Assembly: GCA_030054735.1 (NCBI GenBank)
Contig: JASGVX010000121.1
Span: 1 to 46,711, forward strand
DNA: 46,711 nt
Direction: 5' to 3'
Origin: Methanobacteriota archaeon
GTDB taxonomy: Archaea > Halobacteriota > Methanosarcinia > Methanosarcinales > Methanosarcinaceae
In this document: piece after piece, positions 1 through 46,711 of the stretch
Numbering within the stretch: the first letter of the stretch is position 1
Layout of the letters: every line of letters begins with the position of its first letter
Notes under the pieces: generated by a model
What the model was told of the DNA's origin: nothing
Databases searched by the model: none
The model's input: only the letters and a program-made list of their open reading frames with translations
Position numbers and translations under genes: made by a program

Positions 1-876
1 CTAAAACTTTATCCTCGCAGCGAGATTATCGTAGACCTAACAAATGGGACTAAATACGTATCAAGTATTCTATATGCCTCTGCAAGCATGGCAAAAATAG
101 AAAACTTATTTTTTTTGGATACGCCAAGAGAAATAGTGCAAACTTTTCCTTCAGTTGAATCTGATGATTCTGATAGTATTAAAAAAATTGAAGATTTCCT
201 CAAAAATAATTACAAAGAAGAATTCATTAGTATATATAAACCGCTTGAAAACCTTGACTCATTGGAAAAATATAATCATTTTGAAATAATCTACTATGGA
301 GAAGAAGCAAAAAGACTGGTTGAAATTATTGAACGTCTGGAGCTTGGAAATGAGTTGTTCAAAGAGACTATCGGATCACATCTGAATAGTGCAATTGATG
401 ACTATTTTAATGGAAAATATGGGGATAGTATACGTTCTTTAGGTCTAATTGTGGAATATTTGACTAAGGAAATTACAAGAAAATTAAAAGACATTAAAGA
501 TCCGGACTTAATGGAAAAACTTAATAATAAAAACGACATAGAAGCAATAAGACTTTTTTGCAATGACATAAGAAACAAAATTAGGATTGGTGAAAATCTA
601 AAAGAATATCAAGAGAAACTAAAATCTTTGAGAGGCTTGGATCACGTTATCAATGCAACTAAATTTTATCGAAATGATAATAGTCATATCAGTCTAACTT
701 ATATTCCTCCAAGTACCAAAGAAGAGTCCAGGTTAGTTTTAATTAACACTCTTTACTTTTTAGATCTTATTAGTAGTTCCAGCCTGTTACAAAAAAACTT
801 AGAGACGAAGTCAACTCTTGAACCAGAAGTACAATTCTTTGAAATTAATGAAAACATTATTCCGTATGGACGCTAA
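1..876 (+). CDS. CARF-HEPN protein, C-terminal part (start lies outside the window)
   Basis: The reading frame is open from base 1, so the start is upstream. The first residues visible contain DLTNGTK followed by a hydrophobic helix, the strand-turn-helix signature that ends a CARF (CRISPR-associated Rossmann fold) ligand-binding domain. The C-terminal half is helical and carries RNDNSH (nt 670-687), an R-x4-H motif of HEPN ribonucleases, in a context like other HEPN helices (a GDSIRSLGLIVEYL helix before it). Csm6/Csx1-type effectors combine these two domains: a cyclic nucleotide binds CARF and switches a HEPN RNase. The gene overlaps the downstream mCpol gene or ends just before it, so the two are very likely co-translated. 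The DNA is AT-rich compared with housekeeping genes further right, consistent with transfer. Domain assignment is by motif recognition only; the ligand and the N-terminus are unknown. Confidence 0.72.
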   Translation, partial: LKLYPRSEIIVDLTNGTKYVSSILYASASMAKIENLFFLDTPREIVQTFPSVESDDSDSIKKIEDFLKNNYKEEFISIYKPLENLDSLEKYNHFEIIYYGEEAKRLVEIIERLELGNELFKETIGSHLNSAIDDYFNGKYGDSIRSLGLIVEYLTKEITRKLKDIKDPDLMEKLNNKNDIEAIRLFCNDIRNKIRIGENLKEYQEKLKSLRGLDHVINATKFYRNDNSHISLTYIPPSTKEESRLVLINTLYFLDLISSSSLLQKNLETKSTLEPEVQFFEINENIIPYGR

Positions 877-1276
877 GGGTGTTATTTTGATATATATTGG
901 ATTAGATGGAGACGACATCGGTAAAAAAATAGAAAGATGTCTTATCGAGAATAATGAAAGAGAAGCAGCTAGACTTAGCAAAGAGATTACAAATAGTAAA
1001 GATAAAATCGCTGATTATTTTAGTTCATTGGGTTTTGAAATCATTTTTTCAGCGGGAGACGATATTCTAACTAAAGGAACTTCTATTAGTATAGAGGATT
1101 TAACTGAATTTTTGCAGAATGTAGAAGGTGAGTGTAGTTTTTCTGTAGGAATCGCAAACACATTGACAAAAACATATGTAGCACTCAAGTACGCAAAGTC
1201 AATTGGGAAAAATGTAATTGTAGAATTTAATCAAGAGGATAAACTAAAAATATATAAAAAAATCAGGGAGTGCTAA
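866..1276 (+). CDS. Minimal CRISPR polymerase (mCpol) nucleotide cyclase
   Basis: Small protein (136 aa from ATG 866) consisting of a single Cas10-palm/GGDEF-like cyclase domain. Residues 10-19, YIGLDGDDIG, carry the first metal-binding acidic cluster; residues 63-66, AGDD, correspond to the GGDD catalytic motif of Cas10 with Gly replaced by Ala; the C-terminal SFSVGIANTL and ALKYAKSIGKN blocks match the closing strand and helix of the family. mCpol enzymes make cyclic oligonucleotides from NTPs and are paired with CARF or other ligand-controlled effectors; in Panoptes systems (OptS/OptE) the product holds the effector inactive. The start is uncertain: ATG 866 overlaps the upstream gene by 11 bases, while TTG 887 has a GGGTG ribosome site just before it and would begin directly at IYIGLDGDD. 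No HD domain, no other Cas gene and no CRISPR array is visible nearby. Confidence 0.8.
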   Translation: MDAKGVILIYIGLDGDDIGKKIERCLIENNEREAARLSKEITNSKDKIADYFSSLGFEIIFSAGDDILTKGTSISIEDLTEFLQNVEGECSFSVGIANTLTKTYVALKYAKSIGKNVIVEFNQEDKLKIYKKIREC

Positions 1277-1430
1277 CATAACTTCTGGATAGGTTTAGTT
1301 TTTAAAGTTCATAATAGGTTTTTTAATATTTTTGACTGCAAAAATCTTAAGCCTAAAATCCACTTTCCGCAGTAAATTTTCGCATATTTACATTTTTCAT
1401 GCTATCGATCTCCAATAAAACGTATATTTC

Positions 1431-1746
1431 AAGCTGTCTCAAAACTCAAACCATTTCTACAATTGGATAATGAGATACGTTAACTTTAAAACCTGAGTTC
1501 CCAATATTTAAGCGCATAAACCTAATTTCACTAATCTACTATGTCAGATGATTTTTATTTTAAATTAGAACTTATTATTTATGCGCTTAAGTTTAAGCAC
1601 ATAATAGGATATCAGGAGAACCTTATGCGCTTAAAAAGGCGGAAGTTAGGTTAAAAACAAACCCACTTAAAACAGAGAAATTTAGACATAAATTAACCTT
1701 ATCGTGGAAAAAATTGACACAGTTGTAGGATTAACTTTATTTTTGA
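1431..1746. mobile_element. MITE family A (aagctgtctcaaaac ends), interrupted copy
   Basis: The left end reads aagctgtctcaaaac and the right end finishes with ttttgagac. Left (1431-1490) and right (about 1662-1746) parts together match the intact element at 23181-23341 almost base for base. The copy is split by another element (1491-1655). The last bases of the right terminus have diverged from the intact copy. There is no coding capacity, so it is a non-autonomous element that must be mobilised by a transposase encoded elsewhere; the ends resemble those of IS5-type elements, but that is a loose inference. Confidence 0.7.
1491..1655. mobile_element. MITE family B (aacctgagttccc ends), nested insertion
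   Basis: This stretch interrupts MITE family A and is repeated at 23725-23889. Its ends are imperfect inverted repeats (acctgagttcc at the left, ggaagttaggt at the right). Inside it, the motif ttaagcgcataa and its complement occur four times, so the element can fold into a large cruciform or RNA hairpin. It has no ORF. Confidence 0.72.
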
Positions 1747-1766
1747 GACCTCCTGTCCTTATCTGT

Positions 1767-2051
1767 TTATTTTCCTGCTGACCTCTGCGCCTCTTTTGCT
1801 GCGTCTTTTATCATTTCCCCTACAAGCGAGGATTTTTCGCAATGAGACGCCTCTTTCGGCTTGCAGTTTATGAGGATGCCCATCAGCCTGTCCGCCGTCC
1901 GATAATACTTCTTATCCTCAAGCTCGACCAGAATGTCGGACAACTTTTCGCTAAACTCTCTGCATTTTTCGTGGTCGCAGACTGCCTGCTCATGCAGCAG
2001 GCTTGCATATTCCAACTCCTTTATATATTCAGGTGGGAGTTTTTCGGCCAT
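1767..2051 (-). CDS. Hypothetical protein, 94 aa, cysteine-containing
   Basis: Mostly helical, charged small protein with no transmembrane segment. Four cysteines occur as CDHEKC (around residues 25-30) and C-x8-C (around residues 63-72), the latter inside CKPKEASHC, which could bind a metal, though the spacing is not a standard zinc finger. The ATG at 2051 is preceded at a distance by aaggagca. I do not recognise the family. It stands alone, divergent from the methyltransferase gene, with MITE DNA downstream. It is more likely a real gene than a shadow because nothing else is coded here and the composition is polar and regular. Confidence 0.55.
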   Translation of the reverse strand: MAEKLPPEYIKELEYASLLHEQAVCDHEKCREFSEKLSDILVELEDKKYYRTADRLMGILINCKPKEASHCEKSSLVGEMIKDAAKEAQRSAGK

Positions 2052-2224
2052 ATAAGACTGTCCTGTCAGTTGCTCCTTAATATATTATCAGCTAACCTTT
2101 ATTTAATATTTGTATGCACGTTTACAGTGTCCCATCATATCCTCCATAAAAACAGAATAAAAGTTTTCAGGAACTATTACTTTCTCTCTGCCGTTTATAG
2201 CTCTCGCCCCAGGACCTTCCTGCC

Positions 2225-3154
2225 ATGCTTTCAACAAAAGAACTTTTATCTTCTGAAAACAAATCCAGAGATATGTTTGGAGAAATTGGAAGCATAAGAA
2301 ACGAGGTGGATGAAACTTCCCTTCAAATTCTCTCCCTATTCAGGGAAAGCATAAGCGAAATCCGCCTAAAAGAGCCCGAATCCGTATCAGCATATTTCAG
2401 CCCGGACTATTCGCATTATATTGTGGTGCATACTCCTCTGAATAATCGTTTTCCTGATATAAAGGAAGAATGGAAGCTGCGCTTTTGCAGAGACGTTGGA
2501 ATTTCCGTTGTAGAACTGATAGTAGCCGAAACAGGCAGTGCCTATGTTAGGGGTCTGATGGCGGCAAACGGCTCAAAAGTCTACGCCATCCTTCCGTTTA
2601 CCTCAACAGACGCAGAAAAAACAAAAAAGGCTGAATTTCCTGAAAACCCCATGGCCCGCATAAGGGCAGAGCTTCTTCCTGCTGTACTGCCGGGAATAAA
2701 AGGAGAAACAATCCTTGATATCGGAAGCGGCTTCGGAAACCTCACAATAGAGCTTGCAAAAAATAACCCGGATTCACAGGTTTACGGCATTGACATTCAT
2801 GATTCCCTCACAGGCCAGGCGCAGATGAATGCAGAAGTCCTGGGGGTGTCTAATATTGAGTTCAAGACCGGAAGCGCTTATGCCCTGCCTTTTGAGAGAA
2901 ACTCTGTAGACTCTGCAACCTGCTTTTTCATGCTCCACCACCTTGAAGATATTAAAACCGCTCTTTTTGAGATTAAAAGGGTGTTGAAAAAAGGTGGGTC
3001 AATAACCGCGATTGAGCCGCAGGCTCACCGGCACCCTCATGGCCCTCAACTTTCGGAATCTGAATGGAAAGAGCTTTTTGAAGATCTGGGTTTTACTGTG
3101 GAAACGGAAAGTCTGGAAAGAGCAGTTGTACTGAAAGCTGTAAAAAGAGACTAA
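2225..3154 (+). CDS. Class I SAM-dependent methyltransferase with unknown N-terminal domain
   Basis: 309 aa. The C-terminal half is a Rossmann methyltransferase: motif I ILDIGSGFGN (around residue 160), acidic motif II YGIDIHD, and the post-IV block FFMLHHLEDIKTAL followed by RVLKKGG, typical of the UbiE/MenG-like group. The first 140 residues are not recognised but include a conserved-looking RGLMAANGSKVYAI stretch and may bind the substrate. Substrate unknown. The gene is monocistronic; the AT-rich DNA at 2050-2220 must hold its promoter. Either ATG 2225 or an in-frame later Met could be the start; 2225 gives the longest frame. Confidence 0.75.
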   Translation: MLSTKELLSSENKSRDMFGEIGSIRNEVDETSLQILSLFRESISEIRLKEPESVSAYFSPDYSHYIVVHTPLNNRFPDIKEEWKLRFCRDVGISVVELIVAETGSAYVRGLMAANGSKVYAILPFTSTDAEKTKKAEFPENPMARIRAELLPAVLPGIKGETILDIGSGFGNLTIELAKNNPDSQVYGIDIHDSLTGQAQMNAEVLGVSNIEFKTGSAYALPFERNSVDSATCFFMLHHLEDIKTALFEIKRVLKKGGSITAIEPQAHRHPHGPQLSESEWKELFEDLGFTVETESLERAVVLKAVKRD

Positions 3155-3242
3155 ATTCCGGAAAAGAGGGTGAGAGTTACAAAAACGGTTCAACACCTGA
3201 GACCTGAAACCGGTTTTAGACATATGGATTTAGTAAGTGTCT

Positions 3243-3309
3243 CCGCCAGCTTTTCTGGCGGCCCTGCCAAAAATAAAGAATAAAGAATAAAGAATAAAGA
3301 ATAAAGAAG
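3243..3309. repeat. Hairpin followed by a 7-bp tandem repeat
   Basis: A perfect 7-bp hairpin (ccgccag at 3243-3249, ctggcgg at 3255-3261, loop ctttt) lies about 90 bases past the methyltransferase stop. It is followed at 3271-3309 by about five copies of the heptamer aataaag. The hairpin may act in transcript 3'-end formation or stability; the heptamers look like polymerase-slippage repeats. Confidence 0.45.
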
Positions 3310-3327
3310 ATACCGCCTTCTAACTAT

Positions 3328-3540
3328 ATGGAGAACAGTAACCTGCAGGGTCTATACGTTGCTTTCCTTGAAGTAATCACAGAGAATATGGGGAAAGAAG
3401 GTAACATGTGATGAGGCACATCTTCCCAGAAGGCATTCGATGCCGTTAAACAGGAAAAGTATGCATCCGGAATCAGCACTATGATTGGATCCTCGGGAAG
3501 CATATCCAATCGTTTGGCCTTTCCCGGCTCAATAACTTGA
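3328..3540 (+). pseudogene. Remnant of a small unknown gene
   Basis: ATG 3328 opens MENSNLQGLYVAFLEVITEN and ends at TGA 3412. The next frame continues with a coding-like helical stretch (SQKAFDAVKQEKYASGIS) to a TGA at 3538-3540. The two pieces read like one short protein broken by a frameshift. I cannot name the family. The remaining DNA between 3541 and 3659 shows only AT-rich sequence that could hold the promoter of the next gene. Confidence 0.35.
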
Positions 3541-3659
3541 CCGAATTATCACTGATAACGATTATTATGACGAATCTTATTTTTTGCATCAGGAAAGGAT
3601 TAATAAACAATTCTTCCATAACCTTCAGAGGTTAAAATAAAGAACAGGAAGACCTTTTT

Positions 3660-4850
3660 ATGATTCCAAAAGCCTCTTACGATGTCATCGTTGTGGGTGC
3701 AGGCCCTGCGGGTTCTACTGCTGCACTTTATGCCGCAAGGAATGGGGCCTCTGTCCTTCTTCTTGATAAAAAAAGAGAAATTGGAAACCCCATCCAGTGT
3801 GCCGGTTTTCTTCCCGATGCCTCGGAAGTCGGGGCTCTGATGCCTGATGCCATATTGCCAGAGACACTGAATAATTATCCTGACTCCTGCGTACTCCGGC
3901 ATATCAAAACCCAGCGTATCATTCCTCCAAACTGCAATGCAAAAGAATTTGCTGTAAAAGGGGCTGTCCTTGACAGGCGCAGATATGACCAGTTCCTTGC
4001 AGGACAGGCGGCAGAAGCTGGCGCCGAACTTATGGTAAAAACGCGTGTTACAAAAATACAGGGCACAACTCTAGAAATTTCAGGGATCTTTGGGAAACAA
4101 ACGATCAAAACTAAAGCACTTATTGGTGCAGATGGCCCTAATTCCCCTGTCGCAAAGGCAAAGGGCCTCACCATGAAACCCGAATTAAAGGAAACCTCTG
4201 TTGCTATTGAATACCAGGTCAGGATGGTTGACATTGACCAGGACGCCCTTGAGATGTATTTTGGAAAAGACTATGTCCCTGGCGGTTATGCGTGGATTTT
4301 CCCGGAAGGAGAAGGACGGGCAAATATAGGAATAGGAATCCGGAGCGGAATGGCTGAAAAAGGGGTCTCTGCAAAAGACTACCTGCAGCGTTTCATGCAT
4401 GAACACCCTCTCGCCGCCCCAAAGTTGAAAAACGCCGTCATAATGAATATCATTGCAGGCATTATTCCCGTAAACGGGGCCCCTGCAAAAACTGCAAGCG
4501 AAGACTCCCTTATAGTGGGCGATGCCGCAGGCCACATTATCGCAACAAACGGAGGTGGAATTCCTCCTGCAATGATTGCCGGAAAAATTGCCGGGGAAAC
4601 AGCAGCCGAATTTGCAGCCGGGAAATGCAGGCTTGAAGAATATGACAGGCGCTGGAGAGCTCAGTTTGGGCCAGCGCTTGAAACTTCAGTTCAGGCAAGG
4701 CAGATAATGGACGGAATTATGAAATCTGACGCCCTTATGAACGCAGCTTTCAAGTTTATTTCCCCAGAGCAGATGAAAGTCATGCAGTGTGGAAAACTTC
4801 CGGGTCCTGTAAAACTCGGCCTTCAGGCACTGAACCGCGGGAAAAAGTAA
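3660..4850 (+). CDS. Geranylgeranyl reductase family FAD-dependent oxidoreductase
   Basis: 396 aa. The N-terminal dinucleotide fold VVGAGPAGSTAAL binds FAD; QCAGF near residue 46 is the family cysteine motif; GADGPNSPVAK (around residue 155) and VGDAAGHIIATNGGGIPPAM (around residues 285-305) complete the flavin site. Archaeal members reduce the double bonds of geranylgeranyl chains in ether lipids (2,3-di-O-geranylgeranylglyceryl phosphate) at the membrane, usually with ferredoxin or F420-linked electrons. Methanosarcina genomes carry several paralogues, so the substrate of this copy may instead be menaquinone/methanophenazine side chains or another prenyl compound. It stands alone on the plus strand. 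Start ATG 3660 has only a weak ggaaga upstream. Confidence 0.85.
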   Translation: MIPKASYDVIVVGAGPAGSTAALYAARNGASVLLLDKKREIGNPIQCAGFLPDASEVGALMPDAILPETLNNYPDSCVLRHIKTQRIIPPNCNAKEFAVKGAVLDRRRYDQFLAGQAAEAGAELMVKTRVTKIQGTTLEISGIFGKQTIKTKALIGADGPNSPVAKAKGLTMKPELKETSVAIEYQVRMVDIDQDALEMYFGKDYVPGGYAWIFPEGEGRANIGIGIRSGMAEKGVSAKDYLQRFMHEHPLAAPKLKNAVIMNIIAGIIPVNGAPAKTASEDSLIVGDAAGHIIATNGGGIPPAMIAGKIAGETAAEFAAGKCRLEEYDRRWRAQFGPALETSVQARQIMDGIMKSDALMNAAFKFISPEQMKVMQCGKLPGPVKLGLQALNRGKK

Positions 4851-4996
4851 ACTTGCAGTTCTGGCAGTGAGGTGAAATATACTGTCCAGAGAATATTTTT
4901 TATTCATTTCATGTGTATTTTTTGCTTCTTTACCTTCTGCCTTCTCTTCTTTTATTTTTTCTCTTCCCAGTAGCTTCACTGATCGTTATCTATTTT

Positions 4997-5038
4997 CTTC
5001 AACCCTCCTTCTTCAACCCTCCTTCTTCAACCCTCCTT
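4997..5038. repeat. Three perfect 14-bp tandem repeats over the TPR gene stop
   Basis: The unit cttcaaccctcctt occurs three times in exact succession (4997, 5011, 5025). The stop codon of the TPR gene lies inside the rightmost unit, so a slippage event duplicated the end of the gene outward without altering the protein. 4851-4996 holds only an AT-rich stretch between convergent genes. Confidence 0.85.
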
Positions 5039-5359
5039 CTCTTCAGCCGATTTTTCTTCTAGCCGGATCTTCCTTAAATCGGTTTCAGCGTCCTCTTTAT
5101 TGTATTTTGCTTCCAGATAGCTGGGCCTTATTTCAAGCGCTTTGTCAAAAGAAGCAATGGCTTCTTCATATCGCTTCAGGACCACAAACTCAAGCCCTCT
5201 GAGGTTCCAGGCCCCTGCAAAATCAGGCTTTAACACCAGGACCTTATCAAAATACTCAATTTTCTTTTCCGGATCAGTTTCTGATACTGCAAGTCCGTAC
5301 CATTCTTCTGCGGTCTTTCCCTCGATCTTCTTTTTGAACAATTTGTCCAGAAATGCCAA
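5027..5359 (-). CDS. Small TPR-repeat protein
   Basis: 110 aa. Residues 35-68 (AGAWNLRGLEFVVLKRYEEA) and the next 34 residues (DKALEIRPSYLEAKYNKEDA) form tetratricopeptide repeats with the usual W-LG-Y-A-F-A-P spacing; a shorter, degenerate repeat precedes them. TPRs are protein-protein interaction scaffolds; the partner is unknown. The start is a TTG at 5359 and the C-terminus is a charged tail (RLEEKSAEEKEG). Many such short TPR proteins exist in Methanosarcina. No operon partner is visible: the next gene to the left is convergent. Confidence 0.75.
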   Translation of the reverse strand: MAFLDKLFKKKIEGKTAEEWYGLAVSETDPEKKIEYFDKVLVLKPDFAGAWNLRGLEFVVLKRYEEAIASFDKALEIRPSYLEAKYNKEDAETDLRKIRLEEKSAEEKEG

Positions 5360-5484
5360 TCACATCACATCCCATCGAATATATGCGGGGTCGATAGAAA
5401 TATGTAGTGATTCCTCTTTCTCTCCCCACTGGAAAAAAACTGTTTTCTAGACTGCAGCATTGAAATAAAAAAAATAATGAAAGT

Positions 5485-6408
5485 TTACTTGTTTATATTG
5501 AGCAGGGAACTTTCATTATACACACTTTCAAAGTCTGAACTTATTACCAGTTTAGTAATGTCGCCCATAGTTGTTAGATTGTAGCTTACTCCACGTTCGC
5601 TTGAGTTTGCCTGGTAAGCCTTGATCTTTTCATTCACTTCAGATTCCAGGTTAAGGAAAATGGAGGTCTGTACATAACTTCCGTCATCCAGTTTTTTGAG
5701 GTCTCTGTAGTATTGTTCTGCGGGAATTTCTGAAGAATTTGTCTTTTTGTTCACTTGCTGGTAGATGCACCCTTTAAGGTCTGCCTGGCTCAAAATATTA
5801 TCGTATTCAGTATCCGACGTTTCATTTCCTTCAAGGACATTGATAACCCTCGTTACAGCCTGGATAGGACCTATAATCGAAGGGCTTCCAACAACGTTCC
5901 ATATGTTGTAAGTACCGTTTGTACGGTCGAGGATGTTATAGCCATCATACGGCATTGCCTGTGCATTCAGAGGCATGTTAAATCTCTGCTCAGGGATCAT
6001 ATGCAGTTCAAAGCCGCTCTCATTACCATAACTTGCACCGTATCTCTTTGTGACATCAGCTCCATAAGAGAAGGAAACATTCATAGTTTGTTTGTTTCCA
6101 AAAACGGCTTCCAGGGGAGTCCCTTCGGTTTTTTGAAGGTCAACGTAAATAGCATTTGTCACCCCTTCAGGCGACATTTTTAATCCGTCAGCAATCGAGT
6201 TAAAATCATGCTGGACATGTTTGCCCTGAATCTGGAAGAACGAAACCATGATAGGTACGTCACCTGTTTCCGAACTAGAGACGTCATTTTCTTTATCTCT
6301 ATCTAAATCACCTGTGAAATATATCATACCGGCAGAGAGAAGCATTGTTACTGCCAGGAAGATAGCCAGATATTTCTGGTTCTTTGTTGCTGGATCCTTT
6401 CGTTTCAT
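5485..6408 (-). CDS. Membrane-anchored exported protein of unknown function
   Basis: 307 aa from ATG 6408, which has GAGGAT six bases upstream; the frame can be extended to 6465, but that start has no ribosome site. Residues 1-35 are a basic patch followed by one hydrophobic segment (YLAIFLAVTMLLSAGMIYF), so the rest should face outside the membrane. The external part has no Cys-rich or repeat motif that I recognise; it contains several N-x-S/T sites. The bases just upstream of the gene (6421-6446) are an ataat pentamer repeat that may contain the TATA box. 6447-6622 holds no gene. Confidence 0.65.
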   Translation of the reverse strand: MKRKDPATKNQKYLAIFLAVTMLLSAGMIYFTGDLDRDKENDVSSSETGDVPIMVSFFQIQGKHVQHDFNSIADGLKMSPEGVTNAIYVDLQKTEGTPLEAVFGNKQTMNVSFSYGADVTKRYGASYGNESGFELHMIPEQRFNMPLNAQAMPYDGYNILDRTNGTYNIWNVVGSPSIIGPIQAVTRVINVLEGNETSDTEYDNILSQADLKGCIYQQVNKKTNSSEIPAEQYYRDLKKLDDGSYVQTSIFLNLESEVNEKIKAYQANSSERGVSYNLTTMGDITKLVISSDFESVYNESSLLNINK

Positions 6409-6622
6409 AAATGAATCCTCATAATATAATATAATATAATATAAATTATTCAAAATGTAAAACACACATGCTATCTAAATCTATTGTTTTTCTATTTGTA
6501 TTATCGTCCTACTATAAAAAACAGTTTCTATATTTGTTTTCTAAAAATAGAAATAAGTTTTTGGGGTGAATTTTGAATTTCAGGTTTTAAATTCTATTTC
6601 TAAGGTTTCTTCCCGATTTATC

Positions 6623-8062
6623 TCACTTAAGGGTCAGGATCTTGAGCATATTTGTACCTCCGGGTTTCCCAAAAGATGGGCCCTGGGTAAAGACTACTAT
6701 ATCTTCACTCTTCGCAAATCCCAGTTCTTTTACTTTTTTTATTGTTTCCTCTTCCCAGCTTTCAAAAGGTTCATTTGCAAGAACAGGATAGACTCCATAA
6801 GATAGGGAAAGGAACCTGCAGGTCTTGGGGACGCGGCTGAAAGCCAGTATCCAGGGCTCAGGGTTAAAACGTGAGATCCTGCGAGGAGTTGCTCCGCTTC
6901 TTGTAGGACTAAGTATGGCTGCAACAGGCAGTTTTTGCAGGGCTTCATGGACCTGAAGGGTGATCACTTCGTCCACTGACATTTTTCTGGCAGTTACAGC
7001 TTTGATCATTGTATCAAGCCCCCACTTAGTCTTGGTGCGCCAGTTCTCAGTAGTCTTTGAAATTTTTACCATCATCTCAACGGCTTCTTGAGGGTAATTC
7101 CCAACTGCGGTCTCTTCCGAGAGCATGATAGCATCTGTTCCATCAAGAATTGCGTTTGCAACATCTGTGGCTTCGGCCCGTGTGGGCCTTATATTATCAG
7201 TCATGGAAGCCAGCATATGGGTTGCGGTAATTACAGGAATTCCCAGGAGCTTTGACCTATGTATCAGTTCCTTCTGGACTGAGGGAACTTCCTGGATAGG
7301 AATCTCAACCCCCAGGTCTCCTCTTGCGACCATGAGAGCATCGGTTTCTTCAAGAATTTCTTCAATATTCTCTACAGCTTGTCTGCGTTCGATTTTTGAG
7401 ACAATGTATACCTGCTTTCCTCTGGATGCTGCAAAGTCTCGGACCTTTCTTATATCTTCGGCATTTTCAATAAAAGAGATACTGAAGGTATCAATATCCT
7501 CTTCCAGGGCAAACTCAAGGATTTTGAAGTCCTTTTCAGTTACGGGATCAAGGAAAATTTTCGCTCCCGGCAGGTTTAACCCCTTATGGGAATAGAGCTG
7601 CCCCCCAATAAGAACCTCACAGAGCACATCTGTTCCCAGGACTTCCTTGCATTGGAGCTGTATGAACCCATCGCTGAGGTAGATCAGGCTCCCGGGAGAT
7701 ACGCTTTCAGGAAGTTGTTTGTAACTTACAGAAATCCGCTTCTCATTTCCAGGAGAGTCGTTAATTGTAAGGGTTATAAGATTTCCTTTATGGAGCATGA
7801 TAGGTTCTTTTTCGAGCTTGCCTATGCGGATTTTCGGGCCCGGAAGGTCTCCAAGGATTGCAATAGTCCTGCCCAGTTCGTCTGCAACCTTGCGGACGTT
7901 TCGGATAACTCTGACATGGCTTTCGAAGCTTCCATGTGAGAAGTTAATCCTTGCCACGTTCATGCCAGCAAGTATAAGCTGCCTGATCATCTCTTCAGAG
8001 GAGGATGCAGGTCCTATTGTACAGACGATCTTTGTTTTATGGTCAGGAATTTCCATATTCAC
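6623..8062 (-). CDS. pyk: Pyruvate kinase
   Basis: 479 aa. Transfers phosphate from phosphoenolpyruvate to ADP, forming pyruvate and ATP. Visible family features: N-terminal TKIVCTIGPASSSEE, the (beta/alpha)8 barrel with NFSHG, the active-site signature SKIERRQAVENI (around residues 222-233), the metal-binding MVARGDLGVEIP, the TRAEATDVANAILDGTDAIM block, and a C-terminal domain ending GGTNMLKIL. The length matches single-domain-set archaeal enzymes with no extra PEP-utiliser domain. Start is GTG 8062 or ATG 8056; aggg lies six bases before the GTG. It lies 115 bp downstream of the aldolase gene on the same strand, so the two glycolytic genes may share a transcript. Confidence 0.95.
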   Translation of the reverse strand: MNMEIPDHKTKIVCTIGPASSSEEMIRQLILAGMNVARINFSHGSFESHVRVIRNVRKVADELGRTIAILGDLPGPKIRIGKLEKEPIMLHKGNLITLTINDSPGNEKRISVSYKQLPESVSPGSLIYLSDGFIQLQCKEVLGTDVLCEVLIGGQLYSHKGLNLPGAKIFLDPVTEKDFKILEFALEEDIDTFSISFIENAEDIRKVRDFAASRGKQVYIVSKIERRQAVENIEEILEETDALMVARGDLGVEIPIQEVPSVQKELIHRSKLLGIPVITATHMLASMTDNIRPTRAEATDVANAILDGTDAIMLSEETAVGNYPQEAVEMMVKISKTTENWRTKTKWGLDTMIKAVTARKMSVDEVITLQVHEALQKLPVAAILSPTRSGATPRRISRFNPEPWILAFSRVPKTCRFLSLSYGVYPVLANEPFESWEEETIKKVKELGFAKSEDIVVFTQGPSFGKPGGTNMLKILTLK

Positions 8063-8177
8063 ACAGCCCTATATATTTCTCTGCTTCAGTCCTTTTCATT
8101 TACTTTTTAAATGAATTTCAAATTTCTTTCTGCCGTTCCAGTGAATTCCTGTCTCAACTTTTTTGTAAACTCTCTTC

Positions 8178-9101
8178 TTATTTTCCCCTGTAAATTTTAA
8201 GGGCTTCTTCAACGCTTGCATCTTCAACAGTTATGGCGTAAACAGCATTGCACATGCGGACAGCTTCATCCAGAGGCTTCTGGTGGATATTTCTTCCGGT
8301 TGCATTCCCCTGGGCCCCGGAAACATGGATCTGGTCGTGGAGCTTTTTGAGGAAAGCTTCGGCTTCGTCGCTTGAGCCGCCAGCACAAACTACTTTTGTC
8401 CGCCCGGCTGCTTTGACAGCCTCCTTGAAAATCTCGGCAGATTTTTCTCCTTCTTTCTTCGGATAGTTTACCTTTACAAAGTCCGATCCAAGAGTGGCCC
8501 CAACTCCAGTTGCCCCTGCAATAAGGTGAGGGTCCTTTTCGTCTTTTACGGCAGTTCCGCGAGGGTAAATCCAGAGTACGGACATCATTCCATGCTGGTG
8601 TGCACCATAAACGACCTGGGCAGCCTGCACAAGCATTTCGGCTTCAAACTCGCTGCCAATATATATTGTATAGCCAACACCAAGGATATTGAGCCCGCTG
8701 TTCTCCTTAAACTCGGCTACCTGGTCAATATCATACCACAGGTTGCTGAAAGGATCAGCCTGTGCGGTTTCAACCAGGTTGGTCTTGGAGTTTACCTTTA
8801 CAAGATAAGGAATATCTTTATAGTCCATTCCATAGCGGGCAATAAGCCCGAGCTGGGTTGCAAAAACTCCTATTTTTGACTTAGCTGCAATCCTGAAAAG
8901 GTGTTCAGGGTCGGCGTCATCTTCAGGAATCCCTTCTCCAAAAAAGTCATCGTTCAGGTGTTCTACTTTCTGGTCTCCGGCAAAAAGCATTAACCTGCCG
9001 CTACCCTTTGTGATTTCCATGTAGTTTTTTACGTATGTCTCACGCATTGCTTTCGGGACATCTAAAGGTACGATTACGTCTTCTTTTTTAATTGAAACCA
9101 T
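8178..9101 (-). CDS. Archaeal class I fructose-bisphosphate aldolase (DhnA/DeoC-LacD type)
   Basis: 307 aa from ATG 9101, chosen because GAGGT sits eight bases upstream; a longer frame to 9116 lacks this. A (beta/alpha)8 Schiff-base aldolase of the archaeal FbaA/DhnA family: LMLFAGDQKVEH near the N-terminus, IYPRG, the Lys of FVKVNYPKK (probable Schiff-base residue), and the phosphate-binding VVCAGGSS and HVSGAQGNATGRNI blocks. It would condense dihydroxyacetone phosphate and glyceraldehyde 3-phosphate in gluconeogenesis, or cleave fructose 1,6-bisphosphate. Related proteins (ADH synthase of the aroA' pathway, LsrF) share the fold, so the exact reaction is inferred. Pairs with pyruvate kinase just downstream. 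9117-9189 contains a ttaatata TATA-like element. Confidence 0.82.
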   Translation of the reverse strand: MVSIKKEDVIVPLDVPKAMRETYVKNYMEITKGSGRLMLFAGDQKVEHLNDDFFGEGIPEDDADPEHLFRIAAKSKIGVFATQLGLIARYGMDYKDIPYLVKVNSKTNLVETAQADPFSNLWYDIDQVAEFKENSGLNILGVGYTIYIGSEFEAEMLVQAAQVVYGAHQHGMMSVLWIYPRGTAVKDEKDPHLIAGATGVGATLGSDFVKVNYPKKEGEKSAEIFKEAVKAAGRTKVVCAGGSSDEAEAFLKKLHDQIHVSGAQGNATGRNIHQKPLDEAVRMCNAVYAITVEDASVEEALKIYRGK

Positions 9102-9189
9102 GTGTATAAACCTCATTTATACTCTTCTACTATATTAAATAAGGTATTGGTAAATAAATACTGATATTTATGGGGAAGTATATTTCTTC

Positions 9190-9848
9190 ATGAACTGTCC
9201 ACGATGTAAGAGTTCCAGTTATAGTAAGAACGGTAAATTTTATGGACGTCAACGCTACAAATGTCAAGATTGTGGATATAACTATTCTGTAGAACTAAAA
9301 TCAACTGCGTTTTCCACTTTTGTTAAAAGACAGGCTTTGCAACTTTATCTAGAATGATTAGGATTCCGTTCAATAGGACGATTTTTAGGAGTAAGTCATG
9401 TTTCTGTCCAAAGATGGATAAAGAAATTTGTTCAGGGGTTAAAGGCCCTAAAAAGCGAAAATGAAATCTCTGTCGTCGTTGTGGATGAGATGCACACTTA
9501 CATCGCTAACAAAAAAATACTGCTGGATGGATTGCTGTTGATAGAGTTGGGAAAAAGTTCATCAACTGCTCTTTTGGTAGCAGAGGAACGGAAAATAGAA
9601 AACTAATATGGGAAAAATCAAAGAAAAAAGAGATTGAACAAGTGATGACTGATCACTTTAGGGCATATGCAGAGTTTATTCCAAAAAAGATTCATACTCA
9701 ATCCAAAGCAGAAACATATACTGTTGAAGGATATAGATATGTGAGGATATTATCTTTGTATAAAAAAGTAAGAAAGTTGCTGAAGAATTCTACTGGAGAC
9801 CTCTCCTTTTTAAGGAATAAAAACTTGAAGTGGGCTGTTGCGATCTAA
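9190..9848 (+). pseudogene. Degenerate IS1-like transposase
   Basis: The start reads MNCPRCKS and YKCQDCGYNYSVE, the N-terminal zinc ribbon of IS1/InsA-type transposases, followed by a helix-turn-helix (RSIGRFLGVSHVSVQRWI) and VVDEMHTYI, the start of the DDE domain. An in-frame TGA interrupts the frame at 9355, a frameshift follows near 9520, and the tail (from 9642) is in a different frame and ends WAVAI. No intact inverted repeats could be identified, so this is a dead element. Confidence 0.85.
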
Positions 9849-9885
9849 GTGCAAGAATAATCATGGATTTTGCTGTGCTTCCGGG

Positions 9886-10956
9886 TTAAATCCATCTTTT
9901 CTTCTTAAAGTAAAGGAACATGCTTATTCCTAATAATGCCATCCCAAGTAGAACTGCAGGATAACCCCATCGCCATTCGAGTTCTGGCATGTAGTCAAAG
10001 TTCATGCCGTATACTCCTGCAATGAAAGTGAGTGGTATGAAAATCGTGGCAATGATTGTCAGAACTTTCATAATGTCATTCATCTTGTTACTCAGGCTTG
10101 AGAGGTAGACATCTACCATTGAAGAGAGAATGTCCCTGAAGGCTTCTATGGAGTCAATGATCTGAATGGTATGGTCATATACATCTCTCAGGTAGATCCG
10201 CGTGTTGTCCTTTATAAGTTCTGACTCAGTTCTCTGAAGGTTACTTATCAACTCCCTGAGGGGCCAGACTGATCTGCGGAAGGTGATCATATCTCTCTTA
10301 TATCTCTGGATCGTTTTCAGGGTTTCAGGTATTGGGGGCATTGCGAGTTTTTCTTCGAGATTTTCTATTTCTTCCTCAAAGTGTTCGAGAATCAAAAAAT
10401 AGTTGTCAACCACAGCATCCATCAGGCTGTATGCAAGAAGGTCCACACCGTTTTTTCTCAGTCGCGAAGAAGGGTTTTTGAGCCTTTCATGGACAGGCTC
10501 AAAAACATCTTCTTCCCTCTCCTGAAAAGTGAGGATATAATTGGAACCAATGATGATATTTACCTGATCTATAATCATCTTTTCTTTTATTTCATTAAGA
10601 AGAATCATTTTCAGAACAATATAAATATACTTCTCATAATCCTCCATTTTCGGGCGCTGTCCGGTGTTCAGCACATCTTCCAGGGTAAGAGGATGAACCC
10701 CAAAGTAGCTGCCAAGTTTTTCTATTACTTCAACCCGATCTAGTCCGTCCACATTTATCCACAGGTTCATGTCCGGCTGGTCTTTGAGGGACTGACATTC
10801 TTCTATGGTTTGAAGCTCTTTTTCAATCAGTTTCTCACTATTGTATATCCAGGCTCTGATTACGATTTTCTCTGCCTTTTTTTCTCCCACATGGACAAGA
10901 GTTCCGGGGGCAAGACCGACATTTGATTTCTTCTCTCTGAAAGTCTTCGGTTTCAC
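9886..10956 (-). CDS. corA: CorA-family magnesium/cobalt transporter
   Basis: 356 aa. Long cytoplasmic N-terminal domain, a helical stalk (residues about 170-290), and two C-terminal transmembrane helices joined by the signature YGMNF loop (VLTIIATIFIPLTFIAGVYG, then AVLLGMALLGISMFLYF). CorA pentamers carry Mg2+ (also Co2+ and Ni2+) across the cytoplasmic membrane. The end KKKRWI supplies positive charges on the cytoplasmic side. Start is GTG 10956 with gagg eight bases upstream. Single gene; 10957-11198 is AT-rich promoter DNA with no other feature. Confidence 0.95.
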   Translation of the reverse strand: MKPKTFREKKSNVGLAPGTLVHVGEKKAEKIVIRAWIYNSEKLIEKELQTIEECQSLKDQPDMNLWINVDGLDRVEVIEKLGSYFGVHPLTLEDVLNTGQRPKMEDYEKYIYIVLKMILLNEIKEKMIIDQVNIIIGSNYILTFQEREEDVFEPVHERLKNPSSRLRKNGVDLLAYSLMDAVVDNYFLILEHFEEEIENLEEKLAMPPIPETLKTIQRYKRDMITFRRSVWPLRELISNLQRTESELIKDNTRIYLRDVYDHTIQIIDSIEAFRDILSSMVDVYLSSLSNKMNDIMKVLTIIATIFIPLTFIAGVYGMNFDYMPELEWRWGYPAVLLGMALLGISMFLYFKKKRWI

Positions 10957-11198
10957 GGTTCTGCCTCACTCCATAATAAAATTAAACACTTTATTATATT
11001 GGAGCTTCAGTGATTTAAGCCTGTGCATATCATTTATCCGAATAAATTATTAAAAATTTAATCAGATTTGATATTTTTTCAATATAATTCGACTCTGAAT
11101 AACGATTAGTTTTTATATTTATGTATAACGATTTCTATTGTCAGGTTAATATAATATTATATTGAATATATTATTCGGTCTTCCAAAAACAGGGGAAT

Positions 11199-11606
11199 TT
11201 GGAAAGGACGCCAATAATAATGCTGAATATAGGGGTGATTTATACAGTTCAAACAGAAATTATGGATAGTCTATACAACATGTTTTATAAGTTCATAATA
11301 TTTATTCCAACATTAGTAGGCATACTTTTTCTTCTAGTTATGGGAATAGTATTGGGAAAATCTCTTGGAAAGATCGGGGCAAAGATACTGGAAAAATAGG
11401 CCTTGATTATCTGCTTGACAAAAACGGAGATAAGTGGAATTCTAAGAAGAGCACAGATGAGTACAATCGGCTTTTTTGATGCTGTGATCCACTGCTTCAT
11501 TTACATCATTTTCAGCAAAATACACCTTTTTCAGGATAATAGCGGAGCTCAATGGAGCGCAGCTAGAATAAGCAACCATAAAATTCAGTTTATTCTTTTT
11601 AATTGA
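11199..11606 (+). pseudogene. Broken small membrane protein (conserved TM-helix / MscS-like relative)
   Basis: The first frame gives a membrane segment, FIIFIPTLVGILFLLVMGIV, followed by GKSLGKIGAKILEK and a TAG at 11397. One base out of frame the text continues as IGLDYLLDKNGDKW, which is what follows the TM helix in 'conserved TM helix' proteins related to mechanosensitive channels. After about 25 more residues it shifts back to the first frame (GFFDAVIHCFIYIIF). Two frameshifts in a homopolymer-rich region are the simplest explanation. Reading the TAG as pyrrolysine would keep one frame open to 11606 but gives an implausible middle segment. Confidence 0.5.
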
Positions 11607-11655
11607 GCCGACCTGCCGTAGAAGTCATCAAAAAAATAGAAAGGGGATCTCCCCT

Positions 11656-12828
11656 TCAGATAACGTAGGACTTGAGAGGTGGAAAGCCGTTAAAACATAT
11701 AGAACTATAACTTTGGGTATACGCTCCGGTTGTGAAGAAATATACACGGTTGCCTTCTCTCATTGTGTGAGGGAAGGAATATTTATGGTGCTCGTAAAGA
11801 ATATCCACGCTGTCACAGGTGGGACCTGCAAGGATGACTTCTTCTGCATAGCCTTTCTTATCACAGAAAATTGGATATTTAATGGACTCGTCAAGGGTTT
11901 CGATAAGACCGCCAAACTTCCCTATATCTAGATAGACCCATTTGTACTGGTTGAACCTGGCTTTTTTGGAGATCATAACGACTTCACTTACGATTATGCC
12001 GGCGTCGGCGACCAGAGACCTCCCTGGTTCGATAATAATTTCAGGAAACTCTTCCCCAAAGTCCTCATGTAAAAAACGGCTAATTTCCCGAGCATAGGTC
12101 TCAAGTTCCTGAGCTCTATATTGATATTTTGCAGGAAAGCCTCCACCAAGGTTGATCATTTTAAGCTTGATTCCCTTTTCGGCTACTGCTTCAAAAAGGT
12201 ATTTGCACTTTGAGATTGCGTTGTCCCACTGTCCTATATCCCTTTGCTGGGAACCTACATGGAAAGAAAGTCCATAAGGTTCAAGCCCTAGCTTTGCAGC
12301 TTTTAAAATCAATTTGTATATCAGATCAGGATGGGCACCAAATTTTCTGGAAAGCGGCCAGTCCGCACCATCACTTTCTGTTAGGATCCTGAAAAAGACT
12401 CTGGAGCCCGGAGCTCTTCTGGCCAACTTCTTTAAATCACTTTCGGAATCCGTAACAAAGAGCCTAACTCCCTTTTCATAGGCATAAGCGATGTCTTTTT
12501 CTTTTTTGATTGTATTCCCGTAACTTATCCTTTCAGGTTCCACCCCGAGCCTTAACAGTTGATCAAGCTCGTAGACAGTTGCTATATCAAAATTGGAACC
12601 TTTTTCCTTCAGGGCAAGCACTACCTTGTCCATAGGATTGGCCTTAACAGCATAGTGAATTTTTGCAAAAGGTATGTGCTCTACCAGCTCGTCGTAGCCT
12701 CGTTCTATCTTCTGAAGGTCAACGATCAAAAACGGTGTTTCTTTATCCCGCGAGAATTTCTTAATTTTGTTAAATTCCTCTTTTGAAAGATAATCTTCCA
12801 GCGGGAATTCATAAGGCTTTTTTCTCAT
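11656..12828 (-). CDS. Ornithine/lysine decarboxylase-type fold III PLP enzyme
   Basis: 390 aa, typical for the ODC/DAP-decarboxylase family. PLP-binding Lys in HYAVKANPMD (around residue 64), HVGSQQ, the Gly-rich phosphate site NLGGGFPA, EPGRSLVADAG, and the substrate-site motif CDSVD (around residue 340) that is typical of ornithine decarboxylases; DAP decarboxylases usually have CESSD-like sequences. It would make putrescine from ornithine (or cadaverine from lysine). Start ATG 12828 with GGGAG six bases upstream; a tttataaata box at about 12902-12911 would serve as promoter. No polyamine genes adjoin it, and many methanogens use pyruvoyl arginine decarboxylase for this purpose, so the physiological product is uncertain. 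Confidence 0.82.
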   Translation of the reverse strand: MRKKPYEFPLEDYLSKEEFNKIKKFSRDKETPFLIVDLQKIERGYDELVEHIPFAKIHYAVKANPMDKVVLALKEKGSNFDIATVYELDQLLRLGVEPERISYGNTIKKEKDIAYAYEKGVRLFVTDSESDLKKLARRAPGSRVFFRILTESDGADWPLSRKFGAHPDLIYKLILKAAKLGLEPYGLSFHVGSQQRDIGQWDNAISKCKYLFEAVAEKGIKLKMINLGGGFPAKYQYRAQELETYAREISRFLHEDFGEEFPEIIIEPGRSLVADAGIIVSEVVMISKKARFNQYKWVYLDIGKFGGLIETLDESIKYPIFCDKKGYAEEVILAGPTCDSVDILYEHHKYSFPHTMREGNRVYFFTTGAYTQSYSSICFNGFPPLKSYVI

Positions 12829-13728
12829 ATTTACTCCCTTTTTTAACCTGTTTGACTTGTAAGCAAAACTGACAATAATTATGATTTATATTCAGGCAAC
12901 TCTATTTATAAATTTTTAAAATGTAATTGATTTATTTTAGTTGGGGAATTTATAATTAATAATATAGATAAACCCTAAGATAAAACGAATTAAATAGGAT
13001 TTTAGGTATATAAAACTAATTCTTGTTGAATATCCAGACTCAAAAACTACCAAAATCCAAAAATATTCAATATAAATCATCGTATTTTTTAAAAAAGGAT
13101 ATTTAAGCTTTTTTATCTAATTAAAACTACATATAACCTTTTTTATTTTATTAAAATGATTCAAAGCCGAGATTTTATCATAAAACAACCCAAAAATTTA
13201 GATCTGTCCTGAAAAAATACAGGTACAATTTAAACATAAAAAAGGTCTTTACTTGAGAAAATAAGCGGAAAACAGTCTTTAAATGGATAAATATAAAATT
13301 TAGCAATATTCACCCTTAAATATCTTAAAAGTCAAAATAAGAACTCATTTTTCTTTAGCTTATTTGCTCAGGCCCCGACAAACTTAATAATTATTTTTGA
13401 TAATATACAGGATTAACGGCAAGAAAACTGAAGTGGGAATAACTCACTTTAAAAAATCAAAGTCTCAGCGGGCTTTTCTGGATCTTCCCATCAAACTGAA
13501 TATCAGAATTATATGAAACAAACCCACATACCCTTTTTTGATATGTATCATATGCAAATATTTAAAAATGAAAAACATTATATAGAGAGTAATGAGGTAT
13601 CTCTTTCCTATCAGGCAAGAATTCACAAAATTATGATTAATACGGTAACCATTAAAACATGAATAATATTGGTATTGGAATGAGGCTTTGAGTAGTCGAT
13701 TATTTTTATCAAAATGAAGGGAATAATT
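12829..13728. other. Long AT-rich intergenic region between divergent genes
   Basis: Holds the promoters of the decarboxylase (left) and glutamine synthetase (right) but no gene I can support. A TATA-like attatatag lies near 13576 in an AT-rich context, about 150 bases before the glutamine synthetase start, which would give a leader of about 125 nt. I looked for an NrpR operator (GGTA-N6-TACC) near glnA and found only half matches, such as ggtaacc at 13641. Confidence 0.4.
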
Positions 13729-15246
13729 ATGAAAACATCATCTGTAGAACTGAATCCGAATAAACTGGTACAGTACCTTAAAAAGCCAGCAAGTGAATTC
13801 ACCAAAGAAGATATTATAAGATTCATTAAAGAAAATGGAATTAAGATGCTCAACTTCCGCTACGTAGGGGGGGACGGAAGGCTCAAAGCCCTCAACTTCG
13901 TCATCAGGAACGAAGAACACCTTGATACCTTGCTCTCCACAGGAGAAAGAGTGGATGGGTCAAGTATTTTCAAGTACATCGAAGCCTACTCAAGCGACCT
14001 TTACGTAGTCCCGAAATACCGCACTGCTTTTGTAAACCCGTTTGAGGATATCCCAACCCTTGACTTACTCTGTTCATACTTCGACAAGGACGGGGCCCCC
14101 CTTGCAAGCTCACCTGAGAATATCATGAAGAAGGCCCACCAGGTCCTGAAGGATGAGACAGGATACGAGCTCAATGTAATGGCAGAACTCGAATACTACG
14201 TCATCTGCGACAAGGACCTGATTGACATTGACTACCCAGCTGTTGACCAGAAAGGTTACCATGAGTCAGGCCCCTTCACCAAGTTCGAGCAGCTCAGGAA
14301 AGACGCAATGATGGCCATCTCCGAAGCAGGTGGAGCTATTAAGTACGGCCACTCCGAAGTCGGAAACTTCACCGATGACAAATACTACTACGAGCAGAAC
14401 GAAATCGAGTTCGAAACCACAAACGTCGAGGACGCTGCTGACCACCTGATTGTTGGGAAGTGGATGCTCAGGATGATTGCCGCCCAGTACGGTGTCACTG
14501 TCAGCTACGCTCCAAAGATCGCTGTTGGAAAGGCAGGCAGCGGGCTACACATCCACATGAAGCTCATGAAGGATGGAAAGAGCGCAACAGTCGAGAACGG
14601 AAAGCTCAGCGATGCAGCCAGAAAGGCAATCGTCGGCTGCCTTGAAGTTGCTTCAGGAATCACTGCCTTTGGAAACAGAATCCCTATTTCCTACCTGCGT
14701 CTTGTTCCTCACCAGGAAGCACCAACCAACATATGCTGGGGAGATAGGAACCGCTCTTCCCTTATACGCGTCCCCCTCGGCTGGTCCGGTGACGCAAGCA
14801 AGATGATCGCCATCGCAAACCCGAAATACGCAGAAGAACTTAAGGACTACTCGAGCAAGCAGACCTACGAGTTCCGTGCAGCTGACGGTTCTGCAGATAT
14901 TTACCTCCTCATTGCAGGGCTCTGTGTCGGTACCCGCCACGGCCTAGAGATGGACAACTCCCTTGAGCTTTCCAAGAAGCTCTACGTCTCTGTGAACATC
15001 TTCAAGGAAGAGCACAAAGCCAGGCTTTCCGATCTCGAGCGCCTGCCTGCATCCTGCTACGAGTCTGCTCAGGCCCTGAAGAAACAGAAAGATATCTTCA
15101 TGCAGTCAGATGTCTTCACTGAAGGAATGCTCGATGGCATTATCAGCGGCCTTGAAGCCTTCAATGACTACCAGCTGAGCGATAAACTCTATGGAAAGAA
15201 CGAAGAAATCAGGAAACTTGTGGATACTTACGTCCACGTCGCCTGA
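13729..15246 (+). CDS. glnA: Glutamine synthetase (505 aa form)
   Basis: ATP-dependent formation of glutamine from glutamate and ammonia. Family blocks present: NFRYVGGDGRLK (beta-grasp), GERVDGSSI, AELEYYV (metal-ligand glutamate), the second metal and ammonium site region YYYEQNEIEFE, GSGLHIHMKL (ATP/metal His), RLVPHQEAPTNICWG and NRSSLIRVP (substrate and ATP Arg residues). At 505 aa it is longer than the usual 440-450 aa GS-I, with an N-terminal and C-terminal extension, so it is a distinct subgroup. ATG 13729 is preferred over 13714 because agGGA lies seven bases upstream. Codon use is GC-rich and strongly biased against its AT-rich flanks, a sign of high expression. Confidence 0.93.
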   Translation: MKTSSVELNPNKLVQYLKKPASEFTKEDIIRFIKENGIKMLNFRYVGGDGRLKALNFVIRNEEHLDTLLSTGERVDGSSIFKYIEAYSSDLYVVPKYRTAFVNPFEDIPTLDLLCSYFDKDGAPLASSPENIMKKAHQVLKDETGYELNVMAELEYYVICDKDLIDIDYPAVDQKGYHESGPFTKFEQLRKDAMMAISEAGGAIKYGHSEVGNFTDDKYYYEQNEIEFETTNVEDAADHLIVGKWMLRMIAAQYGVTVSYAPKIAVGKAGSGLHIHMKLMKDGKSATVENGKLSDAARKAIVGCLEVASGITAFGNRIPISYLRLVPHQEAPTNICWGDRNRSSLIRVPLGWSGDASKMIAIANPKYAEELKDYSSKQTYEFRAADGSADIYLLIAGLCVGTRHGLEMDNSLELSKKLYVSVNIFKEEHKARLSDLERLPASCYESAQALKKQKDIFMQSDVFTEGMLDGIISGLEAFNDYQLSDKLYGKNEEIRKLVDTYVHVA

Positions 15247-15274
15247 TATTGACGCTACATGTTTAAAAACAAGC

Positions 15275-15316
15275 TTTCTTTTCTTTTTTCCTTCCTGAAA
15301 AAGAGCAGAGGCTCTT
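15275..15316 (+). terminator. Probable transcription terminator of glnA
   Basis: A T-rich run (tttcttttcttttttccttcc, 15275-15295) follows the stop codon by about 30 bases, the usual archaeal termination signal. Immediately after it is a hairpin aagagc-agag-gctctt (15301-15316). The rest of the 434-base gap (15317-15680) codes for nothing convincing. Confidence 0.5.
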
Positions 15317-15581
15317 CTCCTGCAGGTCAGGATCCCTGTAAAAAACGATTTTTGATTGATAAGAGCTTTGTGTGCGAGCTGGCGAAAAATAACCCTGTTT
15401 CTGTTTACAGTTTTGAATTTCGTGGTGATACTGGGTTCCATGATGCAGGTTATGCATGAATAAGTAAAGTAGCATATCCGTCCCGAATAAATAGGAAGAG
15501 TCAAACAGGCAAATCAGAAATTTTTTACTCAGAGCCGGAGTTTTGGGGTTGGTTTTATCTATCTTTACGAATTTTAAAGTC

Positions 15582-15638
15582 AATTGTTTCTAAACAAAAT
15601 GCTTTCTGGACGAAATTGTTTCTGAACAAAAGTCCAGA
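15582..15638. repeat. Direct repeat with embedded inverted repeat upstream of dtdA
   Basis: attgtttctaaacaaaa (15583) and attgtttctgaacaaaa (15615) are near-identical direct repeats, each itself palindromic (tgttt/aaaca). Between and after them tctggac (15605-15611) pairs with gtccaga (15632-15638). The arrangement, about 40 bases upstream of the dtdA start, could be an operator; no regulator is known to me for it. Confidence 0.45.
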
Positions 15639-15680
15639 ATAAATTAGGACAAATTCGAAGAAAACCGGACTGATCCGACA

Positions 15681-16574
15681 ATGACTGATAGAATGCTAGA
15701 AAATGTAAATAATTCAAAAATAACTATCATCTGTTCTGCTCCTGACCTTGCCAGCCAGAATATCAAAACTCATCTTTTGAACCTGAGGGAATGGAAAAGC
15801 CTGAAACTCCCGCCTGAATCCGGATTTTCAGCAGCACGAGAATCTGCGGATGGAATATTCAGGCTTGTAGATATTGAAGAAATGCATGTTTTTCAGGATG
15901 GACTTGATAAGAAACTCGAAGCTGCAGGACTGCCAGCTTCTCTTATAATTTTTGCATCCAAACACAGGGGTAAAGAGGAAATCAATTCCCTTACAGTCCA
16001 TTGCACTGGAAACTCCTCTGGTGAAGCAAGGCTTGGAGGGCGCCCGAAATCCCTTGCTGTTGCCTCTCCGGCAGCTATGAAATCAATACTTAAGGAAATG
16101 AAGAGGCTTGTCGAGGAAAAAGGAATGAAGTACGATGTAACCCTTGAAGTTACCCATCACGGCCCGAGCGAACTCTCGGTAGCTTCTGTCTATACCGAAA
16201 TTGGCAGCACAGAAATCCAGTGGAAAGACCCTGAAGCCGGAGAGGTTGCTGCAAAAGCCATCCTTGCAGTTTCACTTGAAAAAGTGCCTGTAGCTCTAGG
16301 CTTTGGAGGCGGGCACTATGCCATTCGCCAGACAGGGCTTTTGTTTGAGACCGGCATATCTTTCGGACACAATTTCCCCAAGTACCAGCTTGAATTCGTG
16401 GATGAAGATATTGTCCGGCAGGCGGTTGAGAAATCAAATGCTGAGTTTGCTTACTTTGACCGGAAGTCCATGAGAAGTGAAGAAAGAAATCGGATATCAG
16501 AAATTCTCGAGAAGCTCGGGCTAAACGTCTTAAAAGAATCGGAAATCCGGGAAAAGTACGGGCATGAGAATTAA
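15681..16574 (+). CDS. dtdA: Archaeal D-aminoacyl-tRNA deacylase
   Basis: 297 aa, matching the DtdA/GEK1 family that hydrolyses D-aminoacyl-tRNA and so prevents D-amino acids from entering proteins. Recognisable blocks: LTVHCTGNS, EVTHHGPSEL, EIGSTEIQWKD, and GFGGGHYAIRQT, whose histidines bind the two zinc ions. The N-terminal 20 residues are variable; ATG 15681 is the first in frame and ATG 15693 is an alternative. The gene is monocistronic, 18 bases from the convergent gene at 16592. Confidence 0.92.
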   Translation: MTDRMLENVNNSKITIICSAPDLASQNIKTHLLNLREWKSLKLPPESGFSAARESADGIFRLVDIEEMHVFQDGLDKKLEAAGLPASLIIFASKHRGKEEINSLTVHCTGNSSGEARLGGRPKSLAVASPAAMKSILKEMKRLVEEKGMKYDVTLEVTHHGPSELSVASVYTEIGSTEIQWKDPEAGEVAAKAILAVSLEKVPVALGFGGGHYAIRQTGLLFETGISFGHNFPKYQLEFVDEDIVRQAVEKSNAEFAYFDRKSMRSEERNRISEILEKLGLNVLKESEIREKYGHEN

Positions 16575-16591
16575 TCAGGAAATCAAGAGGG

Positions 16592-17092
16592 TTATTTTTT
16601 ATAGGTAGAATTCATGTCTTGCAGAGTTTTTTGAAGGTTACTAAAGTTAGAGCCTATTGATTCATTATTAGAATTGATGTCTTCAAGAGTAGAGTTTAGA
16701 GCCTCAACCCCGAAGCTTATCATTCCTCTGCTCATGTTCAGTCCTTCCTTACTCTTGTTTATTGATTCAAAGGCAAGGCTCAGATTCTCGCTTGAGTTTA
16801 GCAATTCTGCATTTGAATCAACAACCCTTAGAACCTTTTCTAAAGATTCCAGCATGGAACCCATAAAATCCAGTATTCCGATTATCTCCTGTAAAAAGTT
16901 ATTCAGGGGAAGAAGGATAGAATTTATAATTTCAGAAAGGGAGTTTACACTATCTGCAGCTGCTTGCGGCATATCTGATGCAGAGAGGTTTTTTTCTGTC
17001 TCCCCTTCAGCGCCCTGTACAGCCAGTGCAGGTTTGAATGCTACTGAAATTAAGAGACAAATTATGATCAGATGCAAAAGTCCTTTTTTCAT
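16592..17092 (-). CDS. Secreted helical protein of unknown function
   Basis: 166 aa from ATG 17092, chosen because GAGG is eight bases upstream (the frame can be read back to 17134 without such a site). Signal peptide KKGLLHLIIICLLISVAFKPALA, then a region rich in Asn, Ser, Leu and Glu with heptad spacing (SLEKVLRVVDSNAELLNSSE) that should form coiled coils, and many N-x-S/T sites for surface glycosylation. No Cys or TM helix after the signal. Similar in style, but not clearly homologous, to the secreted proteins at 38137 and 40436. It diverges from rpl15e and shares its upstream region. Confidence 0.6.
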   Translation of the reverse strand: MKKGLLHLIIICLLISVAFKPALAVQGAEGETEKNLSASDMPQAAADSVNSLSEIINSILLPLNNFLQEIIGILDFMGSMLESLEKVLRVVDSNAELLNSSENLSLAFESINKSKEGLNMSRGMISFGVEALNSTLEDINSNNESIGSNFSNLQKTLQDMNSTYKK

Positions 17093-17243
17093 AAACATCC
17101 TCACTGAAACCAAAATTACCGATATGAAATTCATATACTGGCATGAAAACTACATACAGTAATAGTGCCACTTATTAATGAGTTAAAATTCACTGTAATC
17201 CCCAAAATTATACTACAGCAAACAGTGTAATATAAATCATCAA

Positions 17244-17256
17244 TCTATATAAATAT
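17244..17256 (+). promoter_or_regulatory. Probable TATA box of the rpl15e operon
   Basis: tctatataaatat at 17244-17256 is a good archaeal TATA element. Transcription would begin near 17275-17280, giving a leader of about 160 nt before the L15e start, much longer than usual and fully containing the structured elements at 17301-17418. Confidence 0.45.
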
Positions 17257-17300
17257 ATTCATACTGCTATTTGTACTGCTATTCATTAAGGTTTTTCTGA

Positions 17301-17418
17301 TCATTTGCTTTGCAGGCAAAGATTTAAATCAAATGATTCAGTTGTATCGCATGTTTCATTTTCGGGATTAGGTCCCGTTGGGATGTGGTCCTGCAGGCAG
17401 GGCTGAACCGTGAAACAT
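17301..17418 (+). promoter_or_regulatory. Structured 5' leader upstream of rpl15e (two RNA elements)
   Basis: Element 1 (17301-17336): tcatttg pairs with caaatga, and directly inside it ctttg pairs with caaag around a cagg loop, leaving an 8-base 3' bulge (atttaaat). Element 2 (17351-17418): atgtttca pairs with tgaaacat and encloses two hairpins, cggga-ttagg-tcccg (17363-17377) and cctg-cagg-cagg (within 17390-17401). The string tgcaggca occurs in both. Such a folded leader in front of a ribosomal protein operon suggests translational or attenuation control by the ribosomal protein, or a small RNA. Structures were found by eye; no covariation was tested. Confidence 0.5.
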
Positions 17419-17420
17419 AA

Positions 17421-18461
<1,041 letters not shown>

Positions 18462-18469
<8 letters not shown>

Positions 18470-19181
18470 ACCTAAATTTTATGACTTTTGCGTTCATGCA
18501 GCTCCGGATGGGGATAGTACTATTGAGGAACTCGTATCCCTTGCACAGCATTTCGGGTACAGCGGGATTGTCCTTGCCGAGTATTCCGACAAACTCCCTG
18601 GTAAGAAAGCGGCGCTGCCTTTGATTGAGGGTTTTGAGGTTTTCAGGGGAATTGAGCTTGTGGAAGAAACCCCTTCAAAACTGCACGGTTTGATTGGAAA
18701 GTTCAGGAACTCAACAGATGTCCTGATCGTGCATGGGGGGTCTGAAGCAATCAACAGGGCTGCACTTGAAAATCCAAGAGTAGATATTCTTAATCATCCG
18801 GCTTTTGAGAAAAGCAGCGGATTAAACCAGGTGCTGGCAAAAGCAGCTGCAGATAATGGGGTTGCAATAGGAATTACTCTCAGGTCCCTTCTCCATTCCC
18901 GGGGTTCAAGGCGTATCCGCATGCTATCTGACCTTAGAGCAAACCTTGAACTTGCCAGAAAATACGAGGTTCCTCTAGTACTGTGCAGCGATGCCATGTC
19001 TTGCTTTGACCTGCGCGCACCTATGGAAATTCTTGCTTTTGCTGAGGTCTGCGGGTTTGAAGAAGACGAGGCTCTTGATGCCATAAGCACTGTTCCGGAA
19101 AGAATTCTAAAAAAGAACCGACCTGGTCCTGGGTATATAAGGGAAGGCGTTGAAGTACTCGAAGGAGAGGATATCTTTTGA
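18462..19181 (+). CDS. rnp3: RNase P protein component 3 (Rpp30)
   Basis: 239 aa, TIM-barrel (PHP-like) protein that pairs with Pop5 in archaeal RNase P, the ribonucleoprotein that matures tRNA 5' ends. Recognisable blocks: YDFCVHAAPDG at the start, GIELVEE, LIVHGG, VDILNHP and GITLRSLLHSRG, and LCSDAMSCFDLRAPMEI. TTG 18462 start, five bases after a strong GGAGG and overlapping the upstream gene by eight bases. Overlaps rnp2 by four. Confidence 0.94.
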
Positions 19182-19510
19182 AAAGACTGCTTCCTTCACT
19201 CCGCGCTAAAAAGCGCTACCTTGCTTTTGAACTCATCTCGGAAGAACCTGCAAGCAGAAGTGACATTGTTAAAGAAGTTATCTCTTCTGCGTCTTCACTG
19301 CTTGGAGACGTTACAACGAGCAACTGTGACATTAAGGTTCTTGGATTTGAAAAAGGAAAAGGAATTATTCAGTGCTCTCACACAAAAGTTAAGGAAACGA
19401 GAGCCTCTATGGCTGCTCTAACTAGGATTAATGGAAAAAGGGCAACACTTCATGTTCTTGGGACTTCCGGTACTGTTAAAGGAGCTACGGAGAAGTTTCT
19501 GCAGAATTAA
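19178..19510 (+). CDS. rnp2: RNase P protein component 2 (Pop5)
   Basis: 110 aa. Ferredoxin-like RNA-binding subunit of RNase P, partner of Rpp30. Conserved LRAKKRYLAFEL start and KGIIQCSHTKVKETRASMAAL helix. TTG 19178 overlaps the rnp3 stop as TTGA. In many euryarchaea the proteasome alpha gene and exosome genes follow; here the cluster ends and decayed DNA begins, with nothing coding until the small gene at 19892. Confidence 0.94.
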   Translation: MKRLLPSLRAKKRYLAFELISEEPASRSDIVKEVISSASSLLGDVTTSNCDIKVLGFEKGKGIIQCSHTKVKETRASMAALTRINGKRATLHVLGTSGTVKGATEKFLQN

Positions 19511-19614
19511 AGTGAATTCAGCTCTTGAATCCCGTAATCAGGTTTTTGAAGGCTGTTTCCGGATTCAGAATAGTTGAAATTTGAGTCCTGGAAAGCTTGA
19601 CATGAAACCTGAAA

Positions 19615-19658
19615 AAGTCAGGTTTTAATAAGTCAGGTTTTAATAAGTCAGGTTTTAA
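19615..19658. repeat. Three 15-bp tandem repeats
   Basis: The unit aagtcaggttttaat is repeated at 19615, 19630 and 19645 (last copy one base short). It lies about 100 bases past rnp2. No coding meaning. The remaining DNA from 19511 to 19855 has no gene that I can support. Confidence 0.85.
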
Positions 19659-19855
19659 ATCCGGGTAATTAGAGTTCCCGGTTTAGTGTTTGCTATTTCT
19701 AGACTATAGATTGGGTTAAGACACTGACTGATGTAAGTGAGGCTGTGAATCCGCATTTTCTGCATTAGTAAAAGTTGTTTGAGCCAATTACCTGTTTTTT
19801 AAGGGGTGTACAGCATATGACACATTTTGAAGGCAGGTCAAACATATCTCTTCCT

Positions 19856-19904
19856 ACTCCAGAATCCTCTTCTCACTCCAGAATCCTCTTCTCACTCCAG
19901 AATC
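19856..19904. repeat. 19-bp tandem repeat at the end of the zinc-ribbon gene
   Basis: actccagaatcctcttctc occurs at 19856 and 19875, with a partial third copy at 19894 inside the coding sequence. The zinc-ribbon gene's stop codon (19892-19894) lies at the junction, so the gene's last few codons were duplicated outward, the same pattern as at 4997-5038. Confidence 0.8.
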
Positions 19905-20086
19905 ATAAGCGATTCAAGTCTTGCAGTTTCTTTTCTTGTCCAGTACCCGCAAACAGTACAGTATTGAAATCCTCTGAAAAGATCATTTTCAAGTTTTGAA
20001 TGACATTCTGGACATCTTTTCAAAAAAAGCATATGGTCTGGTTTTTTTTTGTCTTCAGCAATTAGTTTTCCGGCTGTTTTCTGCAT
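19892..20086 (-). CDS. Small zinc-ribbon protein
   Basis: 64 aa. One zinc ribbon, CPECHSKL (around residue 25) and CTVCGYW (around residue 43), preceded by a Lys-rich helix. ATG 20086 has GAGGT six bases upstream; TTG 20092 is a worse start. Similar one-ribbon proteins act in transcription, translation or as unknown adaptors; nothing more can be said. Convergent with no gene to its left but the 19-bp repeats. Confidence 0.6.
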   Translation of the reverse strand: MQKTAGKLIAEDKKKPDHMLFLKRCPECHSKLENDLFRGFQYCTVCGYWTRKETARLESLMILE

Positions 20087-20209
20087 GGTCAACCTCTTAT
20101 ATTTGTTTTAACAGATAGTTCATATATTTATTTATCTTATATGTAGATTTCTGGGCCAGATAATAATTTAAACGAATATATAGTAATATTAGTAAATATG
20201 TACTTATAT

Positions 20210-20855
20210 TCATAAAAAGCCGCTAATAAACCTCTTTATACAATCACTGGCTGAAATGTTTGCTATTTTACAATAAGCAAGTCGGTAGATTCTCCTGAAA
20301 AGCTTTAGTGCCTTCCTAGCTCTTTTTCGCTTCCAGAACTTTAAGGCAATTTTCATCATAGAGTCAGGATTAAGGGAAATAGAATCAATTTTCTCTTTTA
20401 TCAGGAATTCTGCAATCTCGTGAAAATCACTCAGAGCCTGACCGCAGATCTCCTGTGTCTTCCATTACGTTTTGCTCCCTGCAATGCCATTTACACAATT
20501 TTCATAACTCCAGGGTCCCGCTTTTCGATTTTTGCAGCAAACAGTTCCGAGTCACGGTTAACCCCAATGGCCAGTTGAGTAAGGTCGTTTGAGCCTATGG
20601 AGAAGCCGTCAGTGAATTTGCTGAACTCCTCAACAAGCAGGACATTATTGGGAATCTCAGACATGACACTCTGAAGCCCGTTTTCTCCTCGCATGAGTCC
20701 GTTTTTTCCATTCCGGCAATGACTCTTCTTGCTTCCTCAACAGTTTTGCGGAAGGGGGTCATAAGAATAAGGTTTGTAAGGCCCATTTCACCCTTTGCCT
20801 TTTTCATAGACCTGTAATTTGTTTTTACCTCCAGGCATATTCCCAAATTTCCTCA
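20210..20855 (-). pseudogene. Remnant of phosphoenolpyruvate synthase (C-terminal part)
   Basis: Three frames together spell the C-terminal barrel of PpsA: EMGLTNLILMTPFRKTVEEA (about 20800-20735), then RGENGLQSVMSEIPNN and DGFSIGSNDLTQLAIGVNRD (20694-20500), then [20 protein letters not shown] and [10 protein letters not shown] (about 20450-20350). Frameshifts separate the pieces and a TAA lies in the third. The N-terminal two-thirds of the gene is absent, so this is a decayed partial copy; a functional ppsA must be elsewhere. Confidence 0.82.
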
Positions 20856-21040
20856 TAATATTTAGTATAAACTTAATAAGTATTACAATACATTTAAAGT
20901 TTAGTAGTGTTATTATGGAATTTTCCAAAAGCAAATTGTATGAGCTCCAGAACAAAAATACTTCAGAAATTAGTAAGATAACCCGTAGTAATTAAGTCCT
21001 TATGAAAGAAATCAGTTTGCCTGTGTTGAAAAAATTATGT

Positions 21041-21157
21041 TAGGACTTACGCAGTTGAACTGAAAACCATAAGCGGAAAAGACTTGACCGTATAAATCTG
21101 ACTAATGTTGACGAGCCCGCATGTGCCTGATTTTACTCCCCAACTGCGCAAGTCCTA
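21041..21157. mobile_element. Short MITE with 17-bp terminal inverted repeats
   Basis: taggacttacgcagttg at 21041-21057 is matched by its complement at 21141-21157 (caactgcgcaagtccta) with one mismatch. The 117-bp element has no ORF. The ends look like those of IS4- or IS5-type elements. No clear target duplication. Confidence 0.75.
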
Positions 21158-21510
21158 TATGTTTAAGTTCGGTGTAAAGTGAAAAAACAGAAAAACTTGG
21201 GTCTGGATATCTCAATGTCGGTTTGGTTTCCCCCATTTTGGCCGGTTTAAATTTCCGGTCATGTCCCTAAATTATAGATCAATTCTGGAAAAGCGAGTAC
21301 ATCCCATGTATTCAATGAATGTATTAAGAGATTCTAATGCATTTGATTTTCAATGATTTAGACCCACGACCAAATTAATTATGAACAAGGAAAAGCCTGA
21401 AAAATGCAGGTAGCATGATAATGTCTGGAAGTATGATGATGTCAATACACCGTAGAGTATTAAACCCGGAGGAATAAGTAATTCGCATTCAAATACATTA
21501 TTAATAAAGA

Positions 21511-21568
21511 CATATGGTTATATCTGAAATTCACATGGTTATATCTGAAATTCATATGGTTATGTCTA
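21511..21568. repeat. Tandem repeat, 21-bp unit, about 2.7 copies
   Basis: catatggttatatctgaaatt is followed by cacatggttatatctgaaatt and a third, shorter unit catatggttatgtct. Intergenic, no coding. Confidence 0.8.
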
Positions 21569-21696
21569 GAACATTATTAGTTTAATAATATAATCTTAAA
21601 CTAATTAACTAAAATTAGAGAGTTAAACTAAGAACTGATGCATTGATGTAATATTATACATTAAAAATATTATATATGATGACAGTATATTATAAA

Positions 21697-21864
21697 TTGC
21701 GTTCTCATCTCAGAACACCCCACTAACAAACACCTACTCAAAACCTACTCCATAGTAAAGAGATGAACTAAATCTCTCAACCCACAAATACTCAAACCTC
21801 TTCCCAAACTAAAAATATCTTAGTAACATTAGGAATTTCCAGATATATTCAGATGGGGACGCAA
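21697..21864. repeat. Repeat family C, copy 1 (168 bp)
   Basis: Begins ttgcgttctcatc and ends gatggggacgcaa, which are imperfect inverted repeats of each other. The interior (for example agtaaagagat and tcaaacctct) and about 50 bases of AT-rich left flank are shared with 22963-23157. It looks like a degenerate MITE. Confidence 0.6.
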
Positions 21865-22638
21865 CCTTTTTCAAATTAAATTCATCTAAGAGTTTTTGAT
21901 GTTTCTTTTTAGTTTTAGCAAAGATTTCTAGAAGTACAGTTTGTTCAGCGAATTTGATTAATGAAAGCAGGTATGCCATGTGTTTTTCCTGTTTCCACAT
22001 CATACTTTTATTTTCGCAAGATAGCGAAAAACTCTGTTAGAAATCCATTTGATCTTACCCAGTTGAAACCTGGTAAGGTTAACAAAGGATTGCTGAGAGC
22101 AATTCGATCCATTCATTTTACAATTTAAGTTACTGCTGAAATTAAGATTGAATGGAGTGAATAAAAATACCTTGTCGAAATATGGAGAAGTAGAATAGCA
22201 AGAAAAGCAAAACTGGGATAGAGTATTTCCTTTTTTGTTTCAAAATGACTGCATAACAGGTATTCATTTTCTGGCTAGATTATTTCTACGGTTCGGCTAA
22301 CTTTTGTGTATTGTTGTTTCTGCATAATATTTTAGGTAGTAGAAGGGGATCTTTTCTGAGGTAGGGGTCCGCAGAATATGTTAGTACACTCCCTTTTATT
22401 TCATTCCCATGCGGTGCAGCACTGGCAGAATGCTGTTATCAGTCCATTTCTGCATCAAAATTAGGTTAAATCTTTTTATGCTTCTTCCTCCACAGGTTTT
22501 GGAACAATACTAAGAACAAAAGCAATCTGTACCTCAAAGTCTTATAAAAGAAATGGATTATGTAATTTAAATTGTTTTTTAAAAACTCAACTAAATATAT
22601 TCCTACTGACATTATCAAATTGAACACTTGCAACGTTA

Positions 22639-22850
22639 GTTATCTGGTAACTATTCAGCCTATCAAAACACTCCTGTTGATATTGATTATAATGAATACG
22701 AGGAAACCGAGAATTAACTTATGAACAATGAAAAAAATGCAGTCAATCACCAGCAGTCAAAGAAAATCAAATTAGAGAAATTTGTCTCTTGGATATTAAT
22801 AAGATGGCTATTGATATTGTTTTATATGGGCTGAATAGTTACGTTATCTG
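22639..22850. mobile_element. IS66-type MITE with perfect 8-bp target duplication
   Basis: Element 22647-22842 (196 bp) is bounded by 14-bp perfect inverted repeats gtaactattcagcc / ggctgaatagttac and flanked on both sides by gttatctg (22639-22646 and 22843-22850). GTAA ends plus 8-bp duplication are the hallmarks of the IS66 family. The inside holds a 37-codon ORF starting MNNEKNAVNHQQSKKIKLEK that ends within the right inverted repeat, possibly a relic of the parent transposon. The intact target duplication means a relatively recent insertion. Confidence 0.8.
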
Positions 22851-22962
22851 ATCATATAGTATTATATCAGTAGTAATACATTATATCAATAGACTAATGT
22901 TTGTATAAGTAAAATCATATTACATGTTGAAAATATTAAATACAGTTAGCACATAGTATAAT

Positions 22963-23157
22963 TTGCGTTCTCATCAAGCCCTAACTAGGAAAGACCTATT
23001 CCAAAAGACCTACTTCAACATCCACTCCGAAAAACTACTCTATAAGTAAAGAGATATACAAAACTCACAGCCTATGAGTCAAGTACCTCAAACCTCTCAA
23101 AAACAAAAGCATCTCTTGTAAGTATTCGGAATTTTCGGGGTTAGGGTGGGAACGCAA
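22963..23157. repeat. Repeat family C, copy 2 (195 bp)
   Basis: Same left end ttgcgttctcatc as copy 1 and right end ggtgggaacgcaa. Interior is longer and more diverged than copy 1. Confidence 0.6.
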
Positions 23158-23180
23158 CATTTTTTAAATAATTAATAATG

Positions 23181-23341
23181 CAAGCTGTCTCAAAACTTAA
23201 ACCATTTCTACAATTGGATAATGAGAACCGTTAACTTTAAAGACATGACCACCTAAAACAGAGAAATTTAGATGTGAATTAACCTTATAGTAGAAAAAAT
23301 TGGCATAATTGTAGAATTAACTTTAGTTTTGAGACAGCTTG
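23181..23341. mobile_element. MITE family A, intact copy
   Basis: 17-bp perfect inverted repeats (caagctgtctcaaaact and its complement) enclose 127 bp with no ORF. It matches the split copy at 1431-1746, showing what that copy looked like before insertion of MITE B. A solo end of the same family (ttttgagacaacctg) lies just to the right at 23383-23397. Confidence 0.8.
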
Positions 23342-23421
23342 AAGATTACGGGTTTCTGACCCAAATGTATTATCAGGTATAGTTTTGAGACAACCTGATT
23401 ACTGAAGTTCCTAAGAAAGTA

Positions 23422-23487
23422 AATCACGGATAAACACAGATGAATACAGATGGTTTTGATTCCTGATCATCCGTGTGAATCCTCCGT
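23422..23487. repeat. Dispersed repeat (cacggataaacacagatg), copy A
   Basis: The string tcacggataaacacagatg followed by aatacagatggttttgattcc and a tail catccgtgtgaatcc also occurs at about 25067 and, more diverged, at about 23925. It has imperfect dyad symmetry (acggat / atccgt), so it can fold into a hairpin. Confidence 0.75.
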
Positions 23488-23492
23488 ATTTT

Positions 23493-23534
23493 GTTTCGGC
23501 ACCCGAGTTTCGGCACCCGAGTTTCGGCACCCGA
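23493..23534. repeat. Three perfect 14-bp tandem repeats
   Basis: gtttcggcacccga three times in a row (23493, 23507, 23521), followed by a fourth half unit atttcgcatcggg. GC-rich against an AT-rich background. Confidence 0.85.
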
Positions 23535-23724
23535 ATTTCGCATCGGGAGCACGAGGTCTGTTTCGCTTCGCTCAAGCAGACTAATTTATAGATTAAAAAT
23601 GAGTCTCAATTCCGCCTCGAGAGCCTGCAGACCTTTTGCATCAAGATGAGGACTATTAATTTATAATTTTTACATTTTTCATGGGCCCCCTTTTGATCTC
23701 CCCCACAGCAACCTGAGCAAGTTT

Positions 23725-23889
23725 CAACCTGAGTTCCCAAAATTTAAGCGCATAAATCTAATTTCACTAATCTACTATGTCAGATGATTGTTGTTTTAAA
23801 TTAGAACCTATTATTCATGCGCTTAAGTTTAAGCGCATAATAGGATATCAGAAGAACCTTATGCGCTTAAAAAGATGGAAGTTAGGTTT
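23725..23889. mobile_element. MITE family B, second copy
   Basis: Matches 1491-1655 over its whole length with scattered substitutions, including the four ttaagcgcataa-type palindromes. Ends caacctgagttcc and ggaagttaggttt. Abuts the direct repeat starting at 23889. Confidence 0.78.
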
Positions 23890-24118
23890 CAAGCAAACTC
23901 ACCTACCAAAAATCCTATATAATCCACAGATAAACACAGATGGACACAGATAGCCTGAATTTCTCGTCATCCGTGTAATCAGTGATAATCTGTGGTTCTT
24001 TTATCGAAAACCTATTAACTATCCCTGATTTCCAACTCCATCTGGTCATCCAGTTATCCCCTGGCCAATTTGAAGAGGAGTCGGGCTGTATTGCTCTGCT
24101 AAGAGCCCCATGGACCCT
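23889..24118. repeat. Left direct repeat flanking the HepT/MntA module
   Basis: Starts tcaagcaaactcacc and ends agccccatggaccc. The same order of blocks (caagcaaactcac, accaaaaatcct, ataaacacagatg, ttcttttat, agccccatggaccc) is found at 25032-25259 in direct orientation. About 230 bp, identity high at the ends and lower in the middle. Confidence 0.72.
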
Positions 24119-24236
24119 AACAAAAAAAGAAGTTTTTCTACATCGAGAGCCTGGACGAGTGTTATGACTCATTTTTTATATTTTCCGCCGGCTCTTTTCC
24201 AATATCTACATTAAAAACTGCATCATGATCAAAAAA

Positions 24237-24587
24237 TCAGGCATCTTCATTAAGGTCTTTGATAATTTTCATGACCACTTTTTTGAGAGTTGGAATGTCT
24301 TCTTCAATAACAGCCCATACAGAATCAATGTCTACTCCAAAGTAGTTGTGAACCAGCTTATCCTTCATCCCAGCAATTCCTCTCCAGGGAACATGGGGGT
24401 ATTTTACTCTCAGGGAACTGGACAGGTTTTTAGCAGCTTCACCGATGATCTGAATTTGCCTGATAGTTCCGTCCTGAACAAGGTTATTTGATTGGAAGTC
24501 TTTTTCGGAAAGACCCAGTGTGTACGCTTCGATAAAAGAGATGGCTTTCAAGATGTGAATAAGGTATACAGTGTCATCTCTTTTCAT
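24237..24587 (-). CDS. hepT: HepT-like HEPN ribonuclease toxin (DUF86)
   Basis: 116 aa, the normal size. Helical HEPN protein: IGEAAKNLSSSLR helix, WRGIAGMKDKLVHNYFGVD, and a C-terminal acidic helix. The HEPN active motif R-x4-H-x-Y appears as KDKLVHNY, with Lys in place of the usual Arg. HepT cleaves RNA, or is silenced when its partner MntA AMPylates the motif Tyr. ATG 24587 overlaps the mntA stop by four bases (ATGA), the usual two-gene arrangement. The pair is bracketed by direct repeats. Confidence 0.87.
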   Translation of the reverse strand: MKRDDTVYLIHILKAISFIEAYTLGLSEKDFQSNNLVQDGTIRQIQIIGEAAKNLSSSLRVKYPHVPWRGIAGMKDKLVHNYFGVDIDSVWAVIEEDIPTLKKVVMKIIKDLNEDA

Positions 24588-24934
24588 TCAGAGATCACTC
24601 TGGCTTCTTTTTTTATTCCATCAATCAGGTAAGGACTTATAGATTTTTCAGTAAGCAAATCGACTTTTATGCCCAGATAATCAGAAAGCTCCAGCTCAAT
24701 ATTTACCAGGGTAAGCAAACTCTTCCGCTCGGCAAACTCAACCAAAACATCAATATCACTTCCCGGTTTTTCTTCTCCCCGCACATAAGACCCAAAAATG
24801 GCTACTTTTGTGGCTCCAAATTTTTCCAGAAATGATGCAATTTTGCTAAAAAGCTCTTCCTTTTCTTCCATGGTGAGCATGTTGATATATCTCAGTTTGT
24901 TCAATTTAAAACTATCCTTGAAAACCCTATACAT
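24584..24934 (-). CDS. mntA: MntA-type nucleotidyltransferase antitoxin
   Basis: 116 aa from ATG 24934, which has GGAGGT and ggag upstream; a longer frame to TTG 24979 is also open, and a shorter start at ATG 24880 is closer to typical family length. Minimal nucleotidyltransferase: GSYVRGEEKPGSDIDVLVEF carries the GS-x10-D-x-D catalytic motif. MntA neutralises HepT by transferring AMP to its active-site tyrosine. Translationally coupled to hepT. Confidence 0.87.
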   Translation of the reverse strand: MYRVFKDSFKLNKLRYINMLTMEEKEELFSKIASFLEKFGATKVAIFGSYVRGEEKPGSDIDVLVEFAERKSLLTLVNIELELSDYLGIKVDLLTEKSISPYLIDGIKKEARVISE

Positions 24935-25797
24935 GAAACTCCGTACCTCCAGGAGGGCAGTATTTTTATGACTTTTCAATAATATTTGCTACTACAATCC
25001 TTTTAATCTTCTGAAGCAAGCTGGGGAAGATTCAAGCAAACTCACTACCAAAAATCCTTTATAAATCACGGATAAACACAGATGAATACAGATGGTTTTG
25101 ATTCCTGATCATCCGTGTGAATCCGCGTCCATCCATGGTTCTTTTATAAAAACCTCTTTAACCATTCCTGATTCCCAACTCTATTTCGTCTTCCTTTCAT
25201 CCCCTAATATTTTGAAATAGAAACAGGCTAGATTGAAACGCCCGCAGCCCCATGGACCCCTGTATACTATCCCCTTAGCTGATACATACCCTCCCCTTCA
25301 GGAAACCCTAACTTTTTTTGACCAATTCCTCAGAGAGTTTTAATCATTTTTATAAAACTCACCGGGACACTGCAAAACTTTCTAACGATATTGAAAAACA
25401 GAGAACAAGAATAAAACCTTCTTTTTGAAGGTCGACATTAAAAATCAGAACATTTTTCTTGATGTTGTTTTATACTATCCACTGGCTAGAAATGAGATTG
25501 AAAGTTGGTTAACATGTGGCTCAATTATCACCACATATATATATACTGGATCATTTTTTCCTAAAAGTTTAGGATGAGATATTATTAATTGATCATATGT
25601 AAACCTAAAAGTTTCGTACAAATACTATGTATTATTTTAAAATCGGCATCAACAAAAATTTTGAAAATCAAATATCCAACTGCCGAAAGGAGCTGATTAT
25701 GATGCCTCCAATAATAATAGATTCAAGATTATATAAAACTAAGTCAATGAATTGGAGACACGACCCGAAATAAAAAGGAATAATTAATAGAAAGGAT
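24935..25797. other. Intergenic region with right direct repeat
   Basis: 863 bases without a gene. 25032-25259 is the right-hand direct repeat; the remainder (25260-25797) is AT-rich, contains aaacctaaaagttt-like short repeats near 25565 and 25605, and shows no coding signal that I recognise. Confidence 0.5.
25032..25259. repeat. Right direct repeat flanking the HepT/MntA module
   Basis: Starts tcaagcaaactcact and ends agccccatggacccc; same block order as 23889-24118. It contains the cacggataaacacagatg repeat (about 25067-25122), nearly identical there to copy A at 23422. Confidence 0.72.
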
Positions 25798-26487
25798 TTA
25801 TCTCCTGAGGATCATGGATCTCAGGCGGTCAGCAGCACTTGCGGATTTGTCTGCAATGCTTCCGATCCTTTCGACAAGCCCCATAAGGTGACAGACTCCT
25901 GCTCCTCCTATGGCAGCCTCATGTTCGAAGATCTTTTTTAAGAGAGCGGTCTCAAGCACATCCACGTCATGTTCCAGCTTTTCGACTTCAGGGACGAACT
26001 CCAGGGTCTTTTTTATTTCTTCTTTGCTAAAAGAGGTGGCAAGAAGCTTGTAAAGCTTGCCAACAAGCTGGTCATATGTCCTTGCTGTTTTCAGAGAGGT
26101 TGCCATGAGTTCCAGAAAGCCTTCCTTGATTTCATCAGGCAGGTTTTGGCAGGGGCGCAGGGTCATCCAGTAGGCTGAAGCCTGGGCAAAGTCAGCTATT
26201 GAGTCCTGCTGCTTAAGGAAAGAAAGGAGATCTTTTTTGTTCACTGGCAGCCTGACGGAAGATGGTATACTTGCTCTGATTTTTTGTTTTATTTTATCTG
26301 CATCATGTTCAAGTATATCGATTTCTTCAGTACGCTCCTCAAGAAGTGACTGATTACCTGCACAGTAGGCTTCCATTGCTTCAGTGAGCTTTTCAACTGC
26401 AAGCACTCCTTTTCTGGCGTGTGCTTCCAGCGGGACAAAGGGAGATTCACTGACTACGTCAAAGACGGAACGAATGTAGCCTTTCAT
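25798..26487 (-). CDS. Pit accessory protein (DUF47/PhoU-like)
   Basis: 229 aa, all helical, two PhoU-like repeats ([20 protein letters not shown] and [20 protein letters not shown] carry the E-x3-D metal-binding pattern). DUF47 proteins sit beside PiT-family phosphate transporters and are thought to control them from the cytoplasmic side. ATG 26487 overlaps the stop of the transporter gene by four bases, so the two are coupled. Confidence 0.9.
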
Positions 26488-27512
26488 AAAAATATCACCT
26501 CGAGACCCACAAAAATCAATGCCGATGTAAGAGCAGCTATGGGGACTGTTGCTATCCAGGAAGAAAAAATCCTCCAGATCACGCCCAGATCAAGGGCTGC
26601 AATACCGCCTGCAAGTCCTACACCTATGACAGAACCGACAAGTGTGTGGGTAGTCGAGATTGGAAGGGAACTGTAGCTATGGAGAAGAACCACTGAGGCT
26701 GTTGCAAACTCTGCGGAAAAGCCGCGCGTTGGGGTGAGTTCCGTGATTTTGGAACCGATGGTTTCAACCACTTTGTAACCCCAGGTTGCCATTCCTATTA
26801 CCATGCCGAGGCCTCCCATTATAAGCACCCATACGGAAATTTCGCTTCCCATTATTCCCATAATATTGAGAGCGGCAGCGACAGGACCTACAGCGTTTGC
26901 TACATCATTTGACCCGTGCGCAAATGCCATATAACATGCAGTTATGATCTGCAAAGATATGAATTTTTTCTCAACAGATGGCAGGCTGCTTGCTCTGCGC
27001 AGGAATAGCTTTCTTATTATAGAAAAAGTAATGTAAGCGATAGCAGCCCCAAGAGCCGGGGATATAAACCAGCTGGCAATGATTTTCGTAAGTTCTCCCC
27101 AGTGGATATCAGAATAAGATATTGTTCCGTTATAAGCTGCAATCAGCCCGAAACCAAGTACAGAACCAACAATAGAATGGCTGGTTGAAACGGGAAGGTT
27201 GAAAAAAGTCGCAAGAGTTATCCAAAATCCTGCTGCAAGAACTGCAGCTAACATTCCAAATACTACAATATCCGGATGGACACTTCCTATTTTATCAATG
27301 GGGACGATGCCTTTTGCAATCGTAGAGGTAACCCGCCCCCCAAAGAAAACTGCACCCAGGAATTCAAACAAAGCGGCAATGATGATGACCTGCTTGAGCG
27401 ATAGAGCTCCCGTTCCTACCGAAGTCCCCATAGCATTTGCGAGGTCGTTTGCCCCTATGTTCCAGGCCATGTATAAGCCTGCAAGAATAAGTGCTATGAC
27501 AATTAAATCCAT
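26484..27512 (-). CDS. PiT-family inorganic phosphate transporter
   Basis: 342 aa, about ten hydrophobic segments. The two inverted halves carry the PiT signature: [18 protein letters not shown] near the N-terminus and [19 protein letters not shown] near residue 190. Imports phosphate with a cation (H+ or Na+) or metal-phosphate. First gene of a two-gene operon with the DUF47 protein. The promoter must lie in 27513-27650. Confidence 0.94.
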
Positions 27513-28299
27513 TTTTCCTTACTCCAGTATTAATCCTCTAAAACTGCAATTAAGTGATATGATACCTTAGATCTCTTCCGTTTATGCATGGTTTAAGGAG
27601 TCTGTACATGTTTTTCTTAAATCAAGGAATCTTCAAGTATTCCAGACAATTTCATTATATTTTATATTTTCTAAATACTTCTGGTCGCTCTGTGTAATCT
27701 ATAGGTCTATATATGCCTATTTTCAATATATTCTAATATCTTTTTTCGGGTGTAGAGATCTTTCTGAAGACGCTTGATCTCTATAAAATTTGTTTATTAT
27801 GTTTGCCTCAGAGCCCGTTTTAAGCTAATTTATCTTTCGTGAAGAAATATTAATGAAATATTATTTTTATAGATGTATGATATTTAGCTGTTTAAAATCT
27901 GACTGGACTATTCTTTATCTATATTTGCAGTTTTTATTAATAGTTCCATATTAATTGTTTAATTTTATCAGGTTGGTTTTATCCGGATATCAGAAACTTG
28001 AATCTTTTTTTTCGATTCTATTCCTTGCAGGGTTGAACTGTCTCGTCTGCAACGCAAAAAAGTAGAAGACAAGTATATACTGTCACCAGGATAAACTAAA
28101 TTCTGAACTATCTTCTCTGTCAGAACTGCACAACAAGTTCACAAGCTCTTTATTCGCTTGTCCTGTCCACTAGATACAAATGTACATAAGTTTTGTAATT
28201 TGCACTGATTCAAATGCAAATTTCATGAAAATGGGGGTTGAAATATAATCGATTAATTTTGGAAAAATATCATGCCACTGTAATTTTGGAATCAAACCT

Positions 28300-28640
28300 T
28301 GTAGCCGGCTTTCCGAAGATGTCTTTCAATTTTTCATATTTTTTTCTGCTATCGTTTTTTTGAAATACCCCGAGTTAGTTAAAAATGTATTTTCGAAATT
28401 TCCCGAATTTTTCGACCTTTTGCCTTCATTGGAATACTTTCTATTTCCATTCATTTTCATTCTGCAATAGAATAAATCATTAAGCAGAGAAGTATTATCA
28501 TCGTCAGTGCTTTAATTCTGCTTTTGCTCTTGAGATAGACTTTCAATATGCTAAATGTATCACTTTTCAAAAATCTGATTCCTTTTTCCACATTGTCCTG
28601 TTTTATAATACTTCAGAATCTCTTCAGGAGAAAGAATGAT
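28300..28640 (-). pseudogene. Relic of an IS1634/IS4-type transposase C-terminus
   Basis: Minus-strand frames read SPEEILKYYKTGQ, then, after a frameshift, DNVEKGIRFLKSDTFSILK and VYLKSKSRIKALTMIILLCL followed by MIYSIAE and a stop (28457). This is the recognisable end of IS1634-type DDE transposases (VEKGFRFLK...VYLK...R.EAL..I..LCL). Further stops and frameshifts follow down to about 28300. Confidence 0.68.
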
Positions 28641-28689
28641 ATCTTTACTCGCAAGAATGAAAAAACCCATTTTCTCAGGCTGTCTCAAA

Positions 28690-28972
28690 AATCTTATGCG
28701 TAAAGACACAGATCCGGCATCCATAGAAAAAAATTATTCGAAACAAGTTTTATGACTTCATGAAGGAAAGAGATCTTTATTTTGTCATGGGAACTCATTT
28801 CCGCTTCAAGACCAGGATGATTATTGGGATTTTTTACTTTAAGAAGAAAGATGAGAAGCAGATGGAGCTTTTTGATTTTTAAAATGCTCTCATTTATCTT
28901 TTCTTCTCGCCCTTCCCAGTCTCTTTCTTTATCCTCTCTATCAAAACCTCAGTAGTCTCATAATCCTTGCCG
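28690..28972. repeat. Partial duplicate of the 252-aa gene end and hsdS end (left copy)
   Basis: Collinear with 30660-30944 at roughly 85-90 percent identity: both contain ttttatgacttcatgaagga, gattattgggattttttact and ctttatcctctctatcaaaa. The coding frame is broken here. It begins exactly where a MITE A-like terminus (caggctgtctcaaaa) stops. With the right copy it brackets the DUF488 gene and most of the 252-aa gene. Confidence 0.88.
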
Positions 28973-29175
28973 AACATACAAAAATTAATTTTAAAGTAAA
29001 GATTTATAGCTAGAGTGGAATTCTATTTAATAAACATAGGAATTTTTAATTCGTCTTCTCAACAACTGTGAAAATAGCTAATGAAAATATCTTAGAAAAT
29101 CATTAAATGGAAATCGTAGAAAATGATTTAATGGAAATATTTTGAAGATAAACACACTTGATAGACGGTAATTGA

Positions 29176-30039
29176 ATGAAAAATCTGAATCACAGACAAA
29201 GGGCTCTTCTTTACACCATAGATAAACTCCATGAGAGGGACTTAGCTTCAAGACTCATGATAGTGAAAAGCCTTTTTTTGTCATCTCATGTAGAAAAAAT
29301 AGACAGAGTAATTAAATTCTATCATTTTTTCCCTCATCACTACGGCCCTTTTTCCAATGTTTGTTATTCTGATATTTCCAGGTTAGAAAAAGAAGGATAT
29401 ATTATCAAAAAGGAAAAAAAGTTTGAATTAAGCGAAATAGGGAAAGAGGCTTTAAAAGGGATTGAGCCAAAGGCAAGTTTAAAAATAAACAGAGTTGTGA
29501 AGAAGTTTAATTCCGACAAAGAAATTATGGAATATGTATACAGAAAGTTTCCTGATTATACAATAAAAAGCAAACTACTAGCTTATCAGAATCTGAATAA
29601 GCGTGACCCTGGCCTTTTTACTGTAGGATACGAAGGAAGAGATATTGACCTTTTCCTTAATATCTTAATTAAAAACGATATAGATGTTCTTATTGACGTG
29701 AGGAAAAACCCTTTCAGCATGAAATTCGATTTCACAAAAAATATCCTTAAAAATTATCTCGAAAACTCAGATATTCAATATCTTCATGTCCCCGAGCTTG
29801 GTATAGAAGGGGAAAAAAGAAAAGGCCTTCTCACACTCAAAGATTACGAAAAACTTTTTGAGTACTACGAAAAAACGACAATAAGAGACAATCCCGAGCT
29901 TTTAGATAAAATTGCGGAATTAAGCCGGAGCCACCGTGTTGCTCTGATGTGTTTCGAAGCCGATGTAAATATGTGCCATCGTGGAGTTATTGCACGAAAT
30001 ATAGTTCAGAAAGAAAATGTGGAAGTATTAAATATCTGA
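29176..30039 (+). CDS. Winged-helix plus DUF488 protein
   Basis: 287 aa. Residues about 1-95 form a helix-turn-helix-like domain (RQRALLYTIDKL, YHFFPHHYGPFSNVCYSDIS, LEKEGYIIKK), similar in outline to Panacea-type or winged-helix modules. Residues about 148-287 are a DUF488 domain: TVGYEGRDIDLF, VLIDVRKNPFSMK, YLHVPELGIEG and the C-terminal CFEADVNMCHR, in which the Cys, Glu and His residues may form a catalytic or metal site. DUF488 proteins are of unknown function and common near defence genes. The next gene (55 bases downstream, same strand) is probably its partner. Function not established. Confidence 0.75.
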   Translation: MKNLNHRQRALLYTIDKLHERDLASRLMIVKSLFLSSHVEKIDRVIKFYHFFPHHYGPFSNVCYSDISRLEKEGYIIKKEKKFELSEIGKEALKGIEPKASLKINRVVKKFNSDKEIMEYVYRKFPDYTIKSKLLAYQNLNKRDPGLFTVGYEGRDIDLFLNILIKNDIDVLIDVRKNPFSMKFDFTKNILKNYLENSDIQYLHVPELGIEGEKRKGLLTLKDYEKLFEYYEKTTIRDNPELLDKIAELSRSHRVALMCFEADVNMCHRGVIARNIVQKENVEVLNI

Positions 30040-30093
30040 AACGCATAAAAGCAATCTAAAACTATTATTCTATTTTTTGGAGGTTTTTCCTGC

Positions 30094-30852
30094 TTGAAAC
30101 AGGAAACCGAGAAAATTGTGGTTCTGGTGAGGGCTACACCGGAAGAAAGTAAAAGGCATGGCTATCTCGTATGTGTTGCCGGAATAAATGAGAAGGGCGA
30201 ATTCAGGAGAGTTTATCCTTTCGAATTCAGCTATGGGGAAAAGCTAATCGATTTTAAGAAGAAAGACCGGATAGAAGTTGTCCTGACGGAGCCAGACAAC
30301 GATCAAAGAAGAGAAAGCAGAAAGCAAATCCGCTACAAGAACCTTCGTTCTCCTGTTGAGGACGAAGAGCTGAGAAATTTACTCCAGTTGAAAGTAAGTT
30401 CAATTGAAAAACTAACTGAAGAAAATGCAAGTCTTGGAGTAGTTAAGCCTGAACTTTTAGACGCAAAGATCAAAATAAACAGCACTGAAATATACGACAA
30501 GCAGCAGTATTTCAACCTGGTGGGCGACTATCTGGTCGAGAAAAGAGAAAAAGTCAAAATGCCTGTTGAATTGAGATATATTTTCAGGTGCAAAAATGAC
30601 CCCAGATGCAAAGGACATAAGATAATTCTACTTGACTGGGAACTTAACGAGCTTGCAAGAAATGTTATGCGGACAGATAAAGATCCGACATCCATAGAAA
30701 AAAAGATTCGAAGCAAGTTTTATGACTTCATGAAGGAAAGAGATCTTTATTTTGTGATGGGAACTCATTTCCTCTTCAAGACCTGGATGATTATTGGGAT
30801 TTTTTACTTTAAGAAGGAAGATAAGAAGCAGAAGGAGCTTTTTGATTTTTGA
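30094..30852 (+). CDS. Unknown protein paired with DUF488
   Basis: 252 aa. TTG 30094 start with GGAGG ten bases upstream. N-terminal strand VVLVRATPEESKRHGYLVCVAG, middle charged helices, and a conserved-looking C-terminal part FRCKNDPRCKGHKIILLDWE with C-x6-C-K-G-H (metal or nucleic-acid site possible) and a tail ending KKQKELFDF. I do not recognise a named family. Its end converges on hsdS (12 bases apart). The C-terminal 60 codons are duplicated in broken form at 28690-28972. Confidence 0.7.
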   Translation: MKQETEKIVVLVRATPEESKRHGYLVCVAGINEKGEFRRVYPFEFSYGEKLIDFKKKDRIEVVLTEPDNDQRRESRKQIRYKNLRSPVEDEELRNLLQLKVSSIEKLTEENASLGVVKPELLDAKIKINSTEIYDKQQYFNLVGDYLVEKREKVKMPVELRYIFRCKNDPRCKGHKIILLDWELNELARNVMRTDKDPTSIEKKIRSKFYDFMKERDLYFVMGTHFLFKTWMIIGIFYFKKEDKKQKELFDF

Positions 30853-30944
30853 AATGACCCTCACTTATCTTTTCTTCCCCTCCTTCCCTCTCTCTTTCTT
30901 TATCCTCTCTATCAAAACCTCCGCCGTCTCATAATCCCTGCCTT
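30660..30944. repeat. Right copy of the duplicated segment
   Basis: Spans the last 190 bases of the 252-aa gene, the 12-base gap and the first 80 bases (3' end) of hsdS. Intact coding on both strands, so this is the parent copy and 28690-28972 the relic. Confidence 0.88.
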
Positions 30945-32199
30945 CTCTTCTTGCAATCTCAGCCTCTGTTTCTACAAGTTGGCCGGAAAACGCCTTTGTA
31001 AGAATGGATTGCCTTAGTTTTTCAGTTTTTTCTCTTGACGCTGAAACTTTAGCTTCAACAGAGTCAGCAAAGGTAAAGAGAGCATCAACACGCCTGACTA
31101 TTTCTTCCTGTTCTATGATGGGTGGGAGAAAAATTGGCCATTCACGAACAATTTGATTTGTAAGATTGGGCTGTGCTCCTCCCTGACCTGCATCAATTAA
31201 ATCTTTTCGTTGTTGAAGCAGATAATAAAATAGGAATCGAGTATCAACAATGGTCTTATCTGGAATACAATTCGCACATGCTTGATTTGTTGCAGCATCA
31301 ATATTTAATATACCGAGCTTTCCAATTGTAGCACCATATAATGCGATAGAAATAGTTCCTGCTGGCAATAACTTGGCAGAGGAATTCTCCAATCCTTTTT
31401 TTGTGATTTTTTCTTCAGTATTAGTCACAATGCTATCATTTAAATCCCCACTTTTGACCCAATGGACATCTCCACCAAAGTACTCTTTATTTTTCCTTGA
31501 AGGCGTACCTCCAGTACTCCATTTTCCTATTTGGCTGAGTGTTGTATTTTTCCATTCATTTAAAATTTTATTCTCTTTTCTCCACTCCTCAGTTAATCTC
31601 CCATCACAAGCAACCGCAAGCACCGATTGCCTGAACTTCTTCAAAATCTCCAGCACCCTGTCAAGCTTCTCATTTGCTGCATCCAGACGGGCGAAAAGTG
31701 CTTCAATAGCTGAAACGATGCGGTGCTGTTCGGGGAGTGGAGGGAGGGGAATCTGGATCTCAGCAAGTTGTTTCTTTGGTACTCCTGAAATTGTAGTGCC
31801 TCGATTATTATATTTGAAGTCCTTTACAGCCACAGAGAGATAATATAAAACATAATCTGGAAATATCAAACTGGGATTTCCAATCAGAGCCTGCGAATCC
31901 TGACTGAAACATAATGGATAACTAGTCAAACAAATTTTTCCTAAACCAACCCTTGTAACGACGATTATGCTATTCTCTGGTACAATATTTGTTGAAGAAT
32001 TGTCAACGCCCAACTTTGTAACGAACTTTCTAGGTTGAATATCTTTTAAACCGTATATATCTGCACTTGAAATCCATGGAATACTACCATTCCAATACTC
32101 TTGATTTTTCGTGGAGGGTGTGCCGCCTCCAACCAGAGTATAAGATTCACCTACAGTAGTCCAAGCCCACCCTTCCGGCAGTTCACTCTTCTGCTGCAT
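30865..32199 (-). CDS. hsdS: Type I restriction-modification specificity subunit
   Basis: 444 aa. Two target-recognition domains: TRD1 from LPEGWAWTTVGESYTLVGGG and TRD2 from EWKNTTLSQIGKWSTGGTPS, each ended by a conserved helix (LPPLPEQHRIVSAIEALFAR and LPPIIEQEEIVRRVDALFTF) that sets the spacing between the two half-sites. The C-terminal tail is charged. TRD1 reads the first half of the bipartite site and TRD2 the second; the site cannot be read from sequence. ATG 32199 overlaps hsdM by 17 bases. Confidence 0.93.
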   Translation of the reverse strand: MQQKSELPEGWAWTTVGESYTLVGGGTPSTKNQEYWNGSIPWISSADIYGLKDIQPRKFVTKLGVDNSSTNIVPENSIIVVTRVGLGKICLTSYPLCFSQDSQALIGNPSLIFPDYVLYYLSVAVKDFKYNNRGTTISGVPKKQLAEIQIPLPPLPEQHRIVSAIEALFARLDAANEKLDRVLEILKKFRQSVLAVACDGRLTEEWRKENKILNEWKNTTLSQIGKWSTGGTPSRKNKEYFGGDVHWVKSGDLNDSIVTNTEEKITKKGLENSSAKLLPAGTISIALYGATIGKLGILNIDAATNQACANCIPDKTIVDTRFLFYYLLQQRKDLIDAGQGGAQPNLTNQIVREWPIFLPPIIEQEEIVRRVDALFTFADSVEAKVSASREKTEKLRQSILTKAFSGQLVETEAEIARREGRDYETAEVLIERIKKERGKEGKKR

Positions 32200-33607
32200 A
32201 CCCGTTCCCCATCATATCAAGAATAGCATTCAACTCAGCAAGCGCCGCTTCAAGCTCATCAATCGCCTCCGCAGCAAGTTCTTCAGGGTCGGGCAGGTCG
32301 TCGCTGTCGCTTAAGGAATCGTCCCTGAGCCACTTAAGAGAATCAATCTTGTAGCCGCAGGCTTTGAGTTCGGAGATATGGAAACTGCGCCAGCGCTCTT
32401 CCTGAGAGTCCTTTTCATCGCGTTTTGCCCTGCCGTTGGGGTCGGAGCCGAAACACTTTTCAAACTCAGCAAAATGTTCATTTGTAAGCGGGCGGTCTTT
32501 TTTCGTAATCTTCGGGACATTGGTCCGGCAGTCGTAGACCCAGGTACGCTCTGTGGGGATGCTTTTCGTGAAAAAAATCACATTGGTTTTCGTGCCCGGA
32601 GAATAGGGCGTAAAAGTGCCGTCCGGAAGGCGCAGGACCGTGTGCAGGTCGCAGTCTTCGCAGAGCACCTTGAAAACCTCTCCTGCCTGGTCGGCAAAAA
32701 GCACATTATCAGGGACTACAATTGCAGCTCGGCCTCCGGGCTTCAAAATGGTCATAACGTGCTGGATAAAATTGAGCTGCTTATTTGAAGTATCTATAAC
32801 AAAATCTTCCCTTCCAGGTGACTGGTTTGCACCTTTTGTCCCGAAAGGAGGGTTTGTGAGCACCACATCAAACCTCATCGAATCAGGGACTTCATAAATC
32901 GAATCTCCGAGCTTGATTACTGGCTCGATTCCATGAAGGTAGAGGTTCATAAGGGCAAGCCTGCGCGGGCGTTCCACAAGTTCCTGCCCGAAATATGTAC
33001 TGTAGCGGATTCTTTTTGCAAGGTCGCGGTCTAAAGCTCCGCCTCCCGTTACACTTTTCAGCCACTCAAAAGCGCAGACCAGAAAACCGGCAGTCCCGCA
33101 TGCAGGGTCCATAATTGAAAAATCGCGCTGCTTTCTGGGGTCAGGTTTTGTGCACCTCACAATCGTCTGGATCACAATCCTTGGCGTAAAATACTGTCCA
33201 GCACCTTTCTTTCCTTCACTTGCTGCTTTTTCCAGAAGGCCTTCAAAAGCCATTGCTTTGACATCAATATCAAGGGCTGTCCATTCAGTCTCATCAATAA
33301 GGGAAATGATCTTCTTGAGGCTAACAGGGTTATGAAAACGGGAAAGGGCTCCGGCAAAAATATCACCAAGTAGCTCTTCCTGCTTACCAAGTGTCCGAAG
33401 CGCATCATTATAATGCTCTGTAAGTTCGGTCCCTGACTTTTCTTTCAGGGACTGCCAGCCGCAGGCCTCAGGAAGTTTAATTTCCTTCTCGTCTGCCATT
33501 TTTAAAAAAAGCAGGTATGTAATTTGTTCGATATAATCTCCGTAATCGATACCTTCATGCCGTAAAGTATGGCAAAAACCCCATAACTTCTGTACAATAT
33601 CACTCAT
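32183..33607 (-). CDS. hsdM: Type I restriction-modification methyltransferase subunit
   Basis: 474 aa. N-terminal helical domain, then an N6-adenine methyltransferase: AGQYFTPRIVIQTIV, SAM site MDPACGTAGFLV (around residue 167), and catalytic NPPFG (around residue 252). The C-terminal helical part binds HsdS. Works as HsdM2-HsdS to methylate host DNA. ATG 33607 overlaps the hsdR stop by four bases. Confidence 0.95.
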   Translation of the reverse strand: MSDIVQKLWGFCHTLRHEGIDYGDYIEQITYLLFLKMADEKEIKLPEACGWQSLKEKSGTELTEHYNDALRTLGKQEELLGDIFAGALSRFHNPVSLKKIISLIDETEWTALDIDVKAMAFEGLLEKAASEGKKGAGQYFTPRIVIQTIVRCTKPDPRKQRDFSIMDPACGTAGFLVCAFEWLKSVTGGGALDRDLAKRIRYSTYFGQELVERPRRLALMNLYLHGIEPVIKLGDSIYEVPDSMRFDVVLTNPPFGTKGANQSPGREDFVIDTSNKQLNFIQHVMTILKPGGRAAIVVPDNVLFADQAGEVFKVLCEDCDLHTVLRLPDGTFTPYSPGTKTNVIFFTKSIPTERTWVYDCRTNVPKITKKDRPLTNEHFAEFEKCFGSDPNGRAKRDEKDSQEERWRSFHISELKACGYKIDSLKWLRDDSLSDSDDLPDPEELAAEAIDELEAALAELNAILDMMGNGYAAEE

Positions 33608-36285
33608 GCTGCAACTGCCCTGTTAAATTCTGAAATCAAAGTAGAAAGCTTGCCTTCAAAAACGCGGTTAGCTTTATCCCAGCCGCCGTAATCGGAAAAC
33701 ACGGGAATGCATTCAAAGTCCTCCTTGTCAATCGAGAGGTTTGCAACCAAATGCGACCTTATGCGCTCAAGCCATAAACGCTGGTCTGCTGTAAAATCTT
33801 TTCCCATAGTTACCCGCCCAAAAGCAAGGCTGACACGCTCTTCTGCCGTCAGGAGAGCTTCTTCTTTGCAGGCTGCGTGCTTTATCATCGAAATAATGTC
33901 TACAAGTGCCTTATTATATTTCTCTTTGTGTGCCCTCTGCAAATTCTCAATAGTAAACCGCTGCTGGGAAGACTCAAGTTTTTCTTTTAGCTCTCCAAGG
34001 ACATCCGTGTTCCAGTCCTGAGGGCGGTTAAGAAGAATGCCAATTGCAGCAATCTTCTCAGAATTCTCTTTTACAAAATCAGAAAAAATACTCAGATAAT
34101 CATCCGGCTTATACTCTTTTCCGGCCGCATCCCTCACTATCCATGTAGATGAAACCACATCCCTGACTGCATAATCCACAAAGAAATCCTTTTTCGGTCT
34201 GGGGTAATTCTCAAGCAGGTTCAAAAAGTCAGGATCTCTCAGAATTTCCATAGTTTCTGTAAAATCATCTGAAATCCGCCTTTCAAGAGAGACTGCAAAA
34301 CGGTTCAGGTCACCTTTTTCCACAAAAGCACTGAACATGTCCCTGGCTTCTCCGCTCATTTCCTTATCGATTCTGTTAAGCCTTTTCGTCAGTACACGCA
34401 CATTATAAGCCCTGTCCCGGTTATTCCATATATCCTCAATAACCTTCTTTATCGGCTTAACTTCCTTTCTGGGCGGCTCGGCTGTCACACCGGTAACCCC
34501 TTTGAAATAATCGATAAGTGTCCCGCCAAAGCAGTCAAAAACAACAAAATGAGACTTTTCCGGGTAATGTTCCCCTTTGCGCGTACCGCGCCCTACCATC
34601 TGTTCAAAAAGGATGCGGGACTTCACAGCCCTCAAAAACACAATATACTCAATGTCCGGCACGTCAACTCCAGTAGATAGAAGGTCAACCGTTACTGCAA
34701 TCCCCGGATTTTTTCTGTTTCTGAACTCCCTGATCCTCTGCAACGGCCGGTCAACTTTGCCTGTAATCTTCTGTACAAACGAATCTCCTCTGCTAAAAAT
34801 ATCCCTTGCCAGATCAACTATCTGGTCAGCATGAGACGAAGAATTTGGAAGGTCCTGAACAGCAAATATCAGTGTCTTTGGAAAGCGCCCATATTTTTCT
34901 TCATGCTCGTCAGCATAACGCTTGATCTCCTGAATGATTTTCCTGTTAGAATCAATATTCGTGATTTCTCTTTCTATCTTCTCAGATGAGAATTCACGTT
35001 CGTCTTCAAGCATGTCTATTTTGCTTTGCCCTGTTTCGGAATCTATAACCCCTACCATTTCCCCTTCACGAAGAAATATTCCATCCATGCGGACGCTTGA
35101 CTCCAGTGCAACAATATCATAGTCAACCAGATATCCATCTCTAACAGCCTGTTCATAACCATACTTATAAACGATATCTTTAAAATATGCAGACGTGTGA
35201 GCAGCAGGCGTTGCCGTAAGCCCTACTTTTATAGCATCAAAATGGTCAAGCGTGTTTCTCCAGACCGAAACTTCCTGTGCGGAATAACCCCTGTGGCATT
35301 CGTCTGCTATTATAAGGTCAAAAGCATGAATTGGAATATCAAGCTGCCCTGCATCTTCATCCTCAGGCTCTTCGCAGCATGAATATTCAGAAGCTTTTCC
35401 GAAAAGGTTAATGGTCATCCGCTGAATTGTGGACACATATACAAAACTGTGCTCTGGCTTTGGGTCTCTAAGGTAGGCTTCAGGGATCAAATTTGAATCG
35501 AAAATTTCATTTTCATCCATATCGCCTCTTTGAAAGCGCTGGCTGTAAACCTCATATGTTTTATCAAATTTCAGCCCCTGTTCTGTTTCAAATGAAGAAA
35601 AAGCCCTGACCGCCTGAGCAGCAAGCGCTCTTCTGTCAACAAGAAAGAGGACTCTTTTTGCAACCCCTGCTTTCATCAAGCGGTAAATAAGATTGACAAT
35701 CGTAAATGTCTTTCCGGTCCCGGTAGCCATTGCGACCAGCATTGTTCGTTTCCTATCAGCAATAGCCCTCCCTATGGCAGCACAGGCTTCACGCTGATAT
35801 GGTCTCATTCTTGTATTATCAGGGATATTAAAAAATGCGCTACTTCTATCTTCAAGGTCAAAATTTAACTTTTCAATAAGAGCCTCAGGTGTGTGAAATC
35901 CGGATACTGGTCTCGAACGGCTGAGAGCAGGACGTACATCATGGTACCGGATATCTTTTCCGTTAGTGGAATATAAAAAAGGAACCCTGTATCCGTTAAA
36001 ATTAAAGGGATTATTTGAAAGCCCACATGAATACCTTTCCGCCTGTTTTAAAACACTTTGCGTACCAGACTCTTCTTTCTTTGCCTCAATAATTCCAAGG
36101 ATTTTTCCTCCTGCACAAAGCGCATAATCTGCAGGCCCATAATCAGTTGGATACTCTCTTATCGCACAATTATTGTAATTTTCTTGTCCTTTTGTCTTAT
36201 CGTAAGAAACGACATTCCACCCTGCAGCAGCTAGCATCGGATCTATTCGTTTTTTCCGTGTCTCAGATTCATTTAGCTTAACCAT
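33604..36285 (-). CDS. hsdR: Type I restriction enzyme, ATP-dependent motor/nuclease subunit
   Basis: 893 aa, first gene of the operon. N-terminal nuclease: DYGPADYAL followed by KILGIIEAKKE, the PD-(D/E)xK core. Two RecA domains: Walker A ATGTGKTFT (around residue 205), DECHRG (motif II), LTATPA (motif III), and QMVGRGTRKGE (motif VI). C-terminal helical region binds the HsdM/S core. EcoEI-like subgroup by overall layout. Operon order hsdR-hsdM-hsdS with overlapping ends means tight co-translation. All motifs are intact, so the system should be functional. Confidence 0.95.
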   Translation of the reverse strand: MVKLNESETRKKRIDPMLAAAGWNVVSYDKTKGQENYNNCAIREYPTDYGPADYALCAGGKILGIIEAKKEESGTQSVLKQAERYSCGLSNNPFNFNGYRVPFLYSTNGKDIRYHDVRPALSRSRPVSGFHTPEALIEKLNFDLEDRSSAFFNIPDNTRMRPYQREACAAIGRAIADRKRTMLVAMATGTGKTFTIVNLIYRLMKAGVAKRVLFLVDRRALAAQAVRAFSSFETEQGLKFDKTYEVYSQRFQRGDMDENEIFDSNLIPEAYLRDPKPEHSFVYVSTIQRMTINLFGKASEYSCCEEPEDEDAGQLDIPIHAFDLIIADECHRGYSAQEVSVWRNTLDHFDAIKVGLTATPAAHTSAYFKDIVYKYGYEQAVRDGYLVDYDIVALESSVRMDGIFLREGEMVGVIDSETGQSKIDMLEDEREFSSEKIEREITNIDSNRKIIQEIKRYADEHEEKYGRFPKTLIFAVQDLPNSSSHADQIVDLARDIFSRGDSFVQKITGKVDRPLQRIREFRNRKNPGIAVTVDLLSTGVDVPDIEYIVFLRAVKSRILFEQMVGRGTRKGEHYPEKSHFVVFDCFGGTLIDYFKGVTGVTAEPPRKEVKPIKKVIEDIWNNRDRAYNVRVLTKRLNRIDKEMSGEARDMFSAFVEKGDLNRFAVSLERRISDDFTETMEILRDPDFLNLLENYPRPKKDFFVDYAVRDVVSSTWIVRDAAGKEYKPDDYLSIFSDFVKENSEKIAAIGILLNRPQDWNTDVLGELKEKLESSQQRFTIENLQRAHKEKYNKALVDIISMIKHAACKEEALLTAEERVSLAFGRVTMGKDFTADQRLWLERIRSHLVANLSIDKEDFECIPVFSDYGGWDKANRVFEGKLSTLISEFNRAVAA

Positions 36286-37413
36286 TGTGCATCATCATAA
36301 TTACTGGGCTTTTGTTATTTGATGGGCTTTTGTTATTTGATGGGCTTTTGTTATTGGAATTTAAACTTAATAACAGATCATATTTATTTGTATAAATAAG
36401 TTAGAGTTTTTTTTATTGAGATTAATATTACGATAATAATTTATTAAGTGGTAATTTAGGTTAAAATTTTCAGGTTAAAATTTATTCACAGAAAAGACTC
36501 TTCTCTAAATCCTGAATGGAAAAAGATGCCATTATAGATTTAATTCCTTCCAGCTCTTGACCCGCCCGACCAAAAAAGACCGCAAAATACCGAAATAGAA
36601 TTCAACATTTTCACTCCAGTCTTGAGAACCTTAAAATTTCATACATCAAAGCGGGTTTTCTTTTGATTAAATATGATATTTGTAGGGCAAACCTGAAAGG
36701 CTACACTATTTATACTATACATAGGCTCGCAGAAAGTGCAATAAGGTTTGGAAAGCTGTGAATTTTCTCATTTTGCCGGTGGTCACCGTCCTGTATAGGG
36801 GGTGGAAAGCCCGGAAACGAGAGAGTCTCTTCCTTAAGAGGCCCCAAACAACATAGTTCCAATAAACAGAGTACTGTCGAAATGATCAACGTTTTTAAAT
36901 AGAGACTCTTCTACGGCTGTGTCATTCCAGAGACCAGATTGACATCAATATTAAAATTGCATTACTTTATTGTTATCTGGTGAATTCCTGATGACTTGGT
37001 GTAAACACAATAAAATCATACATAACTTCTCCGTATTGAATGTGTCCACCAAAGTTTTTTTTCCGAAATATTCTGTGTTTTGCGGGTCAACAATACTGAT
37101 GTTCAAAAGTTCTGTTCTGTCTGTTCACTTGTTGAAAAATAAAAATTACCTTTTCATTTTCTGTGAACATGACACTATTGTCAATATCATTTGACAGCCC
37201 TATCAAAACACTTAAAAACTCTTCTCCTCTAATAGATCCTGCTACAAAAACAGAAAGTATCAAAAAATGAAAAAGTAAAGATAAAAGTATTTTTTGATAA
37301 AAGTATTTTTAATACATTACAACCTCTTTAAATACATTATAAGTTTCATAAGATATCATACATCACTTCAAATTAATTGTTTTCATACGAATAATCCATG
37401 GCGAGTGTTATAC
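36286..37413. other. Intergenic region upstream of hsdR
   Basis: 1.1 kb without a supported gene. 36305-36357 holds tandem repeats. On the minus strand around 36950-36850 fragments such as VEESLFKNVDHFDSTLF and NFNIDVNLVSGMTQP read like pieces of a decayed gene. A plus-strand ORF at 36970-37194 has a non-protein-like composition and was left out. Confidence 0.4.
36305..36357. repeat. Three 18-bp tandem repeats just upstream of hsdR
   Basis: tgggcttttgttatttga is repeated at 36305, 36323 and 36341 (last copy partial). The block starts 20 bases before the hsdR start codon, in its 5' leader or promoter, so a change in copy number could alter expression of the restriction operon. Confidence 0.85.
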
Positions 37414-37740
37414 ATGAAGGAATCTGTTAGAAAAATTGGGCTCTTAGGAGCTGGCCTCTGGGCAATGACTGAAGAAAAAGTAAATGAGCTTGTAAAAGAC
37501 CTGGTTGATAAAGGGGATATTAGCAAAGAAGAAGGCAAAAAAGCTGTTCAGGACCTTGTTGAAGAGAGTAAAAAACAGAGGGTTGACCTCGAAAAGAAAA
37601 TTAATGAAAAGATACAGGATGCCATATCAAAGGCAGATTTTTTTACAAGAAAAGATATGCATGAGCTTGAATCAAGATTAGAGATTCTGGAGGATGAGGT
37701 CCGGAAAATGAAAAATAAAGAAAAGATGTTCTTCAAATGA
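37414..37740 (+). CDS. Phasin-like coiled-coil protein
   Basis: 108 aa from ATG 37414 (the open frame upstream has no ribosome site and AT-rich noncoding composition). ESVRKIGLLGAGLWAMTEEK followed by VNELVKDLVDKGDISKEEGK and a long Lys/Glu coiled coil matches the PhaF/PhaI phasin-type family, small amphipathic proteins that coat polymer granules in bacteria. In Methanosarcina the role is unknown; a structural coiled-coil protein is the safe reading. Convergent with the lipoprotein gene at 37805. Confidence 0.75.
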   Translation: MKESVRKIGLLGAGLWAMTEEKVNELVKDLVDKGDISKEEGKKAVQDLVEESKKQRVDLEKKINEKIQDAISKADFFTRKDMHELESRLEILEDEVRKMKNKEKMFFK

Positions 37741-37804
37741 GAGCATCTTTTTTATGCCTGGAGCTTCTCCCTTAACTTCATTAATCACTTTAACTTTTTT
37801 TTTC

Positions 37805-38068
37805 TTAGAGTTCTTCAATATCTATCTCTTCTTCAAGGCTTGAATTCACAAGCAGATCTTCAAGGCCTGCAATATTTTCATCAAACTCCTTAACATCTGC
37901 TTCTGTAAGCCCCTTATTGGCTGAATTATTTACAGAGGAATTTGAGGATTCAGTGGAATTTGAGGCTGGACCTTCATCTTTCTCATCAGTGTCATTTCCA
38001 ACGCAACCTGATACTGCAAGCCAGAATACTAAAAATGACATTACAATGAAATGTGTGAATTTTACCAT
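37805..38068 (-). CDS. Small lipoprotein, copy 1
   Basis: 87 aa from ATG 38068 (GGTGAGG six bases upstream). Signal sequence ending in the lipobox LAVSGC, then an acidic Ser/Asn-rich linker and a Glu/Leu helix (LLVNSSLEEEIDIEEL). Homologous to the lipoprotein at 39960-40226 (identical VGND after the Cys and similar C-terminal LLxN(S/A)S(L/V)EEEI). Lies 68 bases downstream of the secreted helical gene on the same strand. Confidence 0.8.
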   Translation of the reverse strand: MVKFTHFIVMSFLVFWLAVSGCVGNDTDEKDEGPASNSTESSNSSVNNSANKGLTEADVKEFDENIAGLEDLLVNSSLEEEIDIEEL

Positions 38069-38136
38069 TATTTTCCTCACCTTAACTCTTAAGTTTCTTT
38101 CTCAGAGGAATTCCTAGTCAAGTCATCAAGCGTCGT

Positions 38137-39123
38137 TTACGTAGCTATTTGAGCATTTTCCTGGTTTTCTTCTTCGAGCCTGCACTGCTCTCTAAATGCT
38201 TCCAGTTTACCGAAAATTTCTTTCAAAACCTCATTCGCTTCATTTATTTCTTCGAGTGAAATTTGCAGGTATTTGTTTGCATCTTCCAGTTCTTCCGGAC
38301 TTGCATCTTCTTTCTCGAAGATTTCTTCGGCTGCCTCAGTCATTTTTTCGGCTGAGTCCATAAGTTCATTATAATCAGTAAGTTTTGCTTCGAGTTCTAC
38401 AGTCTCAATACCAGCTTCCTTCATTGCGTCGATTTCATTTTCAAGACGTTCGGCTATGTCTTCGGATTTGTCCAGTAATTTATCTATCCTCTCACTGGCA
38501 GTTTTCCCTGTTTCCGCAACTGCGCTTTGCTTTGCATTATTCAAGGTTCCACATACCGAACTTGCCGCAGTTGCAAGTTCTTCAAGATCTTTGGCGCTTC
38601 CAATAACCTGCTTGTCTGCCTCCAGCTGGCTTATCCTGTCCTGGATGGCAGTAATCCTGACTTCTATCCCATTAGCGTTTGACTGCTCAAGGTTATGCTG
38701 AACTTTTTCAAGATGAGCTATCATATAGTCAATGCTTGCGTTCAAGTATTCCCTTGAAATTTCCAGGTCTCCTTCATCGTAGTTTCCCGACCTTAGCTGT
38801 TTTAGGACTGCAATGAAATTCTTATTAGCCCTTTGATAGTTGTTTTTCTGGATCTTGAGCTGCTCTTTTAACTATGCCCTCTACTGAGCATCTCCTCGAA
38901 GCTGTACTTGTTCCAGAATTTTGTTTTCTGATTGATTTCTGCCCTGAGTTTCTCCCCTGACGAGGTCTTTTTTCTGGGGATCTTCAGGCACCTTTTCATT
39001 TTTAGCATAATAACCTGCCTCAACCCAATTACCTGCAAGAGCTGCTGGCGACAGGATACTAAAGAGTATAAATATTAAAGTAAGATAAGAAGAATAGTGG
39101 ATGATTTCCTCTAATTTCATCAT
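38137..39123 (-). CDS. Secreted coiled-coil protein with two in-frame UAG codons
   Basis: A single frame runs from ATG 39123 (GGAG eight bases upstream) to TAA 38137 (328 codons) interrupted only by two TAG codons at 38881-38883 and 38872-38874. The N-terminal part has a signal peptide (YSSYLTLIFILFSILSPAALA); the rest is a helical, Glu-rich protein. It aligns along its whole length with the intact neighbour at 40436-41440: the TAGs fall where that protein has LERKQI (here Q-x-RA-x-L), at Glu and Gln positions, each one base from a sense codon. In Methanosarcina UAG can be read as pyrrolysine, so this is either a readthrough protein or a young pseudogene. If translation stops, only an 80-aa N-terminal piece is made. 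Confidence 0.65.
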
Positions 39124-39959
39124 ATCACTTACTCCAATAAATTAATTAGTTATAATGTTACTGGGGCAGGAAACTATATAAATATATTTTTTATAAGAGT
39201 GATAATTAATTGATGGATATGAAATTTAAGGTTTGAAGTTTTTCTCCTCGCTATATAGCGTTTTATAAGCCATTATATTTTAAGAAATATTAAAATTAGA
39301 AGCAAAGCTTTTATTCTAAAAATCAATTTTTGTAAAGACTATTTAAAAAAGTAGATAATGATGTAGTTTATCATTTCTTCCTTTTTCACCCATATAATGG
39401 ATTCTTCCTTTTTCATCCAGATAATGAATTTAAGATGCAAAAAAGTCATCTATGATTCAGGAAGCCGTTAAATCTTTAGATTTATGGTAGTGTCATGGCA
39501 ATTTAATTTTTATATATTGTATTTGATATTATCCATTCAGATCATAAGGATTCAGAGCTTAATATGTGATCAATAATTAAACATTCTTGACAGTAGTTCA
39601 CGTAGTATAGGAACATTTTCAACCATTAGACAGGAGTTTAAAATTGTCATGAATGTTGCAGGTGATGGAGGATGAATTAAAGAAAGATAGCTTCAGCCCA
39701 ACAAGACGCAGAAGAATAACAGAAGATTTTGAGAAGACAAGAGTGAGAAAGAATATTTTTCAAGTTATTTATCTTCCAATCAAATTTATCTAATTTTACT
39801 TTTATTTTGTTTTTATCACTTCATGTTTTTATTCCAATTTCATCTCTTATTTTTTTCATCTTTTATTTTTTTTCATCTCTTATTTTTAGTCTCTTATTTT
39901 TTTGTCTCTTATTTTTTCATCTCTTCTCACTAATTTCAGTTTCTTTCACCGTTTTTCGC
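39124..39959. other. Intergenic region with low-complexity repeats
   Basis: 836 bases. 39841-39925 is a run of about five copies of a tcatctcttattttt-like 15-17 bp unit. A 46-codon ORF at 39653-39793 (MLQVMEDELKKDSFSPTRRRRI...) is polar and could be real but has no good ribosome site. The rest is AT-rich. Confidence 0.45.
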
Positions 39960-40226
39960 TCACTTTCGCAGCTCTTCAAGTAGTATTTCTTCCTCAACAC
40001 TTGCATTTTTCAGCAGGTTCTCAAGCTCAGCCAGGTCACCGTCAATTTCCTGAATTTCAGCAGGAGTTAGTCTCGCTCCTGAATCAGGGACTATATTCTC
40101 TGCCTCGGTAAGTTCAGGGGCGATTTCCGTCTCCTTTACTTCAGACGTATCATTTCCAACACAGCCGGACCCTGCAAGCCAGAAAATTAAAGTTGATAGT
40201 ACAAACAGATGAACGAATTTAACCAT
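39960..40226 (-). CDS. Small lipoprotein, copy 2
   Basis: 88 aa from ATG 40226 (GGAG eight bases upstream; the longer frame to 40271 lacks one). Lipobox LAGSGC, an acidic linker and a Leu/Glu helix. Paralogue of the lipoprotein at 37805-38068. Downstream partner of the secreted coiled-coil protein at 40436. Confidence 0.8.
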   Translation of the reverse strand: MVKFVHLFVLSTLIFWLAGSGCVGNDTSEVKETEIAPELTEAENIVPDSGARLTPAEIQEIDGDLAELENLLKNASVEEEILLEELRK

Positions 40227-40435
40227 TTTCTGTCTCCTTAGTTTAAAATCAGTCCACAGAGAAATTCTCAATTTTTTCTCCGGATGACGTTGTTTTTTCC
40301 CTTTGGGATAGAATTCATCTTGTTCACAGGAGTACCGTTTTTACATATAAATAATTAGTTAATATAGATAAATATTAATTTGTACTTGTAGTATTATTAT
40401 GTTTTGTTTTTGTGCTATTTTTTCCATAGATTTCA

Positions 40436-41440
40436 TTATATTTCTTTAAAGTCATGCTCTTTTTTCAGCTCGCTGAAAATTACTTTGAGTATCTGATTCG
40501 CCTTGTTCACATTATTCAGAGATTCGCGCAGGTAATTATTTGCCACTTTCAGATTTTCCAGGGTAGCATTTTCATCTTCATAAATAGAATCTGCGGCTAC
40601 TTTTTTCTCCCGGGCAGCTTTTATATATAAAATATAACTTGCAAGCCTTGTCTGAAGGGCAGCCGTATCAACGCCTTTCTCGTTCAGGCTCCGAATTTCA
40701 ATATCGAGTTCTTCTGAGAGATTTTCAGACTTGTCAAGGAATTCCCCTATTCTCTTGCTAACAATTTCTCCTGCACCTATCAAACTGGTTTTCTGCGCAT
40801 TAGCCCATATTTCGCGCAAGGATCTGACCGAATCAATAAGTTCTTTCTGGCTGGAAGCATCTAGAACTTCTGCCTGTTCAGCCTCAAGCAGTTTAATATC
40901 CTCTTTTATGGCTACAATTTTCTCTTCAGTTCCATTGCCGCTTGAGTACTGCATGTTGGCATTTACGTTTTTCAGATGGACAATCATATAACTAATAGTG
41001 GAATTCAGGTAGAGTTTTGTGGCATCTACAACTTCTCCAGAGTTGGGACTAAGCTTTCCTGCTTGAATTTTCTTTCTCACCTTAAGAAAATCCTCTTTTG
41101 CTACCCTATATTCACTCTTCTGCAACTGGAGATCTTCCCGTATCTGTTTTCTTTCAAGCATAAATGCAGAATAGTTACCCTGATCATGTTTTTGGGCTCT
41201 GCCCTGTTCATTCACATTTTCAGGACCGGAATTATCAGTGCCACTACTAGCCTTTACACTTTCTTTTCCTTTATTTTCTGAGCCTGTTTCTGAACCTGTA
41301 AAACTCTCGCCTGCGTACTGAGCTCCATTTCCATGCTCTGAAGAGCCTTTGGCAGCAAGTGATCCCCCGGGCAGAATACAAAGTATAATTAATATAAATG
41401 TGATATAAGCCAGATATCGAACAATTACTGATTTTTTCAT
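40436..41440 (-). CDS. Secreted coiled-coil protein, intact copy
   Basis: 334 aa from ATG 41440 with AGGAGG seven bases upstream. Signal peptide (YLAYITFILIILCILPGGSLA), a Gly/Ser/Glu-rich linker of about 60 residues, then about 240 residues of amphipathic helices (KLLEAEQAEVLDASSQKELI-type heptads) with N-x-S/T sites. A surface coiled-coil protein of unknown role. Forms a pair with the lipoprotein just downstream; the pair is duplicated at 37805-39123. Confidence 0.75.
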   Translation of the reverse strand: MKKSVIVRYLAYITFILIILCILPGGSLAAKGSSEHGNGAQYAGESFTGSETGSENKGKESVKASSGTDNSGPENVNEQGRAQKHDQGNYSAFMLERKQIREDLQLQKSEYRVAKEDFLKVRKKIQAGKLSPNSGEVVDATKLYLNSTISYMIVHLKNVNANMQYSSGNGTEEKIVAIKEDIKLLEAEQAEVLDASSQKELIDSVRSLREIWANAQKTSLIGAGEIVSKRIGEFLDKSENLSEELDIEIRSLNEKGVDTAALQTRLASYILYIKAAREKKVAADSIYEDENATLENLKVANNYLRESLNNVNKANQILKVIFSELKKEHDFKEI

Positions 41441-41852
41441 CTGACTGCCTCCTGTGGCAAGTTATAACACTGTAATTATGAGATAGGGAAATATAAGTAT
41501 ACTTTTCGGATAAAACTGATTATTAATTATATATAAGCTTCTAAGCTTGATATGATCTTTATTTCCTTGATAAAACTTTAATTTGCCTTCACATATATTC
41601 TATTAATTGAAGACTTTAAATAACTTTTACCTATTTCCGCAACAATTGTTCAAAACGTCATTGAAACAAAGTTAGGGTATTATTTAAAATTTATTTATGC
41701 TGTCTGGGATTAATAACTTATTTTTGTCCTAAAATCGATAGCATATGAGCGAGAAAATTTCTTAACCAATTCCAATTAACTTGTCTTCTGTCTTTTTGAA
41801 CTTCTTGCAAGGAGAAGTAAAAGATTTATGCTAAAACCCCATTTAAATCTTT
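41441..41852. other. Divergent promoter region
   Basis: 412 AT-rich bases between the coiled-coil gene (left) and the regulator gene (right). An 11-codon ORF at 41828 (MLKPHLNLCGF) has a GGAG site and overlaps the start of the regulator in another frame; it could be a leader peptide or chance. Confidence 0.4.
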
Positions 41853-42842
41853 GTGGATTTTAAAAAGCTCTTCAAGGTTGCCTGTGTATTTATAATTCTG
41901 ATATCTGTTCAGGGAAATTCGCTTGCTGCTACGTTTCACGGGACAATATATGAGTGGTACACCTTCAAACCCCTGAATAACTCAATAGTTGAGGTAAACT
42001 CTACTCCACAGCAGTCTTTTGTTGCAACAAATGCCGAATACTCATTTAACCTTACTCCAGGCACGTACAGGATAAGCGCCAAATATATTGAAGAGAACAT
42101 TGTTATTTATAAAACTGAAGAAAATATTACAATTTTCGATGATGGTGAATATGTTTACGATCTCCTCCTTTTCCCAGTTTATCAGGAGGATCTTCTTAAC
42201 CAGGAGGACTTTGAAAATATTGACCTGAATATTGGGGAGGGGCAAACTCAATCTCAGGCAAACTCAGAAAATACGATCTTGATATTTGCCTTACTTGTAC
42301 TTTGTATCCTGCTTCTGGCTGGTCATTTAGTGAAAAAGGACAAAAGAAACCATCCTGAAAAGGCAGCATATTTCCCCGGCAAAACTCAAACAATTAGTGC
42401 ACCAGAACTATATGCATCAGGACCAGATATATCGGAACCTGAAAATTTCACTTACGCGCCTTACGCGCTTCATAATGTAGAAGAAGATATGTCTGGGACA
42501 AAAGCTGTGCGGCAAGGAATGAAGTTGCCAGAAGACTCAAAAATATCCCAGTCTGAAGAGATACCTGATTCGTTGAGCTCCGATTGGCCGGAAACCCCGG
42601 AGGGAAGTCTGCCTGACGATCTGAAGGAAGTTATGAACCTGATACGGGCTAGTGGGAATCGAATTACTCAGAGAGAACTCCGGAAAAAGTCTCCTTATTC
42701 AGAGTCCAAAGTAAGCCTCATGCTTTCAGATCTCGAAGAGCGCGGATTGATTGAGAAATTCAAAAGAGGCAGAGGAAACATTATCCGAATTCCAGATGAA
42801 GAGGTTCTTAAACAGAGAGAATCCATGGAAAAGAAGGAGTAA
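41853..42842 (+). CDS. Membrane-anchored winged-helix regulator with external beta domain
   Basis: 329 aa. Signal/anchor at the N-terminus, then about 110 external residues with a CarboxypepD-regulatory-like beta fold (HGTIYEWYTFKPLNNSIVEV, TPGTYRISAKYIEENI), one transmembrane helix (TILIFALLVLCILLLAGHLV, around residue 155), a disordered linker, and a cytoplasmic C-terminal winged helix (LRKKSPYSESKVSLMLSDLE, ERGLIEKFKRGRGN) of the MarR/ArsR type. The layout suggests a one-protein sensor that transmits an external signal to a DNA-binding domain. Start is GTG 41853 with no clear ribosome site; no ATG is near. Neighbouring secreted and lipoproteins may be targets (inference). Confidence 0.75.
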   Translation: MDFKKLFKVACVFIILISVQGNSLAATFHGTIYEWYTFKPLNNSIVEVNSTPQQSFVATNAEYSFNLTPGTYRISAKYIEENIVIYKTEENITIFDDGEYVYDLLLFPVYQEDLLNQEDFENIDLNIGEGQTQSQANSENTILIFALLVLCILLLAGHLVKKDKRNHPEKAAYFPGKTQTISAPELYASGPDISEPENFTYAPYALHNVEEDMSGTKAVRQGMKLPEDSKISQSEEIPDSLSSDWPETPEGSLPDDLKEVMNLIRASGNRITQRELRKKSPYSESKVSLMLSDLEERGLIEKFKRGRGNIIRIPDEEVLKQRESMEKKE

Positions 42843-43061
42843 GGAGGATATTTGCTAGAAAAGGATAGTAATATTAGAAGAAAGTATCACTTTTACCTCT
42901 TTTGAAAAACCATAAATAGCAAACTATATAACTGAATTCATCTACTAAGCAGCAGGAAAGGTCAACAAAAATTTAAAAGATCTGGCATAGGTATTTCCAT
43001 ATCCCATCTTGATTCGTTATAACAGAATTGCCTTTTACACAATTTGCCGGATTAATTACTG

Positions 43062-43161
43062 AATATAAATATTGCATTTTCATTATAAATATTGCATTTT
43101 CATTATAAAGATTGCATTTTCATTATATATATTGCATTTTCATTATAAAGATTGCATGCTC
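43062..43161. repeat. Five 20-bp tandem repeats upstream of the homoserine operon
   Basis: Exact 20-base period: attataaatattgcattttc starts at 43062 (first base pair variant), 43082, 43102, 43122 and 43142, with small substitutions (aaag or tata for aaat; last unit gcatgctc). Each unit carries a TATA-like ttataaat and the core attgcat. The block ends 63 bases before the ACT-protein start, so it overlaps the promoter. There are no spacers, so it is not a CRISPR array. Confidence 0.85.
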
Positions 43162-43223
43162 ATTAAAATTAATATTTCATCACCTGATTCATTTGAATTA
43201 TTATAAATTGCATGAGGGACACT

Positions 43224-43727
43224 ATGCGAGTTTCCATGGACATTGAATTAAAAGATGTACCCGGGCAGATGCTTTTAGCCCTCCAACCTCTTCCGGAATT
43301 CAAAGCTAACCTGATAACGGTTTTACATCACCACCAGAAAAGAACCCCCAGAAAAACAGTACCTGTGCAGCTCGTACTTGAGGTAAAACCTGAGACCATA
43401 GGAGCAATAAAAGCAAAGCTTGAGGAAAGCGGGATAAGAGTCGTAAGGGTTGGAGAACAACGTTTCAGAGAAAGCATAAATGTGATTCTTATAGGGCACG
43501 TGGTCCACTCAGGGATCCAGGATACGATTGACGAGATTGACAAGACCGGGTTTGCAGAGGTTGTGGAACTCTCACTATCCATGCCGGGCATTAATTTGCT
43601 CTCTTCAGCCCTGATCAGAATCGATGCTGAGGGTAAAGAGGACCTGCAAAAGGCACTTGATATCCTGAAAACAGTCTCGGCAAAAAAAGATTTGCTGATG
43701 GTGCTTCCAATAGATATCCATGCCTGA
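43224..43727 (+). CDS. ACT-domain regulatory protein
   Basis: 167 aa from ATG 43224, which has GAGGG five bases upstream (ATG 43212 would overlap this site). Two ACT-like domains: VSMDIELKDVPGQMLLALQP and INVILIGHVVHSGIQDTIDE each start a beta-alpha-beta-beta-alpha-beta unit. Archaeal ACT proteins of this type sit next to homoserine dehydrogenase and probably sense an amino acid (Thr or Met) and control the enzyme. 21 bases before the hom gene, same operon. Confidence 0.82.
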   Translation: MRVSMDIELKDVPGQMLLALQPLPEFKANLITVLHHHQKRTPRKTVPVQLVLEVKPETIGAIKAKLEESGIRVVRVGEQRFRESINVILIGHVVHSGIQDTIDEIDKTGFAEVVELSLSMPGINLLSSALIRIDAEGKEDLQKALDILKTVSAKKDLLMVLPIDIHA

Positions 43728-43748
43728 AAAACAAGGAGATTTAAAAAT

Positions 43749-44747
43749 ATGAAAACAGTGCGCTGTTCTATATTAGGATTTGGTGCAGTCGGACAGGGTG
43801 TAGCCGAGGTCCTCCTTATGAAAAAAGAGTATATGAAAAGTATAGGGCTGGAAATACTGGTGGTCGCTGTCGTGGACTCTAAAGGAGCTGCTGTCAATCC
43901 CGATGGGGTGGACCTTGCTGACTGCCTTTCTCGCAAAAGAACAAAGGGCACGGTTGGAGTAGAAAAACTCACAGCTGTCGAAGTTATAAAGTCAGTAGAC
44001 CATGAACTTGTAATTGAGACCACTCCTACAAATATCGTTACTGGAGGAGCGGGGCTTCAGAATATGCTTGCAGCCTTTGAGACCGGTAAAGATGTCATTA
44101 CCTCCAATAAAGGGCCGCTTACCCTGAAATATAAAGAACTGATGGAAGCTGCAAAAAATTCCGGATCAAAATTCAGGTTCGAAGCTACAGTCGGCGGCTC
44201 CATGCCCGTTATCAACCTGGCAAATGAAGTTCTAGCAGGAAACAGGATTAAAAGCATCAAAGGCATTCTGAACGGAACATGCAATTATATTCTTACCAGG
44301 ATGCTTGAAGAAAGGGCAAGTTATAAAGACATTCTTGCTGAGGCCAAGGAACTCGGAATTGCTGAAAGCGACCCTGCGTATGATGTGGATGGAATTGATA
44401 CAGCCTGCAAGCTTGTAATTCTTGCCAATGCGATCTTCGGGCTTAATGTAACATACAGGGACGTTGAGGTTACAGGAATCACCAAAATTACGCCTGATGC
44501 CCTGGAAATGGCTTATGAAAGAGGGCATGTGATCAAGCTCATAGGTGAGGTCAGCAGGGAAAGAATCCATGTTGCTCCAAGGCTTGTGCCTATAAATCAT
44601 CCACTTGACGTAAGAGGCACTCTAAATGTAGCTTCTATTGATACCGAACTTGCTGGAGAAATTACGGTTACTGGCAAGGGTGCAGGCCCAATAGAAACAG
44701 CAAGCGCAATTCTCAGTGATCTGGTCGCAATTTACGCAAATCAGTAA
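43749..44747 (+). CDS. hom: Homoserine dehydrogenase
   Basis: 332 aa. NAD(P)-binding GFGAVGQGVAEVLL at the N-terminus, TSNKGPLTLKYKELM, EATVGGSMPVINLANEVLAG, the active-site ILNGTCNYILTRM, AKELGIAESDPAYDVDGIDT with the catalytic Lys/Asp region, and GPIETASAILSDL at the end. Reduces aspartate semialdehyde to homoserine for threonine and methionine synthesis. No C-terminal ACT domain, so regulation would come from the separate ACT protein upstream. ATG 43749 follows an aaggaga site. Confidence 0.95.
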   Translation: MKTVRCSILGFGAVGQGVAEVLLMKKEYMKSIGLEILVVAVVDSKGAAVNPDGVDLADCLSRKRTKGTVGVEKLTAVEVIKSVDHELVIETTPTNIVTGGAGLQNMLAAFETGKDVITSNKGPLTLKYKELMEAAKNSGSKFRFEATVGGSMPVINLANEVLAGNRIKSIKGILNGTCNYILTRMLEERASYKDILAEAKELGIAESDPAYDVDGIDTACKLVILANAIFGLNVTYRDVEVTGITKITPDALEMAYERGHVIKLIGEVSRERIHVAPRLVPINHPLDVRGTLNVASIDTELAGEITVTGKGAGPIETASAILSDLVAIYANQ

Positions 44748-44807
44748 CTGCTGGAAATATCTGCCTTCATATCAGAAGCCAAAAAAATAAAAGAGGCTGT
44801 GTGGAGT

Positions 44808-46514
44808 ATGACAAGTTTCAGGGAATTTGCAGAAATATGCCAGGCAATTGAAAAAATATCGAGCACTATAGAAATCACAAATAAAGTTGCTGACCTTCTC
44901 AAAAAGGTTGACGTCGAAGAACTGCCCATTGCCACTCATTTTATAATGAGTGAGGTTTTTCCGGCCTGGAGTGGGCAGCAGCTCGGAATTGGCACAAGCC
45001 TTCTTTATCTTTCTCTCTCAAAAGCCTCAGGCATGCCTGTACAGAGTATAGAATCTCTTATTCGAACCACAGGAGACATAGGGGATACAGCACTCCTTAT
45101 CCTGAAAGAAAGAAGGAAGAACCAGGTGACATTTTCTTCTTTTTTTGAGGAGCAGCCTGAGCTCTCTATAACAGAGGTTTACAGGCGTTTCAAGGCGGCA
45201 TCCGAAGCTTCCGGAAAAGGCTCACAGGACTTTAAGGTCAAAAACCTCCAGTTTCTCTTCACGTCATCAACCCCAAGGGAAGCAAAATACATCTCCAGGC
45301 TTGCACTTGAAGAACTCCGAATAGGGGTAGGGGAAGGAGTTGTAAGAGACGCTATTGCAAAAGCTTTCTCAGTCCCGGTAGAGGTTGTGGAACATTCATT
45401 CATGGTTACAAACGATCTTGGGATAGTGGCTGCAGCTGCGAAAAAAGGAGGTATAGAAGCCCTCGAGGGCCTTGAGATAGAAATCAACCGCCCGATAAAG
45501 ATGATGCTTTCGCAGATCAGCCCTGATATAGATGCTGATATAAGGGAGATGAAAGAGGCTGCAATTGAGTGGAAATTCGATGGGGCAAGAGTCCAGGTCC
45601 ACAAGAGCGGAGATACCGTTACTCTTTTTTCGCGCAAACTCGAAAATGTTACCAATTCTCTACCTGACATTGTTGAAATTGTCCAGAAACATGTAAAGGC
45701 TGAGTCAGCAATCCTTGATGGAGAAGCCGTAGCTGTAGATGAGAATGGAAAGCCCAGGGCCTTTCAGGAGATTCTTAAGCGCTTCAGGCGCAAGTACGAT
45801 GTCAAGGAAAAAGCCCTCGGAATTCCTATACAGCTCAACCTTTTTGACATTATGTACCTGAATGGCAGGACCCTTATAGACCTCCCCCTCATTGAGAGGA
45901 GAAAAGCACTTGAGTCCTGTGTGGAAAGTTCTGTTGAGGACTCGAAATCCATCTCTGTGGATAAGCAGGTCATAACTGGAGACCTTGAGATTGTGGAAAA
46001 GATCTACAGGGAAGCATTAGAGGCCGGGCATGAAGGAGTTATGGTCAAAAACCCGAACTCTGTTTATTCTCCAGGGAAGCGCGGCAAAAACTGGCTCAAG
46101 AAAAAACCCCTTATGGATACCCTTGACCTTGTAATTGTGGGGGCTGAATGGGGCTTTGGGCGCAGGGCAAACCTGATAGGCTCTTATACTGTTGCCTGTT
46201 ATGACCCTGAGACTCTCCGCTTCCTGCAGGTCGGCAAAGTCGGCACAGGGCTTAGCGACGATCAGTTAAAGGAGCTTACGGAAATACTCTCAGGGCTAAT
46301 GGAAGGCGGAGAAGCCGGAGGGGTATTTGGAATAAAGCCAAGGATTGTTCTTGAGGTTGCTTTTGAGGAAATCCAGAAAAGTCCCAACTATGATTCAGGT
46401 TTTGCACTCCGTTTTCCCCGCTTCATCAGCATCCGGGACGATAAAGACCCTGAAGAAGCTGATACAATCCAGCGGATAGGGCGCGTATACAGCCAGCAGC
46501 TGAAAAGACTTTAA
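44808..46514 (+). CDS. lig: ATP-dependent DNA ligase
   Basis: 568 aa from ATG 44808 (GTG 44799 would add three residues). N-terminal DNA-binding domain, then the adenylation domain: nucleotidyl-accepting Lys in WKFDGARVQ (residue 256), [13 protein letters not shown], and [25 protein letters not shown] (motifs IV-V), and the OB-fold with [13 protein letters not shown] and [13 protein letters not shown]. Seals nicks in replication and repair (archaeal replicative ligase). A T-rich stretch at 46523-46529 may terminate the transcript. Confidence 0.96.
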
Positions 46515-46591
46515 ATTAGTGTCTTTTTTAAAAGAAATGAAATGTGAAATAAAAAATGTATCTCTTCACATTCGGTGTAAATCACTGGCTT

Positions 46592-46711
46592 TCAACTCAA
46601 TGAACTTTTTTCTCTGATGAGTTGAGCCAGAGATGGCATCTCAAATTTATTGCTTACTCTATCACATATGTACTGATATGCACTTACTCCCAGTTTCTTT
46701 GCTGTCTGAAC
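46592..46711 (-). CDS. C-terminal end of a probable IS66-type transposase (truncated by window)
   Basis: The minus strand reads VQTAKKLGVSAYQYICDRVS, then NKFEMPSLAQLIREKSSLS and stop at 46592. The AKKLGVSAYQYICDR and PSLAQLI pieces look like the end of a transposase protein. Fifteen bases beyond the stop, gtaaatcactggc (from 46577) starts with GTAA, as IS66 ends do. The other end is outside the window. Confidence 0.5.
   Translation of the reverse strand, partial: VQTAKKLGVSAYQYICDRVSNKFEMPSLAQLIREKSSLS

Follow-up and report, generated by a model that had tools for sequence, protein, structure and literature searches.

A DUF488 protein and a predicted tandem OB-fold partner form a conserved, candidate defence gene pair bracketed by hsdS tails in a Methanosarcina-like archaeon

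Introduction

In a Methanosarcina-like archaeon, a winged-helix/DUF488 gene and the gene of a 252-aa partner lie side by side between two direct repeats and face a type I restriction-modification (RM) operon, hsdRMS. The locus raises the questions of what the two proteins do together, whether they depend upon the RM genes, and why an hsdS end lies on both sides of them. The first-pass annotation had taken the pair for a candidate defence or RM-accessory module. We searched for conserved pairs and their neighbours, predicted the structures of both proteins, and compared the bracketing repeats among genomes. The window denotes the whole stretch of DNA analysed (46,711 nucleotides); genomes and loci are identified by G and L numbers.

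The pair itself is not new, being already catalogued as the PADLOC candidate defence system PDC-M19; the two window proteins match its components M19A and M19B, adjacent and in the expected order. The PDCs arose from a guilt-by-embedding screen and most await experimental validation (PMC12988326).

Results

The DUF488 gene (29176–30039, forward strand, 287 aa) and the partner gene (30094–30852, forward strand) are separated by 54 bp, and an SD-like “ggagg” precedes the partner's TTG start. Twelve bp separate the partner stop from the stop of the convergent hsdS (30865–32199, reverse strand; PF01420, 2.1e-55), whose 3' tail recurs as the boundary element; hsdM (32183–33607; PF02384, 1.3e-60) and hsdR (33604–36285; orthologues of 87–92% in G157, G172 and G160) lie on the same strand as hsdS, and the first-pass description of two co-oriented genes facing hsdRMS was borne out. 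A phasin-like gene (37294–37740, forward strand; 84–87% aa by tblastn) serves as a landmark for the equivalent chromosomal site in G157, G173, G149 and G158. Elsewhere in the window, an 18-bp unit (TATTTGATGGGCTTTTGT) is repeated three times in tandem just upstream of hsdR (36298–36358), imperfect pyrimidine-rich tandem repeats (TTTCATCTCTTATTTTT) occupy 39838–39917, and two small paralogous lipoproteins are encoded near the latter (37805–38080 and 39960–40271).

Conserved DUF488–partner pairs were found across Archaea and Bacteria. A scan across 84,980 species, queried with a subset of closer sequences, yielded 45 partner loci, and DUF488 was located immediately upstream of the partner in 35 of these, frequently with a 4-bp overlap. 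The loci belong to Methanosarcinales, Thermoplasmatota, Archaeoglobi, Methanomicrobiales, Bathyarchaeota, Lokiarchaeota and several bacterial phyla; those lacking an upstream DUF488 were mostly Methanosarcina solo paralogues, truncated copies, a reversed-order Lokiarchaeon and one Thermoplasmatota locus. Adjacent genes in window order were present in G000, G149, G178, G152, G177, G154, G015 (twice), G099 and G018, and also in G034, G091, G067, G050, G036 and G180; presence was patchy (42 of 393 genomes). Divergence of DUF488 and partner was correlated (r = 0.69 versus a maximum of 0.19 in 2000 permutations), a value that includes shared species history. The linkage survives rearrangement, because the two genes were also found tail-to-tail on plasmids of Rhizobium, Burkholderia, Massilia, Pseudomonas, Arthrobacter, Streptomyces and Pseudochrobactrum, and in Gordonia phages between immunity repressor and integrase. 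The plasmid copies were often among metal-resistance genes, and megablast against plasmids gave no near copy. Neither gene strictly needs the other, since G157, G174 and G172 retain an intact DUF488 in the absence of the partner, and a conserved partner paralogue stands alone in most Methanosarcina. The contexts were mostly mobile or defence-like and not housekeeping alone, in keeping with the expectation of the first-pass annotation.

Several loci showed variants of the arrangement. In a Thermoplasmatota locus (L132, 1409–3171) a ParB_N + ASCH protein replaces DUF488 upstream of the partner, and a 190-aa ORF in L130 (7719–8291; the same as L091) joins a DUF488 N-terminal headpiece to the C-terminal part of the partner, as if produced by an internal deletion within the pair. 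On one Sulfolobales plasmid (L171, 3936–6352) a ParB-DUF488 protein, which carries a partition-protein annotation, is followed by a tandem-OB protein and a gene of about 165 aa; on another (L164, 5995–7355) the tandem-OB protein and the ~165-aa gene adjoin an integrase. A PD-(D/E)XK reading of this ~165-aa gene was discarded, the motif having been seen by eye alone with Pfam silent. A DUF488–partner fusion considered for L156 was likewise dropped, because a single ORF holds DUF488 and the matches to the partner fall downstream in different frames. In Gordonia phages Eviarto, Nymphadora and others (L162, 4977–6415), gp43/gp42 are an unannotated tail-to-tail tandem-OB and DUF488 pair.

The DUF488 protein matched PF04343 with 91.2 bits against a gathering score of 22.2 (E 9.5e-26) and PDC-M19A (PDLC04505) over residues 5–283 (1.9e-85); for the “active” DUF488-N3 subclade (PF22751) it scored 23.8 bits, below the gathering score of 27 that several of its relatives passed. 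Residues D174, R176, S181, Y202, R215, Y231, C259, E261, C267, H268 and R269 were invariant in 35 homologues, and the Cys/Glu/Cys-His-Arg active-site motif (C259, E261, C267, H268, R269) was intact in the window protein, which is under purifying selection (dN/dS 0.07–0.21). Its AlphaFold model (pLDDT 94.7) shows a winged helix and then a Rossmannoid domain, for which Foldseek returned weak matches to tetrapyrrole-methylase-like proteins and archaeal PTP phosphatases (best E 0.013), a weak indication of a PTP/methylase-like Rossmannoid fold. The headpiece varied among relatives (winged helix, MazE/AbrB, ParB_N + HTH_ParB, XRE, or none); the DNA-binding headpiece is swapped while DUF488 and partner stay. 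An archaeal ParB-DUF488-HTH fusion binds CTP (PMC12704722).

The partner matched PDC-M19B (PDLC04507) over its whole length (1–252 of 252; 1.2e-154), and Pfam had no family for it or for any of 18 homologues. Foldseek with its AlphaFold model (pLDDT 84) found RPA, HIN-200 (two OB folds), Teb1 and telomere-end proteins/TEBP (E 4e-4 to 1e-3, probability 0.85–1.0, TM-scores of just 0.2–0.4), and also baculovirus LEF-3 and a resemblance to CST; the models support a predicted tandem-OB fold, the low TM-scores backing the fold class and not a close relative, and the partner is predicted to bind single-stranded DNA. Structure prediction, as the first-pass annotation had advised, thus gave a Rossmannoid-like DUF488 protein and a tandem-OB-like partner. 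The same annotation had noted a C-x6-C-KGH site in the partner; the spacing is actually C-x5-C-KGH, and in 36 sequences C166 was conserved at 97% and H175 at 100%. The second Cys was not conserved, which leaves a zinc site or Zn-finger without support here. An ATCase-regulatory match (E 0.02) was at chance level, and solved structures searched by sequence with the profiles of both proteins gave no match. The partner is under purifying selection (dN/dS 0.07–0.13). Its solo paralogue, without DUF488, is widespread, syntenic and under purifying selection across Methanosarcina; this synteny and its nesting within the paired clade suggest a domesticated copy. The window's own genome has such a paralogue (50% aa, no DUF488) on contig C23 (L068, 8925–9740).

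Dependence upon RM genes was not general. Among 50 loci that carry both genes, 7 had an RM-type methylase no more than 10 kb away, compared with 1.5 expected (Poisson 0.001), a count made after the loci were seen and hence moderate evidence only. The clearest RM-linked loci were the window and L149, then L127, L107, L129 and L152 (helicase-PLD with Eco57I methylase), and L134; within L149 the pair is embedded in one type I RM operon in the order hsdR-DUF488-partner-hsdS-hsdM. The majority of pair loci had no RM neighbour, and in the PADLOC/Pfam neighbour tally RM genes were a minority and most neighbours were not recognised defence genes (the control tally around the solo paralogue gave 2 families in 38 neighbours). 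The orthologous hsdRMS operons of G157 and G160 hold other genes at the pair's site, which together with the many loci lacking an RM neighbour rules out an obligate type I RM accessory. The candidate defence or RM-linked module of the first-pass annotation stood, with co-conservation, PDC-M19, occasional RM embedding and RM enrichment in its favour; an obligate accessory role found no support. HEPN-MNT pairs adjoin DUF488–partner in L075 and L118. A HepT-like gene is also found immediately upstream of DUF488 in L118, and a HepT/MNT-type toxin-antitoxin pair occurs in the window at 24237–24979, 4 kb left of the relic described below. Cas12f matches near the pair were not accepted as CRISPR; they co-occur with IS605 (OrfB) transposase Pfam matches and are probably TnpB.

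The direct repeats lie in the same orientation at 28689–28971 (relic of the partner 3' end plus hsdS 3' tail) and 30660–30942 (partner end plus hsdS end), and align over 284 bp with 90.1% identity, far beyond chance; the bracketing by repeats of about 285 bp claimed earlier is real. The broken left copy is also as had been described, and consists of the last 51 codons and stop of the partner (28727–28882, forward strand, 84% aa) and about 25 codons of hsdS tail (28893–28971, reverse strand, aligned to the hsdS end). At its left edge is a 71-bp fragment (28606–28676) of a transposase gene (91% identity) whose 542-aa family is repeated in Methanosarcina; it aligns at 87–92% identity with elements present in many copies in G157, G150, G178 and G153. 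The first-pass annotation had read the relic as the trace of a second, related module, which its divergence contradicts: compared with the intact partner dS was 0.043 and dN 0.073, versus dS of 0.5–1.7 to copies in other genomes, so the relic is a recent local duplicate of the same cassette, decaying neutrally. Loss of the pair by one recombination, also suggested there, is possible between the repeats, but was not seen in the genomes examined; in G174 most of the partner was lost and DUF488 kept.

Outside the window, 3' tails of hsdS enclose the pair in G178, G152 and G174, the last of which retains only DUF488 as an intact gene; in G177/G154 they lie upstream of the pair. They bracket other cargo as well: HEPN-MNT (G149, G177), AAA_14-DUF4143 (G173), HepT-like c261 (G153) and the membrane proteins c255 and c267 (G151). 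At the orthologous operon of G157 an M48 peptidase separates hsdS from a further hsdS tail, and at that of G160 an OLD-TOPRIM ATPase/nuclease takes the pair's site. This G160 locus (L178) places the OLD-like AAA + TOPRIM protein at 7415–9715 beside the orthologous hsdS, and has a short hsdS-tail match at 10118–10162. It may be that such brackets are decayed tandem hsdS genes with chance insertions and no cassette exchange, an account that we hold to be not quite an even bet and that bears on the slot and not on the function of the pair. The tail copies begin at variable HsdS residues (359–420), several contain stops, and the cassettes examined had no recombinase and no fixed attachment site or unique breakpoint, all as decay would have it. 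Genus-wide, the window's hsdS subfamily gave about 27 tail-only copies versus 4 intact genes, whereas other HsdS subfamilies in the same search gave about 19 intact versus 4 partial (counts from open-frame length, with G177 and G154 being near-identical genomes); about 12 direct-repeat intervals hold differing, mostly complete cargo; and identical kinds of cargo turn up at more than one site (c261 95%, AAA_14 92%, c267 94–95%), all of which speaks against chance decay. The same is true of the site between the phasin gene and “MRQQD”, which has one tail in G158 and G167 and tail-AAA_14-tail in G173; in G177 it reads tail-HEPN/MNT-tail-DUF488/partner. The longest tail is the 5'-most (in hsdS direction) in most intervals, the pattern that entry of cargo at the 3' end of hsdS would give, with G177 contrary. 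The variable tail starts and the lack of a recombinase make homologous recombination likelier than site-specific insertion. Judged from these sequence comparisons, we tentatively suggest, with somewhat less than even confidence, that Methanosarcina keeps an array of interchangeable defence cassettes for which the 3' end of a single hsdS subfamily provides the boundary where homologous recombination takes place. The cargo may comprise DUF488–partner, HEPN-MNT, OLD-TOPRIM nuclease, AAA_14-DUF4143, HepT-like proteins, M48 peptidase and small membrane proteins; flanking direct tails might permit its gain, loss and duplication by crossing over, even with the RM genes gone.

Discussion

We give roughly even chances to the pair being a two-component, mobile, nucleic-acid-targeting conflict module (anti-virus or anti-plasmid) of PDC-M19 type carried in an hsdS-tail slot; its substrate, chemistry and antivirus function are inferred. 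The N-terminal headpiece would bring the DUF488 enzyme to DNA, and would probably autoregulate the operon too, while the tandem-OB partner would bind single-stranded or end DNA, such as that from type I RM translocation/cleavage or virus replication. DUF488, through C259-x-E261/C267-H268-R269 and D174-x-R176, might then carry out phosphate or sugar chemistry at DNA ends and so block invader repair or replication. Processing of DNA ends in conflict systems has reportedly been predicted for relatives of DUF488. The PADLOC match, the linkage, folds, headpiece swapping, plasmid and phage carriage, RM embedding and purifying selection support the conflict module, as does the defence-type nature of other hsdS-tail cargo (HEPN-MNT, OLD-TOPRIM, AAA_14-DUF4143, HepT-like). 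Against it are the many neighbours that are not recognised defence genes, the persistence of each gene without the other, and the plasmid copies near metal-resistance genes; the DUF488 fold matches are weak, and the proposed end-processing chemistry draws on general knowledge of the family.

The resemblance of the partner fold to RPA, CST and LEF-3 could instead indicate a factor for DNA repair, recombination or upkeep in mobile elements, in which an RPA/SSB-like partner and a DUF488 that trims ends serve the element or host. ParB headpieces on DUF488, the syntenic solo partner under purifying selection, and the occurrence of the pair on plasmids and in phage early/lysogeny regions near RecT-type genes and integrases agree with this, but the patchy presence, RM-operon embedding and co-residence with defence cargo do not, and we consider it unlikely. 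We also doubt a toxin-antitoxin-like selfish module, in which DUF488 would act as antitoxin or sensor under its own control and the partner as the toxic component (or the reverse), causing addiction or abortive infection. Two short adjoining mobile genes with HEPN-MNT neighbours, TA-like bracketing and antitoxin-type headpieces (MazE/AbrB, XRE; a weak SocA/Panacea match, E 0.02) would suit it; however, each gene occurs without the other, which is hard for a toxin and departs from strict pairing, the invariant catalytic residues of DUF488 imply an enzyme, and the partner, with its predicted OB fold, is double the size of a typical toxin. Control of hsdRMS transcription by the winged-helix protein, with DUF488/partner accessory, is very improbable: the headpiece, the convergence upon hsdS in the window and the position within the hsd operon of L149 would fit, but for the majority of copies there is no RM neighbour, and other genes occupy the site beside the orthologous hsdRMS of G157 and G160.

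For the conflict module, significance lies in DUF488 being a common domain without known function, to which the constant tandem-OB pairing across headpieces and two layouts gives a concrete candidate complex, and the pairing may point to DNA ends or single-stranded DNA as substrate. The window genes match PDC-M19A and PDC-M19B nearly full-length, adjacent and in order, but PADLOC offers no mechanism; added here are the folds, headpiece swapping, tail-to-tail variants, plasmid/phage carriage and the hsdS-tail bracket. The hsdS-tail-delimited slot with varying cargo in Methanosarcina may be new.

A RapZ-C/DUF488/DUF4326 clade is said to have been placed in the rhodanese-phosphatase superfamily (reportedly in NAR Genom Bioinform, 2023). 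The window DUF488 resembles it in its intact Cys-Glu/Cys-His-Arg residues and its PTP and tetrapyrrole-methylase-like Foldseek neighbours, but falls below the “active DUF488-N3” cut-off (23.8 versus 27 bits). Genes such as prrC or MADS-like genes sit embedded in type I RM operons, and L149 likewise has a non-RM candidate defence gene within or beside hsd genes; the pair proteins differ from these, and their embedding is occasional, not obligatory. Staphylococcal SCC elements at the rlmH 3' end and integron cassette arrays hold variable cargo at a repeated boundary. The hsdS-tail cassettes differ in being without ccr or integrase, and the repeats of the slot are long (about 50–200 bp), variable in length and hsdS-derived. 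In the slot, as in SCC and integrons, differing cargo lies between repeats of a gene's 3' end or of another boundary element, and if the hsdS-tail bracket is an exchange device, it would explain how defence genes gather beside archaeal type I RM operons without a recombinase.
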